From Marixanthomonas sp. SCSIO 43207 (lineage in GTDB: Bacteria; Bacteroidota; Bacteroidia; Flavobacteriales; Flavobacteriaceae): DNA of 64,000 nt. The stretch spans positions 2,242,001 to 2,306,000 of the forward strand of contig NZ_CP063203.1 in the NCBI RefSeq assembly GCF_019904255.1, in the 5' to 3' direction. Below are positions 1 through 64,000 of the stretch, in pieces (position 1 is the stretch's first letter; the number at the start of each line of letters is the position of its first letter). The notes below the pieces were generated by a model. That model worked only from the letters and a program-made list of their open reading frames with translations, searched no databases and was not told the DNA's origin. The position numbers were made by a program, and so were the translations under genes.

Positions 1-1402
1 AGTAAGTCAAGGTGAAGAAGCTCAATACGAGAAAACACCATCAAAATACGATCGTTCTGAACCACCTTTTGGAGAAGCTCCACTGTTTGAAATGCCAGAT
101 GTGTGGCAAGCCAAACTTGATAATGGAATGAATGTATTAGGAATTGAAAATACAGAGTTACCATTGATAACCTTCAACATCACTATACCTGGCGGTCACA
201 GACTAGATCCCAAAAATAAAGCAGGCTTAGCCGTGTTAACAGCAGATTTACTGAATGAAGGTACCCAAACCAAAACTCCGGCAGAATTAGAAGAAGCAAT
301 TGGTTTATTAGGTTCTAGTATAACAATACGAGGCGGTCTAGAAGAAATTACTGTTACAGGAAGCTGTTTGGCACGTAATTTTGATAAAACAATACAATTG
401 GTAGAAGAGATGTTACTTCAACCTCGTTGGGATGAAAAAGAATTTAATCGTTTAAAACAAGAATTACGTACCTCTTTAAAGGGACAGGAGGCAAATCCAC
501 GCTCAATTGGGGCGTTAAACTTTAACCGTTTAATTTATGGACAAGATCATACCTATGCGATACCATCTGAAGGAACTCTCGAAACCGAGAAGAATATATC
601 ATTGGCAGATGTAAAGGCTTTTTATAAAAACCTTTCACCCAATGGAGCTAGCTTTAAAGTAGTAGGAGACATACAAAAACAAGAGGTAACAAAAACATTA
701 GCATCATTATCAAATAAATGGAAAGGTGAAAAGATTAAGCTTCCTTCAGAAAAAATTACAAATATGTCTTCTCAAGGAAACCTATATTTTATTGATGTGC
801 CCAACTCTAAGCAATCTGTAATTTACATTGGGCTACCGGCCCTTTCAGCAAATAATGAAGATTTTCCGAAGTTGGATTTTGCAAATGAAATACTTGGCGG
901 TGGCTCTAGTGGAAGACTTTTTCAAACGTTGCGTATTGAAAAAGGATATACATATGGAGCATATTCGTTTGTTCCAGCACGAGATGAAATAGCACCATTT
1001 ACTATCAATACAAGTGTTCGTGCCAATGCAACCTTACCATCACTTGAAATTATAGAAAACATGGTAAAAGAATACGCACCTGGTTTTACAAAAGAAGATG
1101 TTGAGCTTACTCAAAATAAAGTGATTAAACAAAATACACGAGCTTATGAGTCATTAAATGCAAAATTGAATATACTTACTCAAATTGATAAATACGGAAA
1201 ATCAACAGACTATATAAGCGAAGAACAACAGTTGCTTATGAATATGAATCTTAAAGATTTTAAAAATATTATTAATAAATACATCAAAGAAAACAAAATG
1301 GTTTATGTTGTAGTAGGTGATAAAGCTACTCAGTTTGAAGAAGTAAAAAAACTAGGCAAAAAGGTTATCGAACTAGATATTTACGGCAACCCAATTAATT
1401 AA
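1..1402 (+). CDS. M16 family zinc-peptidase-like protein, C-terminal part (5' truncated by window)
   Basis: The frame is open from base 2, upstream of the first ATG at 92, so the true start lies outside the window. The 466 visible codons hold two M16 (insulinase/pitrilysin) modules. The HxxEH zinc site is not present: the equivalent helix reads LAVLTADLLNEGT, as in the non-catalytic half of M16 pairs. The later segment GGGSSGRLFQTLR...GYTYGAYS is the typical substrate-clamp region of the family. The active half is therefore probably encoded upstream, in the same long protein or in an adjacent gene. The role is likely envelope peptide degradation. The stop overlaps the ATG of the next gene (TAATG), which suggests translational coupling. 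Confidence 0.85.
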   Translation, partial: VSQGEEAQYEKTPSKYDRSEPPFGEAPLFEMPDVWQAKLDNGMNVLGIENTELPLITFNITIPGGHRLDPKNKAGLAVLTADLLNEGTQTKTPAELEEAIGLLGSSITIRGGLEEITVTGSCLARNFDKTIQLVEEMLLQPRWDEKEFNRLKQELRTSLKGQEANPRSIGALNFNRLIYGQDHTYAIPSEGTLETEKNISLADVKAFYKNLSPNGASFKVVGDIQKQEVTKTLASLSNKWKGEKIKLPSEKITNMSSQGNLYFIDVPNSKQSVIYIGLPALSANNEDFPKLDFANEILGGGSSGRLFQTLRIEKGYTYGAYSFVPARDEIAPFTINTSVRANATLPSLEIIENMVKEYAPGFTKEDVELTQNKVIKQNTRAYESLNAKLNILTQIDKYGKSTDYISEEQQLLMNMNLKDFKNIINKYIKENKMVYVVVGDKATQFEEVKKLGKKVIELDIYGNPIN

Positions 1403-2337
1403 TGCATATGCTTTTAGTACAAGAAAAAACTGCAACCGAAACTGTAGTAGCAGCTGTAGAAAACTACTATGAAGAATTTTTGATAGTTCTGCCTCGCATT
1501 GCATTGGCTATTTTTATAGTGGTTGCAGGTATCTTGATTGCTCAAGTAATTACCAATTTATTCAAAAGAAGGTTTTTAAACAAAGCAGAAGACCCTTTAA
1601 TGGCTCGTTTTCTCGCCCAAGCATTAAAAATTATATTAAGTTTAATTGCTATAATGGTTGCGCTAGATGTAGCCGGTTTAAGTGGTATTGCTACCGGAAT
1701 TTTAACTGCTGCCGGTGGTGCAGCAATTATTTTAGGTTTTGCTTTTCAAGACATTGGTAAAAACTTTTTAGCCGGGATTATTTTGGCTTTTAATAGACCT
1801 TTTAATATCAATGATACCATTATGGTCGATACGCATTTTGGGAAAGTAAAGGCACTTAACTTTAGGTATACCCACGTAAAAACTACAGACGGTCGTGATA
1901 TTTATATACCCAATAGTGACGTGCTTACCAAGCCTGTTGAAAACTACACCGCAGATGGTTTTTACCGTGTAGATTTTACGGTAGGAATAGGTTATGAAGA
2001 TGATATTGAAGCTGCCAAGACTATTATTCAGCAAATACTCGATAGCAATAAAGATATTGTACATAACGACACCCATGAAAACTTTGTAATAGAATCTGAA
2101 CTAGCCGCTAGTACAGTAAACCTCAAAGTATTATTTTGGGTACACACGATTGATTACAGAAAAGCTTCAAGAGTATTACGAGGTCAAGTAATTCAGCAAA
2201 TAAAAGTAGCACTTGATACAAACGGATTTAATCTTCCGGCAGATGTTAAAGAGATAAAACTTTACCGAAATGTAGAAGATATACCATTACGTTTACGTAA
2301 AGATCCTAGAGATTATCTTGAAGATAACAATAATTAA
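1402..2337 (+). CDS. MscS-family mechanosensitive ion channel
   Basis: The 311-residue protein has three hydrophobic segments (about residues 27-52, 68-90 and 93-120). They are followed by the MscS beta domain, with RPFNINDTIMVD and the IPNSDVLTKPVENYT signature, and an alpha/beta C-terminal part. The pore helix is the glycine/alanine-rich stretch TAAGGAAIILGFAFQDIGKN. MscS channels open under membrane tension and release solutes during osmotic downshock. The gene is coupled to the M16 gene by a one-base overlap. An alternative ATG two codons downstream cannot be excluded. A second MscS paralogue of similar size lies at 5328-6221 on the other strand. Confidence 0.9.
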   Translation: MHMLLVQEKTATETVVAAVENYYEEFLIVLPRIALAIFIVVAGILIAQVITNLFKRRFLNKAEDPLMARFLAQALKIILSLIAIMVALDVAGLSGIATGILTAAGGAAIILGFAFQDIGKNFLAGIILAFNRPFNINDTIMVDTHFGKVKALNFRYTHVKTTDGRDIYIPNSDVLTKPVENYTADGFYRVDFTVGIGYEDDIEAAKTIIQQILDSNKDIVHNDTHENFVIESELAASTVNLKVLFWVHTIDYRKASRVLRGQVIQQIKVALDTNGFNLPADVKEIKLYRNVEDIPLRLRKDPRDYLEDNNN

Positions 2338-2942
2338 TTAGAGCAGGGGAGTGGTTCATTGAGGATGGGATACTGCCAGTTTTTTTCATAACTATAGTGC
2401 CACCATTCTGTTCTTATGGTCTTAAAACCAAATTTGCGCATTCCTTCAATAAGGACTTTTCTGTTTGATAAAATTTCTTCAGAAAGATTATAATTATCAA
2501 TGTGCGCCTCTCTTCCAAAATAATCATAATCAGTGCCCATTTCTAGATAACAGCCTTCTAGTGTTACCAATGTAATATCTACTGCAGCAGCTCGATTGTG
2601 TACAGAGGCACCGTCGTAGGGATTAGCTACATACGTCGCTCTCGGAACTTTTTTCCACATTTTTTTCTGAACATCTAGCGGACGATAGCAATCGTAAACC
2701 TTAATCTTATATCCTTTTTCACAAAAATATCGATTTGCTTCAATGAGGGCTTGGGCAACTTCAGGCTGCAGTAAACACTTAGCACAATCATACAAAACTT
2801 CGCTTATAAAATTATTGGTAGTTGCATATCGTATTTCATAATCAAATTCTATTTTATCTGAAATATCTACCAATGTATCTTGCGCTTTGATTTCAGAAAA
2901 ACTAAAAATTAAAACTAATACAATAGAAAAATGCTGAAACAT
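2334..2942 (-). CDS. D-Ala-D-Ala dipeptidase-like protein (M15D, VanX/DdpX type)
   Basis: The protein has 202 residues and begins with a signal peptide (FQHFSIVLVLIFSFSEIKAQ), so it is exported. The zinc and catalytic motifs of the VanX family are visible: SVHNRAAAVDITL gives the SxHxxGxAxD-type ligands, with G replaced by A, and EWWHYSY gives the ExWH motif. VanX-like enzymes cleave D-Ala-D-Ala dipeptide. Outside vancomycin clusters they are thought to recycle peptidoglycan fragments. No van genes are nearby, so a resistance role is unlikely. The gene converges on mscS and the two 3' ends overlap by 4 bp. Confidence 0.85.
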   Translation of the reverse strand: MFQHFSIVLVLIFSFSEIKAQDTLVDISDKIEFDYEIRYATTNNFISEVLYDCAKCLLQPEVAQALIEANRYFCEKGYKIKVYDCYRPLDVQKKMWKKVPRATYVANPYDGASVHNRAAAVDITLVTLEGCYLEMGTDYDYFGREAHIDNYNLSEEILSNRKVLIEGMRKFGFKTIRTEWWHYSYEKNWQYPILNEPLPCSN

Positions 2943-3011
2943 ATTGAGGCTTTGCAGAGGTGTGTATTCAAATTTAAGGATTAATTAATAACAATTGCTT
3001 TTTTGCATTTG

Positions 3012-3019
3012 TAACTTTG
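3012..3019 (+). promoter_or_regulatory. Bacteroidota -7 promoter element (TAACTTTG)
   Basis: This is an exact match to TAnnTTTG, 17 bp before the ATG of the SDR gene, which gives a short leader. The nearest TTG (2995-2997) is only 14 bp upstream, shorter than the usual 17-23, so the -33 half is weak. Confidence 0.45.
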
Positions 3020-3036
3020 AATAAAATAAAATTTAT

Positions 3037-3771
3037 ATGGAAAAACTAAACAATAAAGTAGCATTAATAACCGGCGGAACCAAAGGAATTGGTTATGGTA
3101 TAGCTGTAAGTTTATTACAAAACGGGATTAATGTAGCCATTACGGGCAGAAATGAAAAGACCGCAAAAGAAGCAGCAGAACGTTTAAACACTTCAGAAAA
3201 TAATCACGGAAAAGCTGTAGGTATTGAGGCTGATGTAAAAGATTATAAAAGCCAACAACAAGCCGTTAATCAAGTGATTGAAGAATTTGGTAAATTAGAT
3301 TTTGTGATCGCCAATGCTGGTCTTGGTCATTTTGGTTCAATTGAAGAACTAACGGTAGAACAGTGGCAAGAAACGATTGACACCAATTTGTCTGGAGTAT
3401 TTTATACTTTAAAAGCGAGTGTAGATGCTCTTAAAAAAGAAAAAGGATATTTTATAAGTATTTCAAGCTTGGCAGGAACAAACTTTTTTGCCGGTGGAGC
3501 AGCGTATAATGCAAGTAAATTTGGAGTGACAGGATTTACGCAAGCAGCGATGCTTGACCTTCGTAAGCACAATGTTAAAGTAAGTACGATAATGCCTGGT
3601 AGCGTTTCTACTTATTTTAATGGTAACGAGCCTACTGAAGGTGATGAAGCTTGGAAAATACAAATAGAAGATATTGGTAAACTAGTTATAGATTTATTAA
3701 CTATGAATCCACGTACGTTACCAAGTAAAATTGAGGTGCGACCAACGTTACCTCCAAGTGCAAAAAAATAA
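3037..3771 (+). CDS. Short-chain dehydrogenase/reductase (3-oxoacyl-ACP reductase-like)
   Basis: This is a 244-residue classical SDR. The NAD(P)-binding motif TGGTKGIGYG is at residues 13-22, the structural NAG motif near residue 93, the catalytic Ser in ISISSLAG, and the YNASK (YxxxK) pair near residue 155. The length and motifs fit the FabG-like group, but the substrate cannot be told from the sequence. There is no fatty-acid gene next to it. The gene stands alone between two minus-strand genes, with its own promoter-like element at 3012. Confidence 0.88.
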   Translation: MEKLNNKVALITGGTKGIGYGIAVSLLQNGINVAITGRNEKTAKEAAERLNTSENNHGKAVGIEADVKDYKSQQQAVNQVIEEFGKLDFVIANAGLGHFGSIEELTVEQWQETIDTNLSGVFYTLKASVDALKKEKGYFISISSLAGTNFFAGGAAYNASKFGVTGFTQAAMLDLRKHNVKVSTIMPGSVSTYFNGNEPTEGDEAWKIQIEDIGKLVIDLLTMNPRTLPSKIEVRPTLPPSAKK

Positions 3772-3781
3772 GGAATATGAA

Positions 3782-4144
3782 TTACCTGAAAAACGCCTCT
3801 GCCCAATTTTGAGCATCGGTAAGTTTTTCAAAGAAAGCAAAACTATTTTCAAATAAGGGCTGTTCTGTAATGGCCCTTTCTCTTTCCATAGGATCTGCAG
3901 AAACAATTGCTAGACCTTTCATATTATCAAGTCCCTTAACTTTATAGACATTTAAGTCAATGTCGTGTTTATAACTTCTTTCAGAAATTAAAACAAAGGG
4001 ATCATTATTAAATATCTCTTGAAATTTTCTTTGTATGATGTTGGCTTTATCAAGATCATAAAAAACATTTTCAAACACCTTTATAATAGCATACTTTGAA
4101 AATATGCTCAATTCACAAAAATCAGTATTTATTTTTTGTATCAT
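3782..4144 (-). CDS. Hypothetical protein, possibly SpoIIAA/STAS-like
   Basis: The protein has 120 residues from the ATG at 4144; a TTG two codons earlier is a less likely start. It is soluble, with no signal peptide or membrane helix. The pattern of alternating strands and helices (YAIIKVFENV, DPFVLISERS, KGLAIVSADP, FFEKLTDAQNWAEAFF) resembles the SpoIIAA-like or STAS-like proteins common in flavobacteria, in which an aspartyl strand is followed by a C-terminal AxxWL-type helix. That assignment is an inference from the pattern only. The gene converges on the SDR gene, with 10 bp between the stop codons. Confidence 0.6.
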   Translation of the reverse strand: MIQKINTDFCELSIFSKYAIIKVFENVFYDLDKANIIQRKFQEIFNNDPFVLISERSYKHDIDLNVYKVKGLDNMKGLAIVSADPMERERAITEQPLFENSFAFFEKLTDAQNWAEAFFR

Positions 4145-4278
4145 TATCAAGTAACAGCTTTAATTAAATAAGCTGCTAATTAAAGATACTAAAAATTTAA
4201 ACATCTTTTAACATTTTTTTATAAAATCTTTAACATTTTAAATATTTGATAGTTAGACGGTTACATTTACAAACAAAA

Positions 4279-4302
4279 AAAGCGATCCATCTGGATCGCT
4301 TT
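4279..4302 (-). terminator. Rho-independent terminator of the OmpA-like gene
   Basis: A 10-bp perfect stem (AAAGCGATCC/GGATCGCTTT) with a 4-nt loop is followed, in the minus direction, by seven U. It sits 20 bp after the stop of the OmpA-like lipoprotein gene. Confidence 0.85.
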
Positions 4303-4322
4303 AAATTGGATATTTTAACAAA

Positions 4323-5165
4323 TTAATTTGCTGAAAGTAATGCTAAAAACTTGTCAAGATTTGGTAAAATTACAATTCTCGTTCTTCTGTTTTTTGCATA
4401 TGCTTCTTTAGACTCGTCTTCAGTAAGTGGGTGAAAACTACTTCTACCGGCAGCAATTAATTTTTTAGGATCTACTCCATAATCATCTTGTAACTTTCTT
4501 ATTACTGCAGTTGAACGCTCAACACTTAGCTCCCAGTTATCTTTTACATACGATCCTGGTTTAACGGTTTGAGAGTCAGTATGTCCTTCTACCATAACTT
4601 CCATAGCTGGTTCACTATTAATAACATTGGCAAGACGCTCTAAAAGGTTGTTTGCTTTGCTGTTAACACGTGCACTACCAGATTTAAATAATAATTTATC
4701 TGATACTGTAATCATAACTACTGTTTCATCAATATCTATTTGAATATCGTCTTCTTCGCCTTCAGCAATAAGAGTATTGTCAAGGTTTTTCTTCAAATTA
4801 TATGAAACAATAAGATTCATACTGTCTTCAAGTGTTTTGGCTTGTGCCAGTTCTGCTTGATCAACATTGGCAAGAGCAGCTCTCATTTTTTCTTTATCTT
4901 TTTTAGAAACAACAACGTTTCCTTCTAGTTGTAAGCGACTGTCGTTAGTATCTTTTAAAGATTGTATTTTTGAATTATAATCGGCTACTCGCTCTTCAAT
5001 CTTTGCGTATTTAGCTTCAATTTCTTCTTTTTCAACTTGAGTTTTGGCAAGTTGTGAACGTGTTTCGTTGTAATCGTTTTGTAGTTCAACATACTTCTTT
5101 TTAGAAACACATGATGTAAATACAAATGCTCCCGAAAGTAGGGTTAGTGCGATTAACTTTTTCAT
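4323..5165 (-). CDS. OmpA-family lipoprotein with coiled coil
   Basis: I chose the ATG at 5165 (280 residues) because it begins MKKLIALTLLSGAFVFTSC, a lipoprotein signal with the lipobox ending at Cys19; the upstream in-frame extension would bury it. A coiled-coil stretch follows (about residues 20-100, KKKYVELQNDYNETRSQLAK onwards). The C-terminal OmpA domain carries the peptidoglycan-binding pattern VEGHTDS...LSVERSTAVIRKL...GRSSFHPL...NRRTRIVI. The protein would be anchored in the outer membrane and bind peptidoglycan noncovalently. It has its own promoter (5195) and terminator (4279). Confidence 0.9.
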   Translation of the reverse strand: MKKLIALTLLSGAFVFTSCVSKKKYVELQNDYNETRSQLAKTQVEKEEIEAKYAKIEERVADYNSKIQSLKDTNDSRLQLEGNVVVSKKDKEKMRAALANVDQAELAQAKTLEDSMNLIVSYNLKKNLDNTLIAEGEEDDIQIDIDETVVMITVSDKLLFKSGSARVNSKANNLLERLANVINSEPAMEVMVEGHTDSQTVKPGSYVKDNWELSVERSTAVIRKLQDDYGVDPKKLIAAGRSSFHPLTEDESKEAYAKNRRTRIVILPNLDKFLALLSAN

Positions 5166-5194
5166 ATTAATTAGTTTTAAGTTTATTGTTGTCA

Positions 5195-5202
5195 CAAATA
5201 TA
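5195..5202 (-). promoter_or_regulatory. -7 promoter element (TATATTTG) of the OmpA-like gene
   Basis: Read on the minus strand this is an exact TAnnTTTG, 29 bp upstream of the ATG at 5165. A perfect inverted repeat (5199-5218) overlaps its upstream edge. No clear TTG lies at the -33 distance. Confidence 0.55.
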
Positions 5203-5218
5203 CGTGTAAACACGTATA
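5199..5218. promoter_or_regulatory. Perfect inverted repeat overlapping the OmpA-like gene promoter
   Basis: Two 9-bp arms, TATACGTGT and ACACGTATA, are separated by AA. The repeat covers the spacer side of the -7 element, a position suited to a dimeric repressor or activator. Part of it (CACGTATACGT, starting at 5211) recurs in the rlmF/VTT intergenic region at 49240. Confidence 0.4.
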
Positions 5219-5280
5219 CGTATATAGTTAAGGTTTCCTATTGTTTTGTTAAAAAAACTTAAAATCAGTAGGTTATAAAA

Positions 5281-5306
5281 AAAACGGACACCTAAGTGCC
5301 CGTTTT
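5281..5306 (-). terminator. Rho-independent terminator of the second mscS gene
   Basis: AAAACGGACAC and GTGCCCGTTTT form an 11-bp stem with one A/C mismatch around a CTAA loop. It is followed by a U-tract in the minus direction, 22 bp after the stop of the MscS gene. Confidence 0.8.
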
Positions 5307-5327
5307 AATTTTTTGGAAACCAGAATA

Positions 5328-6221
5328 TTAATCCTGATTTTTTGAAGCCATTTGCAGCTTATTTTTTCCGAAGTCTAACGTACGTATAGGGAACGGAATA
5401 TTAACACCGGCTTCATCAAAGTGTTTCTTAATTAATTTGATGGCTTTGTGTTGTGCGGCTAATTTTGGCTTTGGTTTTTTGCTGTCAATCCAAAAACGAG
5501 TAACAAAATTAATAGAGCTGTCGCCAAATTCAGTAAAGAAGAACTCAACACCTTCACCTTCTTGTTGTTTAAAGTTGTCTTGAATCACTTTGGTAACAAG
5601 ATCTTCTACTTTTTGAAGGTCGTCTTCATAACCAACTCCACATGAAACATCTACTCGAGAACGATCAGACCAAGAATAATTAGTGAATGGGTTGTCAATA
5701 AAGATTGAGTTAGGTATAATTACGTATTCATTATCGGTTTGTCTTATTGTTATGTTGCGTAAACTTATTTCGGTTACATAGCCTTTACTGTCACCGGCTT
5801 CAATATAATCGCCTATTCTTACTTTGGGTAAAAAGGAAAGCATCAAACCAGAGAACGTATTACTTAAAGTACCTTGTAACGCCAGTCCTATTGCCAAACC
5901 TACAACTCCGGCACCAGCCAATACAGAGGTAAGTACTTTATCGAGCTCCATTACTCCTAGAGCAATAAAAAAGCCTACTAGTATTACAAGCGCAAAGATT
6001 ATTTTGCTAAGCATTTGTTTTATAGATTCTTCATTAATTCTTTTAAGAAGAACCCTTCTAGAAAATTTTGAAATTATTCTTGCAGCGAAGTAAAAAAGTA
6101 CCATTACCAAAATTGCAACGGCAAAATTGGGTAGCTTCAAGATGATGGCATCTAGCCAACCGCCTAGCTTTTCCCATAAATTTGAAATAGCATCATTAAC
6201 TGAAAATATGTTCTCGTCCAT
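5328..6221 (-). CDS. MscS-family small-conductance mechanosensitive channel
   Basis: The protein has 297 residues with three membrane segments (about 30-50, 68-90 and 95-125). The pore helix LAGAGVVGLAIGLALQGTLS has the Gly/Ala packing of MscS TM3. It is followed by the beta domain with the signature IIPNSIFIDNPFTNYSW and a cytoplasmic alpha/beta domain. The predicted role is release of solutes under membrane tension. It resembles E. coli MscS more closely than the paralogue at 1402-2337 does. The gene is separated by 21 bp from the SLC13-type permease gene upstream on the same strand, so the two may be cotranscribed. Confidence 0.92.
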   Translation of the reverse strand: MDENIFSVNDAISNLWEKLGGWLDAIILKLPNFAVAILVMVLFYFAARIISKFSRRVLLKRINEESIKQMLSKIIFALVILVGFFIALGVMELDKVLTSVLAGAGVVGLAIGLALQGTLSNTFSGLMLSFLPKVRIGDYIEAGDSKGYVTEISLRNITIRQTDNEYVIIPNSIFIDNPFTNYSWSDRSRVDVSCGVGYEDDLQKVEDLVTKVIQDNFKQQEGEGVEFFFTEFGDSSINFVTRFWIDSKKPKPKLAAQHKAIKLIKKHFDEAGVNIPFPIRTLDFGKNKLQMASKNQD

Positions 6222-6242
6222 TATTTTATTTTTTATATATAG

Positions 6243-8060
6243 TTATAGTAATGAAGAAAGCATAAACGTACCAAGAATCCATAAGGTGATTGATACTATA
6301 CCTCCTATAATTAAAAAGTGTCTAAACTTGTAAATACCCATTCCGTAAATAAGGGTGTTTGTTTGATAGCCTACCGGCGTAAAAAAACTAAAGTTTGCAC
6401 CAAACAAAACAGCCAGAATAAAAGGTTTAAAGGGTAACTCCATCCCTGCAGCTATTGATATAGCAATTGGTGTCATAATAATTGCTGTAGCGTTATTGCT
6501 AATAACACCACTCATAACCATGGTGATAAGAAAGATCAATCCTATTATGATAAAATTTGACCTTCCGCTCAAGAGATCTATTAATTGATTTGAAAGCCAC
6601 TGGTCTGCACCGGTATTATGCATTGCAATTCCTAACGGAATCATTCCTGCTAACAGAAAAATTACTTGCCAGTTAACACGGTGGTAAACATCGGTTAGTT
6701 TAATACATTGCGAAAGTAGCAATAGACTTACGCCAAGTAACGAACTTATTAAAATAGTTAATAGACCACTTGCGGCCAAACCAATTATTAATAACAATAT
6801 ACCAAATGCAATACTTTTTTTAAAATTATTTTTTTCGGCAGGGATGTCGTGTTCTTGTAATATTGCTACATTCTCTAATAATTCTAATCGAGGAATATCT
6901 TGTTTGGGAATTTCAACTAATAATCTATCACCGGGTTTTAAAGCTATTTGTCTTATATCTTTGCGTATAAGTCTTTCTTTGGTATTACGTATGTTTTTTC
7001 GTTTCCTAATAGCGATGGGTGTTGCATTTTGAATGGATTGTCTTCTTATTTCTTTCAAAGATTTTCCTATCAATTGTGAACCGGGAAGAATTAATAACTC
7101 TGCAAACCCTAGGTTTTCAGGATTATCTTCCTCTTCCATGTCTTCAAGTTTATATACTGTTTCGCTTACACTGAGCCTTTCATGAATGTCTAATCCTTCA
7201 AACTCATTGAGTTTCATTAAATTATCAAGATTACAGAGTAATAAAAGCTTGTCACCTTTTTTTAAAGTTATATAGCGTCCCGGTGCATTATTGGTTTGAC
7301 TGTTTCTAGATATTTTTAATAGAGAAATATCTTCATTGTTAAATAAAAATGTGTCTTCAATCTTTTTGCCAATAAGTGATGAGTTTTCTGTTACGAATAC
7401 TGATGTAACATAGTTTTCAATTTTATACTCGTCTTCAATGGTTTCTTTTCTTTCTTTGGGTAACCACCTTGAGGCTATGGTGATGATTACTATTGAAACT
7501 ACCAGGAAGATGATTCCGTAGAATGAAAATTCAAAAAAACTAAATCGTTCTGCTCCCAAGTTTAAGGCAACAGAATTTACTATTAGGTTTGTAGAGGTAC
7601 CCATTAATGTGCAGCTGCCGCCTAATATACCTGCAAATGAAATAGGTAATAATAGTTTTGATTCAGGTAGGTTAAACCTGCTTGATAATTCAGAAATAAT
7701 TTTGATAAATACAATTACAACTGCGGTGGTGCTTATAAATGCTGAAATTCCTGCTGTGATAAACATAAATACAGGAAGTAAGATAATAAAGGGGAGAACA
7801 TGTAATTTTTTTAAAAATCGTGCTAAGGTAGAGATCACGCCGGTGTCTTCCATTCCTATTGCGACAATCATTAGCGCAAGAACGGTAATGGTTGCAGTGT
7901 TTGAAAAACCTGAAATAGCTTCTTCCGGATTAACCAATCCACAAACGGCTAGGGCTACTATAATGAAAAGCGCTATTTTATCTACCGGAAAAACTTCAAA
8001 GGCAAATAGTGCTATAGTAATAAGTAGAATAGAAAAAACGAGTATAATTTCTACTGTCAT
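6243..8060 (-). CDS. SLC13/ArsB-type permease with two TrkA-C (RCK_C) domains
   Basis: The ATG at 8060 (605 residues, MTVEIILVFSILLITIALFA) is preferred over an in-frame start at 8090, because the protein then opens with a membrane helix as is usual for the family. Two blocks of membrane helices flank a cytoplasmic region with two TrkA-C domains, recognisable by SSLIGKKIED...LKKGDKLLLL and SQLIGKSLKEIRRQS...LKPGDRLLVE. The helix block contains STTAVVIVFIKI and the second-block repeat NNATAIIMTPIAI, as in divalent anion:Na+ symporters. The substrate (dicarboxylate, sulfate or another anion) cannot be read from the sequence. Confidence 0.88.
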   Translation of the reverse strand: MTVEIILVFSILLITIALFAFEVFPVDKIALFIIVALAVCGLVNPEEAISGFSNTATITVLALMIVAIGMEDTGVISTLARFLKKLHVLPFIILLPVFMFITAGISAFISTTAVVIVFIKIISELSSRFNLPESKLLLPISFAGILGGSCTLMGTSTNLIVNSVALNLGAERFSFFEFSFYGIIFLVVSIVIITIASRWLPKERKETIEDEYKIENYVTSVFVTENSSLIGKKIEDTFLFNNEDISLLKISRNSQTNNAPGRYITLKKGDKLLLLCNLDNLMKLNEFEGLDIHERLSVSETVYKLEDMEEEDNPENLGFAELLILPGSQLIGKSLKEIRRQSIQNATPIAIRKRKNIRNTKERLIRKDIRQIALKPGDRLLVEIPKQDIPRLELLENVAILQEHDIPAEKNNFKKSIAFGILLLIIGLAASGLLTILISSLLGVSLLLLSQCIKLTDVYHRVNWQVIFLLAGMIPLGIAMHNTGADQWLSNQLIDLLSGRSNFIIIGLIFLITMVMSGVISNNATAIIMTPIAISIAAGMELPFKPFILAVLFGANFSFFTPVGYQTNTLIYGMGIYKFRHFLIIGGIVSITLWILGTFMLSSLL

Positions 8061-8128
8061 ATCCTTACGTTGATTTAGATAAAGATACACCTAGAAACTA
8101 TACTCGCTTCTAAAAAAATCTTAAAATA

Positions 8129-8995
8129 TTATCCTAGATATTTTTTCAAGATGTGGCTTTTAGATTGTTGACGCAATCTTCTTATAGCCTTTTCACGTAT
8201 TTGACGCACGCGTTCTCTACTTAAATCGAAAGTGTCACCAATTTCTTGCAATGTCATAACTGGTTGACCACCAAGACCAAAGTTTAAACGTACTACATCT
8301 GCTTCTCTTGGAGAAAGTGTATCTAGTGCACGATCAATTTCAATCCTAAGCGATTCGTGAATTAAAGATTTGTCTGGATTAGGACTTTCTCCAGAGCTAA
8401 TCACATCATATAAGTTATTATCGTTTTCACCTTCTTGAAAAGGAGCATCCATCGATAAACTCTTATTTGAATTTTTTAAAGAACTCTTTACTTTTCTTAC
8501 TGAAATATCAAGCTCTTTAGCAATTTCTTCTGCGGTAGGTTTACGCTGGTGAACTTGCTCAAGATGAATAGCAGCTTTGTTAATTTTGCTAATATCACCA
8601 ATTTTGTTAAGCGGTAAACGTACCACACGAGCTTGTTCAGCGATAGCTTGTAAGATAGATTGTCTAATCCACCAAACAGCATAAGAAATAAATTTGAAAC
8701 CACGAGTTTCATCAAAACGTTTTGCGGCTTTTACCAAACCAACATTTCCTTCATTAATAAGGTCAGAAAGACTTAACCCTTGATTTTGGTACTGTTTAGC
8801 TACCGAAATCACGAAACGAAGGTTAGAACGCGTAAGCTTCTCTAGGGCAGCTTGATCACCTTCACGAATACGTTGTGCCAATTCCACTTCTTCCTCGGCG
8901 GTAATCATGTCAATTTTACTTACATCTTGTAAATAACTATTTAAAGACTTCGTTTCCCTATTGGTAACCTGCTTCGTAATCTTAAGTTGTCTCAT
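8129..8995 (-). CDS. rpoD: RNA polymerase primary sigma factor
   Basis: The protein has 288 residues and lacks region 1.1, the usual form of the principal sigma factor in Bacteroidota. Region 1.2 begins at [20 protein letters not shown]. Region 2 has [17 protein letters not shown] and [13 protein letters not shown] for core binding, -10 recognition and melting. Region 3 follows. Region 4.2 ends with [20 protein letters not shown], the helix-turn-helix that reads the -35/-33 element. In this phylum the factor recognises TTTG and TAnnTTTG boxes, and several of these are visible in the window. It is monocistronic, 38 bp before the permease gene on the same strand. Confidence 0.95.
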
Positions 8996-9129
8996 ATATA
9001 TAGCGTGTATTTAATTTTAATAACAGGGCATGATAATACATAGAATCCATAAATCCAAATTCTTAACAACTTTTGTTAAAAATTATGCCGAAAAAAATGA
9101 AAAAAGTACTTTAAAGCTAAAATCACGAG

Positions 9130-9339
9130 ATGAAAAAAAAGATTTCAGCTTTTATAATTACTAGTTTTCTTTTATTATTGAAAGCGAATGCACAAATTCC
9201 GAAAGAAGTTCCGCACCCGGATGACAATAAACCGCTTGATTTATCAAACCCATCTGAGGTAATAATCTACATTATCATTCCTTTATTGTTTATAGTTTTA
9301 TTCTTTATATGGCGCAATAAACGTAAAAAGAACAAATAG
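9130..9339 (+). CDS. Small signal-anchored membrane protein, unknown function
   Basis: The protein has 69 residues. An N-terminal signal peptide (about residues 1-21, ending LLKANAQ) is followed by a short Pro/Asp-rich exported segment, one transmembrane helix (about 43-61, VIIYIIIPLLFIVLFFIW) and a basic cytoplasmic tail RNKRKKNK. This is a small bitopic membrane protein of a type common in flavobacteria. I do not recognise a named family. It diverges from rpoD (134 bp apart) and precedes the aldo/keto reductase gene by 64 bp on the same strand. Confidence 0.7.
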   Translation: MKKKISAFIITSFLLLLKANAQIPKEVPHPDDNKPLDLSNPSEVIIYIIIPLLFIVLFFIWRNKRKKNK

Positions 9340-9403
9340 TTAGTCGTATTACTTCAGAAGAAATAACAACAATTTTATCAATTTAGTACAAAAATATATT
9401 TTT

Positions 9404-10351
9404 ATGAATAAATTATTGCTAGGAAAAACAATTATTAAAACTTCACCAATCATTTTTGGAGGAAACGTATTTGGTTGGACACTCAATGAAAAAGAGTCTT
9501 TTGAGATGCTAGACCTTATTAGTGACCTAGGTATTAACTGTATTGATACGGCAGATGTATATTCCAGATGGCACGATAATAATACTGGTGGAGAGTCTGA
9601 AACCATTATTGGAAACTGGATGAAGTCTCGTGGCAACAGAAAGAAAATGATTATTTGTACAAAAGCCGGAATGGATATGGGGCAAGGAGGAGTTGATATT
9701 TCTGAAAGTCATATGAGAAAATCTATTGAAGATTCTTTAAAGCGACTTCAAACAGATTACATTGATTTGTTTTATGCCCACAAAGATGATGAGAAAACTG
9801 CTCCTGAAGAAACCTTAGGTGTTTTTAAAGAGTATATGGACGATAGAAAAATAAGATATATAGGAGCATCAAACTTTTCAGCAGAGCGGTTACGTGCATT
9901 TATGGAAACTTCTAGAAAAAATGAACTGCCGGCATTTACCGTTTTTCAACCTGAATATAATTTGATAGAACGTAATCAATACGAAGGTGCCATTGAAGAT
10001 GTTTGTAAAGAATACAGACTTGGCGTTGTAAGCTATTTCTCTTTAGCAAGCGGGTTGCTAAGCGGAAAATACAAAACAGAGGCTGATATTGAAAATTCTT
10101 CTAGAAGTAGCTATGTAAAAAAACACTGGAATCAAAAAACAAAAGATATCATTGATGCAGTACAAACAATTGCAAATACTCATAAAGTTACTCCAGCTGC
10201 AGTAGCTCTCACTTGGGTTTTACATAGCCCAACAGTAACAGCTCCTATTGTGAGCGCTACAAAAAAGGAACATTTACAATCATTTAGAGAAGCAAGTTTA
10301 CTTGAGTTAACTAGACTTGAAATGAAAACTTTAAATGAAATTAGTTCTTAA
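9404..10351 (+). CDS. Aldo/keto reductase
   Basis: This 315-residue (alpha/beta)8 NADPH-dependent oxidoreductase has the AKR motifs in order. GINCIDTADVYSRW carries the catalytic Asp and Tyr near residues 46-51, KAGMDMG the Lys, and LQTDYIDLFYAHKDD replaces the usual active-site H with YAHKDD. The C-terminal cofactor-binding part is APIVSATKKEHL. It is closest in pattern to the YajO/Tas-like AKRs with broad aldehyde or ketone substrates. The substrate is unknown. It appears monocistronic. Confidence 0.9.
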   Translation: MNKLLLGKTIIKTSPIIFGGNVFGWTLNEKESFEMLDLISDLGINCIDTADVYSRWHDNNTGGESETIIGNWMKSRGNRKKMIICTKAGMDMGQGGVDISESHMRKSIEDSLKRLQTDYIDLFYAHKDDEKTAPEETLGVFKEYMDDRKIRYIGASNFSAERLRAFMETSRKNELPAFTVFQPEYNLIERNQYEGAIEDVCKEYRLGVVSYFSLASGLLSGKYKTEADIENSSRSSYVKKHWNQKTKDIIDAVQTIANTHKVTPAAVALTWVLHSPTVTAPIVSATKKEHLQSFREASLLELTRLEMKTLNEISS

Positions 10352-10389
10352 TTTCTGTTTTTTTTAAGAAAATGCTCTTCGCCCTTGTA

Positions 10390-10397
10390 TATCTTTG
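10390..10397 (+). promoter_or_regulatory. -7 promoter element (TATCTTTG)
   Basis: This is an exact TAnnTTTG match 42 bp before the ATG at 10440. I see no TTG at the -33 distance, so only one half of the promoter is supported. Confidence 0.4.
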
Positions 10398-10439
10398 GCG
10401 TGCTTATTGCATCTCTTTTAATAAGAAATTAGTGCGCAT

Positions 10440-11093
10440 ATGAAATACTTTTTGTTCGCAGTTGGCCTATGTTTTGTTTCAGTAAACAGTTTGGCACAAA
10501 TAGATAATCAAAATACGAGTGTTCGTTTTGAATCTATTGATGATAATACACCAGATGATACCCCAACCGGGCTAGAATTACCAGATAGAGATATACCTGG
10601 ACTTACCGATACGCAAAAAAATGACGAAGAAACTCCAAACTTGGGAGACACAGAACCAGAAATTAATTTTAATACAGATGATGGTTTATTAGATTACAAA
10701 ACTAATGAAGCACCAAAGTATTTTAAGAAAAAAGACAAACCTGTTTTAGCTGCTTATTTACAAGATCAAAATCTAGGTGATGTAAGTACCAATGGGGAGT
10801 TTGTAACCGTAATGTGTAGAGATCATGAGTATGTTGATGGCGATCGTATACGTGTATATGCCAATAAAGATGTTATTAGGTCTGATATCTCCTTAACCTC
10901 ATCATTCACAACAATTAAATTACCTTTGCAACAAGGAATAAACAATATAGATTTTGAAGCTTTAAACCAAGGAACATCAGGTCCCAATACAGCAGAGTTA
11001 CATGTGTATGATGAAAAAGGACAGCTTATCTCGGCAAAAGAATGGAATTTGGGAACAGGCTACAGAGCTTCATTTGTAATAATTAAAGAATAA
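10440..11093 (+). CDS. Secreted protein of unknown function
   Basis: The protein has 217 residues. The signal peptide (about residues 1-20, ending VNSLAQ) is followed by a strongly acidic Thr/Asp/Pro-rich linker (about 30-90). A compact C-terminal domain of beta strands follows (about 100-217, TVMCRDHEYVDGDRIRVYAN ... AELHVYDEKGQL), resembling an immunoglobulin-like or C2-like beta sandwich. The wording of the C-terminal half (GDRIRVYANKDVI...LPLQQGINNIDFEALNQG) is often seen in flavobacterial secreted proteins of unknown role. I do not assign a function. Confidence 0.75.
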   Translation: MKYFLFAVGLCFVSVNSLAQIDNQNTSVRFESIDDNTPDDTPTGLELPDRDIPGLTDTQKNDEETPNLGDTEPEINFNTDDGLLDYKTNEAPKYFKKKDKPVLAAYLQDQNLGDVSTNGEFVTVMCRDHEYVDGDRIRVYANKDVIRSDISLTSSFTTIKLPLQQGINNIDFEALNQGTSGPNTAELHVYDEKGQLISAKEWNLGTGYRASFVIIKE

Positions 11094-11135
11094 CACTCTT
11101 TTGAAGTATTTTTACTTCTGAAAAAAATAAAAAAT

Positions 11136-11621
11136 ATGCTTACAGAATTTAAAAACCTACCTGAAGATTCACGTATATGGATTTACCAATCTAATAGAAA
11201 GTTAACAGATGATGAAGTTTCTGAAATAGAAGGTAAAACTGCCACATTTTTAAAACAATGGACCGCTCACGGAAGTGATTTACAAGCCGGTTTTGAAATA
11301 AAATACAACCGTTTTATTGTAATAGGACTTAATCAAGCTATTGCTTCAGCATCAGGGTGTAGTATTGATGCATCTGTGCACTTTATTCAAAGTCTCGAAA
11401 AAGATTACAAGGTAGATTTGATGGATAAAATGAATGTGACTTTTTATTCAGGAGATTATATAGCGCATAAAACGCTAGCCGATTTTAGGAAAATGGCAAA
11501 AAACAAATCTGTTTCAAAAAACACCGTTGTTTTTAATAACCTTGTAAATACAAAAGAAGAGTATTTAGAAAATTGGGAAGTGCCTGCAAAGGAGTCTTGG
11601 CACAATCGTTTTTTATCATAG
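11136..11621 (+). CDS. Conserved flavobacterial protein, often mislabelled 'ABC transporter ATPase'
   Basis: This 161-residue soluble protein begins MLTEFKNLPEDSRIWIYQSN. As far as I recall, databases label its family 'ABC transporter ATPase', but the sequence has no Walker A (GxxxxGKS/T), no LSGGQ and no Walker B, so that name should not be used. It has a central hydrophobic pair of strands (NRFIVIGLNQ) and an NHRFLS-like end. The gene sits 18 bp before the GH3 fusion gene and 42 bp after the secreted protein gene, so the three may form one unit. The function is unknown. Confidence 0.7.
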   Translation: MLTEFKNLPEDSRIWIYQSNRKLTDDEVSEIEGKTATFLKQWTAHGSDLQAGFEIKYNRFIVIGLNQAIASASGCSIDASVHFIQSLEKDYKVDLMDKMNVTFYSGDYIAHKTLADFRKMAKNKSVSKNTVVFNNLVNTKEEYLENWEVPAKESWHNRFLS

Positions 11622-11639
11622 TTTTTGTACTTTCGGTTT

Positions 11640-14558
11640 ATGAAAAAATTGCTGTTAACCTCATTGTTTTTAATTACTTTTTTACCTGTTTTTTCGCAAC
11701 AAATTAATCCGTTAATTGTAAAGGAAGATTTTGAAAATCAAAAAAAATGGGTAGATAGCATCTACGGGAATATGTCCTTACAAGAAAAAATAGGACAACT
11801 CTTTATGGTAGATGTTTTTTCTAGTGCTCCAAAGAGTAAAACAAATCAAGTAAAAGATTTAATACAAAATCAATACATTGGTGGTGTTATTTTTTCAAAA
11901 GGAGGTCCTCAAAGACAAGCTCAGTTAAATAATCAATTTCAAGAGGTTTCAAAAACCCCTTTATTAATTGGTATGGACGCAGAGTGGGGTCTTGCTATGC
12001 GACTAGATTCAACCTATGCTTTTCCTTGGAATATGACTCTTGGCGCAATTGAAGATACTGCAATTGTAAGACAAGTAGCCAAAAGAATAGGAGAACAGAG
12101 TAAAAGACTTGGAGTTCATATCAATTTTGCTCCGGTGGTAGACATTAATACAAATCCTAGAAACCCTATTATTGGTAACCGTTCTTTTGGTGAGGATAAA
12201 GAGAATGTCACTGCAAAGGCTTTGGCTTTTATGAGGGGATTTCAACAAGCTGGGGTTTTAGGTAGCGCAAAGCATTTTCCGGGTCACGGTGACACAGAAG
12301 ATGACTCACATAAAGTATTGCCAACTATTGATCATACTCGTTCCAGAATTGATTCCATCGAGTTATATCCTTATAAAAAATTAATTAAAGAAGGTTTAAG
12401 TAGTGTTATGGTAGCTCACTTAAATGTACCTGCTTTAGAAGATAAACTTAACTATCCGTCTTCTCTTTCAAAAAACATAGTTACCAATCTATTAAAAGGA
12501 GAATTAGGCTTTAACGGTTTGGTTTTTACAGATGCTTTAAACATGCGAGGTGTAGCAGATTTTAATGAACCTGGAGAGATTGATTTGGCAGCTTTTTTAG
12601 CAGGAAACGATATACTGCTTATTTCTGAAGATATTCCAAAGGCACACGCGTTATTAGTAAATGCCTATAGAGAAGGAACTATAACTGAAGAGCGTTTGTC
12701 ACATTCTGTAAAAAAAATACTTTATGCAAAATATAAAGTAGGCTTAAATGAATATGAACCTGTAGATTCAGCTTATTTAACTGAAGAATTAAACACTGTT
12801 AATGACGATGCATTGTATGAAAAAACAATGGAAAACGCACTGACAGTGATTAAAAATGACCAAGCTATTTTACCTCTTAAAAATATTGAAGAGAAAAAAA
12901 TAGCCTATGTAAACTTTGGTGATGATTCTGGAGAACATTTTTTAAATCAACTTCAAAAATATGCCGATGTTGATTGGGTAAAAGCAGATAATCTTGATGG
13001 GTACATTCAAAAACTTAAAAACTACAATTATGTGATTATGGGGTTTCATAAAAGCAATGAAAACCCTTGGAAAGATTATAAGTTTACAGAAAATGAATTA
13101 GTTTGGATTTACGAAATAGCTCGAACCAATACAGTGATTCTTGATGTATTTGCCAGACCTTACGCACTTTCAGACTTAAAAACAGCCACAAACTTTGAAG
13201 GAATTGTACTTTCTTATCAAAACAGTGAAGTTTCTCAAGAGTTGTCTGCTCAACTTATTTTTGGTGCACGAGAAGCCAAAGGCAAATTACCTGTATCACT
13301 AGGAGAATTATTTCCCGTAAATACCCGTTATCAAACCAAATCACTCAAACGATTACAATATGGAACACCAGAAAGTGTAGGGGTTAATAGCTATAAACTT
13401 AAAAAAATAGACTCTCTAGCACAAGTTGGGGTGTGGGCAGATATGATGCCTGGAGCTCAAATATTAGTAGCTCGTAAAGGAAAAGTGATATATGATAAAA
13501 CCTTCGGGTACAAAACACAACAAAAAAACGAGGCTATTACTCATACTAATTTATATGACGTAGCTTCATTGACCAAAATATTAGCCACGTTGCCTATGGT
13601 GATGAGCTTGTATGACCAAGGTGTTTTAACGATGGAAACAACTCTTTCTGAAATGCTTCCGGAGTATAAAAACTCTAATAAAGCAGATGTAACTTTAAAG
13701 GAAATGCTTTCACATTATGCACAATTTAAAGCTTGGATTCCTTTTTATACTCACACTCTTGATACAATCACAAAACAGCCTTCCAAAAAATATTACAGCA
13801 CGATAGCAACAAAGAAATATAATGCACAAGTAGCTGAAAACTTATATATGCGTCGCGATTATCAAGATTCTATTTTTGACATTATAAAGGAAAGTGACTT
13901 AAGATCATCAAAAGGCTATAAATACAGTGATTTGCCTTATTATATTTTGAAAAAATACTTAGAAGAATATTATGGAGCACCTCTTGAAGAATTGGTTCAA
14001 AACACCTATTATAGTTCATTAGGAGCCTCACATACTACCTATTTACCTTTAAATAAATTCTCAAAGGAAGATATTGTACCTACAGAAGAAGATTCTTATT
14101 TCAGAATGCAAAAAGTGCAAGGTTATGTTCACGATCAAGGAGCAGCTATGCTAGGCGGAGTGAGTGGTCATGCAGGGCTTTTTAGCACATCAAATGATAT
14201 TGCCAAAATTATGCAAATGTATTTATGGAAGGGCTTTTATGGAGGTAAACGTTATTTTAAACCAGAAACCCTAGATGCTTTTAACACATGTTATTATTGT
14301 GATGAAGATGTAAGGCGTGGTGTAGGTTTCGACAAACCTCAACTAGGAGATGTAGGTCCTACCTGTGGCTGTGTTTCAATGACAAGTTTTGGTCATAGTG
14401 GTTTTACAGGAACCTTTGCTTGGGCAGATCCAGAGGAAGAAATTATTTATATCTTCCTTTCAAATAGAACCTATCCAAGTGCAACAAATAGAAAATTAAT
14501 AAGTAGCGACTTACGTACCAAAATACAACAAGCTATTTATGATGCAATAATATATTAA
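11640..14558 (+). CDS. GH3 beta-N-acetylhexosaminidase fused to a beta-lactamase-fold serine hydrolase
   Basis: The ATG at 11640 (972 residues) is chosen because a signal peptide starts there (MKKLLLTSLFLITFLPVFSQ); five further codons upstream would spoil it. Residues 30-370 are a GH3 barrel of the NagZ type. They carry KHFPGHGDTEDDSH near residue 210, which provides the catalytic His loop, and FTDALNMRGV, which carries the nucleophilic Asp. A GH3 C-terminal alpha/beta domain follows to about 575. Residues 580-972 are a class C beta-lactamase/penicillin-binding fold with SLTK (Ser near 641), YSD and HSG. The likely task is periplasmic breakdown of peptidoglycan fragments by a sugar-cleaving and a peptide- or ester-cleaving domain in one chain. 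bshA follows after 13 bp. Confidence 0.92.
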   Translation: MKKLLLTSLFLITFLPVFSQQINPLIVKEDFENQKKWVDSIYGNMSLQEKIGQLFMVDVFSSAPKSKTNQVKDLIQNQYIGGVIFSKGGPQRQAQLNNQFQEVSKTPLLIGMDAEWGLAMRLDSTYAFPWNMTLGAIEDTAIVRQVAKRIGEQSKRLGVHINFAPVVDINTNPRNPIIGNRSFGEDKENVTAKALAFMRGFQQAGVLGSAKHFPGHGDTEDDSHKVLPTIDHTRSRIDSIELYPYKKLIKEGLSSVMVAHLNVPALEDKLNYPSSLSKNIVTNLLKGELGFNGLVFTDALNMRGVADFNEPGEIDLAAFLAGNDILLISEDIPKAHALLVNAYREGTITEERLSHSVKKILYAKYKVGLNEYEPVDSAYLTEELNTVNDDALYEKTMENALTVIKNDQAILPLKNIEEKKIAYVNFGDDSGEHFLNQLQKYADVDWVKADNLDGYIQKLKNYNYVIMGFHKSNENPWKDYKFTENELVWIYEIARTNTVILDVFARPYALSDLKTATNFEGIVLSYQNSEVSQELSAQLIFGAREAKGKLPVSLGELFPVNTRYQTKSLKRLQYGTPESVGVNSYKLKKIDSLAQVGVWADMMPGAQILVARKGKVIYDKTFGYKTQQKNEAITHTNLYDVASLTKILATLPMVMSLYDQGVLTMETTLSEMLPEYKNSNKADVTLKEMLSHYAQFKAWIPFYTHTLDTITKQPSKKYYSTIATKKYNAQVAENLYMRRDYQDSIFDIIKESDLRSSKGYKYSDLPYYILKKYLEEYYGAPLEELVQNTYYSSLGASHTTYLPLNKFSKEDIVPTEEDSYFRMQKVQGYVHDQGAAMLGGVSGHAGLFSTSNDIAKIMQMYLWKGFYGGKRYFKPETLDAFNTCYYCDEDVRRGVGFDKPQLGDVGPTCGCVSMTSFGHSGFTGTFAWADPEEEIIYIFLSNRTYPSATNRKLISSDLRTKIQQAIYDAIIY

Positions 14559-14571
14559 ACCAAATCCAACC

Positions 14572-15693
14572 ATGAAAATAGCCATTGTTTGTTATCCTAC
14601 TTTTGGCGGAAGTGGCGTAGTTGCTACAGAACTAGGAATTGCTCTTGCACAACGAGGCCACGAAGTTCATTTTGTAACCTACAAGCAACCGGTTCGTTTA
14701 GAGTTACTATCAAAAAAGATTTTTTTCCATGAAGTTTCGGTGCCAGATTATCCGTTATTTCATTATCAACCTTACGAATTAGCGTTGTCAAGCAAACTAG
14801 TAGATACTGTAAAACTTCATAAAATTGATTTACTACACGTTCATTATGCTATTCCGCATGCATACGCAGGATATATGGCAAAAAAAATGCTAGAAGAGGA
14901 GGGTATTTACTTACCTATGGTCACTACTCTTCACGGTACAGATATTACCTTGGTAGGAAATCATCAATTTTATAAACCCGCTGTTACCTTCAGTATTAAT
15001 AAAAGTGATGTTGTTACTTCGGTTTCTCAAAGTTTGAAAGATGATACCAACAGACTTTTTGATCTTGAAAAAGATATTCAAGTTGTTCCCAACTTTATCG
15101 ATATGAGTAAACACGACAATCCTTACACAGATTGTCAACGAGAGTTAATGGCAGAACCCGAGGAGCGGATAATAACCCATATAAGTAACCTTCGGGAGGT
15201 AAAACGAGTTACTGATGTTATCGAGATTTTTGATAGAATTCAAGAAAAAATACCTTCAAAGTTATTAATGGTAGGAGAAGGGCCTGAAAAAGAAAAATGT
15301 GAAGAGCTATGCATCAAAAAAGGTATAGAAAAAAAGGTAGTTTTCTTAGGTAATAGTAGTGAAGTAAATAAAATTTTATGTTTTACAGATTTATTTTTAT
15401 TGCCTTCAGAAAAGGAAAGTTTTGGGTTGGCAGCCTTAGAAGCTATGGCTTGCGGTGTACCCGTCATATCAAGTAATACCGGCGGACTTCCCGAAGTAAA
15501 CAAAGACGGAATAAGCGGTTATCTTAGCGATGTAGGTAATGTTGATGAAATGGCCGAAAAAGCTTTATCTATTCTATCTTCACAACAAACTTTGGCAAAA
15601 TTTAAAACACAAGCCAAAGAAATTGCAAATACATTTGATACTAAAAAAATTGTACCTTTATATGAGAAGGTGTATGAGCAGGCTGTTAAATAA
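14572..15693 (+). CDS. bshA: N-acetyl-alpha-D-glucosaminyl L-malate synthase (bacillithiol synthesis)
   Basis: This 373-residue GT4 glycosyltransferase has the features of BshA: the N-terminal nucleotide-sugar loop CYPTFGGSGVVATELG, the segment LLHVHYAIPHAYAGYMAK, TTLHGTDITLVG, the C-terminal VGEGPEKEK, and the EX7E motif in KESFGLAALEAMACGVPVI near residue 281. BshA joins UDP-GlcNAc and L-malate in the first step of bacillithiol synthesis. No bshB or bshC is in the window, so the pathway genes are dispersed. It lies 13 bp after the GH3 fusion gene and 27 bp before the lipoprotein gene, on the same strand. Confidence 0.93.
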   Translation: MKIAIVCYPTFGGSGVVATELGIALAQRGHEVHFVTYKQPVRLELLSKKIFFHEVSVPDYPLFHYQPYELALSSKLVDTVKLHKIDLLHVHYAIPHAYAGYMAKKMLEEEGIYLPMVTTLHGTDITLVGNHQFYKPAVTFSINKSDVVTSVSQSLKDDTNRLFDLEKDIQVVPNFIDMSKHDNPYTDCQRELMAEPEERIITHISNLREVKRVTDVIEIFDRIQEKIPSKLLMVGEGPEKEKCEELCIKKGIEKKVVFLGNSSEVNKILCFTDLFLLPSEKESFGLAALEAMACGVPVISSNTGGLPEVNKDGISGYLSDVGNVDEMAEKALSILSSQQTLAKFKTQAKEIANTFDTKKIVPLYEKVYEQAVK

Positions 15694-15720
15694 CAGATGT
15701 TTATACAAAAAAAATTTTTT

Positions 15721-16182
15721 ATGAGGTATATATGCTTATTAAGTTTAGTTGTATTGTTTTCTTGCAAAGGCATTGAATCGTCTTCAGAAAAAGAAGGTGA
15801 TAATATTGCGTTTCAAACGTTAATTACTGCTTCTCAAAGCAATATTGAAAAACCACAGCAAACCATTATTTCTTCTCAAAAACAATTACAACAAGTTTTT
15901 TCTGAAATTAATAAAATCCGAAAACCCGGAATTCCTATTCCAGAAATAAACTTTAATGATGAAGTTGTAGTTTTTATAAATATGGGGCAAAGTTCTACCG
16001 GAGGTTATTCTGTTGAGGTAGAATCTATAAAAAAAATAAATGATGAGATCGTGGTATTTGTAGGCGGTGACTCTCCAGAGCCCAATGATAATGTTACAAT
16101 GGTAATTACTACTCCTTTTACTATGGTAAAACTAAATAAACAAAAATTGCCCATTGTTTTTAAACCTAGTAAAACTGAATAA
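15721..16182 (+). CDS. PrcB-domain lipoprotein
   Basis: The ATG at 15721 gives 153 residues starting MRYICLLSLVVLFSCKG, a lipoprotein signal with the lipobox Cys at residue 15. The C-terminal half matches the PrcB C-terminal domain pattern: VVVFINMGQSSTGGYSVEVE, then VTMVITTPFTMVKLNK. PrcB was first described as a subunit of a spirochaete surface protease complex (dentilisin). Here there is no adjacent subtilisin, so the partner is unknown. A hairpin terminator follows 8 bp after the stop. Confidence 0.8.
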   Translation: MRYICLLSLVVLFSCKGIESSSEKEGDNIAFQTLITASQSNIEKPQQTIISSQKQLQQVFSEINKIRKPGIPIPEINFNDEVVVFINMGQSSTGGYSVEVESIKKINDEIVVFVGGDSPEPNDNVTMVITTPFTMVKLNKQKLPIVFKPSKTE

Positions 16183-16189
16183 TCATAAA

Positions 16190-16220
16190 AAAAGCCCTTG
16201 TATCAACAACAAGGGCTTTT
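16190..16220. terminator. Bidirectional rho-independent terminator
   Basis: A perfect 12-bp stem (AAAAGCCCTTGT/ACAAGGGCTTTT) with a 7-nt loop lies between two convergent genes. The arms begin and end with A and T runs, so it can serve the PrcB-like gene on the plus strand and the barrel gene on the minus strand. Confidence 0.88.
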
Positions 16221-16243
16221 GCTTTAAGTGTTATGTGATTTAT

Positions 16244-16741
16244 TTAAAATTGATATCGTACGCCAAGGGCTATATCAAAGTCTACATCATCGTTGTAATC
16301 TCCAAAACCAAATTCGGGTCTAAAGTCTAATGATAACAACAGCGGAATATCAAAATTATACTCAATACCTATATCTCCTGCTAAAAAAATATACGTTTCA
16401 GAGTCATCAAAATCATTATCATCAAAGAAATCGTCATCAAAATCTACTTGAGCAATACCAGCACCAGGACCAGCATACCAATTAAATCCGCCGTCTATAT
16501 TCCAAACCCATTGGTATAAACCTACAAGTTTATAAGCATCAAAATCATCTCTGCTTCTCCATCCTAATCCAAATTCAAGTCGGTTATTATTACTACCTAC
16601 TGCACGTTGATAGTTAATTTCAGTACCAAACCCATCACTGTCACCTAGGCGTAAACCAATAGCATTATCAGCAATTTCTTGAGCATTGGCGCTAAATGTA
16701 AACGCTCCAATAGCTACTAAAATCAATACAAGTTTTTTCAT
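16244..16741 (-). CDS. Outer-membrane beta-barrel protein
   Basis: The protein has 165 residues. The signal peptide (MKKLVLILVAIGAFTFSANAQ) is followed by alternating amphipathic strands ending in the terminal aromatic ALGVRYQF, the usual outer-membrane insertion signal. A loop near residues 105-120 is very rich in Asp/Phe (FDDDFFDDNDFDDSE), which may bind divalent cations. The barrel has about eight strands, the size of OmpW/OmpX-like proteins. It has its own -7 element (16770) and shares an A-rich leader with the OmpA-like gene. Confidence 0.8.
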   Translation of the reverse strand: MKKLVLILVAIGAFTFSANAQEIADNAIGLRLGDSDGFGTEINYQRAVGSNNNRLEFGLGWRSRDDFDAYKLVGLYQWVWNIDGGFNWYAGPGAGIAQVDFDDDFFDDNDFDDSETYIFLAGDIGIEYNFDIPLLLSLDFRPEFGFGDYNDDVDFDIALGVRYQF

Positions 16742-16769
16742 AATTGTTGTTTTAAGTTTGTTAACAGAA

Positions 16770-16777
16770 CAAATGTA
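16770..16777 (-). promoter_or_regulatory. -7 promoter element (TACATTTG) of the barrel-protein gene
   Basis: This is an exact TAnnTTTG match on the minus strand, 28 bp before the ATG at 16741. No obvious -33 TTG is present. Confidence 0.5.
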
Positions 16778-16884
16778 AGTTGATTATACGTACGCTTATG
16801 TTAACGCGTTCCTAACTTTAAAAGTGTTTTTTAGAAAGTTTTGTTAATGAATATCTCTCGTTTTTTTACATTTACATAGACACT

Positions 16885-19803
16885 ATGAAGCAGAAATTAT
16901 CTCAACTTAAAACAGTTTTTGAAGGCGAATTATATTTTGATAACCTTCACAAGTCATTATATGCTACAGATGCTTCTGTGTATCGTAAAATACCATTAGC
17001 AGTGGCTTTCCCAAAGTCTGATAAAGATATTAAACAACTCATTTTATTTGCACAGAAAAATAAAACATCACTTATTCCACGTACTGCCGGAACCTCTTTA
17101 GCAGGTCAGTGTGTTGGGGATGGTATTGTGGTAGACGTATCAAAACATTTTACAAATATACTTTCTGTAGACACAAAGAATAAAAGGGTTACGGTGCAAC
17201 CAGGGGTAATTAGAGACGAATTAAACATGCATTTACAACAATTCGGTCTCTTTTTTGGTCCCAATACCTCAACGTCAAATCGTTGTATGATAGGCGGTAT
17301 GGTAGGTAACAATAGCAGTGGCACAACCTCTATACAATATGGTGTAACAAGAGATAAAGTAGTAGCATTAAAAACAATTTTGGCAAATGGAGACGAAGTC
17401 ACATTTAAAGAACTTTCTAAAGATCAGTTTTTTCAGAAAGTAGAATCAAACACTTTTGAAGGAACTATTTACAAAACCATTTATATTGAATTATCACCAA
17501 AAGATGCTCAAAAGGAAATAAGAGAACAGTTTCCAAAACCTGAAATTCATCGTAGAAATACAGGATATGCCATAGATATGATTTTGGATAATGACGTATT
17601 TGACGAGACTTATTCAGAAAAAATAAATCTTTGTAACCTTCTCTGCGGAAGCGAGGGAACGCTTGCTTTTACTACCGAAATCACATTGCAGCTTGATGAT
17701 TTACCGCCAAGATATACCGCAATGGTGGTTTCACAGTATGATTCACTAGAAAACTGCCTAAATGATGTATCGGTAGCAATGCAACATTGTTTACACACTT
17801 GTGAAATGATGGATGATGTAATTTTAGATTGTACCAAGCAAAGTAAAAAGTATGAACCCTATCGGTTTTTTGTAGAGGGCAATCCTAAGGCGCTGTTGAT
17901 GCTAGAGTTAAAAGCCAATACAGTAGATGATCTTCAAGACCAAACTGAAAAATTGTTACAATCGCTTTCTGAATCTAACTTAAGCTACACCCGCCCGGTT
18001 TTGAAAGGTGAAGAGATAGCCATGGCATTAGAGCTTCGAAAAGCAGGATTAGGCTTGCTTGGTAATATGGTTGGTGATAAAAAGGCTGTTGCGTGCATTG
18101 AAGACACAGCGGTAGCGCTAGAAGATTTACCTAATTATATTACTGAATTTACAGCATTAATGCAGCAATACAATCAAAAAGCTGTGTACTATGCTCACGC
18201 AGGTGCCGGAGAGTTGCATTTGCGACCTATATTAAACTTAAAAAGTAAAGAAGGCGTATCTTATTTCAGAAAAATAACAACCGATATTGCCAAGCTCTGT
18301 AAAAAATACAATGGATCCTTTTCTGGCGAGCACGGAGATGGTATTGTTAGAGCTGAATTTCTGGAATTGCTCATTGGGAAACAAAATTTTTCACTTCTGA
18401 AAAAGATTAAAAATGCGTTTGATCCTAACAATATATTGAATCCCGGAAAAATTACCGATGCGTGGAGCATGGATCAATCGCTTCGGTATGAAACAGACAG
18501 GAAGGAGCCTCAAATTAAAACCTTTTTAGACTTTTCAGATACGCAGGGAATAGTACGGCTTGCAGAAAATTGCAACGGGAGTGGAGATTGTAGAAAAACT
18601 GCCAAAACAGCCGGAGCTATGTGTCCTAGTTATCACGCTACCAAAAATGAAAAGGATACTACACGAGGTCGTGCCAATATGTTACGCGAGGTTTTAACAA
18701 ATAATACTACCGAAAATAAGTTTGATAGCAAGGAGTTAAAACAAGTATTTGACCTATGTATAAGTTGTAAAGCCTGCGAAAATGAATGCCCTAGTAATGT
18801 AGATATGGCTACTACAAAAGCAGAGTTTTTATATCAATACAAGAGAACAAATGGCGTATCAAGATCCAATAAATTATTTGCAAATAGCAGCCGATTAAAT
18901 AGAGTAGGATCCTTCTTTCCTCAATTAACAAATGCTATTTATAGCAACACACTTACTTCAAAATTTATAAAAAAAATAAGCGGAATAGCTTCTGAAAGAA
19001 AACTGCCTTTAGTTTCAAGTAAAACTTTTGGTAAAATTGTTAAAAACAAACAAAATCAAACAGTTAGACACAATAAAAATGTTGTTTTGTTTGTTGATGA
19101 ATTTAGCAATTACCTCGATGCAACTATAGCTGAAGATGCCTATGATTTATTATCAGCACTAGGTTATAAAGTGCAATGTGTTCATCATCTGGATAGTGCT
19201 AGAGCGTTATTAAGTAAGGGTTTTTTGGAAGAAGCAAAAGCAGAAGTAAATAAAAATATAGAATATTTAAAAAATACCATTTCAGAAAAAACACCTTTAC
19301 TAGGTATTGAACCTTCTGCTATTTTAGGTTTTCGAGATGAGTATGTACGATTAGCAGATGATCGTGTTTCAGCACAAAAAATTGCGACTCATAGTTTTTT
19401 AATTGAAGAGTTTTTAGCTTCAGAAATAAAACTTGGCAATATAACGTCAGATCAATTTACTTCAGAAGAAAAAACCATCAAAATACACAACCACTGCCAT
19501 CAAAAAGCACTGAGTAATCAAAAAGTAACTTTTGATTTGCTAAACTTACCTCAAAATTATAAACCCACAATTATAGCTTCTGGATGTTGCGGAATGGCGG
19601 GTAGTTTTGGATATGAAAAAGAACATTATGAAATAAGTATGCAAATAGGCGAATTAAAGTTGTTTCCGTCTATAAGAAAAGCTTCAAAAGAAACCATTAT
19701 TGCCGCTAACGGAACAAGCTGTAGGCATCAAATTAAAGACGGAACAGGTGTTAATGCACATCATCCTGTGACTATTTTAAAACAAGCGCTTATTCAAAAA
19801 TAA
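16885..19803 (+). CDS. FAD-linked dehydrogenase fused to Fe-S/CCG domains (D-2-hydroxyacid dehydrogenase-like)
   Basis: The protein has 972 residues. The N-terminal PCMH-type FAD-binding domain has IPRTAGTSLAGQCVGDGIVV and GPNTSTSNRCMIGGMVGNNS. The FAD-oxidase C-terminal domain has GEHGDGIVRAEFL near residue 480. Next come an Fe-S region (CNGSGDCRKT near 562 and CISCKACENECP near 625) and CCG domains (HNHCHQKAL and SGCCGMAGSFGYE). The architecture equals that of YdiJ, a D-2-hydroxyglutarate dehydrogenase, and related D-lactate dehydrogenases that pass electrons to the quinone pool. The exact substrate is uncertain. The 3' end overlaps the convergent phosphoesterase gene by 14 bp. Confidence 0.9.
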   Translation: MKQKLSQLKTVFEGELYFDNLHKSLYATDASVYRKIPLAVAFPKSDKDIKQLILFAQKNKTSLIPRTAGTSLAGQCVGDGIVVDVSKHFTNILSVDTKNKRVTVQPGVIRDELNMHLQQFGLFFGPNTSTSNRCMIGGMVGNNSSGTTSIQYGVTRDKVVALKTILANGDEVTFKELSKDQFFQKVESNTFEGTIYKTIYIELSPKDAQKEIREQFPKPEIHRRNTGYAIDMILDNDVFDETYSEKINLCNLLCGSEGTLAFTTEITLQLDDLPPRYTAMVVSQYDSLENCLNDVSVAMQHCLHTCEMMDDVILDCTKQSKKYEPYRFFVEGNPKALLMLELKANTVDDLQDQTEKLLQSLSESNLSYTRPVLKGEEIAMALELRKAGLGLLGNMVGDKKAVACIEDTAVALEDLPNYITEFTALMQQYNQKAVYYAHAGAGELHLRPILNLKSKEGVSYFRKITTDIAKLCKKYNGSFSGEHGDGIVRAEFLELLIGKQNFSLLKKIKNAFDPNNILNPGKITDAWSMDQSLRYETDRKEPQIKTFLDFSDTQGIVRLAENCNGSGDCRKTAKTAGAMCPSYHATKNEKDTTRGRANMLREVLTNNTTENKFDSKELKQVFDLCISCKACENECPSNVDMATTKAEFLYQYKRTNGVSRSNKLFANSSRLNRVGSFFPQLTNAIYSNTLTSKFIKKISGIASERKLPLVSSKTFGKIVKNKQNQTVRHNKNVVLFVDEFSNYLDATIAEDAYDLLSALGYKVQCVHHLDSARALLSKGFLEEAKAEVNKNIEYLKNTISEKTPLLGIEPSAILGFRDEYVRLADDRVSAQKIATHSFLIEEFLASEIKLGNITSDQFTSEEKTIKIHNHCHQKALSNQKVTFDLLNLPQNYKPTIIASGCCGMAGSFGYEKEHYEISMQIGELKLFPSIRKASKETIIAANGTSCRHQIKDGTGVNAHHPVTILKQALIQK

Positions 19804-20644
19804 AAGCAGATAAAAACTCGGGATAGCTTTCATTTTCTTCGTCAAGATCATCTAAAACAGGCTTTAAAAACGGATTTTTCTCTCCGTGAGTATATAATAA
19901 CCAACGCTCATTATTATATTCTAGGGCGGTTAAGTTTTCTATCCAATCACCGCTATTTAAATAAGTACAAGAGCCTTTATGGTTTGTAACTTTTTTTATA
20001 ACTGGTTGATGAATGTGACCGCAAACCACATATTTAAATTCATTATCAATGGCAAGATCGGTGGCTGTTTTCTCAAAGTCGTTTATAAACTTTACTGCTC
20101 CTTTTACACTATTTTTAATTTTCTTGGATAGAGAGAATTTTTCTTTTCCCAATTTTGCTAAACAAGTATTGATAAAACGATTTAATAAAATTAACAAATC
20201 ATATCCCCAACCGCCTAACTTAGCAATCCATTTGGTATGTTGTATAGATGCATCAAACACATCACCGTGAAAAAACCATGCTTTTTTTCCGTCGAGATTT
20301 AAAATAAGCTTATCCAATATTTGAATATTACCCATTTTAGTTTCGCTAAAACGTCGCAGCTTTTCATCGTGATTTCCGGTAATATAATACACTTTGGTAC
20401 CTTTGGTGGCCAAGGCGATTATTTTTTTAATAACCTGTAAATGTGCCTTCGGAAAATAGCGTTTTCTGAACTGCCAAATATCAATAATATCACCATTTAA
20501 AATAAGCTTTTTTGGCTTTACTGAATTCAAATATTGAAGCACCTCCTTAGCGTGACAACCGTAGGTTCCCAAATGAATGTCTGACAATACTACAATTTCA
20601 ACTTTTCTTTTCAAGACGTCATTTTGGGATACAAATATTTTCAT
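19790..20644 (-). CDS. Calcineurin-like phosphoesterase, LpxH-like (UDP-2,3-diacylglucosamine diphosphatase family)
   Basis: I chose the ATG at 20644 (284 residues) over an upstream TTG. All metal-binding blocks are present: DIHLGTYG, NGDIIDIW, GNHDEKLRR, FHGDVFD and VCGHIHQP. This spacing, with W after DIID, matches the LpxH/LpxG-like phosphatases that release lipid X in lipid A synthesis, and Bacteroidota proteins of this type are usually named so. It has no signal peptide. The 3' end overlaps that of the convergent FAD dehydrogenase gene. Confidence 0.85.
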   Translation of the reverse strand: MKIFVSQNDVLKRKVEIVVLSDIHLGTYGCHAKEVLQYLNSVKPKKLILNGDIIDIWQFRKRYFPKAHLQVIKKIIALATKGTKVYYITGNHDEKLRRFSETKMGNIQILDKLILNLDGKKAWFFHGDVFDASIQHTKWIAKLGGWGYDLLILLNRFINTCLAKLGKEKFSLSKKIKNSVKGAVKFINDFEKTATDLAIDNEFKYVVCGHIHQPVIKKVTNHKGSCTYLNSGDWIENLTALEYNNERWLLYTHGEKNPFLKPVLDDLDEENESYPEFLSAFIFE

Positions 20645-20786
20645 ATTTATCAATAAATCCTTTAAGTCAATGTTATCAATAGATAGTCAAATGGTTATGT
20701 TATTTCTTACAGAATTTATACAGTAGTAAGAAGAATGTTTATTTTTACGTTTCAGTTGTAAGATTTACATTTGTTGAAAACACGTT

Positions 20787-21851
20787 ATGGCAGGAAATTC
20801 CTTCGGAACCATTTTTAAACTCACTACTTTTGGCGAATCACACGGTGAAGCCATAGGAGGAATCATTGACGGTTGTCCAGCAGGACTAGAAATTGACCAC
20901 AAGGCAATTGAAACAGAAATGCAACGAAGAAAACCCGGTCAATCATCAATTGTTACGCAGCGTAAAGAACCAGATACAGTTACATTTCTTAGCGGTATTT
21001 TTGAAGGTAAAACTACAGGAACGCCTATTGGCTTTATTATAAAGAACACCAATCAAAAGTCTAAGGATTACTCACATATTAAAGACACTTATCGTCCTTC
21101 ACACGCAGATTATACGTATGATAAAAAATACGGAAATCGTGACTATAGAGGAGGCGGACGTTCTTCTGCTCGTGAAACAGCTTGTAGAGTAGTAGCGGGA
21201 GCAATTGCAAAGCAACTATTAAAAGAAGTAAAAATTACCGCTTATGTATCAGCAGTAGGTGAGTTGGCTCTTAAAAAAACCTTTTCAGAAGTAGATTTTT
21301 CTGAAATAGAAAACAATCCTGTGCGTTGTGCAGATGCAACAATGGCTTCAAAAATGGAAGCTTATATTAAAGATATACGAAAACAAGGTGACACTGTAGG
21401 CGGTCAAATAACCTGTGTTATTGAAAATGTGCCTGTTGGCCTTGGTGAGCCGGTTTTTGAAAAACTTCACGCTCAATTGGGCAAAGCAATGCTTTCAATC
21501 AATGCTGTAAAAGGGTTTGAATACGGTAGCGGTTTTAATGGAATCAAAATGAAAGGAAGCGATCATAACGATCTTTTTAATAAAGACGGAAGCACAAAAA
21601 CAAATTATAGCGGTGGTATACAAGGCGGAATAACTAATGGAGTTCCCATTTATTTTAATGTAGCTTTTAAACCTGTGGCTACTATTATGCAAAAACAAGA
21701 AACAATTAATGCTAAAGGCAATCAAGTAGAAATGCAAGGTAAAGGAAGGCATGACCCGTGTGTGGTGCCACGAGCAGTACCAATCGTTGAAGCAATGGCG
21801 GCACTGGTAATGGCTGATTATTGGCTTTTGAATAAGGTTTCAAAACTCTAA
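20787..21851 (+). CDS. aroC: Chorismate synthase
   Basis: This 354-residue protein is of normal length for the family. The signatures are [15 protein letters not shown] near residue 15, [20 protein letters not shown] near 104 and [10 protein letters not shown]. The C-terminal part has [20 protein letters not shown]. AroC converts 5-enolpyruvylshikimate-3-phosphate to chorismate with reduced FMN, the last step of the shikimate pathway. No other aro gene is in the window. A TACGTTTC box, one base off the -7 consensus, lies about 40 bp upstream of the ATG. A symporter gene follows 52 bp downstream. Confidence 0.97.
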
Positions 21852-21903
21852 AAGATTATCTGTATATTACCAATCTTAAAAAAATAAAAGACAAATAGCA
21901 TAT

Positions 21904-23205
21904 ATGAAAAAATTAGCTTTACACTGGCAAATTTTATTAGGAATGGCTCTTGGGGTAGTATTTGCCCTCATACTTACAAACTTTAGTTGGGGCCCCAACT
22001 TAATCGAAGATTGGGTAAAACCCTTCGGAACCATTTTTATCAATGCCTTAAAGCTTATTGCTGTTCCTTTAATCTTAGCGTCATTAATAAAAGGAGTTTC
22101 AGATCTTAAAGATATATCTAGCTTGTCCAAAATGGGCTTACGAACCATTGTTACTTATATTTTTACAACCATTGTAGCCGTTTCAATTGGACTAGGAGTT
22201 GTAAACTTAGTTAAGCCCGGCAAAACCATAACTCAAGAAACCCGAACCGAATTAGTTGAGGCATATGGCGGCGAAGCCGAAATGAAACGCCAAGACGCTC
22301 AAAGGCAAAAAGATGCCGGTCCTTTACAAGCGCTTGTAGATTTGGTGCCAGACAATATTATAGGAGCCTCTTCCAACAATCGAAATATGCTTCAAGTTAT
22401 CTTTTTTGCAATATTCTTTGGTATTGGTTTGATTTTAATTCCTGAAAAAACAGCCCAACCCGTAAAAGACTTTTTTGATGGGTTTAATGAAGTCATTCTC
22501 AAAATGATAGATCTCATCATGCTTACAGCGCCTTATGGAGTATTTGCATTATTAGCTGCATTGGTGGTTGAAGCTCCAAGTGCCGATTTATTTGCTGCTC
22601 TTGGTATGTACGCACTTTGCGTAGTTGGTGGATTGGTTTTAATGATTGGAGTTTATGTTTTACTTGTTTGGATATTTACAAAACATACCCCCAAAAGCTT
22701 TCTTAATGGTATTGGCCCAGCTCAATTATTGGCCTTTTCTACAAGTTCAAGTGCAGCAACTTTACCTGTAACTATGGAGCGAGTAGAAGAACATCTGGGT
22801 GTAAAAAGAGAAGTAACCAGTTTTGTACTACCAATAGGAGCTACGATTAATATGGACGGTACCAGTTTGTATCAAGCCGTTGCAGCTGTGTTTATTGCCC
22901 AAGCTTTTGGTATGGACCTGTCATTCGGCACTCAATTAGGAATCATAGCTACAGCAACTCTCGCCTCAATCGGTTCTGCAGCAGTTCCAGGAGCAGGAAT
23001 GGTAATGTTGGTCATTGTTTTGGCTCAAGCCGGAATTCCTGAAGCCGGATTGGCTCTTATTTTTGCGGTAGATAGACCATTAGATATGTGCCGTACAACA
23101 GTCAATGTAACAGGAGATGCTGCCGTTTCTATGATGGTTGCAAAATCTCAAAATAAGTTGGGTGTTCCTAAGGTTAAAGATTGGGATGATAACTATAAGA
23201 AATAG
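21904..23205 (+). CDS. Dicarboxylate/amino acid:cation symporter (DAACS, GltP/DctA family)
   Basis: The 433-residue membrane protein has the family hallmarks. The serine-rich hairpin FSTSSSAATLPVTME is near residue 280, and GATINMDGTSLYQAVAAVFI follows in TM7. AVPGAGMVMLVIVL is the second hairpin, and DRPLDMCRTTVNVTGDAAV is the substrate-binding TM8, with Asp and Arg. In this family an Arg at the DMCRT position is more typical of acidic amino acid or C4-dicarboxylate carriers, but which it moves is uncertain. A charged insertion near 115-135 (GGEAEMKRQDAQRQK) extends a loop. A strong terminator follows. Confidence 0.92.
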   Translation: MKKLALHWQILLGMALGVVFALILTNFSWGPNLIEDWVKPFGTIFINALKLIAVPLILASLIKGVSDLKDISSLSKMGLRTIVTYIFTTIVAVSIGLGVVNLVKPGKTITQETRTELVEAYGGEAEMKRQDAQRQKDAGPLQALVDLVPDNIIGASSNNRNMLQVIFFAIFFGIGLILIPEKTAQPVKDFFDGFNEVILKMIDLIMLTAPYGVFALLAALVVEAPSADLFAALGMYALCVVGGLVLMIGVYVLLVWIFTKHTPKSFLNGIGPAQLLAFSTSSSAATLPVTMERVEEHLGVKREVTSFVLPIGATINMDGTSLYQAVAAVFIAQAFGMDLSFGTQLGIIATATLASIGSAAVPGAGMVMLVIVLAQAGIPEAGLALIFAVDRPLDMCRTTVNVTGDAAVSMMVAKSQNKLGVPKVKDWDDNYKK

Positions 23206-23245
23206 TTAAGATATATTTCTGAAATATAATATTTAGATAATTTTT

Positions 23246-23284
23246 AAAAATGGGGATTGCTATACTTTAGCAGTCCCCATTTTT
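23246..23284 (+). terminator. Rho-independent terminator after the symporter gene
   Basis: An outer perfect 11-bp stem (AAAAATGGGGA/TCCCCATTTTT) continues inward through one T/G wobble and TGCTA/TAGCA to a TACTT loop. This gives a 17-bp hairpin with a U-tract, 40 bp after the symporter stop. Confidence 0.9.
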
Positions 23285-23334
23285 GATAACAGACTTAATC
23301 TAGACAAAAGTTTTAACCAACTAAAAACCTTTAA

Positions 23335-24216
23335 ATGAAAAAGTCTTTTTTTCTAAATGTAGCATTAATTATTTCAGTACCTCTTTTTTCTCAAGTAGGA
23401 ATTAACACAACATCGCCTAGTAGCGCATCTGTTCTTGATGTTGAAAGTTCAAGCGACGGAACAAACTTTGGAGGCTTTCTGCCCCCTCGAGTAGATGCTT
23501 CGGGAAGAGCAAATATAGCCTCAAAAGCCACTTTGGCAGACGATGGGTTATTAATATTTTTTGAAGATACTCGATGCTTACAAACCTGGAATGGAGTTGA
23601 AAGCACCTGGGAAAATGTGTACTGTATGTCGGGACCTTCATCGGGCCCCACATTACTAGGTATTCAAGATTTTGAAATAACACCTTCAAGTCCAGAGTTA
23701 GTGTTTATTGAAAATACAGCCGGAAGTTATCAAACAGGGAATGGTACCAGCCCAAATACCAATACATACATAGATGGTAGAAGTTATGGGGTGGTTAATG
23801 GAGATGCAGATGTAGATTTTGGACCGGTAGATGCCTCTTCATATTCAACAGCAAGTTTAAAATTTAGATTAGCATCCTTTTCTTTAAACACTTCAGGAAA
23901 TGGGGCTGACGCAGGTGATTATGTAGATGTATACGTGAGTACAGATGGAGGTACTACATTTTCTTATGAAATGGAAATAACAGGTAATGGTAATGCTACA
24001 TATGATTTTTCAGCAACGGGAACTCAAACGATTGCTTATGATGGAGACAATACAGCAACTTCAACAGCAACACCAACGGGAAACACAGGTATATCATATG
24101 TTGAAATAACCAATTTACCTAATTCAGCAAATTTAGTTATAGGTATTGTCCTAAGTAATAACAGCTCAAATGAGCTTTGGGTAATTGATAATGTAGAAAT
24201 TTATGGAATTAATTAA
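23335..24216 (+). CDS. Secreted surface protein with 'VGINTTSPSSASVLDV' head
   Basis: The protein has 293 residues. The signal peptide (about 1-19, ending PLFSQ) is followed directly by VGINTTSPSSASVLDVESS, the VGI(G/N)T-P-xxxLDV module found in many Bacteroidota surface and tail-fibre-like proteins. Next comes a short WNG module (LQTWNGVESTWENVYC). The C-terminal beta-rich domain (about 130-293) carries VDVYVSTDGGTTFSYEMEI and ends VIDNVEIYG, a jelly-roll or MAM-like pattern. It is a paralogue of the next gene, with the same domain order. There is no type IX sorting domain at the C terminus. Function unknown. Confidence 0.7.
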   Translation: MKKSFFLNVALIISVPLFSQVGINTTSPSSASVLDVESSSDGTNFGGFLPPRVDASGRANIASKATLADDGLLIFFEDTRCLQTWNGVESTWENVYCMSGPSSGPTLLGIQDFEITPSSPELVFIENTAGSYQTGNGTSPNTNTYIDGRSYGVVNGDADVDFGPVDASSYSTASLKFRLASFSLNTSGNGADAGDYVDVYVSTDGGTTFSYEMEITGNGNATYDFSATGTQTIAYDGDNTATSTATPTGNTGISYVEITNLPNSANLVIGIVLSNNSSNELWVIDNVEIYGIN

Positions 24217-24272
24217 ATTTTTTATATATATTTGACTACTTCCCAGTGCTATACACCCAAAATCTTTAGATT

Positions 24273-24280
24273 TAATTTTG
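24273..24280 (+). promoter_or_regulatory. -7 promoter element (TAATTTTG)
   Basis: This is an exact TAnnTTTG, 30 bp before the ATG of the second secreted-protein gene. It suggests that the two paralogues are transcribed separately. No -33 TTG is seen. Confidence 0.4.
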
Positions 24281-24310
24281 CATATGCTATGATTTTTAAA
24301 CATCATAGTT

Positions 24311-25111
24311 ATGAAACAGTATTATTTAATTATTGCTGTACTTCAGGTTTTTACAACTGTAGTATCAGCACAAGTAGGTATTGGGACTACAAATCCGTCA
24401 TCGGCTTCAATGCTTGAGATAAGTAGCACACCAGATGGAGGTACAACTTTTAAAGGATTTATGCCGCCAAGAGTTGAAAACCAATCACAAAGAAATCAAA
24501 TTAATGCATCATCAACAGACATTGGTTTAATTGTTTTTGTGGTTGATACCGGAACACTAGAAATTTGGAATGGTATAAGTTGGGAGCAGGTTTATTCATT
24601 AACTACAACTATAACAACAGTAGTTGCACAAGATTTTGATAGCAATCTCAGTTGGAGTTATACTTTAAACCCTTCATCATATAATGTAAATGATGATATT
24701 TGGGAAATTAATAACAATGTTGGCTCAGGTAATACTTCAGCAATAGACTTTGTATCGGGTAACTTTTTAGCGTGTCGTGATTTAAATAATCCAAATGGGG
24801 GTGGTAATTTTCCTCATGAAATAAGTTTCGTAAATGTTAATGTCTCTTCACTAGTAAATCCGCGTATTGCTTTTGATTATGATGTTTTTGGTTTTGATAA
24901 TGCAGATGACGTTTATTATGAAGTTTTTCATGATGATATTAGTCAGGGTGTTGTACCTTTTATCAACGGTAATGCAAATTTGACTGTACAAGGAACCGAG
25001 ATTATACCTATTCCTTCTTCAGTCAACAATGTGCGAATTACATTATCTATTGAACAAAATGGAGCTGATGATTTTGCAGGTTTTGATAATTTTAGAGTAT
25101 ATGGTGAGTAA
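24311..25111 (+). CDS. Secreted surface protein, paralogue of the preceding gene
   Basis: The protein has 266 residues. The signal peptide (about 1-20, ending VVSAQ) is followed at once by VGIGTTNPSSASMLEISSTP and then FKGFMPPRVENQSQRN, which parallels FGGFLPPRVDASGRAN of the previous gene. A WNG segment (LEIWNGISWEQVYSL) follows, and then a beta-rich C-terminal domain ending GFDNFRVYGE, equivalent to VIDNVEIYG in the paralogue. The C-terminal halves have diverged much more than the N-terminal halves. The gene pair looks like an old tandem duplication whose outer domains have changed. Function unknown. Confidence 0.7.
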   Translation: MKQYYLIIAVLQVFTTVVSAQVGIGTTNPSSASMLEISSTPDGGTTFKGFMPPRVENQSQRNQINASSTDIGLIVFVVDTGTLEIWNGISWEQVYSLTTTITTVVAQDFDSNLSWSYTLNPSSYNVNDDIWEINNNVGSGNTSAIDFVSGNFLACRDLNNPNGGGNFPHEISFVNVNVSSLVNPRIAFDYDVFGFDNADDVYYEVFHDDISQGVVPFINGNANLTVQGTEIIPIPSSVNNVRITLSIEQNGADDFAGFDNFRVYGE

Positions 25112-25194
25112 AAGCATAAAACCTTTCTCAAAAAACACTTTCAGGTTATTTCATTATTAGTATATTTATTTTACTAATTTGAAAACCAACCCTC

Positions 25195-26223
25195 ATGAAC
25201 GTTTGCTTTATCATGTATCCTTGGGATCAAATAGATCCTGAAAATGATTCAACATTAGCATTAATTCAAGAATTTGCAAAACGCGGTCACGGTATTGCTG
25301 TTACAACTCCGGCAAACTTAACCATTCGTGATAGTGTTGCCTATGCATTCTCCCGTTGTTTGAAACGAAAAGATAAAATTTCAAAATCATTAAAATCGTT
25401 TCATATTAAAGCTGAGTTTTATGATGAGATGCTTCCTATGGCAGGTTTTGACGTAATTATCTTACGTAGCAATCCGCCATTAGATATGATAATGCTTAAT
25501 TTTTTAGATTCGGTAAAAGATGATGTGTTTATACTAAATGATTTAGATGGAATAAGACGTGCAAATAATAAACTTTATACAGCTGTTTTTGAAGATGAAA
25601 ATAATGAGATGATTCCGCGTACACACGTTACAAAAAACAAACAATATTTAAAGAAAATAATTAAAGAAGGTCCTGATAGAATGATTTTAAAACCTCTTAA
25701 TGGATATGGTGGTTCTGGCGTTATTTTAATTGAAAAAAGCGCTATGAAAAGTATCAATTCTTTATTAGACTTTTACATTGATAATAAAGATGGCACTACC
25801 AATTACGTTATTTTACAAGACTATATTGAAGGTGCAGATGAGGGCGATGTGCGTATTTTGTTATTAAATGGGCAACCTATTGGTGCTATGCGTAGAGTAC
25901 CGGGTGATGAAGATCATAGAAGCAATGTAAGTGCAGGCGGAAGCGTCCAAAAACATAGTTTGACCAAACAAGAAAAAGAACTTTGCCGGCGTATAGGTCC
26001 CAAATTAGTAAAAGACGGACTGTACTTTGTAGGAATAGACGTTATAGGAGGTAAGCTTGTAGAAGTAAATGTTATGTCACCTGGCGGTATTACGTATATG
26101 AACAAGGTATATAAATCAAAAATTCAAGAAAAGATTATTGATTTTGTTGAGGATAAAGTTTTAGAACGCGTCAATGCCTTTGAACGACGCCAAAAATTGC
26201 GTAAACACGTTAGTGATGCTTAA
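25195..26223 (+). CDS. ATP-grasp ligase, glutathione synthetase-like (GshB/RimK type)
   Basis: The protein has 342 residues. The N-terminal pre-ATP-grasp domain ends near 110 (LNDLDGIRRANNKLYT). The ATP-grasp fold follows, with MILKPLNGYGGSGVILIEK (ATP-binding Lys and Gly-rich loop near residue 165), DYIEGADEGDVRILLLNGQP, and the metal-binding VGIDVIGGKLVEVNVMSPGG near 290. It would join a carboxylate to an amine through an acyl phosphate. Glutathione synthesis is doubtful because the neighbours are not gshA but an N-formylglutamate amidohydrolase homologue and an HExxxH protein. All three are coupled (1-bp overlap, then stop and start adjacent). Confidence 0.88.
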   Translation: MNVCFIMYPWDQIDPENDSTLALIQEFAKRGHGIAVTTPANLTIRDSVAYAFSRCLKRKDKISKSLKSFHIKAEFYDEMLPMAGFDVIILRSNPPLDMIMLNFLDSVKDDVFILNDLDGIRRANNKLYTAVFEDENNEMIPRTHVTKNKQYLKKIIKEGPDRMILKPLNGYGGSGVILIEKSAMKSINSLLDFYIDNKDGTTNYVILQDYIEGADEGDVRILLLNGQPIGAMRRVPGDEDHRSNVSAGGSVQKHSLTKQEKELCRRIGPKLVKDGLYFVGIDVIGGKLVEVNVMSPGGITYMNKVYKSKIQEKIIDFVEDKVLERVNAFERRQKLRKHVSDA

Positions 26224-27053
26224 TGGAACGATTAGCAATTTCAGAAATCATTAAAAAACTTGAAGCAGAAGAAACCTTTGAAGCGGTTGCAGCAGATTAC
26301 TCACTTACCCTCAAGGTTGAAGCTTATGTCCCTTACGTTTGTGGAGCAGTGCACGATGGGCATCAATTCAGAAAAGAGCTGTGGAACAACTGTATTCACA
26401 CCGAGTATGAACGTTGGTTTGAAGAAGACCCCTGCACCAAAGAGTTTGTAAAAACACACCCCATCGTTTTGGCAGGTTGTGACAGCCGTTTTGAATATGA
26501 TTTAAACCGTGATCCAGATAATGCTGTATTTGATGAAGCTTGGGGAAAACAATTGTGGAAAGAACCACTGAGCCCTTCTGAAAAGAAAAAAAGTCTAGCA
26601 AAACACGAAGCATTTTATTCGGTTGTTAAAGCATTACTTTTAAAATTGGAAGAAAAATTTGATGCAGTTGTAGTTTATGATATGCATAGTTATAACTGGC
26701 GCAGATGGGATAGAGAAGTTCCTGTTATTAATTTGGGAACTACAAATATTGATATGAAACGCTTCGGAGATTTAATTGAAAATTGGCGTCATTCACTATC
26801 ACAATTACAATTGCCCCATGCTATTGAATCTACTTCAAAAATTAATGATACCTTCTTCGGAAATGGCTATTTTTTAAAATTTATTACCCAAAACTTTAAA
26901 AATACATTAGTTTTGGCGACTGAATTTAAGAAAATTTACTGCGACGAATTAAATCAAATCATCTTTCCTGAAGTAGTTTCAGCGATTGAGAAGCAGCTTC
27001 AAGAAAAAATTAAGGCGCACGCTGCTTTATTTTACGATACTTTTAAAAAATAA
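26223..27053 (+). CDS. N-formylglutamate amidohydrolase family protein
   Basis: The protein has 276 residues. The family pattern is visible in CGAVHDGHQFRKELWNNCIH (putative zinc ligands near residues 41-45), LAGCDSRFEYDLNRDPDNAV, and DMHSYNWRRWDREVPVINLGT with a second His/Asp group near 155. Classical members hydrolyse N-formyl-L-glutamate in histidine breakdown. No hut genes are here, and the gene lies between an ATP-grasp ligase and a QEGLA metallopeptidase-like gene, with one-base spacing on either side. A role in trimming a ligase product is therefore more plausible than histidine catabolism. That is inference from context. Confidence 0.85.
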   Translation: MERLAISEIIKKLEAEETFEAVAADYSLTLKVEAYVPYVCGAVHDGHQFRKELWNNCIHTEYERWFEEDPCTKEFVKTHPIVLAGCDSRFEYDLNRDPDNAVFDEAWGKQLWKEPLSPSEKKKSLAKHEAFYSVVKALLLKLEEKFDAVVVYDMHSYNWRRWDREVPVINLGTTNIDMKRFGDLIENWRHSLSQLQLPHAIESTSKINDTFFGNGYFLKFITQNFKNTLVLATEFKKIYCDELNQIIFPEVVSAIEKQLQEKIKAHAALFYDTFKK

Positions 27054-28217
27054 ATGGTGGACACCAATTCTATAATAAATACGTACCCCAATGTGTTTCG
27101 CATTGATTATAATTTGAATAAACTTGTTCAAAAAATTGAAGTGCTCAATTTTGTAAACCCTATAAATATTGAGCAAGAAAAGCGAAACTTTTTTTCTTCA
27201 AAGTATAATATCAATCCCAATTTTAGGTACAGAAAGATAGATTTTAATGCTCATAAACTACAACAGCAACTTTTTTTACAAGATATTGACAGTATTAAAG
27301 ACGATGAAACACGAAGCTTTTATAGAGATGTAATTTATGATTATTCAGGTTTAATACAATGTGTAGAGACCGTAGGACAGCGAGAAAAGTTTTATTACAA
27401 TTCATTAAAATCATTTGGTACACCAACAGATAAAGATGTAGAAAATGCACGTTTTATTCTTCATTTTGAAGATGAAGCGTTCAAACAGGAAATGATTCCC
27501 GTTTTTGATGCGAATGAAGCCGTTGCATATTTTGAAGATTTCAGAAAAAAATATGATTTTCAATTTACTATAAAACTGTCCAATAAAATTTCTGCGGCAG
27601 CAATGGTAATTAATAATAAGCAAATGCTTGTTTTAAAGAAAAATCACAAGTTTAGTGCTAATCAATTAAAAGTACTGGCCAATCACGAGATAGGGCTGCA
27701 TTTGGTAACAACGTTTAATAGCTTAAACCAACCTTTAAAGATTTTTCATAATGGATTTCCAAAAAATGTTGAAACACAAGAAGGACTAGCTGTTTTTAGT
27801 GAGTACATGAGCGGCTGTTTAACTCTTTATAGATTAAAAGAATTGAGTTATAGAGTATTGGCAACTGATAGTTTACGCAAAGGTTTTAATTTTTGTGACA
27901 CGTTTGATTTGCTTCATAATCAATATAAACTGAATAGGGAAGAGGCATATAATATTTCTTTAAGAGCGCATCGTGGTGGTGGTTTTACAAAAGATCATTT
28001 ATATCTCACCGGTTTAAAAAAAGTATACAATCATTATCAAAAAGGAAACTCGCTGGATAACCTCCTGTCTGGAAAAGTAACGTTGGAACATGAACCGCTT
28101 TTAAAAAAGTGGAAAACCGAAGGGCTAGCACAGCCCAATAGCTATAAAAACTTTGCTTTTGATAGCAATGAGAATACTAACGAAACGCTTAATTTTATTC
28201 TTGAGAACTTAAAGTGA
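27054..28217 (+). CDS. QEGLA-motif putative metallopeptidase (DUF1704, MATCAP-like)
   Basis: This 387-residue soluble protein has NHEIGLHLVTTFNS near residue 210, an HExxxH zinc motif, followed about 30 residues later by ETQEGLAVFSEYMSG. The latter is the QEGLA motif for which the family was named ('flavohemoglobin expression-modulating'). Eukaryotic relatives (MATCAP) are tubulin carboxypeptidases, which suggests that this protein too removes a C-terminal residue. The start codon follows the amidohydrolase stop directly. The gene converges on the MuiA-like gene with 2 bp between the stops. The substrate is unknown. Confidence 0.85.
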   Translation: MVDTNSIINTYPNVFRIDYNLNKLVQKIEVLNFVNPINIEQEKRNFFSSKYNINPNFRYRKIDFNAHKLQQQLFLQDIDSIKDDETRSFYRDVIYDYSGLIQCVETVGQREKFYYNSLKSFGTPTDKDVENARFILHFEDEAFKQEMIPVFDANEAVAYFEDFRKKYDFQFTIKLSNKISAAAMVINNKQMLVLKKNHKFSANQLKVLANHEIGLHLVTTFNSLNQPLKIFHNGFPKNVETQEGLAVFSEYMSGCLTLYRLKELSYRVLATDSLRKGFNFCDTFDLLHNQYKLNREEAYNISLRAHRGGGFTKDHLYLTGLKKVYNHYQKGNSLDNLLSGKVTLEHEPLLKKWKTEGLAQPNSYKNFAFDSNENTNETLNFILENLK

Positions 28218-28219
28218 TT

Positions 28220-30100
28220 TTAATTAAGGTTAATCCTTTTATCTTTTGGATATTTTACGGTATATGAAAACTCCTTTTCGCTTTTCTGATTTGCTTTTAA
28301 TTCAATCGTCCATTTAAGAATACCGGTATCTTTTGTGAAATTAGCATCATTCGTTTCAATATCTGAAAGTTTTATTTTTTCATTTTGAGAAATAGGTATC
28401 CTATCTTCCAAAAGTAATTTTATAGGTGTTTTTTTATTGTTTTTAATTTCAATTTTATATCCCTTATTTACAATCCTATTATTGCCTAAAAAAGAACTGC
28501 TTTTAAAATTTTTAAGTTTTTCGCGAGTAACTATAACGTTTGGGTCTATTCCTAAGGAAATATTCAAACTATCAGAAGCTATCTGAGGGTTTAACATAAA
28601 TTTTCCTGAATAATTACCTTCAAAATATATGTTTGCTTCACCGGGTAGTAAATCATATTGTTCCCAATTTTTTAAGGTAGCAGTTATGAAAGTATTTTCA
28701 TTAAGTTCTGGTGCTGCATAGTGTTGATACAATGCTGGCATATCAATATTTTCAACTTCTATTATAGTTACTTCATTACTAGATTTTATAGTATGTGGTT
28801 TGCTAATTTCAAATTGTGTGTTTGTAATTCCTACCTCTTTTATGGTTCCATTAGATAATGTTTCAGGTTCTTTTATAGCAAGACCTGCAACTTTTCCTTG
28901 CAGTGCTTTAGATATATCTGAGTTTGCACCATAGCCTGTTATAACCACTTCTTCTAATTGTTCAGAAGAAGCATTTAAATTAACATTCATAACAGTTGAG
29001 TGTATTGGTATGCTTTTAGTATCAAAACCAACATAGCTAAAAACCAATTCTTCACCGTTATTAACTTTTAATGAATAATTACCATCAAAATCTGTTTGTG
29101 TGCCGGTGCTAGTTCCTTTTATTACAACATTGACTCCTGGTAATGGAAGCCCAGTATCGTCTATAACAGTTCCTGTTACGTTATTAACTGTAGGGTTGTA
29201 CTTGTAGTTACTTCGTTGTATTGGTGTAGAAGCCCTATAGTTTCTGCTTACAAAGTTTAAATATTTTGTTGAGAGTTCTGGTTTAAGATTATTGGTATTC
29301 GGGTCGCCTGTAGACAAAGTTATGTTTACATTTTCCCAGTCTGTTCCTGTTTGTTGATATACGTTTGCTTTATACGAAATTTTAATAGGAGCACTAGTGT
29401 TTTCTGCTTTAATGTCATATACAGGAAACCATCCTGCATTTTCTAAATTGTATTTGATAACAAGAGATAGATTTGATGCAGTTTCCGAGGTAAGTTTTAC
29501 AGTAATTTTACCACGTTCTTCTTTTCTATTATCCTCTATTTTATATAATTCGCTAGTATATTTATTAATGGTTTTGTTTAACTCTTTGAGTTGCTTTTTT
29601 TCTTTATAAATAATGTTATTAATTTCAGTAACTCGTTGTCTGTAATAGGTAGAAAGCTCTTTAACTTTCTGTAATGAAAGGTCTGTAGCTTCACTATTTA
29701 TTTTTTTATTTTCTTCTAAAATAGAAAGCTCTTTTTCATATCCGTCTATTATATTTTTTATTTCATTTTTCTTCAGTTTTAGACCATCAATTTTAGTATT
29801 TAAAATTGTGTATTCTTCAGAAACTGTACCTTTTTCAAGGTAATCAATAGTATAATTTAATGATGAAATTGAAGCATTTTTAATACCTGAAATTTGAATG
29901 CTGTTTTCGTTAATAGCTGCAGATAAATCATTAAAAATCAGTGTATTTTCGCCTTTTGTTAATATTACATTTGAGTGTCGCTCAATAGTAGCCCCGTTTA
30001 AGTAAACAGTAACACTTTTAATATTTGACGTATGTTTTTTCTCAAAATTTGAAAATGCAAGAAAAGGAATTAAAAAGAATAGAAGAGTAAAGTTTTTCAT
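28220..30100 (-). CDS. MuiA-like DUF4140/DUF4139 protein with an inserted TonB-transporter (CarboxypepD_reg + plug) fragment
   Basis: The protein has 626 residues and starts with a signal peptide (about 1-17). A DUF4140-like beta domain (IKSVTVYLNGATIERHSNV) comes first, then a long coiled coil (about 100-200), then the first part of a DUF4139 domain (NLENAGWFPVYDIKA...TGTDWENVNITLSTGDP). At about residues 305-420 an extra segment interrupts it: VTGTVIDDTGLPLPGVNVVI...GNYSLKV is a carboxypeptidase-regulatory-like repeat, and EEVVITGYG...ALQGKVAGLAI is the start of a SusC-type plug. DUF4139 then resumes (FLGNNRIVNKGYKIEIKN, IEDRIP-like LEDRIPISQ). The role is unknown; MuiA proteins are outer-envelope beta proteins. 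Confidence 0.85.
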   Translation of the reverse strand: MKNFTLLFFLIPFLAFSNFEKKHTSNIKSVTVYLNGATIERHSNVILTKGENTLIFNDLSAAINENSIQISGIKNASISSLNYTIDYLEKGTVSEEYTILNTKIDGLKLKKNEIKNIIDGYEKELSILEENKKINSEATDLSLQKVKELSTYYRQRVTEINNIIYKEKKQLKELNKTINKYTSELYKIEDNRKEERGKITVKLTSETASNLSLVIKYNLENAGWFPVYDIKAENTSAPIKISYKANVYQQTGTDWENVNITLSTGDPNTNNLKPELSTKYLNFVSRNYRASTPIQRSNYKYNPTVNNVTGTVIDDTGLPLPGVNVVIKGTSTGTQTDFDGNYSLKVNNGEELVFSYVGFDTKSIPIHSTVMNVNLNASSEQLEEVVITGYGANSDISKALQGKVAGLAIKEPETLSNGTIKEVGITNTQFEISKPHTIKSSNEVTIIEVENIDMPALYQHYAAPELNENTFITATLKNWEQYDLLPGEANIYFEGNYSGKFMLNPQIASDSLNISLGIDPNVIVTREKLKNFKSSSFLGNNRIVNKGYKIEIKNNKKTPIKLLLEDRIPISQNEKIKLSDIETNDANFTKDTGILKWTIELKANQKSEKEFSYTVKYPKDKRINLN

Positions 30101-30181
30101 AACTAACGTTTATAAATAAAAACTAATATAATGTTTCGTATTGGAGAAATTACAATAATAACCTGTTTTTTAATACCTCCA

Positions 30182-30589
30182 TTACAAAAATTTTGCTTGC
30201 AATTCAGGTGTTGGGATCATACAGCTTTCTTTTTTGCCAAACCATTTATAGCGGTTCTTAGCAATAAAATCATAAACAGCATTGCGGATGAATTTTGGGA
30301 GAATGATAAATCCGTAAAGTAGCGGCCAACCACCAGATAGATGTTTGGCAATGTGTAGTGCTGCCGATGATTTTTCGTAATACTTATTACCTTCTACCAG
30401 TATGATAGAGTCTGTTTGAGAAGTATCAATTTTAAATTTTGAAATAAGCTGCATGCCTATCTCACTTTGTAAAGCAGCAAAACGAAAAATATCATTTTTA
30501 TCTCGTTTAATTGCAAACGTAACCGAACTATTGCAAAGATTGCAGACACCGTCAAAGAGAATGATTTTATGTTTTTTTTCAGTTTTCAA
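30182..30589 (-). CDS. DCC-family thiol-disulfide oxidoreductase-like protein (DUF393)
   Basis: The protein has 135 residues. It starts at a TTG (30589); no ATG lies between the preceding stop and the essential motif, so TTG is the most likely start. The family motif FDGVCNLCNSSV is near residues 12-23, with the CxxC pair at 16 and 19, and FRFAALQSEIGMQLI follows. The C-terminal part (LPKFIRNAVYDFIAKNRYKWFG) is also typical. The DCC family is thioredoxin-like, with a poorly known role. The gene follows the mutS2-like gene by 17 bp on the same strand. Confidence 0.85.
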   Translation of the reverse strand: MKTEKKHKIILFDGVCNLCNSSVTFAIKRDKNDIFRFAALQSEIGMQLISKFKIDTSQTDSIILVEGNKYYEKSSAALHIAKHLSGGWPLLYGFIILPKFIRNAVYDFIAKNRYKWFGKKESCMIPTPELQAKFL

Positions 30590-30606
30590 ATAAAAGTGAA
30601 TGTATT

Positions 30607-32790
30607 TTATGAAACTTTTTCTAATTCTTTCAAGCTCACATCTGCTGTAAACATACCGTAGTTTACAATTGCTTTTTGCTTTTCAATTGTATCAATAGTT
30701 CCTATGGCACGACCATCAATCATACGTACGCGATCACCAACTTTCAAAGTAACTTTTGGTTTTGGTGGTGGAGCTTTTTTGGCTTCGGCTTTTTCTTTCT
30801 TTTTCTTTTTTCTTATTGCCGCAACTTTTTGTTCAAGTTCTTGCTTTATTTCGTGTTTTTTTGCTTTTTCGGCTTTTTTCTGTGCTTTGCTTACCGGTTT
30901 CTTTTTCGGCTTAGGTTTTTTTCGTTTGCTATTTTCTTTTAAAACGAGTTTAAACAACTCATCAAGCAAAGGCTTTTTCTTTTTGGTATTGAAAAATTTT
31001 TCCGCCAGTGAATCCACTTTTTTTCCAAGTGAAATCATTTTTTGATTACTATCATACAATTCTTGAAAGCTCTCTAGTTTTTCTTGTACGCGATTGTTAA
31101 CTTCTTCAAGTTGTTTGCTTTCTTCACGAGCTTTTTGCTCTTCACTTTTTAAGTTTGCTGAAGTTTTTCGCAATTGAGATCGTTCTTGTTGTAACTTAGC
31201 AATGGTTTTATCAAACCTAACTTTTCCGTGTTCAATTTTCTTTTTGGCTTTGTTTATTAAGCTATACGGAATACCGTTCTTTTGCGCTACTTCAAAAGTA
31301 AAAGAGCTACCTGCTTCACCAAGATGCAATTGATATAAAGGTTCTAGACTTCTATTATCAAATTGCATATTGGCGTTGATAGCATATGGTAATTCGGTTG
31401 CTAGAACTTTTAAATTGGAGTAGTGTGTTGTGATAATACCAAATGCTTCTCGTTCATAAAAAACCTCTAGAAATGTTTCGGCCAGTGCTCCGCCAAGTTC
31501 TGGGTCACTTCCCGTACCAAACTCATCAATTAAGAAAAGCGTGTTTTGGTTACATTTCCGAAGAAATTGATTCATTTTTTTTAATCGGTAGCTATACGTA
31601 CTTAAGTGGTTTTCTATAGATTGATTGTCGCCAATATCTGTTAACACGCGATCAAAAAAACTAAACTCACTTAATGGATCTACAGGAATTAATAAACCAC
31701 TTTGCAGCATCACTTGTAATAACCCAACGGTTTTTAAGGTGATACTTTTACCACCGGCATTGGGTCCGCTAATAACTATAACTCGCTTTTCGGGTTCTAA
31801 AGAAATGGTTTGCGGAAACGTTTTTTCATTTCTTTTTTTATTTGCCACCCACAATAACGGATGAAAAGCGTCTTTTAAATACAAGAATTTTTTTTCTGTC
31901 AAAATGGGTAAAACTCCATTGATAGCATTGGCGTACTTGGCTTTTGCATACAACACATCAATTTTTGAAAGATAATTCTGGTATTGCTTCAACAACTTTT
32001 TGTAGGGTCTTACAAACTCGGTAAGTTGTTTTAAAATACGTTTTATTTCTTCTTGCTCTTCGTATATTAAATTGCTAAGTTCATTTGCAAACTCAAGGGT
32101 TTCTTGCGGCTCAATGTACACAATACTGCCCGTTCTTGAATTGCCCAAAACAGCACCTTTTATTTTACGGCGGTGCATCGCTTTTACTGCCAATACACGA
32201 CGATTGTCTACAACGGTTTCTCGTATTTCATCAAGATAATCTGCTTGTGAATAATGGTTAAGTGCTTTTGAAAACGAAGAGTTTATTTGTCCCTTTACTT
32301 GATTGAGTCTTCTTCTTATAGCTGCTAGCTCTTCTGAAGCATCATTTTTCACATCCCCAAAACGATCAATTTTTTTTTGAATTTCTTCTGAAATAATGGA
32401 GGTGTAACTTACCTTAGAAGAAAATTTATTTAAGTAAACGTAAAACTCTTCAAATTTTTTAAAAAACTTCAGTAAATCAGCAGTTGTATCGGTTACTGAA
32501 CGTATTCTTCTGAAACTTGAAATCTCTAACACACTGTTTTCTATATCAAGTAATTGAAGGGCTTTATTGATAGGCTCAAAATCGTGATTTGGGATAGGGC
32601 TATCGCTGTTAAAAGAAGCAGTAAACTCTTTAACACGGTATAACTCTGCGGCAACCTTATCTGTGTTTTTAAAAGGTTGTACTTTAAGCACTTTGTTGGT
32701 GCCGGGTTCTGTAATACAAAAATCTGCTATTTGCTGCAAAACAACAGGAAATTCTAAATCCTGCAATGTTTTTGAATCGATACGGACCAT
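30607..32790 (-). CDS. MutS2-type ATPase lacking the Smr domain
   Basis: The protein has 727 residues. A helical core (MutS domain III-like, about 1-290) is followed by an ATPase domain with ISGPNAGGKSITLKT (Walker A near 340) and LFLIDEFGTGSDPELGGAL (Walker B near 420). A coiled coil follows, then a very lysine-rich linker (about 590-680), and a small C-terminal beta domain (LKVGDRVRMIDGRAIGTIDT). Typical MutS2 continues from this beta domain into an Smr nuclease domain, which is absent here. MutS2 proteins act on recombination intermediates and stalled ribosomes. The missing Smr argues against nuclease activity. It diverges from ung, with 50 bp between the starts. Confidence 0.88.
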   Translation of the reverse strand: MVRIDSKTLQDLEFPVVLQQIADFCITEPGTNKVLKVQPFKNTDKVAAELYRVKEFTASFNSDSPIPNHDFEPINKALQLLDIENSVLEISSFRRIRSVTDTTADLLKFFKKFEEFYVYLNKFSSKVSYTSIISEEIQKKIDRFGDVKNDASEELAAIRRRLNQVKGQINSSFSKALNHYSQADYLDEIRETVVDNRRVLAVKAMHRRKIKGAVLGNSRTGSIVYIEPQETLEFANELSNLIYEEQEEIKRILKQLTEFVRPYKKLLKQYQNYLSKIDVLYAKAKYANAINGVLPILTEKKFLYLKDAFHPLLWVANKKRNEKTFPQTISLEPEKRVIVISGPNAGGKSITLKTVGLLQVMLQSGLLIPVDPLSEFSFFDRVLTDIGDNQSIENHLSTYSYRLKKMNQFLRKCNQNTLFLIDEFGTGSDPELGGALAETFLEVFYEREAFGIITTHYSNLKVLATELPYAINANMQFDNRSLEPLYQLHLGEAGSSFTFEVAQKNGIPYSLINKAKKKIEHGKVRFDKTIAKLQQERSQLRKTSANLKSEEQKAREESKQLEEVNNRVQEKLESFQELYDSNQKMISLGKKVDSLAEKFFNTKKKKPLLDELFKLVLKENSKRKKPKPKKKPVSKAQKKAEKAKKHEIKQELEQKVAAIRKKKKKEKAEAKKAPPPKPKVTLKVGDRVRMIDGRAIGTIDTIEKQKAIVNYGMFTADVSLKELEKVS

Positions 32791-32826
32791 TCGCCTTTAA
32801 TACTGTATTTTTACGTTTTCTGAATA

Positions 32827-32834
32827 CAAAAATA
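32827..32834 (-). promoter_or_regulatory. -7 promoter element (TATTTTTG) of the mutS2-like gene
   Basis: This is an exact TAnnTTTG on the minus strand, 36 bp before the ATG at 32790, in the 50-bp divergent region shared with ung. No -33 TTG is evident. Confidence 0.4.
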
Positions 32835-32840
32835 CATATA

Positions 32841-33506
32841 ATGCAGGTAACTATTGAAGAAAGTTGGAAGGAGCAATTAATGAATGAATTTGAAAAACCA
32901 TACTTTGAAAAATTGATTCAGTTTGTAAAAAATGAATATGAAAAAAACAAATGCTTTCCGCCGGGTAAACAAATCTTTTCTGCCTTTGATCATACACCTT
33001 TTAATAAGGTTAAAGTAGTTATTTTGGGTCAAGATCCGTATCACGGAGAAGGACAAGCAAATGGATTGTGTTTTTCAGTAGCCGATGGGGTAACAAAACC
33101 ACCTTCTTTGAATAATATTTTTGAAGAAATAAAAACAGATGTACAAATTCCTGTGCCATCAAGCGGAAATCTAGAGCGATGGGCCAATCAAGGAGTTTTA
33201 CTTTTAAATGCTACTTTAACCGTACGAGCGCATCAAGCCGGAAGCCACCAAAAGAAAGGGTGGGAGCAGTTTACTGATGCTGTGATTTCAAAACTTTCAG
33301 AAAATAGGGAAGGTTTGGTTTTTTTATTGTGGGGCGGTTATGCTAAAAAGAAAGGTGCCAAAATAGACAGACAAAAACACTTAGTTTTAACAAGCGGTCA
33401 TCCTTCACCTTTGAGTGCTAATAGAGGATATTGGTTTGGTAATAAGCATTTCAGTAAAACAAATGCTTATTTAGAAAAAAATGGAAAAGAAAAAATCGAG
33501 TGGTAG
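32841..33506 (+). CDS. ung: Uracil-DNA glycosylase
   Basis: The ATG at 32841 gives 221 residues, the normal length for family 1 UDG; a longer frame that starts inside mutS2 is not needed. The motifs are VVILGQDPYHGEGQANGLCFS, with the catalytic Asp at 65, and LTSGHPSPLSANRGYWFG, with the catalytic His and DNA-intercalation loop near 188-192. Asn in LLLNATLTVRAHQAGSH contacts uracil. The enzyme removes uracil from DNA in base-excision repair. Its divergent neighbour is another DNA-repair-type gene. Confidence 0.96.
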   Translation: MQVTIEESWKEQLMNEFEKPYFEKLIQFVKNEYEKNKCFPPGKQIFSAFDHTPFNKVKVVILGQDPYHGEGQANGLCFSVADGVTKPPSLNNIFEEIKTDVQIPVPSSGNLERWANQGVLLLNATLTVRAHQAGSHQKKGWEQFTDAVISKLSENREGLVFLLWGGYAKKKGAKIDRQKHLVLTSGHPSPLSANRGYWFGNKHFSKTNAYLEKNGKEKIEW

Positions 33507-33659
33507 CATAACACTACCCTCAAGATTTTACATAATTCCATTTATAGTAATGGTTACTTATTTGTCTTTATTTGGCTCTGTTGTATCGTTGCAACTAAAT
33601 TGTAATAACAGAAAGTTAGTTACAAGTAAAGCCCCTAAAATTATTAAAAATGTAGTCAT

Positions 33660-33697
33660 AAATAGCTTACTTTACATAAGTAAGATGCGAGCTATTT
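33660..33697. other. Imperfect hairpin in the ung / substrate-binding-protein convergent region
   Basis: CTTACTT (33666) pairs with AAGTAAG (33678). The stem is extended by AAATAG/CTATTT across a 7-nt one-sided bulge, giving 13 bp in all. It has no clean U-tract, so a terminator role is only possible. The rest of the 220-bp convergent gap (33507-33728) shows nothing else I can support. Confidence 0.3.
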
Positions 33698-33728
33698 AAA
33701 AAGGTTGCGTAAAAAAATACTATTTTTT

Positions 33729-34586
33729 TTAAGAAGGCTGCCAAAGTACCTTTTCTGAAGCCACTTTAGTGTCAATTAAATTTAATTCTAATAATTTATC
33801 TTGAACGTTTTTAAGTTCTTCTTCGGTTAAGTTTTTTTGACTCCATTCGGTTAATGCTAACCATTGACGTACGTCTTCTAGCTTTTGATCATATCGTTTT
33901 GAGATGACCTTATCTATATCTGGAATGTTTTTAAAATCTAGAGTAGATTCATTGATAATTTGTAAAATAGCTTTTACAGCTTCGCTTTCATTATCAAGAA
34001 CTTCATTACGTACAGCAATTACAAAACAAGGCCAAGGTGTAGGGCATTCTCCAACCAAACGAAAAGGACCGTTATCTACGTACGGTTTTGTAGTAAACTT
34101 TTCCCACATAAAGTAATCTCCGTTACCTTCGGGAAGATTTTTTAATGCACCTTCCAAGTCTTTTATTACTTTAAATTCAAGATCGTCTTCATAATCCCAA
34201 CCTTGGTTTTCAGCATTTACGTAAGCCATTAAATGAGAACCCGAACCGTATCTACTTATAGCAGCTTCAGTTCCTTTTAAATCTGAAACAGTTTCATAGT
34301 CTGAGTTGTCAGCAACGTGTATACCCCATAACAATGGTGATTTTACAAATACTTGTACAATTTTTGAATCATTACCATTTATAATGTCTCGTACAATTCC
34401 TTCTGTTAAAATCACGGCCATATCAACACTCCCATCTCTAAGAGCTTTGCACATTTCACCAGTACCGCCATAGTAATCTTTCCACCTAAGATTAATATTG
34501 GCATTATGGTATTTCTTGTCTTTAAGGGTTAAATACCAAGGTAAATTGAAGTGTTCGGGCACGCCGCCTATCAGCATTTTTTTCAT
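33729..34586 (-). CDS. Substrate-binding-type protein without signal peptide (NMT1/THI5- or Ca3427-like)
   Basis: The protein has 285 residues. A periplasmic-binding-protein fold of the SsuA/THI5 kind is suggested by GGVPEHFNLPWYLTLKD, YGGTGEMCKALRDGSVDMAVILTEG, LKGTEAAISRYGSGSHLMAYV and PWPCFVIAVRNE. It lacks a signal peptide and has no ABC permease or ATPase beside it, so it is probably cytoplasmic and not a transport receptor. A cytoplasmic fungal relative (Ca3427) binds a pyrimidine-like ligand, which would fit the overlapping nucleoside phosphorylase gene (4 bp). This link is inference. It is the last gene of a four-gene operon. Confidence 0.78.
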   Translation of the reverse strand: MKKMLIGGVPEHFNLPWYLTLKDKKYHNANINLRWKDYYGGTGEMCKALRDGSVDMAVILTEGIVRDIINGNDSKIVQVFVKSPLLWGIHVADNSDYETVSDLKGTEAAISRYGSGSHLMAYVNAENQGWDYEDDLEFKVIKDLEGALKNLPEGNGDYFMWEKFTTKPYVDNGPFRLVGECPTPWPCFVIAVRNEVLDNESEAVKAILQIINESTLDFKNIPDIDKVISKRYDQKLEDVRQWLALTEWSQKNLTEEELKNVQDKLLELNLIDTKVASEKVLWQPS

Positions 34587-35452
34587 TTTGTAAGTATTTC
34601 CAGTGTCTGTTTAATTAAGGTTTCCACGGTCTCTTTAGGGGTATTACTAAATGTACCATTAGGTCTATTGGCTAAAATAGCATTTAACGAAAGTGCTTTA
34701 TGGCCCAAAAGTTTTGCCATAGCATAAATACCAGACGTTTCCATTTCAAGATTGGTTATTTTCTTTCCTTCAAAAGAGAAAGAGGTAAGTTTTTCATTTA
34801 GGTCTGCATCTTGTAATGGTAGGCGTAAAACTCTACCTTGAGGACCGTAAAAGCCTACGTTTGTGGCAGTAACTCCATTTATATAATCATTTTCAGAAAA
34901 AAGGTTTAGTAAAGATTGATCTGCATTGATGACATAGGGCGCCGATTTTTTTGTAGACCAATTGGTGTGTTTAATAAATGCTTCTGAAAAAGGTTTATTT
35001 TCAAATGAAGTATTTGCATAAAAATGTAACAAGTTATCAAAGCCAATTGCGGTTTCAGAAATTAAAAAAGAATCAATTGGTATGTTTGGTTGTACCGCAC
35101 CTGATGTGCCAACCCTAACAATGGTAAGTTGTGTTAATACATCTTTTTGTGTACGTTTTTCAAAATCAATATTGACCAATGCATCTAGTTCATTGAAAAC
35201 TATATCAATATTATCGGTTCCTATTCCTGTAGAAATTACTGAGATTCGTTTCCCGTTATACGTGCCTGTGTGAGTTTTAAACTCTCTATTATGAACGTCA
35301 ACTTCTAAAGCGTCAAAATGTTTTGAAATACTTTCTACTCGCTCAGGATCTCCTACTGTGATAATGGTTTTGGCAAGATCTTCAGGTTTTAAATGGAGGT
35401 GATAAATACTTCCGTCTGGGTTTATGATTAATTCAGATTCAGCAATTCTCAT
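34583..35452 (-). CDS. Nucleoside phosphorylase (uridine phosphorylase-like)
   Basis: This 289-residue protein of the PNP/UDP family has VGDPERVESISKHFD for phosphate binding, STGIGTDNIDIVFNELDALV, VRVGTSGAVQPNIPIDSFLI, and NLEMETSGIYAMAKLLGHKA, where the Glu-Met-Glu triad contacts ribose. The pattern favours uridine phosphorylase over purine enzymes. It cleaves nucleosides with phosphate to base and ribose-1-phosphate. It overlaps the downstream gene by 4 bp and the upstream SUI1 gene by 4 bp, so expression is coupled. Confidence 0.9.
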   Translation of the reverse strand: MRIAESELIINPDGSIYHLHLKPEDLAKTIITVGDPERVESISKHFDALEVDVHNREFKTHTGTYNGKRISVISTGIGTDNIDIVFNELDALVNIDFEKRTQKDVLTQLTIVRVGTSGAVQPNIPIDSFLISETAIGFDNLLHFYANTSFENKPFSEAFIKHTNWSTKKSAPYVINADQSLLNLFSENDYINGVTATNVGFYGPQGRVLRLPLQDADLNEKLTSFSFEGKKITNLEMETSGIYAMAKLLGHKALSLNAILANRPNGTFSNTPKETVETLIKQTLEILTK

Positions 35453-35772
35453 CCACCAACACGTTTTACGGCAAAGCCTTTATCTTTTAAAAATTGCATA
35501 ATCTCTTTTCGATAATCACCTTGAATTAATATTTGTTCATTTTTAAAACTACCGCCTACACCAAGCATTTTTTTGAGCTCTTTTGCTAGTTGTTTAAAAT
35601 CACTTTGTGCCCCGTTATAATTATCTATTATTGTAATAGGCTTACCACGGCGTTTTTCATATTTGCAATGAAGCGGTTCATCTTGTAACCAAACTGAAGA
35701 TTTTTCTTCTTTGGGTTCTTCAGGAACTTCGTGGTCTGGAAATAAATTTTTTAATTGATCTTGTAAATCCAT
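35449..35772 (-). CDS. SUI1/eIF1-like translation factor (YciH family)
   Basis: The protein has 107 residues. The acidic N-terminal tail is followed by the SUI1 fold: CKYEKRRGKPITIIDNYNG, LAKELKKMLGVGGSFKNEQI, LIQGDYRKEIMQFLKDKGF. The basic KRRGKP segment and the GVGG turn are the family signatures. Bacterial YciH affects initiation fidelity in E. coli. It lies between the 2OG oxygenase gene (2 bp gap) and the nucleoside phosphorylase gene (4 bp overlap). Confidence 0.92.
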   Translation of the reverse strand: MDLQDQLKNLFPDHEVPEEPKEEKSSVWLQDEPLHCKYEKRRGKPITIIDNYNGAQSDFKQLAKELKKMLGVGGSFKNEQILIQGDYRKEIMQFLKDKGFAVKRVGG

Positions 35773-35774
35773 AT

Positions 35775-36725
35775 TTATTCTTTAATCAGTCCTATCTCTA
35801 CTAGGCGTTGGTGTAAAAAGTCACCGGCAGTGATATCTGGATACGCTTTTGGATGCTGCTCGTCAATACATTCTTCAAGACAATTTAATTTCATATCACT
35901 TCGAGGATGCATAAAAAACGGAATGCTATATCGAGGAGTATCCCATTGGTCTTTCGGTGGGTTTACAACTCTGTGAATTGTTGAACGTAATTTGTTATTG
36001 GTATGGCGCTCAAGCATATCACCTACATTAATTACTAATTCATCTTCCTGCGGAATGGCATCAATCCATTTACCGTCTTTGCGTAAAACTTGAAGTCCGC
36101 CAGATGAAGCTCCCATTAACAGTGTAATAAGGTTAATATCTCCGTGAGCTCCTGCGCGTACCGCACCTTTTGGTTCTTCTGTAATTGGCGGGTAATGAAT
36201 AGGGCGTAAAATACTGTTACCATTTGTTGCCCATTTATCAAAATAAGTTTCTTCAATCCCAATGTATAAGGCTAAAGCTCTTAAAACATAAATACCGGTT
36301 TTTTCAAGCATTCGATAAGCTTCCATTCCAGTGTGATTAAAGTCTGGAAGTTCGTTTACTTGTACATTATCTGGGTATTCTTCGGGTAAATTTGCTTCGG
36401 CGTCGGGTTCTTGACCAAAGTGCCAAAATTCTTTTAAGTCGCCTTCTTTTTTTCCTTTAGCGTGTTCTTTTCCGAAAGAAACATAACCGCGCTGTCCGCC
36501 AAGGCCTTCAATTTCATACTTCTCTTTTGTTTCTAACGGAAGCGCAAAAAACGACTTTACTTCTTTATATAGGTTTTCAACCAAATCATCACTTAAAAAA
36601 TGATTTTTTAGAGAAACAAAGCCTATTTCTTCATAAGCTTTACCAATCTCATCTACAAACTTTTGCTTTCTTTTTGGGTCTTCAGACAAAAAGTCTGCAA
36701 GATCTACACTGGGTATATTATTCAT
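35775..36725 (-). CDS. Isopenicillin N synthase-family 2-oxoglutarate/Fe(II) oxygenase
   Basis: The protein has 316 residues. The N-terminal DIOX_N region (IPSVDLADFLSEDPKRKQ...GFVSLKNHFL) is followed by the double-stranded beta-helix with GAHGDINLITLLMG (HxD iron ligands), LRSTIHRVVNPP (distal His) and RYSIPFFMHP (Arg-x-Ser for 2-oxoglutarate). The substrate is unknown. It is the first gene of a compact four-gene operon, and tandem -7 boxes stand in front of it. Confidence 0.9.
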   Translation of the reverse strand: MNNIPSVDLADFLSEDPKRKQKFVDEIGKAYEEIGFVSLKNHFLSDDLVENLYKEVKSFFALPLETKEKYEIEGLGGQRGYVSFGKEHAKGKKEGDLKEFWHFGQEPDAEANLPEEYPDNVQVNELPDFNHTGMEAYRMLEKTGIYVLRALALYIGIEETYFDKWATNGNSILRPIHYPPITEEPKGAVRAGAHGDINLITLLMGASSGGLQVLRKDGKWIDAIPQEDELVINVGDMLERHTNNKLRSTIHRVVNPPKDQWDTPRYSIPFFMHPRSDMKLNCLEECIDEQHPKAYPDITAGDFLHQRLVEIGLIKE

Positions 36726-36744
36726 AACATATGTTTAGCAAGTA

Positions 36745-36761
36745 CAAATATACCAAATATA
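36745..36761 (-). promoter_or_regulatory. Tandem -7 elements (TATATTTG twice) of the 2OG-oxygenase operon
   Basis: On the minus strand TATATTTG-g-TATATTTG occurs 19-36 bp before the ATG at 36725. Both copies are exact TAnnTTTG. Two overlapping start sites 9 bp apart are possible. No clear -33 TTG is seen for either. Confidence 0.5.
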
Positions 36762-36799
36762 CTGAGGATTAACGAAGTTAAAAAAGTGAATTAATCGCA

Positions 36800-36828
36800 T
36801 TGCTGAACAGCTATTTTTTCTACATTTG
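36800..36828 (+). promoter_or_regulatory. Promoter: TTG-N18-TACATTTG
   Basis: The -33 TTG (36800) and an exact -7 TACATTTG (36821) are separated by 18 bp, close to the Bacteroidota consensus. The ATG of the E1 fusion gene follows 18 bp after the -7 box. Confidence 0.65.
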
Positions 36829-36846
36829 AATGACTAAATATAAACT

Positions 36847-38853
36847 ATGAGTTCGCAAACTGCACCTACTATTCATTTTGATTATAATCGTGAAAATTTT
36901 GATGATTCTACGTTACTTTCTTTATATAAAAAAATGCTGAAACCTCGATTAATAGAGGAAAAGATGCTTATTTTATTACGACAAGGAAAAATATCAAAAT
37001 GGTTTAGTGGGATTGGGCAAGAAGCTATTTCGGTAGGGATTACCGCCGTGTTAGATAACGAAGAATACATTTTACCAATGCACCGTAATCTAGGTGTTTT
37101 TACGTCTCGTGATATTCCTTTATACCGGCTTTTTTCACAATGGCAAGGAAAGGCAAACGGATTTACAAAAGGACGCGACCGTAGTTTTCACTTTGGTACG
37201 CAAGAGTTTAAAATTGTAGGTATGATATCTCATCTTGGGCCACAATTTGGCGTTGCAGATGGTATCGCCTTAGGAAATAAACTAAAAGAAAACAACCAAG
37301 TATGTGCTGTGTTTACAGGTGAAGGCGGTACTAGCGAAGGTGATATACACGAGGCTCTTAACGTAGCTTCTGTATGGCAATTACCTGTTTTATTTTGTAT
37401 AGAAAATAACGGGTATGGCTTATCAACTCCAACCAATGAACAATACAATTGTGAAAATTTAGCAGATCGAGGCAAAGGTTATGGAATGGAGTCACACATT
37501 ATTGACGGAAATAATATTCTTGAGGTATATTCAAAAGTAAAAGCACTTGTTGAAGACATGCGTAACAATCCACGTCCTGTATTGTTGGAGTTTAAAACCT
37601 TCAGAATGCGCGGTCATGAAGAGGCGAGTGGTACCAAATATGTTCCGCAAGAATTAATGGACGAATGGGGAGCAAAAGACCCTTTAGAAAATTACAGTGC
37701 TTATCTTCAAGAAATAGGTATTCTTTCTGAAACCGATATTGTTAACTATAAAGAAGAAATTATAGCCGAAATAAATGAAAACTTAGATCTTGCTTTTTCT
37801 GAAGACGTAATCCAAGCAGATAAGACTATTGAAACTAAAGACGTTTACAGAGAGTATGATTATGAAGAAACAGCACCTGGCTCTACAGTTGAAGAAAAAC
37901 GATTTGTTGATGCCATTTCAGAAGGGTTAGAACAATCCATGGAAAAACACAATAACTTGGTCATTATGGGACAAGACATTGCTGAGTATGGCGGTGTTTT
38001 TAAAATTACAGACGGATTTATTGATGCGTTCGGAAAAGAACGAGTACGTAACACACCTATTTGTGAATCGGCGATTGTTTCATCTGCAATGGGATTATCA
38101 ATCAACGGGTTTAAATCTGTTATGGAAATGCAATTTGGTGATTTTGTTACTTCAGGTTTTAATCCTATTGTCAATTATTTGGCAAAAAGTCACTATCGAT
38201 GGAATCAACCGGCAGATGTGGTAATTCGTATGCCTTGTGGAGCCGGAGTAGGAGCAGGACCGTTTCATAGTCAAACAAATGAAGCTTGGTTTACCCACAC
38301 GCCCGGTCTTAAAGTTGTATATCCTGCATTTCCGTATGATGCAAAAGGATTATTAGCAAGTGCTATAAACGACCCAAATCCTGTTATGTTTTTTGAGCAT
38401 AAAGCACTCTATAGAAGTATAAGGCAAGATGTACCCACCAATTATTATACGCTACCATTAGGAAAAGCTTCTGTTTTAAGAGAAGGTGAGGCTGTGACTA
38501 TTATTACCTATGGAGCCGGTGTGCATTGGGCATTGGATGTTCTAGAAGAAATTAATCAAACTTCAGCAGATTTAATTGATTTGCGAACACTTTCTCCTTT
38601 AGATACCGAAACAATTTTTGCATCGGTACAAAAAACTGGGAAAGTAATTATTTTGCAAGAAGATTCTATGTTTGGTGGAATTGCTTCAGATATTTCAGCA
38701 ATGATTTCTGAAAACTGTTTTCAATATTTAGATGCACCAATTCGTAGAGTTGCAAGTTTGGAAACACCAATACCATTCGCTGCGAACCTTGAAAAACAGT
38801 ACCTTCCAAAGGAACGTTTTAAGGCTGAATTAAGTGATCTTCTAGCTTTTTAA
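36847..38853 (+). CDS. Branched-chain/2-oxoacid dehydrogenase E1, fused alpha and beta subunits
   Basis: The protein has 668 residues. Residues 1-330 match E1-alpha, with [20 protein letters not shown], the ThDP motif [17 protein letters not shown]...CIENNGYG, and the phosphorylation-loop-like [13 protein letters not shown]. Residues 345-668 match E1-beta, with [43 protein letters not shown] and the C-terminal transketolase domain ending [13 protein letters not shown] single chain replaces two subunits, as is common in flavobacteria. It decarboxylates branched 2-oxoacids (or pyruvate) to feed lipoyl E2. No E2 or E3 is adjacent. It has its own near-consensus promoter. Confidence 0.93.
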
Positions 38854-38951
38854 AATGTTAACATTTGCTGTTAAACTTATTCTAAACATGCGTTAGCTAG
38901 ACTTTTTCTTACGTACCTTAGTGGTATACTAATCATTAAAACTCAAAAATT

Positions 38952-39113
38952 ATGGTACGTTGGATTATTATTTTTCTAGTAATTGCAATCATTGCAGCTA
39001 TCTTTGGATTCGGAGGAATTGCAGAAGGAGCTACTGATATTGCAATGATTATTTTTTGGATATTTATAGTGCTTTTAGTGCTATCTTTACTTTCAAGGTT
39101 ATTCAGAAGATAA
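38952..39113 (+). CDS. DUF1328 (YtjA-like) small membrane protein
   Basis: This 53-residue protein is too short for most gene callers' length limits. It starts [20 protein letters not shown], then [20 protein letters not shown], and ends RLFRR. The order (Trp near the start, GFGGIA turn, two helices, basic tail) matches the DUF1328 family, whose E. coli member YtjA is a stress-associated inner-membrane protein of unknown role. It lies 98 bp after the E1 gene and 47 bp before the lipocalin-like gene. Confidence 0.85.
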
Positions 39114-39160
39114 ACCAATAAAATTTCAAATTCTAACTTTTTAAACTTAAACAACCAAAT

Positions 39161-39640
39161 ATGAAAAAACTATTTGTATTAGCTGTTGTAGTTATGACTG
39201 CAATTTCTTGTGGTGTGCCTAAAACAGTTTCAGAATCACGTAAAATTATTAAAGGCTATTGGGCATTAGACAATATAACGTATAGCGAATCTGGTGAATT
39301 TAATGTTTCTCTATTGGGTGACACTTCAAAAGAATGTTTTGAAGGATCAACGTGGAGGTTCATTCCAAATAACAACACTGGAGTTTATACTATAAATAAT
39401 GGTGAATGCCCTACTGGAGATCGTAACTTTATCTTTACTATTCAAGAAGTAGATCCAACAACTGGATTATACGATTTCTTATTAAAACCAACCAATGCAA
39501 AAGGTAAATCACCAGATAATACTGGATTTAGGCTGCGTTTAGCTCAACTTAATGAATCAACTATGCGTTGGGAGCAAACCGTAAGTCTAGAAGGGTCACC
39601 TTTTACAATTAATATGAACTTTACAAAAATCAATGAATAA
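39161..39640 (+). CDS. Lipocalin-like lipoprotein
   Basis: The protein has 159 residues. A lipoprotein signal (MKKLFVLAVVVMTAISC) ends at the lipobox Cys17. The body is a beta-rich barrel of about 130 residues, with KGYWALDNITYSESGEF at its start (lipocalin-like GxW) and RLRLAQLNESTMRWEQTVS near the end. This resembles the small 'lipocalin family' lipoproteins of flavobacteria. The stop overlaps the next start (TAATG), so it is translated together with the OmpA-like lipoprotein. The leader AAACTTAAACAAC resembles those of two other envelope genes in the window. Confidence 0.78.
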   Translation: MKKLFVLAVVVMTAISCGVPKTVSESRKIIKGYWALDNITYSESGEFNVSLLGDTSKECFEGSTWRFIPNNNTGVYTINNGECPTGDRNFIFTIQEVDPTTGLYDFLLKPTNAKGKSPDNTGFRLRLAQLNESTMRWEQTVSLEGSPFTINMNFTKINE

Positions 39641-40356
39641 TGAAAAATATAAGTAAAAAAATATCAGTAATTGGAGTGGCATTACTTTTTCTTGTAGCGT
39701 TTACCAATTGCGAAGCAGTAAAAAATGCAAACAATAAACAAAAAGGAGCAGTAATTGGTGCTACCGGTGGAGCCATACTTGGAGCAATTCTAGGTAACAA
39801 TATAGGTAAAGGTGGTAACGGAGAGATTGGTGCTGTAATTGGTGGTGTTGCTGGTGGTGCTGCAGGTGTTATCATTGGTAATAAAATGGATAAACAAGCT
39901 CAAAAAATTGAAACTGAAATACCAGGTGCTCAAGTAGAACGTGTGGACGATGGTATTGTAGTTACTTTTGATGAAAATAGTGGTGTTTATTTTGATACAA
40001 ACAAATACAATATTAACGCTGCTTCACAAGCTACGCTAGATAAACTTGCTAGTGTACTACGTGAATATCCAGATACAGATGTACTTGTAGTAGGACATAC
40101 AGATAGTACAGGATCTGAGGAGTATAACATGACGCTTTCAAAACAACGTGCTCAGGCTGTAACAAACTATTTTACGCAAACCAAAGCATTGAGTAATGGT
40201 CGTTTCACTACAAACTGGTACGGTGAGCAAACTCCTGTAGCTGATAATAATACTGAAGCCGGAAGAGCTAAAAACCGACGAGTAAATATTGCAATTGTAC
40301 CAAATGAGAAAATGGTTCAAGAAGCTGAACAAGAAGCACAACAAGGTGGAAATTAA
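39640..40356 (+). CDS. OmpA-family lipoprotein with glycine-zipper domain (YiaD-like)
   Basis: The protein has 238 residues. The signal ends VAFTNC (lipobox Cys near 25). A glycine-zipper segment follows (about 35-85, GAVIGATGGAILGAILGNNI, then a second zipper), and then an OmpA/MotB peptidoglycan-binding domain with VVGHTDSTGSEEYNMTLSKQ and AGRAKNRRVNIAI. This is the YiaD-type architecture. The lipid anchor and peptidoglycan domain tie the outer membrane to the wall. It is cotranscribed with the lipocalin-like gene and followed by a strong terminator. Confidence 0.92.
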   Translation: MKNISKKISVIGVALLFLVAFTNCEAVKNANNKQKGAVIGATGGAILGAILGNNIGKGGNGEIGAVIGGVAGGAAGVIIGNKMDKQAQKIETEIPGAQVERVDDGIVVTFDENSGVYFDTNKYNINAASQATLDKLASVLREYPDTDVLVVGHTDSTGSEEYNMTLSKQRAQAVTNYFTQTKALSNGRFTTNWYGEQTPVADNNTEAGRAKNRRVNIAIVPNEKMVQEAEQEAQQGGN

Positions 40357-40379
40357 TAACTAATTTCACTAATGCTATA

Positions 40380-40410
40380 AAATCCTGTTTTAAAATTTAA
40401 AACAGGATTT
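40380..40410 (+). terminator. Rho-independent terminator of the lipoprotein pair
   Basis: A perfect 15-bp inverted repeat (AAATCCTGTTTTAAA/TTTAAAACAGGATTT) has a single central A. The effective loop therefore opens a few pairs, and a U-tract follows on the plus strand. It separates this operon from the polyketide cluster. Confidence 0.88.
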
Positions 40411-40436
40411 TTTATGTTTATACACTATTAAATGTA

Positions 40437-41564
40437 ATGAAGCAATACAAAAAATATGATATCATTATAGTTGGAGGTGGTTTAGCCGGGCTCACAAGTG
40501 CTATCCATCTTTCAAATTACAGTGTATCTATATTGGTCCTCGAAAAAAAAGCATATCCGCACCATAAAGTTTGTGGCGAATATGTTTCAAATGAAATATT
40601 ACCTTATTTGCAGTCTATAGGAGTTAATCCCATCAAAAAGAATGTTGTTAAGATTTCAAACTTACTAATCACGACACCTACAAATAAAGAAATTACCACA
40701 ACATTACCATTAGGAGGCTTTGGTATAAGTCGTTATGCCTTTGATAACCTTCTCTATAACAAAGCTAAAGAAACAGTCGATTTTGAATTTAAAACGGTTA
40801 CCTCTATAGGTTTTACAAACGGAGTTTTTAAAGTTTCTACACAATGCGATACTACATATCATGCCACGTATGTGATTGGAAGTTTTGGTAAAAGGTCAAA
40901 CTTAGATAAAAAATTAAGTAGAAGCTTTATACAACATAAGTCACCTTGGTTAGCTGTAAAAGCTCATTATGATTATGATTTCCCTTCCAACCTTGTTGCC
41001 TTGCATTCTTTTAATGGAGGTTATTGCGGACTTTCAAAAACAGAAACCGGCACCGTCAATGCTTGTTACTTGGCAACCTATCATTCATTTAAAAAACACG
41101 ATGGTATCGATGCTTATCAAGAAAATAATATGAGTAAAAATAAAGCATTGCATACTTTTTTTTCAAAAGCAACTCCTTTGTTTGATGCTCCTTTAACAAT
41201 AAGCCAGGTATCATTTCAATCAAAAAAACCGGTAGAAAATCATATATTTATGATTGGCGATAGTGCAGGATTAATTCATCCTTTATGCGGAAACGGTATG
41301 GCGATGGCTATTCACAGTGCCAAATTGTTTTCAGAGTTGTTTCTGAAGCACGAAGGTAAAAACCCTAAAAACAGAAATCTTATAGAAAACGCGTACACCA
41401 AATCTTGGAATTCAACTTTCTCAAACAGAGTAAGAACAGGACGGTTGATTCAACGAGTTTTAATGAATCAAACGGCAACAAATATTGGTTTTTCTGCAGT
41501 GAAAACAATTCCGTATTTGCTTAAAACAATCATAAAAAAAACACACGGAAACCCCATTTCATAA
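40437..41564 (+). CDS. FAD-dependent oxidoreductase of the polyketide cluster (geranylgeranyl-reductase/monooxygenase-like)
   Basis: The protein has 375 residues. An N-terminal Rossmann motif YDIIIVGGGLAGLTSAIHLS binds FAD. It is followed by HHKVCGEYVSNEI and the second FAD contact FMIGDSAGLIHPLCGNGMAM near residue 280. This DSAG..PLxGxG pattern is shared by geranylgeranyl reductases and aromatic hydroxylases. In the cluster it is the best candidate for hydroxylation or oxidation of the aromatic product. It is the first gene of a seven-gene unit, and its stop overlaps the methyltransferase start by one base. Confidence 0.85.
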   Translation: MKQYKKYDIIIVGGGLAGLTSAIHLSNYSVSILVLEKKAYPHHKVCGEYVSNEILPYLQSIGVNPIKKNVVKISNLLITTPTNKEITTTLPLGGFGISRYAFDNLLYNKAKETVDFEFKTVTSIGFTNGVFKVSTQCDTTYHATYVIGSFGKRSNLDKKLSRSFIQHKSPWLAVKAHYDYDFPSNLVALHSFNGGYCGLSKTETGTVNACYLATYHSFKKHDGIDAYQENNMSKNKALHTFFSKATPLFDAPLTISQVSFQSKKPVENHIFMIGDSAGLIHPLCGNGMAMAIHSAKLFSELFLKHEGKNPKNRNLIENAYTKSWNSTFSNRVRTGRLIQRVLMNQTATNIGFSAVKTIPYLLKTIIKKTHGNPIS

Positions 41565-42292
41565 TGCCTAGCTTCTCCTCAAAATATCGCTCTACTGAAA
41601 TTGAAGTAATGGATTCTTTCCATTTACAAGGTAAAGATATGCAAGCTGTTTTAACAGACTTAAAAACGGTGAGTACATTACTTAGAGGTGCTTCTATTAC
41701 CTTAAATGGCATTAAAAAACTACTAACAGGCTATGATAATCAAAAGTGTATTACCATTTTAGACATTGGTTGCGGTGATGGTGAGATGCTTCGTCAATGT
41801 GCACGTTTCGGAAAAAAATATAGTTTTAATTTTAATCTTATAGGTCTAGACGCAAATAAGCATATCATTTCAGAAGCAAAAAAACGATGTAAACCTTATG
41901 AAAATATAACCTTTACACAGTTTGATGTGTTTTCAAGCCAATCACTTCCTCATGCTGAAATTATTGTGTGCAATCTTTTTTTACATCACTTTAAAAATGA
42001 AGAAATCACCTTAATACTTCAAAAACTAGTTGATAGTGCAAATATGGGTGTTGTTGTAAATGATTTAAACAGAAATAAATTGGCTTTTAGTCTTTTTAAA
42101 ATTTTTAGTCGTATTTTTCTAAAAACAGATATAGCCAAAAATGATGGTTTAGTTTCAGTAGCTAGAGGGTTTAAAAGACGTGAAATTGAACTTTTTTCTG
42201 AAAAAATATACAATCAAAAATCACACATTCGTTGGAAATGGGCGTTTCGCTATCAATGGATTTTAAAGAAACAATATGAGCATAACGATTAA
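41564..42292 (+). CDS. Class I SAM-dependent methyltransferase of the polyketide cluster
   Basis: The protein has 242 residues. The SAM-binding motif ITILDIGCGDGEMLRQCARF is near residue 63. LIGLDANKHIISEAKKR is motif II (acidic residue), and EIIVCNLFLHHFKNEEI is motif IV. Together these fit small-molecule O- or C-methyltransferases. The adjacent type III polyketide synthase gene overlaps by 17 bp, which makes methylation of the phenolic product the likely role (inference). Confidence 0.87.
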   Translation: MPSFSSKYRSTEIEVMDSFHLQGKDMQAVLTDLKTVSTLLRGASITLNGIKKLLTGYDNQKCITILDIGCGDGEMLRQCARFGKKYSFNFNLIGLDANKHIISEAKKRCKPYENITFTQFDVFSSQSLPHAEIIVCNLFLHHFKNEEITLILQKLVDSANMGVVVNDLNRNKLAFSLFKIFSRIFLKTDIAKNDGLVSVARGFKRREIELFSEKIYNQKSHIRWKWAFRYQWILKKQYEHND

Positions 42293-43328
42293 AACGGTTG
42301 CAACCCAGCTTCCTCCATATTCACAAGCAACAGAAGAGACAATTCCGTTGGTAAAAATGTGGTTACAAGGTCAAGAGTCCAGATTTCAGCGTAAAGTGAT
42401 TAAAATTTTTGAAGGTTCTGGCGTTGATAGACGCTATTCTATTATGAATCCTGAAGAAGTTTTTACCAATACCGATTTTGAATCAAAAAATGAAATTTAC
42501 ACAAGAGAGGTAAAAAAACTGGGGAAACAATCTTTACATAAAGCTCTGCAACAAGCCTCTTGGAACGCTACAGATATTGATTTTATAATTACCGTTAGTT
42601 GTACCGGTTTTATGATTCCTTCAGTTGATGCCTATTTAATAAACGAACTGCAATTGAGAGACGATGTAGTAAGACTTCCTGTTACCGAAATGGGGTGTGC
42701 AGCCGGAGTTTCAGGAATGATTTATGCAAAAAGTTTTTTAAAAGCCAATCCAGGAAAACGAGCTGCTGTGATTGCAATTGAAGCACCTACCGCCACATTT
42801 CAGTTAGAAGATTATTCTATGGCAAATATTGTGAGTGCTGCAATTTTTGGTGATGGCGCAGCGTGTGTTCTTTTATCCTCAAATCAACAAGACTCTGGGC
42901 CCAAACTACTTGATGAAGCTATGTATCACTTTTATGATGCTACACAATTAATGGGTTTTAAATTGGTAAATACCGGGCTGCAAATGATTTTAGATAAAGA
43001 TGTACCACAAACCATCGCCAATCATTTTCCTGATATTATACATCCATTTCTGAAGCAAAACAATAAAACAATTGATGATATAGATCATTTAATTTTTCAT
43101 CCCGGCGGAAAAAAAATAGTACAAACGGTTGAAAATCTTTTCGGAAGTTTAGGAAAAAACATAGATGATACAAAAGAAGTCCTTAAATTGTATGGTAATA
43201 TGAGTAGTGTTACGGTGCTTTTTGTGATGGAGCGTTTTTTAAAGAAAAATATCAAAACGGGAGATTTGGGATTGATGTTAAGTTTCGGACCCGGTTTTTC
43301 TGCACAACGAATTCTAATAGAATTTTAA
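42276..43328 (+). CDS. Type III polyketide synthase (chalcone/alkylresorcinol synthase family)
   Basis: The protein has 350 residues. The full Cys-His-Asn triad of the family is visible: TEMGCAAGVSGMIY (Cys141), LIFHPGGKKIVQ (His275) and KLYGNMSSVTVLF (Asn308). The C-terminal GPGFS loop is also present (LSFGPGFSAQRILIEF). These enzymes extend a CoA or acyl starter with malonyl-CoA and cyclise it to phloroglucinols, resorcinols or pyrones. The dedicated ketosynthase, dehydratase, reductase and ACP genes downstream suggest a fatty or acyl-ACP starter, as in phenolic-lipid synthesis. It overlaps the methyltransferase gene by 17 bp. Confidence 0.95.
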   Translation: MSITIKTVATQLPPYSQATEETIPLVKMWLQGQESRFQRKVIKIFEGSGVDRRYSIMNPEEVFTNTDFESKNEIYTREVKKLGKQSLHKALQQASWNATDIDFIITVSCTGFMIPSVDAYLINELQLRDDVVRLPVTEMGCAAGVSGMIYAKSFLKANPGKRAAVIAIEAPTATFQLEDYSMANIVSAAIFGDGAACVLLSSNQQDSGPKLLDEAMYHFYDATQLMGFKLVNTGLQMILDKDVPQTIANHFPDIIHPFLKQNNKTIDDIDHLIFHPGGKKIVQTVENLFGSLGKNIDDTKEVLKLYGNMSSVTVLFVMERFLKKNIKTGDLGLMLSFGPGFSAQRILIEF

Positions 43329-43329
43329 T

Positions 43330-44106
43330 ATGAAGAAAGAATTTACCAATAAATGGGCTTTAATTTTGGGTGGTAGCAGTGGTTTAGGTTTGGCTACAGC
43401 ACATAAATTGGCAGTCCATGGAATGAATATATGCATCGTACATCGCACCCGTAAAAACAGTATGCCAGATTTTTTAAAAGAAACAAACCTTCTTGAAGAG
43501 AATGGGGTAGAAGTGATACAATTTAACAAAGACGCCTTAAAAGAAGCTACTATAAAAGCAGTTTTAACATCACTGCCCAAACAAGGCTTAAAAGTATTGG
43601 TTCATAGTATAGCTAAAGGAAGTTTAAAAACGATGCAAGCGGCACAATTAAATATGCTTTCTATAACAGATATTGATTTAACATTGCATAGCATGGCAAC
43701 AAGCTGGTATGAGTGGACACAAGCTTTAATCTCCCAGTCTATATTTTCTGAAAATGCACGCAACATTGCTTTTACCAGCGAAGGAAATAATAAAGTTTGG
43801 CCAGGTTATGGAGCTGTTTCTGCTGCAAAAGCAACACTAGAAGCCTTAATGCGCCAAATGGCTGTAGAGCTTGCTACACAACAAATTACTACCAACTGTA
43901 TACAAGCCGGAACCACCTTAACACCTTCTTTTAAAATGATACCCGGAAGTGAAAAACTTTCAGAAAAAGCAAAAAAACGAAATCCATTTAATAGACTTAC
44001 CAAACCAAATGACGTTGCAAATGCCGTGTATCTATTATGTAAAGACGAAGCAAATTGGATTAACGGAACCATCCTAAAAGTAGATGGAGGAGAAAGTTTA
44101 CAGTAA
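43330..44106 (+). CDS. SDR enoyl-ACP reductase-like protein (FabI/FabL type)
   Basis: The protein has 258 residues. The cofactor loop ALILGGSSGLGLATAHKLAV begins at residue 10, and VLVHSIAKGSLK carries the FabL-like 'HSIAKGS' segment. The active-site pair is Tyr160 and Lys167 (WPGYGAVSAAKATLEA). A Tyr-x6-Lys spacing is the enoyl-reductase pattern, in contrast to Tyr-x3-Lys in ketoreductases. It would therefore reduce an enoyl thioester on the cluster's ACP. It lies one base after the polyketide synthase stop and overlaps the next start by one base. Confidence 0.85.
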   Translation: MKKEFTNKWALILGGSSGLGLATAHKLAVHGMNICIVHRTRKNSMPDFLKETNLLEENGVEVIQFNKDALKEATIKAVLTSLPKQGLKVLVHSIAKGSLKTMQAAQLNMLSITDIDLTLHSMATSWYEWTQALISQSIFSENARNIAFTSEGNNKVWPGYGAVSAAKATLEALMRQMAVELATQQITTNCIQAGTTLTPSFKMIPGSEKLSEKAKKRNPFNRLTKPNDVANAVYLLCKDEANWINGTILKVDGGESLQ

Positions 44107-44570
44107 TGGAAAATACATTTAAAACCATTCTTGATGCCTTACCCTACAAAGACCCTTTTTTGTTTGTAAATGAAATAGTGTCTATATCTGAAGAACGAGT
44201 TGAAGGTATCTACATGTTTAGTCCAGAGGCGTATTTTTATGAAGGCCATTTTAAAGAAATAGCTGTAACACCAGGTGTGATTCTTACCGAATGTATGGCA
44301 CAAATAGGGGTGGTGTGTTTAGGAATATATTTACTATCAAAAGAAGATTCTCATTTTAACACAGCGGGATTGCAAGTTGCAATGAGCAATACAAATATTG
44401 ATTTTTTAAAACCCGTTTATCCGGGTGAGACGGTAACAGTTATTTCTGAAAAGAAATATTTTCGGTTTAATAAACTTAAATGTGCTGTCAAAATGCTGAA
44501 TAGTAAAGAGGAAGTAATTTGCAAAGGAACAATTAGCGGAATGATAAAGTTTTCAGAAGATGAGAAATAG
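44106..44570 (+). CDS. Hotdog-fold 3-hydroxyacyl-ACP dehydratase (FabZ-like)
   Basis: The protein has 154 residues. LPYKDPFLFVNEIVSI is the FabZ N-terminal block (LPHRxPFLLVDxI). YEGHFKEIAVTPGVILTECMAQ carries the catalytic His48 and Glu62 at the FabZ spacing. It would dehydrate a 3-hydroxyacyl-ACP made in this cluster, before the enoyl-reductase-like enzyme. The gene overlaps the SDR gene by one base and the ketosynthase gene by 11 bp. Confidence 0.9.
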   Translation: MENTFKTILDALPYKDPFLFVNEIVSISEERVEGIYMFSPEAYFYEGHFKEIAVTPGVILTECMAQIGVVCLGIYLLSKEDSHFNTAGLQVAMSNTNIDFLKPVYPGETVTVISEKKYFRFNKLKCAVKMLNSKEEVICKGTISGMIKFSEDEK

Positions 44571-45834
44571 GGTAGTTATAACCGGTCTTGGGGTGGTAGC
44601 TCCTAATGGAGTAGGTGTTCCAGAGTTTTTAAAAGCTATCAAAGCCGGCACTTCAGGAATCACGTTTCATCAAGAATTAAAAGATGCAAACTTTTCTTGT
44701 CAAATAGGTGGAATTCCTACAATTTCTGAAGAAAAAATCAATCAATATTTTACTCAACTTCAACTTAAAAATTTTAATAGTAATAATATACTTTATGGTG
44801 TCATTGCCGGGATGGATGCTTTGAAAGATGCCAATATTGAACCCGCTGCAAAAGATGCAGAGCCACTCTGGGATGTAGGAGTCATATTTGGGTCTGGAAA
44901 TAGTTCTGCCGAGAAATTTAGAGAATCATTTTATAAAATTGACGCTAAAAATGTACGCCGCTTAGGAAGTAACACTGTAAGTCAAACAATGGCAAGTAGT
45001 GTAAGTGCCTACTTGGGAGGTAAGATTGGTGCAGGAAATCAGGTTACGAGTAATGCTTCTGCCTGTGCAACAGGTACCGAAGCCATTTTAATGGGCTATG
45101 AGCAAATTGCCTCTGGAAGAGCAACTAAAATGCTCTGTGGAAGTAGCAACGATGGCGGACCCTATGTTTGGGGAGGTTTTGATGCGATGCGTATTTTACC
45201 GTATCAATTTAACCAAAACCCTACAGCCGCATCAAAGCCAATGAGTGCAGATGCAACTGGTTTTGTTCCTGGTTGTGGTGCCGGAGCATTAATGCTAGAA
45301 TCACTAGAAAGTGCAGAAAAAAGAGGTGCGCAAATTTATGCAGAAGTGTTAGGCGGTGCAGTAAACAGTGGAGGGCAACGCGGTGTAGGGAGTATGACGG
45401 CTCCTAATAGTACAGCGGTTAAAAAATGCATTGTTGCTGCGATACATTCGGCGGGGATTAATGCATCTGAAATTGATTACATAAACGGTCATTTAACCGC
45501 AACCACAAAAGATGCAGTCGAAGTTGAAAACTGGTCAAAAGCTTTAAACCGAAAAGGAAGCGACTTTCCTTACATTAATTCACTCAAGGGGATGACAGGA
45601 CATTGCTTGGCGGCTAGCGGTAGTATTGAAGCTGTATCAACTATTTTACAAATGAATAAACATTTTTTATTTTCAAATAGTAACTGTGAAAACATTCATC
45701 CTGAAATTGAAAAACTAGTCGCTAGTGAAAAGGTTTTACGTAAGATTAAAAATATTGAAATAAAAACAGCTATTAAAGCTAGTTTTGGTTTTGGAGATGT
45801 AAATTCCTGTGTTATCTTTAGAAGAAAAAATTGA
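44560..45834 (+). CDS. Beta-ketoacyl-ACP synthase (FabF-like) of the polyketide cluster
   Basis: The protein has 424 residues. The catalytic Cys169 is in TSNASACATGTEAI, His311 in INGHLTATTKD and His348 in KGMTGHCLAASGSIEA: the Cys-His-His triad of KAS I/II. Position 310 is Gly where FabF has Ala (NAHGTST becomes NGHLTAT), so the active site is not housekeeping-like. It would elongate the ACP-bound chain. There is no partner chain-length-factor gene. It overlaps both neighbours. Confidence 0.93.
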   Translation: MRNRVVITGLGVVAPNGVGVPEFLKAIKAGTSGITFHQELKDANFSCQIGGIPTISEEKINQYFTQLQLKNFNSNNILYGVIAGMDALKDANIEPAAKDAEPLWDVGVIFGSGNSSAEKFRESFYKIDAKNVRRLGSNTVSQTMASSVSAYLGGKIGAGNQVTSNASACATGTEAILMGYEQIASGRATKMLCGSSNDGGPYVWGGFDAMRILPYQFNQNPTAASKPMSADATGFVPGCGAGALMLESLESAEKRGAQIYAEVLGGAVNSGGQRGVGSMTAPNSTAVKKCIVAAIHSAGINASEIDYINGHLTATTKDAVEVENWSKALNRKGSDFPYINSLKGMTGHCLAASGSIEAVSTILQMNKHFLFSNSNCENIHPEIEKLVASEKVLRKIKNIEIKTAIKASFGFGDVNSCVIFRRKN

Positions 45835-45836
45835 TA

Positions 45837-46085
45837 ATGACCAATGAACAAATTTATGGGAAATTACTTCCTATTATAAAAATATATTTACCTGAAGACG
45901 TTTCAGAAAATGAGATTACTCCAGATAAAGATTTAACCGGTGAATTGAATATTAACTCTGCTCACTTAGTTGATGTGGTACTAGATGTAGAAGATGAGTT
46001 TGATGTAGCTTTTGAAAATACCGATATGGAAAATCTACGCACCATAAACGATGCGATTGCAATAATTAAAGAAAAGCTAAAATAA
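45837..46085 (+). CDS. Acyl carrier protein of the polyketide cluster
   Basis: The ATG at 45837 (82 residues) is preferred to a TTG at 45831. The helix II region reads LTGELNINSAHLVDVVLDVE, where the attachment serine lies in NSAH in place of the usual DSL. The protein is acidic and helical, with a standard ACP length. The Asp-to-Asn and Leu-to-Ala changes set it apart from housekeeping ACP and suggest a cluster-specific partner set. It follows the ketosynthase stop by 2 bp and ends the operon. Confidence 0.9.
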   Translation: MTNEQIYGKLLPIIKIYLPEDVSENEITPDKDLTGELNINSAHLVDVVLDVEDEFDVAFENTDMENLRTINDAIAIIKEKLK

Positions 46086-46086
46086 A

Positions 46087-46119
46087 AAAGCTGAAATTAA
46101 TACTTATAATTTCAGCTTT
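46087..46119 (-). terminator. Rho-independent terminator; U-tract faces the minus-strand minigenes
   Basis: A perfect 13-bp stem (AAAGCTGAAATTA/TAATTTCAGCTTT) has a 7-nt loop. In the minus direction it is followed by UUUUUUAUUUU; in the plus direction only by a short, interrupted tract. It thus ends the minus-strand small-gene cluster best, 23 bp after the stop of the last minigene, while also lying directly behind the ACP gene. Confidence 0.82.
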
Positions 46120-46142
46120 ATTGTTGTGTCATCAACCGTTTT

Positions 46143-46277
46143 TTAATACGCGTAGCGGTTGGTTTCTTCAAAATATGGATCTTCATAGGTATGTGTGTTT
46201 TCTCTAAAAGGGAAGAAGGAGTGCTGTTTTCTGGCAGCACTTATCAGCCTTTTTCGTACGTTTCTTTGAATTTTCAT
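46143..46277 (-). CDS. Very small protein (44 residues), last gene of the minigene cluster
   Basis: I found this reading frame by translating the minus strand of the stretch 46086-46775, which has no long gene. The 44-residue product has a basic N-terminal half (KIQRNVRKRLISAARKQH) and an acidic, tyrosine-rich C-terminal half (YEDPYFEETNRYAY). There is no signal peptide, membrane helix or Cys. The 17 nt at 46284-46300 just upstream of its ATG are identical to those ahead of the second minigene. It is 38 bp behind that gene and 23 bp before a terminator that faces it. The pattern supports translation, but I recognise no family. Confidence 0.6.
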   Translation of the reverse strand: MKIQRNVRKRLISAARKQHSFFPFRENTHTYEDPYFEETNRYAY

Positions 46278-46283
46278 GATAGA

Positions 46284-46300
46284 TTGTTTTTTAATTGATT
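46284..46300 (-). promoter_or_regulatory. 17-nt repeated leader (copy 1) before the 44-residue minigene
   Basis: The segment is AATCAATTAAAAAACAA on the minus strand and ends 6 nt before the ATG at 46277. An identical copy lies at 46408-46424, 5 nt before the ATG of the next minigene. The A-rich core resembles the translation leaders of this phylum. Confidence 0.55.
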
Positions 46301-46315
46301 GATAATGACCTCAGC

Positions 46316-46402
46316 TTATCGGTATCTTCTTTTTTGATTCCAGGTATAGCTATTTGAGTTTTGTAAGCGTTCTGTAATTTGGTTACTGTTTAGCGTTCTC
46401 AT
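46316..46402 (-). CDS. 28-residue minigene, copy B of a tandem pair
   Basis: The product starts MRTLNSNQITERLQNSNSYT and ends WNQKRRYR. It is rich in Asn/Gln, has one Trp and a basic tail, and lacks Cys, signal peptide or membrane helix. It is a tandem copy of the gene at 46442-46528. Of 28 sense codons 14 differ between the copies, each by one base; 12 differences are silent, and only Asn5/Asp and Glu11/Gln change the protein. Such a bias is what selection on a translated peptide leaves. The function is unknown. Confidence 0.72.
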   Translation of the reverse strand: MRTLNSNQITERLQNSNSYTWNQKRRYR

Positions 46403-46407
46403 AATTG

Positions 46408-46424
46408 TTGTTTTTTAATTGATT
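46408..46424 (-). promoter_or_regulatory. 17-nt repeated leader (copy 2) before minigene B
   Basis: This is identical over 17 nt to 46284-46300 and has nearly the same spacing to the start codon (5 nt, compared with 6). Minigene C has a shorter related leader (TTAAAAAACA, 7 nt before its ATG). Confidence 0.55.
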
Positions 46425-46441
46425 AATTTAATTTTTGACTT

Positions 46442-46528
46442 TTAGCGGTATCTTCTTTTTTGATTCCAAGTGTAACTGTTTGAATTTTGTAAACGTTGTG
46501 TGATTTGATTGCTGTCTAAAGTTCTCAT
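46442..46528 (-). CDS. 28-residue minigene, copy C of a tandem pair
   Basis: The product is MRTLDSNQITQRLQNSNSYT followed by WNQKRRYR. It is the most upstream gene of the minus-strand cluster, with 39 bp between its stop and the start of copy B. The stop codon falls at the same place in both copies and the reading frame has no indel. About 250 bp separate its ATG from the divergent helicase gene. No exact TAnnTTTG box is visible upstream on the minus strand, so its promoter is not identified. The function is unknown. Confidence 0.72.
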   Translation of the reverse strand: MRTLDSNQITQRLQNSNSYTWNQKRRYR

Positions 46529-46717
46529 AATAAATGTTTTTTAAAGGTTTCTATTAAATAGACGACATACTATTCGTTTTGTTACAGTACTATGCATTAC
46601 AAAGTAGTAATTTAACATACTTTTAACTTTTCAGGTGTACAGGAGTCATTATATACTTGTTTAGTAGTTTTTCAGAAAATTGAATAAAATCAATTCAAAA
46701 TTATTTGATAAAAATTC

Positions 46718-46747
46718 TTTGAAAACGCTTAAAAGGCTTTATTTTTG
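46718..46747 (+). promoter_or_regulatory. Promoter: TTTG-N18-TATTTTTG
   Basis: The -33 TTTG (46718) and -7 TATTTTTG (46740) are both exact and are 18 bp apart. The helicase ATG is 29 bp downstream of the -7 box, preceded by AGAAAGGAT, one of the few purine-rich sites in the window that resembles a Shine-Dalgarno sequence. Confidence 0.7.
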
Positions 46748-46775
46748 CAACCTTATTTTTCAGAAAGGATTATAA

Positions 46776-48335
46776 ATGGCTACTACGAGTAACAACACAA
46801 TATTAAAAGAAAAAAAGACTGATAAAGACCTTTATAACTACCAAAGGGGAGCTATAAACAAGATTTTTAAAAGTTTTGAAGAAGCTCCAGAGGATCACCA
46901 TTTATTATATCAATTACCAACCGGTGGTGGTAAAACCGTAATTTTTTCTGAAATAGTACGGGAATACCTTCGTACCCGAAAGAAAAAAGTTTTAGTATTA
47001 ACACACCGTATTGAATTGTGTAAACAAACTTCGGCTATGTTGACAGAGTTTGGTGTTGTTAATAAAGTAATTAACAGTACAGCAAATCTTGATGATCAAG
47101 ACCAATATAGCTGTTTTGTAGCTATGGTAGAGACCTTAAACAATAGACTTAGGGATAATATGTTGGATATCTCAGATATTGGTTTGGTAATTATTGATGA
47201 GGCTCACTACAACTCGTTTACAAAACTCTTTAAATATTTTGACAAATCCTTTTTACTTGGTGTAACAGCAACGCCTTTAAGTTCAAATGTTGAGCTTCCT
47301 ATGAAGGATAATTATGACGAATTAATCGTTGGTGAAAGTATTGCATCATTGATTGAAAATGAGTTTTTGGCAAAAGCAATAAATTATTCATACAATGTAG
47401 GTCTTACTTCGCTTGTTGTAGGATCAAATGGAGATTATACCGTTCAATCTTCAGATGATTTATATACGGGAACCGATATGTTAAGCCGCTTACTTCAAGC
47501 CTATGAAGAAAGAAGCAAAGGTAAAAAAACCCTAATCTTTAATAACGGAATTAACACCTCTCTTTATGTTTATGATACCTTTAAAAGAGCAGGGTATCCT
47601 ATTATGCACCTTGACAACACAGCTTCAAAAAAGGAGCGTAAAATGATATTAAAATGGTTCAAAGAAACGCCAGATGCTATTTTAACTTCAGTAAGTATCT
47701 TAACAACCGGATTTGATGAACCTTCTGTAGAGACCATAATCTTGAACCGTGCTACACGATCACTTACATTATACTATCAAATGATAGGGCGTGGCTCTCG
47801 AATCACAAACAATAAATCTACTTTTAACGTAATAGATTTAGGAAATAACTTTTATCGTTTTGGTGCTTGGGGAGAAGATCTAGATTGGCAACGTATATTT
47901 AAATCACCTAAATACTTTTTAGATAACCTAATAGATGACGAAGAACTAGAAAGTAACTTTAGGTATGAAATGCCTGATGAGTTACGTGAAATGTTCTCCA
48001 AAACTGAAGATGTATATTTTAATGTAAAAACAGCCTATACAGAATCTGTAAAAAATGGAGAATCAACCAAGGTAATTCTAGAACGCTCAATTGAACATCA
48101 TGCAAGAATGTGTATAGAAAATAGCGAAGATGTTTTTGATGCCCTTATACTTGCTAAAGAATTAGGCGATGATATTGACCATCGTATTGAGCACTACACT
48201 AAGTGTATAAGCAAAAGCACACACAACTTTGTGAGTTGGCTTAAAAAAGATTATAGAGTAAAACTACGCTCTTATTTGAGAGAAAATTTTGATACTATTT
48301 TTGAAGAAATCAACGGTTATCCTCCAGAAGAATAG
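46776..48335 (+). CDS. DEAD/DEAH-box superfamily II helicase (RadD-like)
   Basis: The protein has 519 residues. YNYQRGAINKIFKSF is the Q-like motif, YQLPTGGGKTVIFSEI Walker A near residue 45, VIIDEAHYNSFTKLF the DEAH motif, GVTATPLSS motif III-like, and LYYQMIGRGSRI motif VI. The C-terminal 170 residues have no domain I recognise and end in a helical, charged segment. The layout resembles E. coli RadD, which acts in recombination repair. Its consensus promoter and purine-rich leader suggest steady expression. It diverges from the minigene cluster. Confidence 0.88.
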   Translation: MATTSNNTILKEKKTDKDLYNYQRGAINKIFKSFEEAPEDHHLLYQLPTGGGKTVIFSEIVREYLRTRKKKVLVLTHRIELCKQTSAMLTEFGVVNKVINSTANLDDQDQYSCFVAMVETLNNRLRDNMLDISDIGLVIIDEAHYNSFTKLFKYFDKSFLLGVTATPLSSNVELPMKDNYDELIVGESIASLIENEFLAKAINYSYNVGLTSLVVGSNGDYTVQSSDDLYTGTDMLSRLLQAYEERSKGKKTLIFNNGINTSLYVYDTFKRAGYPIMHLDNTASKKERKMILKWFKETPDAILTSVSILTTGFDEPSVETIILNRATRSLTLYYQMIGRGSRITNNKSTFNVIDLGNNFYRFGAWGEDLDWQRIFKSPKYFLDNLIDDEELESNFRYEMPDELREMFSKTEDVYFNVKTAYTESVKNGESTKVILERSIEHHARMCIENSEDVFDALILAKELGDDIDHRIEHYTKCISKSTHNFVSWLKKDYRVKLRSYLRENFDTIFEEINGYPPEE

Positions 48336-49193
48336 TTAATCAAATTGCCAAGCAACAATTCTGCTTTTTTTGCTGCCTTGTGACATGTCTATAATGCGGT
48401 AATTGGCGTCAGCTTTTTTTAGGTATTTTTTAATCTTCGGAAGATTTTTATTCCTTGAAACCAAAGACGTAAACCATCCTACTTGGTTTTTAAACGCTTT
48501 ACTTTCTTTAATCATACGTTTTAAGAAAAGTTTTTCTCCACCATTACACCATAATTCATTAGCGTGCCCACCAAAGTTGGGAGTAGTAGTTTCTTTATAC
48601 CTTAAATTCTTCATTTTTTTTAAAGCTTTTTTGGCAGCTTCTTCTTTTGAAGAATGAAAAGGCGGGTTACACATTGTAAAATTATAAAATTCATCATTAT
48701 TAATGATGCCAGTAAAAATATTAGCAGGATCTTTTTGATGCCTTAATTGTATCGTTTTCTTTAAATCTGGCGTAGCTGCAATATTTTTGGTCGCAGCTTT
48801 TATAGAAGTATCACTTATGTCACAACCTACCATATTCCATCCATAGAGTCTAGAGCCCAAAATAGGATAAATACAACTAGCGCCTACACCAATGTCAAGA
48901 CCTGTGATAGATTTACTTGAGTTTTCTTCAGTAAGTAAATCGTTTAAATGATATATATAATCTGCTCGTCCGGGAATTGGCGGACAAAGATAATTTTTGG
49001 GTATAGTCCAATCGTTAAGGTTATAATCTTTTTTTAAAATAGCTTTATTTAAGTGAAATACAGCTTGTTGATCTGAAAAATCTATGGTTTTAATACCATA
49101 GCAATTCATAAAGACGTAATTATTAAGATCGGTATGAACGTTGCCTAAACTTGAAAAATTATAGGAACTATTGTGTTTATTATTTGGATGCAT
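48336..49193 (-). CDS. rlmF: 23S rRNA (adenine(1618)-N(6))-methyltransferase
   Basis: The protein has 285 residues. The RlmF pattern is MHPNNKHNSSYNF at the start, CPPIPGRADYIYHLNDLL, GLDIGVGASCIYPILGSRLYGW (SAM motif I with the RlmF-specific GVGAxCIYP), and MCNPPFHSSKEEA, the NPPF catalytic motif of N6-adenine methyltransferases. It methylates A1618 in 23S rRNA. The gene is convergent with the helicase gene; the two stops touch without overlap. Confidence 0.95.
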   Translation of the reverse strand: MHPNNKHNSSYNFSSLGNVHTDLNNYVFMNCYGIKTIDFSDQQAVFHLNKAILKKDYNLNDWTIPKNYLCPPIPGRADYIYHLNDLLTEENSSKSITGLDIGVGASCIYPILGSRLYGWNMVGCDISDTSIKAATKNIAATPDLKKTIQLRHQKDPANIFTGIINNDEFYNFTMCNPPFHSSKEEAAKKALKKMKNLRYKETTTPNFGGHANELWCNGGEKLFLKRMIKESKAFKNQVGWFTSLVSRNKNLPKIKKYLKKADANYRIIDMSQGSKKSRIVAWQFD

Positions 49194-49239
49194 AGTTTAA
49201 TTGGTTAGTATTGTTAAAAATAGAATAATTATTGTCAAT

Positions 49240-49251
49240 CACGTATACGTG
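49240..49251. promoter_or_regulatory. Perfect 12-bp palindrome CACGTATACGTG in the rlmF/VTT intergenic region
   Basis: This self-complementary 12-mer lies 46 bp upstream of rlmF and 134 bp upstream of the VTT gene. Eleven of its twelve bases recur at 5211-5221 in the promoter region of the OmpA-like gene. A regulator site is possible but not shown. Confidence 0.35.
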
Positions 49252-49328
49252 TTCTCTCGTAATTTTTGATTTAACAATTTTTAACCTCTAAATAAGCAAT
49301 TCATAAATTAAGATTGTTTTTTTAGCAT

Positions 49329-49336
49329 TATATTTG
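49329..49336 (+). promoter_or_regulatory. -7 promoter element (TATATTTG) of the VTT-domain gene
   Basis: This is an exact TAnnTTTG, 49 bp before the ATG at 49386. A TTG at 49314 is only 12 bp upstream, which is too short for a normal -33. Confidence 0.4.
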
Positions 49337-49385
49337 CAGCTTTTAAAATGCAAAGTGAGTATATTTAGTTTAAGAAGAAAGATAT

Positions 49386-50000
49386 ATGGATAAGACGGAA
49401 CGAAAAAAAGAACATAATCTTAAACGGTTACATAAATATTATAGCTACACCGGCTTTTACACCTTTGTAGGTAATAGCCTTAAAAAAGCAATAATACCTA
49501 TATTATTATTTGTAGGGGTGCTGTTTTTGGTAGATTGGTTATTAATAGATTTTAGTGCATTCTTCACACACGTAACCGAAACGTACCCTCCCATAAGTGT
49601 CTTGTTGGTTTTCTTTGTGAGCGAAACCCTTTTAGGTTTAATACCTCCAGAAATATTTATTGCTTGGTCAAATAAAACTTCAGACCCTGTTGTTTATTTG
49701 TCCATATTGGCTACCTTATCCTATTTAGGTGGAATAGGAAGTTATTTCATCGGAAAATGGATTTTACAAATTCCTTCTGTATTTGAGTATGTAGAAGTAA
49801 GAATGAAAAAACACCTTAAAAACGTACGTAAATGGGGAGGTTTTTTAATCATTGTAGGAGCTTTATTGCCTATCCCTTTTTCAATGACAAGTATGGCAGC
49901 AGGAACAATAAACTACAAGTTCAGTAACTACTTACTATTTGGACTACTTAGATTTGCCCGTTTTGCAATTTACGGTATTGCTATTTTTAGCATTATGTAG
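49386..50000 (+). CDS. VTT/SNARE-associated membrane protein (YqaA/DedA-like)
   Basis: The protein has 204 residues. A basic cytoplasmic N-terminus is followed by about five hydrophobic segments. The VTT-type re-entrant region is SETLLGLIPPEIFIAWSNKT, with the Glu-(x)-Gly-x-Pro motif. The second half is GSYFIGKWIL...KWGGFLIIVGALLPIPFSMT, where the Arg of DedA is not seen and PIPF follows. DedA/VTT proteins are linked to lipid scrambling or undecaprenyl-phosphate flipping. The gene is 54 bp before the MFS gene, which has its own -7 box. Confidence 0.82.
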   Translation: MDKTERKKEHNLKRLHKYYSYTGFYTFVGNSLKKAIIPILLFVGVLFLVDWLLIDFSAFFTHVTETYPPISVLLVFFVSETLLGLIPPEIFIAWSNKTSDPVVYLSILATLSYLGGIGSYFIGKWILQIPSVFEYVEVRMKKHLKNVRKWGGFLIIVGALLPIPFSMTSMAAGTINYKFSNYLLFGLLRFARFAIYGIAIFSIM

Positions 50001-50022
50001 GTAAACCTTTTTAAAAGAATGG

Positions 50023-50030
50023 TAATTTTG
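50023..50030 (+). promoter_or_regulatory. -7 promoter element (TAATTTTG) of the MFS gene
   Basis: This is an exact TAnnTTTG, 24 bp before the ATG at 50055 and just downstream of the VTT stop. No -33 TTG is visible. Confidence 0.4.
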
Positions 50031-50054
50031 CGATAAGAAAACAATAGTTTTTTT

Positions 50055-51323
50055 ATGGCCAAAAATGATCCTTACGCGGCACTTCGGTACCGAGAATTCA
50101 ATATTTTTTTACTCTTACGTTTTGCACTAGTTTTTGCATGGACAATGCAGTTTGTAGTGATAGAATGGGAGGTGTACAGTATTACAAAAGATCCTTTGTC
50201 TCTTGGTATTATTGGATTAATGGAAGTGATTCCCGCTGTTTCTATGGCATTATTTGCTGGGCATGTGGTAGATCAAAAAGAGAAAAAAAGCCTTCTTATT
50301 AAATGTATTATTGGCTTTTCGGTGATTAGTTTTGGTCTTTTTTTAATCACGTGGCCTCGCGTTATTGAAGGACTTGCTACTCAAACCATATTATACATTG
50401 TGTACGCGCTAGTCTTTCTCGGCGGCATTGTAAGAGCATTTATCGGACCTACAATTTTTTCTTTATTCTCATTGTTAATTCCAAAGAAAGTATATCCTAA
50501 TGCTGCAACCTGGAGTAGTTCGGTTTGGCAAGTAGGAGCGGTGTTAGGTCCTGCACTGGGAGGGTTTACAATTCACTGGATAGGAGTACATTGGTCTATG
50601 TGTTTAATTTTTGGTTTTTCATTATTGGCTTTATTCAGTTTGTTTCAAATACCAAAAAAACCGGTTTTAAACCCCAATATTGGTGAGCCAGTAATGAAGA
50701 GTTTAAAAGGAGGGCTAAAGTTTGTTTTCAACAATAAAATCATTTTGGGTGCTTTAACGCTTGATATGATTGCTGTACTTTTTGGTGGAGCAGTTGCATT
50801 ATTACCTATTTTTGCTCAAGACATACTGCACGTAGGCTCTGAAGGCTTCGGAATATTAAGGGCTTCTCCAGCAGTTGGTGCAGCGATTATTATGTTTACA
50901 TCTGCTTATTTTCCACTAAATAAAAATGCTGGGATGAAATTACTGGCAGCTATTTTTGGCTTTGGAGTTTGTATCATTGTTTTTGGTCTTTCTACATGGT
51001 TCTGGCTGTCTGTTTTTGCTCTGTTTATGAGTGGTGTTACAGATGGAATTTCTATGATAATAAGGCAAACTATCCTTCAATTAAAAACACCTGATGCTAT
51101 GCGAGGTCGCGTAGCATCTGTAAATTCAATGTTTGTAGGGTCTTCTAATGAATTAGGTGCTTTTGAAAGCGGTCTAACCGCAAAATTAATGGGAACAGTG
51201 ACTGCCGTTGTTTTTGGAGGATGTATGACCTTAATTACTGTTGTAACAACAGGAGCACTGCTTCCAAAGTTTAGAAAACTAGATTTGCGTAAAGATTTAG
51301 AAGAACCCGAAAAAGAATCCTAA
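50055..51323 (+). CDS. MFS transporter (EntS-like)
   Basis: The protein has 422 residues and about twelve membrane segments. The start YAALRYREFNIFLLLRFALVF, the TM2-3 loop GHVVDQKEKKSLL (MFS signature A, GxxxDxxxxR-like) and the late loop LKTPDAMRGRVASVNSMFVG are the layout of the EntS/MFS_3 group, often exporters of siderophores or drugs. A TonB siderophore receptor operon lies 3.4 kb away, which makes a siderophore role conceivable, but no biosynthesis genes are present. The stop abuts that of the convergent ExbD gene. Confidence 0.88.
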   Translation: MAKNDPYAALRYREFNIFLLLRFALVFAWTMQFVVIEWEVYSITKDPLSLGIIGLMEVIPAVSMALFAGHVVDQKEKKSLLIKCIIGFSVISFGLFLITWPRVIEGLATQTILYIVYALVFLGGIVRAFIGPTIFSLFSLLIPKKVYPNAATWSSSVWQVGAVLGPALGGFTIHWIGVHWSMCLIFGFSLLALFSLFQIPKKPVLNPNIGEPVMKSLKGGLKFVFNNKIILGALTLDMIAVLFGGAVALLPIFAQDILHVGSEGFGILRASPAVGAAIIMFTSAYFPLNKNAGMKLLAAIFGFGVCIIVFGLSTWFWLSVFALFMSGVTDGISMIIRQTILQLKTPDAMRGRVASVNSMFVGSSNELGAFESGLTAKLMGTVTAVVFGGCMTLITVVTTGALLPKFRKLDLRKDLEEPEKES

Positions 51324-51881
51324 TTACTTTATAGCAGCTTCTGAAATGCGGAACGGATACGCTTCTTGTACTTGTTTTATTTCTTCTTTGCTAAGCTGAT
51401 CTACTTCTTTCTTCAAGACGTTTGTTATGTACTGTTCGCGTAATTCTTGATAAGCTGCAGTCAATTCATTTTGAACAGTTATAAACACTTTATAGGGTGT
51501 TTTTGGATGTGTTTCAATTGAAATTGATGCTTTTTTTGGGTGATCTGAAGCGGTAGAAACTTGATTTCCGTGGCAATAGGTACAGCTCAAATCTCCGTTG
51601 TTATCAATAAATTCTTTCAGAATAATTTTTAAATCTTTATACTTTGTAATAGATTCATTGATAAATAGTTCACCTTCTTCATTTATAGTAATACTTAACA
51701 TGTTTCTTTCGTTGATTTCGGTATCACATTTTTGTCCCGGAGGGCAAGGTTCTGGAATTTTTCTTACAATACCTTTATCGTTAGCAATGGTAGTCGATAC
51801 TAAAAAGAAAATAAGAAGTAGAAAAGCAATATCTGCCATACTACCTGCATGAACTTCAGGACGTTTGTTTGCGTGTCTCAT
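51324..51881 (-). CDS. ExbD/TolR-family protein with a CxxCH motif
   Basis: The protein has 185 residues. A short cytoplasmic N-terminus and a single TM helix (MADIAFLLLIFFLVSTTIA, with the proton-path Asp17) are followed by a periplasmic domain. That domain has Cys46 and Cys52 (CPPGQKC) and a CTYCHG motif (Cys100, Cys103, His104). CxxCH is the covalent haem-attachment pattern, but in ExbD homologues of this group a CxxC pair at this place is common, so a disulfide or metal site is as likely. ExbD works with ExbB and TonB; neither gene is adjacent, although a TonB receptor operon is upstream. Confidence 0.85.
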   Translation of the reverse strand: MRHANKRPEVHAGSMADIAFLLLIFFLVSTTIANDKGIVRKIPEPCPPGQKCDTEINERNMLSITINEEGELFINESITKYKDLKIILKEFIDNNGDLSCTYCHGNQVSTASDHPKKASISIETHPKTPYKVFITVQNELTAAYQELREQYITNVLKKEVDQLSKEEIKQVQEAYPFRISEAAIK

Positions 51882-51972
51882 AACTGATGGATTTAATGTG
51901 TTAGTTATGAGTAAACTTCAAAAAAGGTGCCAGACTACTTAATATGTATTAGTAACGTTTTTAGAAACACTC

Positions 51973-54030
51973 CTATTGATTTTGAAGCGCTGTTTTAATT
52001 TCTTCTTTATTCCAGGCAAGGATGCTTTTGGCAAGGAAAATTGAAGCAAGAACCATTAATGCAAGTATCAATAATTCTGAAATGTTTGAAGCTTCATAAA
52101 ATAATGATGCTATAAAATGATATACATTAAAAAACCCGACAATCAACGCCCAGCAGAAAGACGTCCATCTAAACCAAGATTTTTTTATTTCTAATGTAAA
52201 TAAAAAGAATAATAAGGCTAAACCTTCTAGAGCAACTCTCCATAGATGGTGATTTATTGGTACATCGCCTGTGGCTCCTTCAATCATTACAGATTCATTA
52301 TAATAAACACTGAACAAGCCATAAATGTGATGTACAATAAATCCTATTGCTAAAAATAACCATAAGATCGCAGTTTTTGTTCTCATAAACTTTAAGGTTT
52401 TTGTTGGTTGTAATGTAGTAGCATCAACCGTTTCTTTAATTTCTATGTTTCGTGATGTCACAAGGTCTGAATGAGCTATATTTCGAACCGGACGTTTTAA
52501 TTTAGTCACTATCCAAAGTGAAGTACAGCCCATAAGTATCCAGAAAAAATCAACACAAAAAATTTCGTATTGAGCATTGGCAAAGGTTTTCCAAAACCAA
52601 TTTCCTGAAGTTAATCCATTTACCAATGGTATGATAAGACCTATAATACCCCCAGATACTAAGCTATATTTATTGGTTTTATAATTATCTCGCAAAAACC
52701 TGAAAAATCCAGCAACCAGTGCCCAACCAAGAAAGTAAACACAATATAAAATAGTTTCTCTAGATGGATCAAGTGAACGAGGAAGTAATTTTGCTACCAC
52801 AAATGAAAAAGCAGTAATAGGATACATACCTAGACAAATAGCCAAATATATATGACCTACTTTCCTGTTATAAAGCTTTTGTGAAGCAGAAATATTTTTT
52901 TTGTTTCGAGCTTCTAGCCAGATTAACACTCCAGATATAATTACAAAACAAGTAATTAAAGCCATTAAAAAATAAATGAACTTTAAAGGCAATCCTCCAA
53001 AATCACCAAAATGCAACCTTCTTATCGTTAGTTCTACATCTTCCAAGTAATCATTTTCAAAAGGATTTTTTTCTGAAATAAGTTGTTGTGAAGCTACATC
53101 ATAAACGGTTCGACCATTACCTAAAAATTTTTGATTGGGATCTAGCAAACCATCTACTTGAAACTTCATGTTTTCAGCTCCATAATTTCGTATGTAAACT
53201 TGAGCAGGGGTAAAGTTTTCCCATTTGCTATGTGTTTTTTCCATGAACACATTCAAGTCTGGAATGGTATCCAATTTTTTATTTTCAAGAGGATACGTTT
53301 TTGCCATAGGTCGCAACGCTTCAATTGTTTTTTCTTGGTTGTTGTCAAAAACATAATTTGCAGGAATCAACACCAAAGCCGAAAGGCATAAAAAACAACT
53401 TGTAACAGCAAATACAAATTGGAACGGAAGCCCAATCATCCCTAAAACGGTATGGGCATCTGTCCAAATGGTTTTTAATTTCTTTTTGGGTCTAAAAACA
53501 TAAAAATTCTGAATGATTTTTTTCCAATGAATAAGAACACCCGTGACTATTGCAAATAAGAAGAAAACAGCTATAAAACCGGCAATGTATATACCTATAA
53601 CTGGAACTTGACTAAAAAAATGAAGTCTATAAATAAGTTCACCTATGCTATAAAAATCATAATATTCAGAAAAGTGATACTCATGAGCATCTAAGAAAAA
53701 ATAGTACTTTTTATCAGGGTTATTAACAATTGTACTGTCTTGCGAGGGGCTCAATAAAACATACAATTGCTGCTTAGCATCTGGAGCAATCATTCGCACA
53801 TCTCTTCCGTAGAGATTATAACCACGCCCCTTTATACTATCTATAACTCGATTGTAGTTTATTTCTTGAGCTTTTTCTATCTGCACGGGAGTTTCTTTTT
53901 CCCAAGCAGTAATTTCATCTTTAATCAATGCAAAAGCTCCCGCAAAAAAGATTATATACAATGCAACGCTTATTACAATACCACTCACGGTATGTGTATG
54001 AAAAAATATATTGTAATTGCGTTTATTCAT
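51973..54030 (-). CDS. PepSY-associated membrane protein (siderophore/iron-linked reductase-like)
   Basis: The protein has 685 residues. It begins with a helix typical of the PepSY_TM family (FFHTHTVSGIVISVALYIIF), with the conserved His pair. A large periplasmic domain and a second PepSY-like segment (LRRLHFGDFGGLPLKFIYFL) follow, then many membrane helices. Family members such as FoxB/FsrB/PiuB reduce ferric siderophores in the inner membrane. Here it is the last gene of a TonB-receptor operon (receptor, two small membrane proteins, then this gene, 5 bp after the previous stop), in line with iron release. Confidence 0.88.
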   Translation of the reverse strand: MNKRNYNIFFHTHTVSGIVISVALYIIFFAGAFALIKDEITAWEKETPVQIEKAQEINYNRVIDSIKGRGYNLYGRDVRMIAPDAKQQLYVLLSPSQDSTIVNNPDKKYYFFLDAHEYHFSEYYDFYSIGELIYRLHFFSQVPVIGIYIAGFIAVFFLFAIVTGVLIHWKKIIQNFYVFRPKKKLKTIWTDAHTVLGMIGLPFQFVFAVTSCFLCLSALVLIPANYVFDNNQEKTIEALRPMAKTYPLENKKLDTIPDLNVFMEKTHSKWENFTPAQVYIRNYGAENMKFQVDGLLDPNQKFLGNGRTVYDVASQQLISEKNPFENDYLEDVELTIRRLHFGDFGGLPLKFIYFLMALITCFVIISGVLIWLEARNKKNISASQKLYNRKVGHIYLAICLGMYPITAFSFVVAKLLPRSLDPSRETILYCVYFLGWALVAGFFRFLRDNYKTNKYSLVSGGIIGLIIPLVNGLTSGNWFWKTFANAQYEIFCVDFFWILMGCTSLWIVTKLKRPVRNIAHSDLVTSRNIEIKETVDATTLQPTKTLKFMRTKTAILWLFLAIGFIVHHIYGLFSVYYNESVMIEGATGDVPINHHLWRVALEGLALLFFLFTLEIKKSWFRWTSFCWALIVGFFNVYHFIASLFYEASNISELLILALMVLASIFLAKSILAWNKEEIKTALQNQ

Positions 54031-54035
54031 ATAAC

Positions 54036-54338
54036 TTAATTAATAGGATTATATATTTTTCCGAAATAAATACTTACGGCCAAAACAATACAGATGATCA
54101 AGTATAAGGCCCATAATCTCCATCCGTTTTTAGCCATAAATGAAACAATCATAATGGCAACCCAAACTATATAAAGTGAGTAAGCCGAAGTAATAAGTAC
54201 TAATTTGTAATTAGGTAACCAATATGCTAAGGCAATGTGTAATAAAGCCGATATGATGTAACCACCCAAAATACCAGCTGATATTTTTGCACCTCTCTGC
54301 CATGGAGAATCTGTTAAATATTTTCTGTTAGCCGGCAT
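54036..54338 (-). CDS. Small membrane protein of the TonB-receptor operon
   Basis: The ATG at 54338 (100 residues, MPANRKYLTDSPWQRGAKIS) is chosen over a TTG six codons earlier. Three membrane segments follow a short cytoplasmic start (ILGGYIISALLHIALAYWLP, LVLITSAYSLYIVWVAIMIV, LWALYLIICIVLAVSIYFG). Genes of this type sit between siderophore receptors and PepSY proteins in Bacteroidota. The start lies 11 bp inside the preceding gene. Its role is unknown, possibly an accessory to the PepSY protein. Confidence 0.72.
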   Translation of the reverse strand: MPANRKYLTDSPWQRGAKISAGILGGYIISALLHIALAYWLPNYKLVLITSAYSLYIVWVAIMIVSFMAKNGWRLWALYLIICIVLAVSIYFGKIYNPIN

Positions 54339-54669
54339 ATGTAAGGTATAATTCAAAGGTTAGTGATAAGATGAACAGCACTGTCAATTGTTTATAATTG
54401 ATGAGCTGCATAGGTACTAGAAGAACAAGTAAACTATCAAGTATTGATAAAATAATGAATTCTGTGATAATTCCTGCTGCAAGTCCCCATTGTAAACAAC
54501 TTATAATAAATGCTATAAAAAGAATAAACAACCCAGAAGTTTTAAAGATTGTTTTATGTTGTGATACAATCTTTTGTTCAGGCACTGTTTTGGGAATTAC
54601 TGCTCGCTGTGAGGTTAACAGCAGCATATAAAAGCCAATAATAGTAAGTAAAAAAATTACTGTAATCAT
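54328..54669 (-). CDS. Membrane protein of the TonB-receptor operon
   Basis: The protein has 113 residues and about four hydrophobic segments (ITVIFLLTIIGFYMLLLTSQ, FKTSGLFILFIAFIISCLQW, IITEFIILSILDSLLVLLVP, LTVLFILSLTFELYLTYAG). No motif points to a function. It is 97 bp downstream of the receptor gene, behind a hairpin, and overlaps the next gene by 11 bp. Similar small DUF3325-like proteins are known beside PepSY genes; I mention this only as a possible relation. Confidence 0.68.
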   Translation of the reverse strand: MITVIFLLTIIGFYMLLLTSQRAVIPKTVPEQKIVSQHKTIFKTSGLFILFIAFIISCLQWGLAAGIITEFIILSILDSLLVLLVPMQLINYKQLTVLFILSLTFELYLTYAG

Positions 54670-54685
54670 CTTATTCTTTTAAAAG

Positions 54686-54718
54686 GCAATAACCCTGTAA
54701 TTTTATCAGGGTTATTGC
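54686..54718 (-). terminator. Hairpin between the TonB receptor and its downstream genes
   Basis: GCAATAACCCTG and CAGGGTTATTGC form a perfect 12-bp stem with a 9-nt loop. In the minus direction a short U-tract (CCUUUU) follows. It can end part of the transcripts after the receptor gene, giving more receptor than downstream membrane proteins, or protect the receptor mRNA 3' end. Confidence 0.7.
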
Positions 54719-54766
54719 GCACTTAACAACTAATCAATCAATGGGGATTATCCATTAAAAAATATC

Positions 54767-57193
54767 TTAAAATTTATAGGTGAAATTAGCATACAATGCA
54801 CGTGGCTGTTGTGGCGATATGGTAGTCCACCCTTTGTAATATTCTTTATTAAAAGCATTATTCAGTTTTAAGCCAATTCGGTATTTGTTTGCTTGATAAA
54901 ATACAGATGCATTTGCAATAGTATATTCAGGCAATACAAATTCTCCGGCCGGACCGTAGTTGATAGTTACACGCTCACTTGCTCCATTAAACCCAGCACC
55001 AAGACCAAAACCTTCTAGAGCTCCTGATTGTATTTCATAATTTGCCCAAAAGTTGTAGAGTGTTTCAGCTCCTGCTTCAACGGGACGTGTTCCTAAAAGA
55101 ATTGGATTATCGGTTGCTACAATTTCACTGTCATTATTACTGAAACCGGCTTTTATATTTAATCCATTTATAGGGTTTGCATTTACTTCAATTTCAAAAC
55201 CTTTACTTTCTACTTCTCCACCTTGTATTTTATTAAATGGTGAAGCCGGATCTGTTATAACCTTGTCGGTAACATTAATATCATAATAACTAATTGTTGC
55301 ATTTAAGCGGTTGTTAAATAAATTGGTTTTTAGCCCAAACTCCAATTGATTGGCTTGTTCAGGATCAAAAGATTTTAATGTTTGATCACCGTTTTGAGGA
55401 TCACCCACCAAAGCAGGAGCAACATTTGTAAAACCATTCTGATAATTAGCAAATACAGAAACTACATCTTTTATTGGCTGGTATAATAAGCCAAATTTTG
55501 GAGAGAACGTACTTTGATCATAATCGTCTTCTGTTGTACTTAAATCACCTTCATTATCAAAAACATCAAAACGGATTCCTGCCATAGCAGAAAGAGTAGG
55601 AGTTATGTTTAAAACATCAGACACATATGCGCTATACACATGTGTTTTTGATTTAATATTATTTACATTTTGCGATGCCAAAGCATTATCCACTCCCGAA
55701 GTTGTTAATGGATATGAATCGTTCTCAACTTCTGTAGTAAAAGGATTATCGCCAATTACTTGACCGTTGGCTCTTACATTTCCGTAAAATGCATAACCAG
55801 TACTATTATCTGTAACTGTAGAATTAAAGTAATCAATACCTGCAACTACTCGGTTTCTTAAGGATCCAATTTTAAAATCACCAATAAAGTTTTGCTGAAT
55901 ATCGGTAGTGTTGGTACGCGAGTTTTGTTTGTTAATTAAACGACTGAAGGTAGTTCCTTCCAAAATTCCGTAGTCAAACAAATAAGAATAATATCCATCT
56001 GTTGAAGTACTACTTTTTGAAAGAATAGTTTGAGATTGCCAGGTGTCTGACAGTTTGTAATCCATTTCAACTCGGTAATTAGCAGAAGGATTTTTAAGTG
56101 TCAAATCATTACTGGTAAATGATAATTTATTGTTGTAGTTCAACTCTTGCAGATTACGCGCCCTTGAAGGTGCTGAACGATTTAAGAACAAAAACATAGG
56201 GTTTGTTTGCTCCGCTTGTGTTATTTCTGCATAAAACGAGAAAGACAAACGATTGTTTACTTTGTAAGAAAGAGAAGGAGCTACAAAAAATGATTTTCTG
56301 AAACCGGCATCTTGAAAACTATCTTCTGTAGAATACGATGTGTTTAATCGAAAATATATATTATTATCCTTATCAAGAGGTGTATTAAAGTCTCCTGAAA
56401 TCATATTGAGACCATAGGTACCCGAAGTAAATGAAACTTCACCTCCAAAACCTATATAAGGTTTTTTGGTAACCACATTTATTAAACCTCCATATGAGGT
56501 TACTGTGCTTCCAAATAATGTGGCAGACGGTCCTTTAATAACTTCAATACGTTCTATATTGGCTGCATTGATAGTTCCGTTTGTAATACCCGGAACTCCA
56601 TTTACCAATTGAGGTTGTACAGAAAAACCTCTTAATGCATAATATCCGGCTCCATCACCACCACGCCCAGTAGAGGTCCATAGTTTTTCTATACCGGTTG
56701 CATTTTTTAAAGCGTCTTCAAAATTTGTTGTTACTTGTGATTTTAACAGATCTGTTGTTATCGTGCTATATACTTGTGAATTTTCTAAATCTTGAAGCGG
56801 TAATTTTGAAACATATGCCGTTTTCTTTCTTGAAAACTTGTTTCTACGTTCACCGTTTACTACAACTTCTTGAAGTATCTCATTTCCTTCATAAAGGATT
56901 ATAGTTGGTAATTCCTTGGTTTCATTCGAGGTAATCGTTGTAGTGATTTCTTGCGTTTTAAAACCTACATATGAAACAGTAAGCGTTAACTCACCAGAGG
57001 AAATATTTGAGATTTCAAAGCGACCATTTTCATTTGTTTGAGCTCCTTTTTGTGAGTTACTAAGAAAAACATTTACACCTAATAAAGGTTGCTTATCTGC
57101 ATCTGTTACAGTACCTACGATAGATGCATTTTGTGCTGATGCGCCCGTAATTACTAACATAAATAGTAATACGAGTTGGGGAAGTTTTGACAT
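54767..57193 (-). CDS. TonB-dependent siderophore receptor
   Basis: The protein has 808 residues. The signal peptide ends near 20 (TGASAQ). A carboxypeptidase-regulatory-like domain follows (about 22-100, SIVGTVTDADKQPLLGVNVF...SYVGFKT), then the plug (about 125-240, DALKNATGIEKLW...GGDGAGYYALRGFSVQPQLVNG, ERIEVIKGPSATLFG) and a 22-strand barrel. The LRGF and IKGPSATLFG motifs place it among siderophore receptors of the FhuA/FpvA type, not SusC polysaccharide transporters. The C-terminus ends YANFTYKF. It heads the operon with two small membrane proteins and a PepSY protein. A consensus promoter and a palindrome stand in front. Confidence 0.92.
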   Translation of the reverse strand: MSKLPQLVLLFMLVITGASAQNASIVGTVTDADKQPLLGVNVFLSNSQKGAQTNENGRFEISNISSGELTLTVSYVGFKTQEITTTITSNETKELPTIILYEGNEILQEVVVNGERRNKFSRKKTAYVSKLPLQDLENSQVYSTITTDLLKSQVTTNFEDALKNATGIEKLWTSTGRGGDGAGYYALRGFSVQPQLVNGVPGITNGTINAANIERIEVIKGPSATLFGSTVTSYGGLINVVTKKPYIGFGGEVSFTSGTYGLNMISGDFNTPLDKDNNIYFRLNTSYSTEDSFQDAGFRKSFFVAPSLSYKVNNRLSFSFYAEITQAEQTNPMFLFLNRSAPSRARNLQELNYNNKLSFTSNDLTLKNPSANYRVEMDYKLSDTWQSQTILSKSSTSTDGYYSYLFDYGILEGTTFSRLINKQNSRTNTTDIQQNFIGDFKIGSLRNRVVAGIDYFNSTVTDNSTGYAFYGNVRANGQVIGDNPFTTEVENDSYPLTTSGVDNALASQNVNNIKSKTHVYSAYVSDVLNITPTLSAMAGIRFDVFDNEGDLSTTEDDYDQSTFSPKFGLLYQPIKDVVSVFANYQNGFTNVAPALVGDPQNGDQTLKSFDPEQANQLEFGLKTNLFNNRLNATISYYDINVTDKVITDPASPFNKIQGGEVESKGFEIEVNANPINGLNIKAGFSNNDSEIVATDNPILLGTRPVEAGAETLYNFWANYEIQSGALEGFGLGAGFNGASERVTINYGPAGEFVLPEYTIANASVFYQANKYRIGLKLNNAFNKEYYKGWTTISPQQPRALYANFTYKF

Positions 57194-57235
57194 TTGGTTT
57201 TATTTAGACTTAATACAAATAGTTTTAATTGGGCG

Positions 57236-57266
57236 CAAAAGTACCAAGCGATTATCTATTTTCAAA
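57236..57266 (-). promoter_or_regulatory. Consensus promoter TTTG-N19-TACTTTTG of the TonB receptor
   Basis: On the minus strand an exact -33 TTTG (57263-57266) and an exact -7 TACTTTTG (57236-57243) are separated by 19 bp, the best match to the Bacteroidota primary-sigma consensus in the window. The ATG is 43 bp downstream. Confidence 0.8.
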
Positions 57267-57268
57267 GG

Positions 57269-57291
57269 TTATTTAGATTAAATTTAAATAA
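57269..57291. promoter_or_regulatory. Near-perfect 23-bp palindrome abutting the TonB-receptor promoter
   Basis: TTATTTAGATTAAATTTAAATAA reads the same on both strands except for one G/T mismatch pair and the central base. It ends 2 bp upstream of the -33 TTTG. This suits a dimeric regulator acting on the iron-uptake operon. It does not match the classical Fur box. Confidence 0.6.
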
Positions 57292-57451
57292 ATTTGCTTC
57301 TGAACAGTATAAGTGTGTGATTTATAATTAGATACACTATTGTAGCTAGTTTACATAAAGAAAGAACTAGAACGGCACAGTTATAAACTGAAATAGTGAT
57401 ATTTTTAGCCATTCAATTGTAATATGATTAAAAATCAAATAAAAACTTTAT

Positions 57452-57706
57452 ATGGCGCTAACGAATAATGATATAATGAAAAAATTACGGGTTGCACATA
57501 AACTTCGTGATGAGGATATAGTAAAAATATGTGCCTTGGTAGATTTTAGAGTATCCAAAAGTGAATTAGGCGCAATTTTCAGAAATGAAAATCATCCCAA
57601 ATACATGGAATGTGGTGATCAATTTCTTCGCAATTTTTTAAATGGATTAGTCGTCCATTTACGAGGTCCCAAGCCACCCAGTAAAAAGAAAGCGTCTTCA
57701 AAATAA
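57452..57706 (+). CDS. DUF1456 (YehS-like) protein, single-repeat form
   Basis: The protein has 84 residues. LTNNDIMKKLRVAHKLRDED and VDFRVSKSELGAIFRNENHP are the DUF1456 repeat; FLRNFLNGLVVHLRGP completes it. E. coli YehS has about 156 residues with two such repeats; here only one repeat is present, followed by a basic Ser/Lys tail (PPSKKKASSK). The function of the family is unknown. It precedes the Crp/Fnr regulator gene by 12 bp and is probably cotranscribed. Confidence 0.85.
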   Translation: MALTNNDIMKKLRVAHKLRDEDIVKICALVDFRVSKSELGAIFRNENHPKYMECGDQFLRNFLNGLVVHLRGPKPPSKKKASSK

Positions 57707-57718
57707 TGCTTCTACAGT

Positions 57719-58312
57719 ATGCAGTGTGAAACGTTTCAATCATATATAATTAATAAAGGAGGTATAAGAGAATCTCAATTTGAAGAATTAGCTCCTTTAT
57801 TGCGGTATGATACGTTTTTAAAAAATGATGTCTTGTTACAAAGAGGCGAAACCTGTAAGGCTTCTATGTTCGTTGAAAAGGGATTGCTTAGAGCTTATAC
57901 ATTGGATGAATCTGGAAAAGAGCATATAGTACAATTTGCCCCAGAAAACTGGTTTGTAGGAGATAGAGGAAGTATCTATTTTAATGATCCCTCTTATTTT
58001 AGCATTGACGTTATTGAAGATGCACTTGTAGTTTTTGTTACCGAAGCCTTTATTGAAAAAGCTTCTGAAATGAGCAGTTCTTTCAGGAAATTCAATGAAA
58101 AATTACTTCATAATCACATTCAACACCTTCAAAAGCGTATTGATTTATTATTAAGTGCCTCTGCCGAAAGTAGGTATTTAAACTTTATTGAAATGTATCC
58201 AGATTTACTATTACGCGTACCACAATGGATGATAGCTTCGTACTTAGGAATTACTCCTGAAAGTTTAAGTCGCGTAAGGAAAGCGCTGGCAGATAAAAAC
58301 TTTAAGCCCTAA
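57719..58312 (+). CDS. Crp/Fnr-family transcriptional regulator
   Basis: The protein has 197 residues. A cyclic-nucleotide-binding-like beta roll (about 25-115, LLQRGETCKASMFVEKGLLRA...APENWFVGDRGSIY) is followed by a dimer helix. The C-terminal region ends with a helix-turn-helix (WMIASYLGITPESLSRVRKA), with the SRVRK recognition helix. No cysteine cluster is present, so it is not an Fe-S Fnr; the ligand is unknown. It converges on the pirin operon. An 8-bp inverted repeat (58311-58339) around the stop may act as a weak terminator. Confidence 0.88.
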   Translation: MQCETFQSYIINKGGIRESQFEELAPLLRYDTFLKNDVLLQRGETCKASMFVEKGLLRAYTLDESGKEHIVQFAPENWFVGDRGSIYFNDPSYFSIDVIEDALVVFVTEAFIEKASEMSSSFRKFNEKLLHNHIQHLQKRIDLLLSASAESRYLNFIEMYPDLLLRVPQWMIASYLGITPESLSRVRKALADKNFKP

Positions 58313-58367
58313 TTACTTTTATAAAACTTACAAGTAATTTAGAATGTTTTAAAAATGTTTGGAAAGA

Positions 58368-59234
58368 TTAAGGTAACGGTACAAATTCAGTTTCACCCGG
58401 CACATTAGGAAAACGTTGTGCTTTCCAGTCATCCCTTGCTTTTTGTATCATATCTTTTTCCGAAGCCACAAAATTCCAATGTATATGGCGTTCTTCAGGA
58501 AACGGATCACCTCCAAAAATATATACAGTAGAGTTTTCAGCCATTTCAAATTCGCATAACGTACTATCTTTTGCAATCAATATTTGTTTAGGTTCATAGG
58601 TGTTACCTTCGCTATAAACAGCGCCATCTAAAATATACAAACCGCTTTCTCCAAATAAGTCGTTGCCTAAGGTAATTTTCTGCCGTGAGGTACTTTTTAA
58701 CTCAAGAAAATACAAGTTGCTGTGTACAGGTACAGGCGATTTTCTTCCTAGCACTTCTCCGGCTATAAGTTTAATGGTAATTCCATGTTCACTCCAAGTA
58801 GGAATAGCTTCTTTGTTTATATGATAAAAAGAAGGATCTATTGTTTCTAGGTGTTTAGGAAGTGCTACCCAAATTTGTAAACCGTGTAAAGATTTTTTCG
58901 TATTCCGAAGCGATTCAGGTGTACGCTCAGAGTGAACTACTCCTTTACCAGCGGTCATCCAGTTTACAGCACCGGGTTTTATTTCTACTTCGGTACCTAA
59001 GCTATCGCGATGCATAATTGCTCCTTCAAATAAATAGGTTAGCGTAGAAAGACCAATATGAGGGTGTGGAGGAACATCAAGATTTTCTTGTTCACTCATC
59101 ATTACTGGTCCCATATGATCTATAAAAGCAAAAGGGCCTACCATACGTTTACTGCGAAAAGGTAATAACCTGCCAACCATAAAATTACCAATATTGGCCT
59201 CACGTTCAGGAATAATAGTTTGTAAATTTGACAT
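58368..59234 (-). CDS. Pirin-family cupin protein
   Basis: This 288-residue bicupin has a metal site visible in the N-terminal cupin: VPPHPHIGLSTLTYLFEG (His pair), HRDSLG, and WMTAGKGVVHSE (His and Glu). The proline-rich VPPHPHIG is the pirin signature. Bacterial pirins include quercetin dioxygenases and redox-sensing proteins. It is the last of four genes that read in the same direction (GNAT, pirin, DUF5996, pirin). The second pirin (60202-61080) is a divergent paralogue. Confidence 0.9.
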   Translation of the reverse strand: MSNLQTIIPEREANIGNFMVGRLLPFRSKRMVGPFAFIDHMGPVMMSEQENLDVPPHPHIGLSTLTYLFEGAIMHRDSLGTEVEIKPGAVNWMTAGKGVVHSERTPESLRNTKKSLHGLQIWVALPKHLETIDPSFYHINKEAIPTWSEHGITIKLIAGEVLGRKSPVPVHSNLYFLELKSTSRQKITLGNDLFGESGLYILDGAVYSEGNTYEPKQILIAKDSTLCEFEMAENSTVYIFGGDPFPEERHIHWNFVASEKDMIQKARDDWKAQRFPNVPGETEFVPLP

Positions 59235-59237
59235 AAT

Positions 59238-60167
59238 CTAAAGTTTTTTTAATGAAGGAACTTCAAGTTCATCGACATCCCAATTTGCCAACTTTGCTCC
59301 GGCTTGATAGGCAGATTCCATAAAATCTAACAATACATTTCTTGGGTTTTGAGTAGTAAGAAGGTCGTTGTATTTTAAAATTGCCATAGGACTCCCATTG
59401 GCATCCATCCAGAAAGCTTGATCTGGTTGTAAAGGCTTAGTGTCAATTGCTTTTGGAGAAGGATAGGTGTATGAATAAAAAGCTGGTTCTTTCATATTAT
59501 CATCACCTACCCAAAATCCAAAACTTATGCATTCATGGGTATAAGCATCTTTATCTGAAATACGTGCTTCTTTTGGCATAGGAGGAGCTTTTTTTCCTGA
59601 AAATCGAGTTACTGCAATATCCATAGAATGCCAGTAAACGTGAACAGGACACGTTTTTCCGTAGTAGCGACCGCTGAATTCTTTAAAAACACCATCTACC
59701 CAAAGAAAAAGTTTCCATAACTTGGTACTGTATTCTTGATTGTAATGATGATACGAAGTTATTTCAGAAAAGGGTGTTTCTATATTCAAATCATAAGGCT
59801 TATCAATCAATTTTACTGAAATAGAAAAATCTGAAAGTATATTCATTAATTTTTTATAAAAGTTGGCTACGGTTAATCCTTCTTCAAGTTCAAACTGAGC
59901 CAACTTACCCTCACTTGTTTGTACATCTAGTGTATGTGTAATACAGTTTATGGTAATGGTAAAAGAGTTGTTTCCAGAATCATAATATATGGGTCCTGTA
60001 GTAAAGCCATTGCTGCCTACATATTGGGTTATGTACCACCAATGATTTTTTCTAGGAGTTAGTGAGAGTCTAATTTTTCCTATAATTTGAAGAAATAAAT
60101 GAAGCGTTGTTTTTCGTTCTTCATTTCCTTCATATGGGAGTTTTGATAGATGTGTTGAATGTTCCAT
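59238..60167 (-). CDS. DUF5996-family protein
   Basis: The protein has 309 residues and is soluble. The start (LPYEGNEERKTTLHLFLQII), the segment NHWWYITQYVGSNGFTTGPI and the later CPVHVYWHSMDIAVTRFSG are family features. VHVYWHSMDIA and GFWVGDDNMKEPAFYSYTYP suggest a conserved His/Asp/Tyr pocket. The activity is unknown. It lies between two pirin genes, 3 bp before one and 34 bp after the other, so a joint function with pirins is plausible. Confidence 0.85.
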   Translation of the reverse strand: MEHSTHLSKLPYEGNEERKTTLHLFLQIIGKIRLSLTPRKNHWWYITQYVGSNGFTTGPIYYDSGNNSFTITINCITHTLDVQTSEGKLAQFELEEGLTVANFYKKLMNILSDFSISVKLIDKPYDLNIETPFSEITSYHHYNQEYSTKLWKLFLWVDGVFKEFSGRYYGKTCPVHVYWHSMDIAVTRFSGKKAPPMPKEARISDKDAYTHECISFGFWVGDDNMKEPAFYSYTYPSPKAIDTKPLQPDQAFWMDANGSPMAILKYNDLLTTQNPRNVLLDFMESAYQAGAKLANWDVDELEVPSLKKL

Positions 60168-60201
60168 ATTTTTAAACCTTTTTAAAGTTAATCAATTCTA
60201 C

Positions 60202-61080
60202 TTAATCTTCTAAATAACCAAACTTACCCATATTAAAATCATTAATGGCTTGTATTAATTCTTCTCTGGTATTCATAACAAAGGGACCTTGAGCAGCAAT
60301 TGGTTCATTAATGGGTTCGCCGCTCAAAACCAATACCACCGCATCTTCTGAAGCTTGTACGGTAAATGTTTCTCCCTTATTTTCAAAAAGAACAAAATGA
60401 TCGGTTGGTACCGTTTCAGATTCATTTACGGTTATATTCCCTTCAATAACCAACAAACATGTATTATAGGTTTCAGGAAATGAGAAGGTTGCAGTTCCAT
60501 TTGTGTTTAATCGGGCATTCATCATATGTACAGGCGTAAAGGTTTCTGCAGTACCAGATATATTTTCATATGACCCGGCAACTACTTCAATGATACCGGC
60601 GTTATTGGGTAGGGTGTAGGTGTTTAATTTATCAGCTGAAATAGCTTGGTATTTAGGTTTTGACATTTTATCCTTTGCAGGAAGGTTTACCCACAATTGA
60701 ACCATCTGAAAGTCACCACCGGCTTTACTGAACTCTTTCTCATGATATTCTTTATGTAATACTCCAGAAGCTGCTGTCATCCATTGTACTCCGCCTTCTT
60801 CTATAACACCACCGCCGCCGCTACTATCGTGATGTGCTACTTTTCCTTTGTAGGCTAATGTTACTGTTTCAAAACCGCGATGTGGATGTACACCTACACC
60901 TCTTGGTGTATCGGTAGGAGGGAAGTAGAACTTTGAGTTGTAATCTAGCATAATAAATGGACTCATACGTTCCATATCTAATCTAAACCCGCTAGGGATA
61001 AAGTTATGTACTCTAAAACCATCACCTACAAAATGCGGTGCTCTGGGAGCTGCGACTAGTTCTATATTTTTTGTGTTCAT
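60202..61080 (-). CDS. Pirin-family cupin protein (second copy)
   Basis: The 292-residue bicupin carries GVGVHPHRGFETVTLAYKG, HHDSSG and WMTAASGVLHKEYH, giving the three His and Glu of the pirin metal site. C-terminal cupin FVLFENKGETFTVQ lacks these ligands, as usual. Its glycine-rich loop after HHDSS (GGGGVIEEGG) is longer than in the other copy. It is coupled to the GNAT gene by a 4-bp ATGA overlap, so these two are translated together. Confidence 0.9.
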   Translation of the reverse strand: MNTKNIELVAAPRAPHFVGDGFRVHNFIPSGFRLDMERMSPFIMLDYNSKFYFPPTDTPRGVGVHPHRGFETVTLAYKGKVAHHDSSGGGGVIEEGGVQWMTAASGVLHKEYHEKEFSKAGGDFQMVQLWVNLPAKDKMSKPKYQAISADKLNTYTLPNNAGIIEVVAGSYENISGTAETFTPVHMMNARLNTNGTATFSFPETYNTCLLVIEGNITVNESETVPTDHFVLFENKGETFTVQASEDAVVLVLSGEPINEPIAAQGPFVMNTREELIQAINDFNMGKFGYLED

Positions 61081-61376
61081 AAGGACTTGTGTTTGTTGTG
61101 AAATAATGAATTTTCTTGATATTCTGGATGCGTGTCAATGTAGGCGTTAATAAACGGACAGTAAGGTTTTACTTTTAATGAGTGATCCTTGGCATACTCC
61201 AAAACACGTTTTGCAATAAAGGAACCAACACCTTTACCTGATAGTTCTTTAGGGACTTCGGTATGCGTAAATGCAATAGCATCTTTTAAAAGTCTATAAT
61301 CTACAAAGGCTGTGAGACCTTCAAGATGAACTTCAAATCTTTTTAAGGTCTCGTTTTTAACTAATTGATAATCCAT
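61077..61376 (-). CDS. Small GNAT-type N-acetyltransferase (YidJ/COG2388-like)
   Basis: The 99-residue protein has the minimal GNAT fold: LTAFVDYRLLKDAIAFTHTE, then PKELSGKGVGSFIAKRVLEY (acetyl-CoA loop GKGVGS) and YCPFINAYIDTHPEYQ. This order (PYCPFxxxYIxxHPEY) is typical of small COG2388 proteins. Its acceptor is unknown. It is the first gene of the pirin operon, with a -7 box upstream, and shares the intergenic region with arsR. Confidence 0.88.
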   Translation of the reverse strand: MDYQLVKNETLKRFEVHLEGLTAFVDYRLLKDAIAFTHTEVPKELSGKGVGSFIAKRVLEYAKDHSLKVKPYCPFINAYIDTHPEYQENSLFHNKHKSL

Positions 61377-61393
61377 TGGTTACTTATTTACAA

Positions 61394-61401
61394 CAAAGAT
61401 A
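61394..61401 (-). promoter_or_regulatory. -7 promoter element (TATCTTTG) of the pirin operon
   Basis: This is an exact TAnnTTTG on the minus strand, 17 bp before the ATG at 61376. An inverted repeat ATACAT-TG-ATGTAT (61419-61432) lies at about the -33 position and may be an operator. Confidence 0.5.
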
Positions 61402-61478
61402 GAGAAGCTCTTTTTTGTATACATTGATGTATGATAAGAAGTAATTTTTTTAAAAATAGGTTGTGAGGTATTTTTATT

Positions 61479-61496
61479 AATCGTAATATTGCAATG
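61479..61496. promoter_or_regulatory. ArsR box 1 (imperfect palindrome) upstream of arsR
   Basis: AATCGTAATATTGCAATG differs from the perfect palindrome at 61865 only in its right half. It lies 15 bp before the arsR ATG. The shared left half AATCGTAATATT makes an autoregulatory ArsR site likely. Confidence 0.6.
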
Positions 61497-61510
61497 TAAC
61501 AATTAATATA

Positions 61511-61846
61511 ATGGGAATTACCAAATCTGAAATATTTACAGTACAACAAAATCAACTGGCTCAGTTTGCCAAAGCATTTTCACATCCCGCTAGAGTTGCA
61601 ATTTTACAATACCTTTTTAAAACTGAAAGTTGTGTTTGTGGAAGTCTTGTAGATGAAATTGGTCTTGCTCAAGCAACCATTTCACAACATTTGAAAGAAT
61701 TGAAAAACTTAGGTCTTATTCAAGGCACTGTAGAAGGTACTAGTGTTTGCTATTGCATTAATGCTGAAGTTTGGGATGAAATGAAACAAGTTTTATCTTC
61801 TTTTTTAAACCAAGATACCGATGTTACAGGAGCTACATGCTGCTAA
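61511..61846 (+). CDS. arsR: ArsR-family arsenic-responsive repressor
   Basis: The protein has 111 residues. A winged helix-turn-helix is present (LAQFAKAFSHPARVAILQYL; DEIGLAQATISQHLKELKNL). The start of alpha3 holds Cys41 and Cys43 (ESCVCGSL), the ELCVCDL-type As(III) site of ArsR. A second pair, Cys80 and Cys82 (VCYC), and the terminal Cys110-Cys111 might add ligands. It is the first gene of an ars operon: DUF6428, arsenate-reductase-type phosphatase, ACR3. Two palindromic boxes frame it. Confidence 0.93.
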   Translation: MGITKSEIFTVQQNQLAQFAKAFSHPARVAILQYLFKTESCVCGSLVDEIGLAQATISQHLKELKNLGLIQGTVEGTSVCYCINAEVWDEMKQVLSSFLNQDTDVTGATCC

Positions 61847-61864
61847 AAAAAATTTAATTTAATT

Positions 61865-61882
61865 AATCGTAATATTACGATT
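61865..61882. promoter_or_regulatory. ArsR box 2 (perfect palindrome) upstream of the DUF6428 gene
   Basis: AATCGTAATATTACGATT is a perfect 18-bp palindrome in the 50-bp gap between arsR and the DUF6428 gene. The same left half occurs before arsR (61479). It suggests a second repressible promoter for the resistance genes. Confidence 0.7.
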
Positions 61883-61896
61883 GTAAATAGAATACT

Positions 61897-62373
61897 ATGA
61901 AACTTTCTGAAATTAAAACCATTTTACAACAAGCCGAAACCATAGCTTTTGAACTACCAAACGGAGATTTGGTTCCTAATCATTTTCATGTTACCGAAGT
62001 GGGAAAGGTTACCAAAAACTTTATTGACTGTGGTGGCACTGTTAGAAATGAACAAGTAGTAAACTTTCAATTATGGGAAGCAGATGATTATGATCACCGC
62101 TTACATCCTGAAAAATTACATCATATCATTGAACTGTCACAAAAAACACTCAATATTGAAGATTACCTTGATATAGAAGTAGAATACCAAGGAGCAACGA
62201 TTGGTAAATATGGTTTAGATTTTAATGGCAACCACTTTTTACTTACTACCAAACAAACCGACTGCTTGGCAAAAGATGCATGTGGTATTCCGGAGAGTAA
62301 ACAAAAGAAAAATCTTTCAGCAATAAATGCTGTTTCTGCTACTTCGTGTGATCCTAATTCAGGTTGTTGTTAA
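61897..62373 (+). CDS. DUF6428-family protein of the arsenic operon
   Basis: The protein has 158 residues. NHFHVTEVGKVTKNFIDCGG, VVNFQLWEADDYDHRLHPEK and KYGLDFNGNHFLLTTKQTDC are family features. The tail ends SCDPNSGCC; with Cys in DCLAKDACG, about six Cys lie in the last 40 residues and could bind As(III) or another thiophilic metal. It is placed after arsR and before the arsenate-reductase-type gene (16 bp gap), as is usual for the family in Bacteroidota. The activity is unknown. Confidence 0.85.
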   Translation: MKLSEIKTILQQAETIAFELPNGDLVPNHFHVTEVGKVTKNFIDCGGTVRNEQVVNFQLWEADDYDHRLHPEKLHHIIELSQKTLNIEDYLDIEVEYQGATIGKYGLDFNGNHFLLTTKQTDCLAKDACGIPESKQKKNLSAINAVSATSCDPNSGCC

Positions 62374-62389
62374 TTAAATATCAAATAGT

Positions 62390-63004
62390 ATGTATTCAAA
62401 TTTAAAAGAAACTATTGACTCATTAGACGTTTCAACGCTTTCCAGTGACCGTAAAGAGGTATTACAACCATTGATAAGCTATCTTTCAACACAAATAGAT
62501 GAGAAGCAAGCCATTCGCATTGTTTTTATCTGTACACACAATTCTAGACGAAGTCATTTGGCTCAAATATGGATGCAAGCGCTAGCTCACTATCATGGTA
62601 TTGATAGATTGAATAGTTATTCGGCTGGTACGCAACAAACGGCTGTTTATGCTTCTGTAATAGAAACATTAAAAGACGCCGGTTTTGCAACCGAAAAACT
62701 TTCTGAAGAAGCCAATCCTATTTATGCAGTAAAGTATACCGATAATGAACCTGCAGTCATTGCTTTTTCAAAAGAGTTGGCTTCAACCTTTAACCCAGCA
62801 TCTAAGTTTGCTGCAATTATGACGTGTTCACAAGCAGATGAAGGGTGTCCGTTTGTTCCGGGAGCAGAAAAACGTATTCCTATTACCTATGAAGATCCAA
62901 AAGTTTTTGATGCTACTGAACAAGAAGAAGAGAAATATAAGGAACGCAGTCTGCAAATAGCGACAGAGTTACACTACGTGTTTCAACAACTATCAAATAA
63001 GTAA
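62390..63004 (+). CDS. Arsenate reductase / low-molecular-weight phosphatase-family protein
   Basis: The protein has 204 residues. The P-loop [16 protein letters not shown] gives the CX5R motif (Cys48, Arg54) of ArsC/LMW-PTP enzymes. [20 protein letters not shown] supplies Cys pairs near residues 144-152, and the late YEDPKVFD has the Asp-Pro used as general acid. It would reduce As(V) to As(III) for export by the next gene. About 45 extra N-terminal residues precede the usual start of the fold. The ACR3 gene follows after 25 bp. Confidence 0.88.
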
Positions 63005-63029
63005 AACCAACATTAATTGTAAATACGGT

Positions 63030-64000
63030 ATGTCAACAAAAAAATTAAGTTTTTTAGATAATTATTTAACGCTTTGGATCTTTATAGCCATGGCAGTGGG
63101 AGTAGGGATAGGGTATTTTTATCCGTCCTTTCCAAAGGTTGTAGATTCTTTTAGTTCTGGTTCTACAAACATTCCTATTGCTATAGGTCTTATTGTAATG
63201 ATGTATCCGCCTTTGGCAAAGGTGAACTTTGCATTATTGCCAAAAGTTTTTAAAAACGTAAAAATCCTTTCCATATCCTTAGTGCTCAATTGGATTATTG
63301 GTCCGGTATTGATGTTTATTCTAGCAATCACCTTTTTACAAGATTATCCAGAATATATGGTAGGGTTAATACTAATTGGTTTAGCACGTTGTATTGCTAT
63401 GGTATTGGTCTGGAATGACTTGGCCGAAGGTAGCAGTGAATATGGAGCGGGATTGGTTGCTTTAAACAGCATTTTTCAAGTGTTTGCCTATAGTTTTTAT
63501 GCCTGGCTTTTTATCACCAAACTACCACCGTTATTTGGCTTTGAAGGAGCAATTGTAGACATTTCTATTGCTACCATTGCAGAAAGTGTAGCTATCTACT
63601 TAGGGATTCCTTTTTTACTGGGAATTTTAAGTAGAGTAATTTTAGTAAAACTGAAGGGAGAAGAGTGGTATACACAAACATTTATTCCGGCAATATCACC
63701 TCTTACCTTGATTGCATTACTGTTTACAATTGTAGTTATGTTTTCCTTAAAGGGCGAATTAATCGTGGAAATTCCAATGGATGTTGTAATCATCGCCATA
63801 CCGTTATTAATCTATTTTGCATTAATGTTTATCATTGGTTTCTTTTTCAGTAAAGCGATGGGGGCAGATTATGATAAAAACGCTGCTATTTCGTTTACCG
63901 CTGCAGGAAACAACTTTGAATTAGCGATAGCAGTGGCTATTGCTGTTTTTGGTCTCAATTCAGGACAGGCATTTGCAGGGGTTATTGGTCCGTTGGTTGA
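63030..64000 (+). CDS. arsB: ACR3-family arsenite efflux transporter (3' truncated by window)
   Basis: The frame starts [20 protein letters not shown] and is open to the end of the window (323 complete codons). ACR3 features are [40 protein letters not shown] (the essential Cys of TM4) and [20 protein letters not shown] (the conserved Glu of TM9). It exports As(III) across the inner membrane and completes the operon. About 20-30 codons are missing at the 3' end, judged from family length. ACR3 genes are also called acr3. Confidence 0.93.

Follow-up and report, generated by a model that had tools for sequence, protein, structure and literature searches.

What is encoded where a bacterial genome seems to have no gene of ordinary size? 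In the 64,000-nt stretch of Marixanthomonas sp. SCSIO 43207 DNA analysed here, which we refer to as the window (NZ_CP063203.1, assembly GCF_019904255.1, forward-strand positions 2,242,001-2,306,000), such a region holds three very small minus-strand reading frames of 28, 28 and 44 codons. Are they genes, what switches them on and what might such small peptides do?

The locus and its coding character

The first-pass annotation had described a long stretch free of normal genes, and indeed every ORF inside 46086-46775 is shorter than 60 aa. The three mini-genes, two copies of a peptide that we call A followed by a peptide B, were found just where it had placed them (Table 1), separated by gaps of 39 and 38 bp, and the 13-bp hairpin with its T-tract was likewise recovered on the minus strand behind the last gene. 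Terminator-like sites number three in 45800-47000, compared with a shuffle mean of 0.5. Another claim stood in part: the identical 17-nt leader aatcaattaaaaaacaa, said to be shared by the second A copy and B, does exist, but rather than standing directly at the ATGs it stops 5 and 6 nt upstream of them. The promoter/operator block (Table 1) and the family-wide conservation described below are additions to the first-pass annotation. The operon appears self-contained, with a promoter of its own and, in the case of the window, a terminator as well. It is adjoined by a plus-strand gene run (40437-46085) that we take to resemble a polyketide/aryl-lipid pathway, its members presumably being an oxidoreductase, a methyltransferase, a type III PKS-like protein, an SDR, a dehydratase, a ketosynthase and an acyl carrier protein.

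Table 1. Positions in the window of the peptide operon and its putative control elements
Feature	Position	Strand	Description
Promoter/operator block	46558-46627		whole block of the window operon
GTTAAA repeats	46611-46627 (46622-46627 + 46611-46616)	-	two direct repeats, 11 bp apart; conserved in peptide promoters
Operator palindrome	46587-46606	-	TACTTTG-N5-CATAGTAC; resembles that of the PadR-PspC operon
ECF-type -35	46580-46586	-	TGTAACA
ECF-type -10	46558-46564	-	CGTCTAT, 16 nt after TGTAAC
Peptide A, copy 1	46442-46528	-	28 aa, MRTLDSNQITQRLQNSNSYTWNQKRRYR
Peptide A, copy 2	46316-46402	-	28 aa, MRTLNSNQITERLQNSNSYTWNQKRRYR
Peptide B	46143-46277	-	44 aa, MKIQRNVRKRLISAARKQHSFFPFRENTHTYEDPYFEETNRYAY; 43-45 aa counterparts after A in other genera
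Intrinsic-terminator-like hairpin	46087-46119	-	13 bp + T-tract

The A twins differ, as first counted, by 14 changes, of which 12 are silent and two are replacements (pS 0.79, pN 0.029); when these base changes were placed at random 20,000 times, two or fewer replaced codons arose in only about 1 of 10,000 cases. The 44-mer was recovered from six of the seven genomes of the genus, our own among them (the remaining one is 55% complete); in their alignment, third positions vary in 25 of 44 columns and first and second positions in 4 of 88, two of each. Pairwise comparison of all 129 distinct A copies gave a median pN/pS of 0.41. Judged by these substitution patterns, the three ORFs are protein-coding genes under purifying selection, and we infer that they are transcribed and translated.

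The same data bear on the idea that the locus acts through an RNA, either one with a dual function or a pure regulator, the ORFs being incidental. A short stand-alone unit with a terminator would suit such an RNA, and the available text of PMC9723704 lists a regulatory RNA of Flavobacterium psychrophilum, Rfp11, behind a sigma-ECF (SM6) promoter. Here, however, silent sites diverge while the protein is kept, folding is no better than that of shuffled sequences (z -0.76) and the window yielded 0 Rfam matches at gathering scores. We consider a role as RNA very improbable.

Distribution and properties of the peptides

Peptide A has the motif MRTL[ND]xNQ[IL][TS]...WNxKRR[YF]R. Of 397 genomes from the family of the window, which we infer to be Flavobacteriaceae, 119 carry it (E≤0.01), as do 81 of the 237 genera sampled; among near-complete, low-contamination genomes of the family the count is 109 of 330. 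Profile searches at class and phylum level were positive in at least 3 of 395 and at least 4 of 395 genomes, respectively (own included), all belonging to that same family, with at most 21 candidates scored per genome and misses possible. Together with the purifying selection on the 44-mer and the conserved upstream promoter, these homologues sustain the earlier view of a conserved peptide operon. The notion that the ORFs arose by chance, which their small size might invite, is ruled out by the homologues and by the selection tests, leaving it a negligible probability.

The 61 loci collected (the window and 60 that were fetched) contain 107 A copies. Their length is exactly 28 residues in 94 cases and 29-35 residues in 12; the remaining one is a 21-residue stretch without a normal start region. 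There are two copies in 29 loci, one in 24, three in seven and four in one. In an alignment of 37 rows, M1, L4, W21, N22, R25 and R26 are invariant. As a family, the predicted A peptides hardly vary in length, and tandem copies are frequent. Broken frames, which the first-pass annotation had regarded as the mark of a non-coding element, are represented by one degenerate A-like copy, frameshifted and interrupted by an in-frame stop, in a Winogradskyella MAG (L043, ~1570-1653, minus strand). In a scan that covered named organisms poorly, this MAG was the only named record to show a remnant of A.

Behind A, many loci have a single ORF of 43-45 residues (B), which in many genera ends in W-x-G-x-K-R-Y-A-H. 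The relatives of the window carry a divergent form, QRNVRKRL...NRYAY, and the window's own B is without the W-x-G-x-K-R-Y-A-H end. In four loci (L060, L101, L105 and L106), an ORF of 22-25 residues after A, for example MKTLSKIIDTSHTVNDDLDTAK, replaces the 44-mer.

All five peptides examined are hydrophilic and basic (pI 9.9-11.5), with GRAVY values of -1.85 for A and -1.29 for B, and no export signal was seen by eye. AlphaFold modelled B with low confidence (pLDDT 65.7; about 80 in an N-terminal helix, the rest uncertain), and no convincing match to a solved structure was found (best E 0.13). The peptides had no NCBIfam match and no Pfam match above cut-off, B reaching DUF2860 below it (E 0.011). 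With a B-type peptide from another genus and the consensus of A as queries, in place of the window sequences, neither PADLOC nor PHROGs gave a match; in PHROGs, peptide D (described below) had two weak ones (E 0.07-0.08). The sequence letters of the peptides were absent from the open-licence PMC papers searched.

The neighbours of the peptide loci are chromosomal genes that differ between lineages. What we take to be a helicase-like gene is present in the DNA fetched for 34 of the 61 loci and a presumed ExbD-like gene in that for 28, while in four loci the operon stands beside genes presumably resembling those for ribosomal protein S1 and cytidylate kinase. No gene cluster is found near all 61 loci, the widest being present in 39.

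These properties weigh on two further readings. Tandem tiny ORFs might encode type I toxin peptides or stalling leader peptides; yet the hydrophilicity of A and B is not that of short hydrophobic membrane peptides, a terminator-like hairpin follows the operon and the neighbours vary by lineage, so that we find this reading barely credible. Alternatively, stress might control tandem genes for antimicrobial peptides of the leaderless bacteriocin type. Bacteriocins of this type can consist of several peptides, and short, tandem, cationic, Trp-containing peptides with no evident signal sequence would fit among them. Against this, no gene cluster is common to all the loci, no exporter was recognised by eye among the neighbours of 20 representatives (a limited test), and A is very hydrophilic and conserved rather than diversified; nor was A found in phage or plasmid records (tblastn with the consensus of A as query) or in viral contigs (DNA pattern scan). 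An antimicrobial role seems to us improbable.

One composite promoter and its peptide families

What, then, switches the operon on? The consensus of 108 distinct blocks with a 16-nt spacer comprises two GTTAAA repeats, the palindrome TACTWTG-N5-CATAGTA and the boxes TGTAACA...CGTCTAT. The repeats resemble an OmpR/PhoB-type response-regulator box. The core of the block, GTACTGTAAC, starts 59-121 nt upstream of the first A codon in 54 of the 61 peptide loci. Seven loci are without the block as scored: L081 and L109 keep ECF-like boxes and lack the palindrome, whereas L054, L066, L098, L100 and L108 have A-family peptides with neither the block nor ECF-like boxes. Alternative wiring is possible in these loci. 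L054 and L066, and likewise L098 and L100, form pairs that each occupy a shared, different gene neighbourhood.

Scanning 249 genomes for GTACTGTAAC-N14-18-CGTCT, independently of the peptides, returned 117 sites in 98 genomes, compared with 10 matches for the reversed pattern. The spacer is 16 in 112 of these sites and differs in five; among CGTCTA-ended occurrences in the fetched loci, where spacers of 10-22 were allowed and overlapping loci counted repeatedly, it is 16 in 132 of 132. By presence lists compiled by hand, 66 genomes have both A and the pattern, 15 A only, 32 the pattern only and 136 neither (p 1.4e-21).

TGTAAC-like -35 and CGTC-like -10 boxes at near-fixed spacing, as seen in front of the peptide genes, are the pattern expected of a sigma-ECF-dependent operon, and a CGT-box -10 motif is attributed to sigma-ECF in F. 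psychrophilum, according to the available text of PMC9723704. Our own genome has 19 sigma-region-4 matches. In one of these loci, L193, an ECF gene is followed by a possible anti-sigma gene and preceded, ~70 nt before its start, by TGTAACA-N16-CGTC (counted from TGTAAC), a site without TAT after CGTC, without repeats and without palindrome. L191 has TGTAAC-N17-CGTC boxes, and the scan detected no such box at the remaining sigma loci of the genome. The L193 gene appears to be the best candidate for the ECF sigma.

Searching the own genome for TGTAAC-N14-18-CGTCTA gave five sites, compared with two control matches: one at the peptide operon, one inside a long open frame, one (L111) before rhodanese-like genes, one (L115) before a gene of unknown function and one at L112. 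The last lies ~290-300 nt upstream of a receptor-like gene, whose product carries CarbopepD_reg_2 and Plug and whose relative in another genus is found at L148, likewise ~300 nt downstream of an ECF-type site.

Small cationic peptides of four classes (A, B, C and D) follow 56 of 63 distinct promoter-fetched sites and none of 692 random positions in the same loci, the classes having been called by expressions written after the sequences were viewed and the 63 sites being a non-random part of the 117 (30 loci were taken automatically and 40 chosen by hand, mostly away from peptide A). C has 36-37 residues (PTES...SKRVxW...RNY) and occurs singly or in up to four copies, and D is a GFGW peptide; similar aromatic/basic ends recur in these otherwise different peptides. 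When peptide-fetched loci are included, the 108 blocks precede A-like peptides in 46 cases, A and B in 29, C in 13, C and D in 12, B and C in one and other products in seven. At the level of predicted genes, other genera have this composite promoter in front of at least two more families of cationic peptides, C and D. The seven other products are two variant peptides (L146 and L175), four exported-looking proteins and one outer-membrane protein (L148). The exported-looking proteins, encoded in L134 (twice, at neighbouring sites), L154 and L177, have acidic repeats such as LPKNFNALKGKxDLDWSTIELIEIEE.

A proposed PadR-PspC link and known systems

The own genome has one PadR match, and it belongs to an operon encoding this regulator together with a PspC-LiaF-ToastRack membrane partner, whose HAAS match is below cut-off (23.4 vs 27 bits). 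GTTAA repeats and a palindrome similar to those of the peptide operon occur in the PadR-PspC promoters of 29 of 29 loci checked, namely our own and those of 28 other genomes picked for having peptides or the promoter, ten PadR-paralogue loci that did not match the signature (L208-L215, L236 and L237) having been set aside before the count. A degenerate palindrome had 81 distinct hits in ~1.55 Mb of fetched DNA (overlaps counted), most of it fetched on account of the two operon types: by their flanking boxes, 54 were peptide-type, 26 PadR-type, and the one other proved to be the peptide promoter of L082 in reverse orientation. A search of the own genome that allowed one mismatch found the palindrome at the peptide operon only, because the padR operator, TACTATG-N5-CATAATA, differs from the search pattern at two positions; the identity of both operators is therefore approximate, and it is at this approximate level that the peptide operon shares its operator with the padR operon, as a member of a HAAS-PadR/PspC regulon should. 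In the padR operon, repeats and palindrome are followed by TATATTTG, which fits TAnnTTTG, the housekeeping promoter box of flavobacteria according to the available text of PMC9723704. In the peptide operon the palindrome abuts the -35, a position equally compatible with an activator and with a repressor. HAAS-PadR and PspC have been proposed as a membrane-stress system or switch (available text of PMC11237479); the accessible part of a Zobellia PadR paper (PMC5613140) deals with another PadR context.

The switch of the peptides also precedes a known kind of membrane-stress regulator, and the system therefore looks like an overlooked mini-protein stress response. We regard it as rather probable that Flavobacteriaceae have an envelope-stress programme run by ECF/PadR-PspC, that the cationic peptides are among its main products and that the mini-genes of the window form a stand-alone stress operon. 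In such a programme, an ECF sigma factor would read TGTAACA/CGTCTAT, the single PadR would bind the palindrome and an OmpR/PhoB-type response regulator would bind the GTTAAA repeats. On sensing membrane stress, the PspC protein would alter PadR binding, and the tandem copies would allow the peptides to be made in bulk. At the weakest step, a C-terminal aromatic/basic tail (W-N-x-K-R-R-Y/F-R in A, W-x-G-x-K-R-Y-A-H in many B) would let the soluble cationic peptides bind an anionic partner, which might be RNA/ribosome or the stressed membrane on its inner side. The simplest reading of how the peptides act would be that they bind nucleic acid or an anionic surface.

The main rival to such binding is that the peptides feed back on their regulators: by binding PadR, the PspC protein or a sigma/anti-sigma pair, they would set the gain of the stress circuit and would not act on a stressed target. 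The similarity of their operator to that of the padR operon speaks for this, small size and tandem copies would suit a titrating peptide, and the similar ends of otherwise different peptides would suit a docking motif. However, A, C and D differ, yet hosts of either kind retain PadR-PspC (28 genomes checked). Feedback is in our view unlikely, although it deserves to be kept in mind.

Returning to peptides as stress effectors, the broader proposal is a dedicated envelope-stress programme in which cationic peptides of 28-45 residues, in sets that are often tandem, would take the place of chaperones or small RNAs as the main product: families A-D would be captured by one ECF/PadR/response-regulator promoter, several with a similar aromatic/basic tail, and would make up a new class of stress effector. 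We see the chances of this proposal as evenly balanced. It would mean that a layer of peptide genes of fewer than 50 codons, with no match in the protein families searched, extends across a large bacterial family and is linked to one particular pair of regulators, PadR with its PspC partner. The peptides are candidate outputs for the PadR/PspC stress system, whose logic is directly testable, and the promoter pattern is a means of finding further members.

How does this compare with known systems? In the sigma-E/Cpx network of E. coli, an envelope-stress sigma factor and a response regulator drive very small gene products. The system described here would work alike, and an outer-membrane gene shares the promoter class of the peptide operon; the products are conserved peptides here and base-pairing RNAs there. 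Leaderless bacteriocins such as aureocin A70 are also short tandem peptides without a leader, whereas the peptides here are hydrophilic and conserved family-wide, with no exporter recognised. For sigma-ECF (SM6) of F. psychrophilum, the available text of PMC9723704 gives type IX secretion, Band-7 proteins, Rfp11 and others as targets and names no tandem peptides; 'PadR' is absent from its main text. Finally, the HAAS-PadR-like wHTH/PspC systems (PMC11237479) are matched by our own genome's PadR and PspC/LiaF-TM/ToastRack module, whose promoter has repeats and a palindrome like those of the peptide operon. Sensors and regulators are described in the available text of that paper, which names no tandem peptide regulon; here, in contrast, the peptides are encoded at a separate locus, behind an ECF-type promoter.
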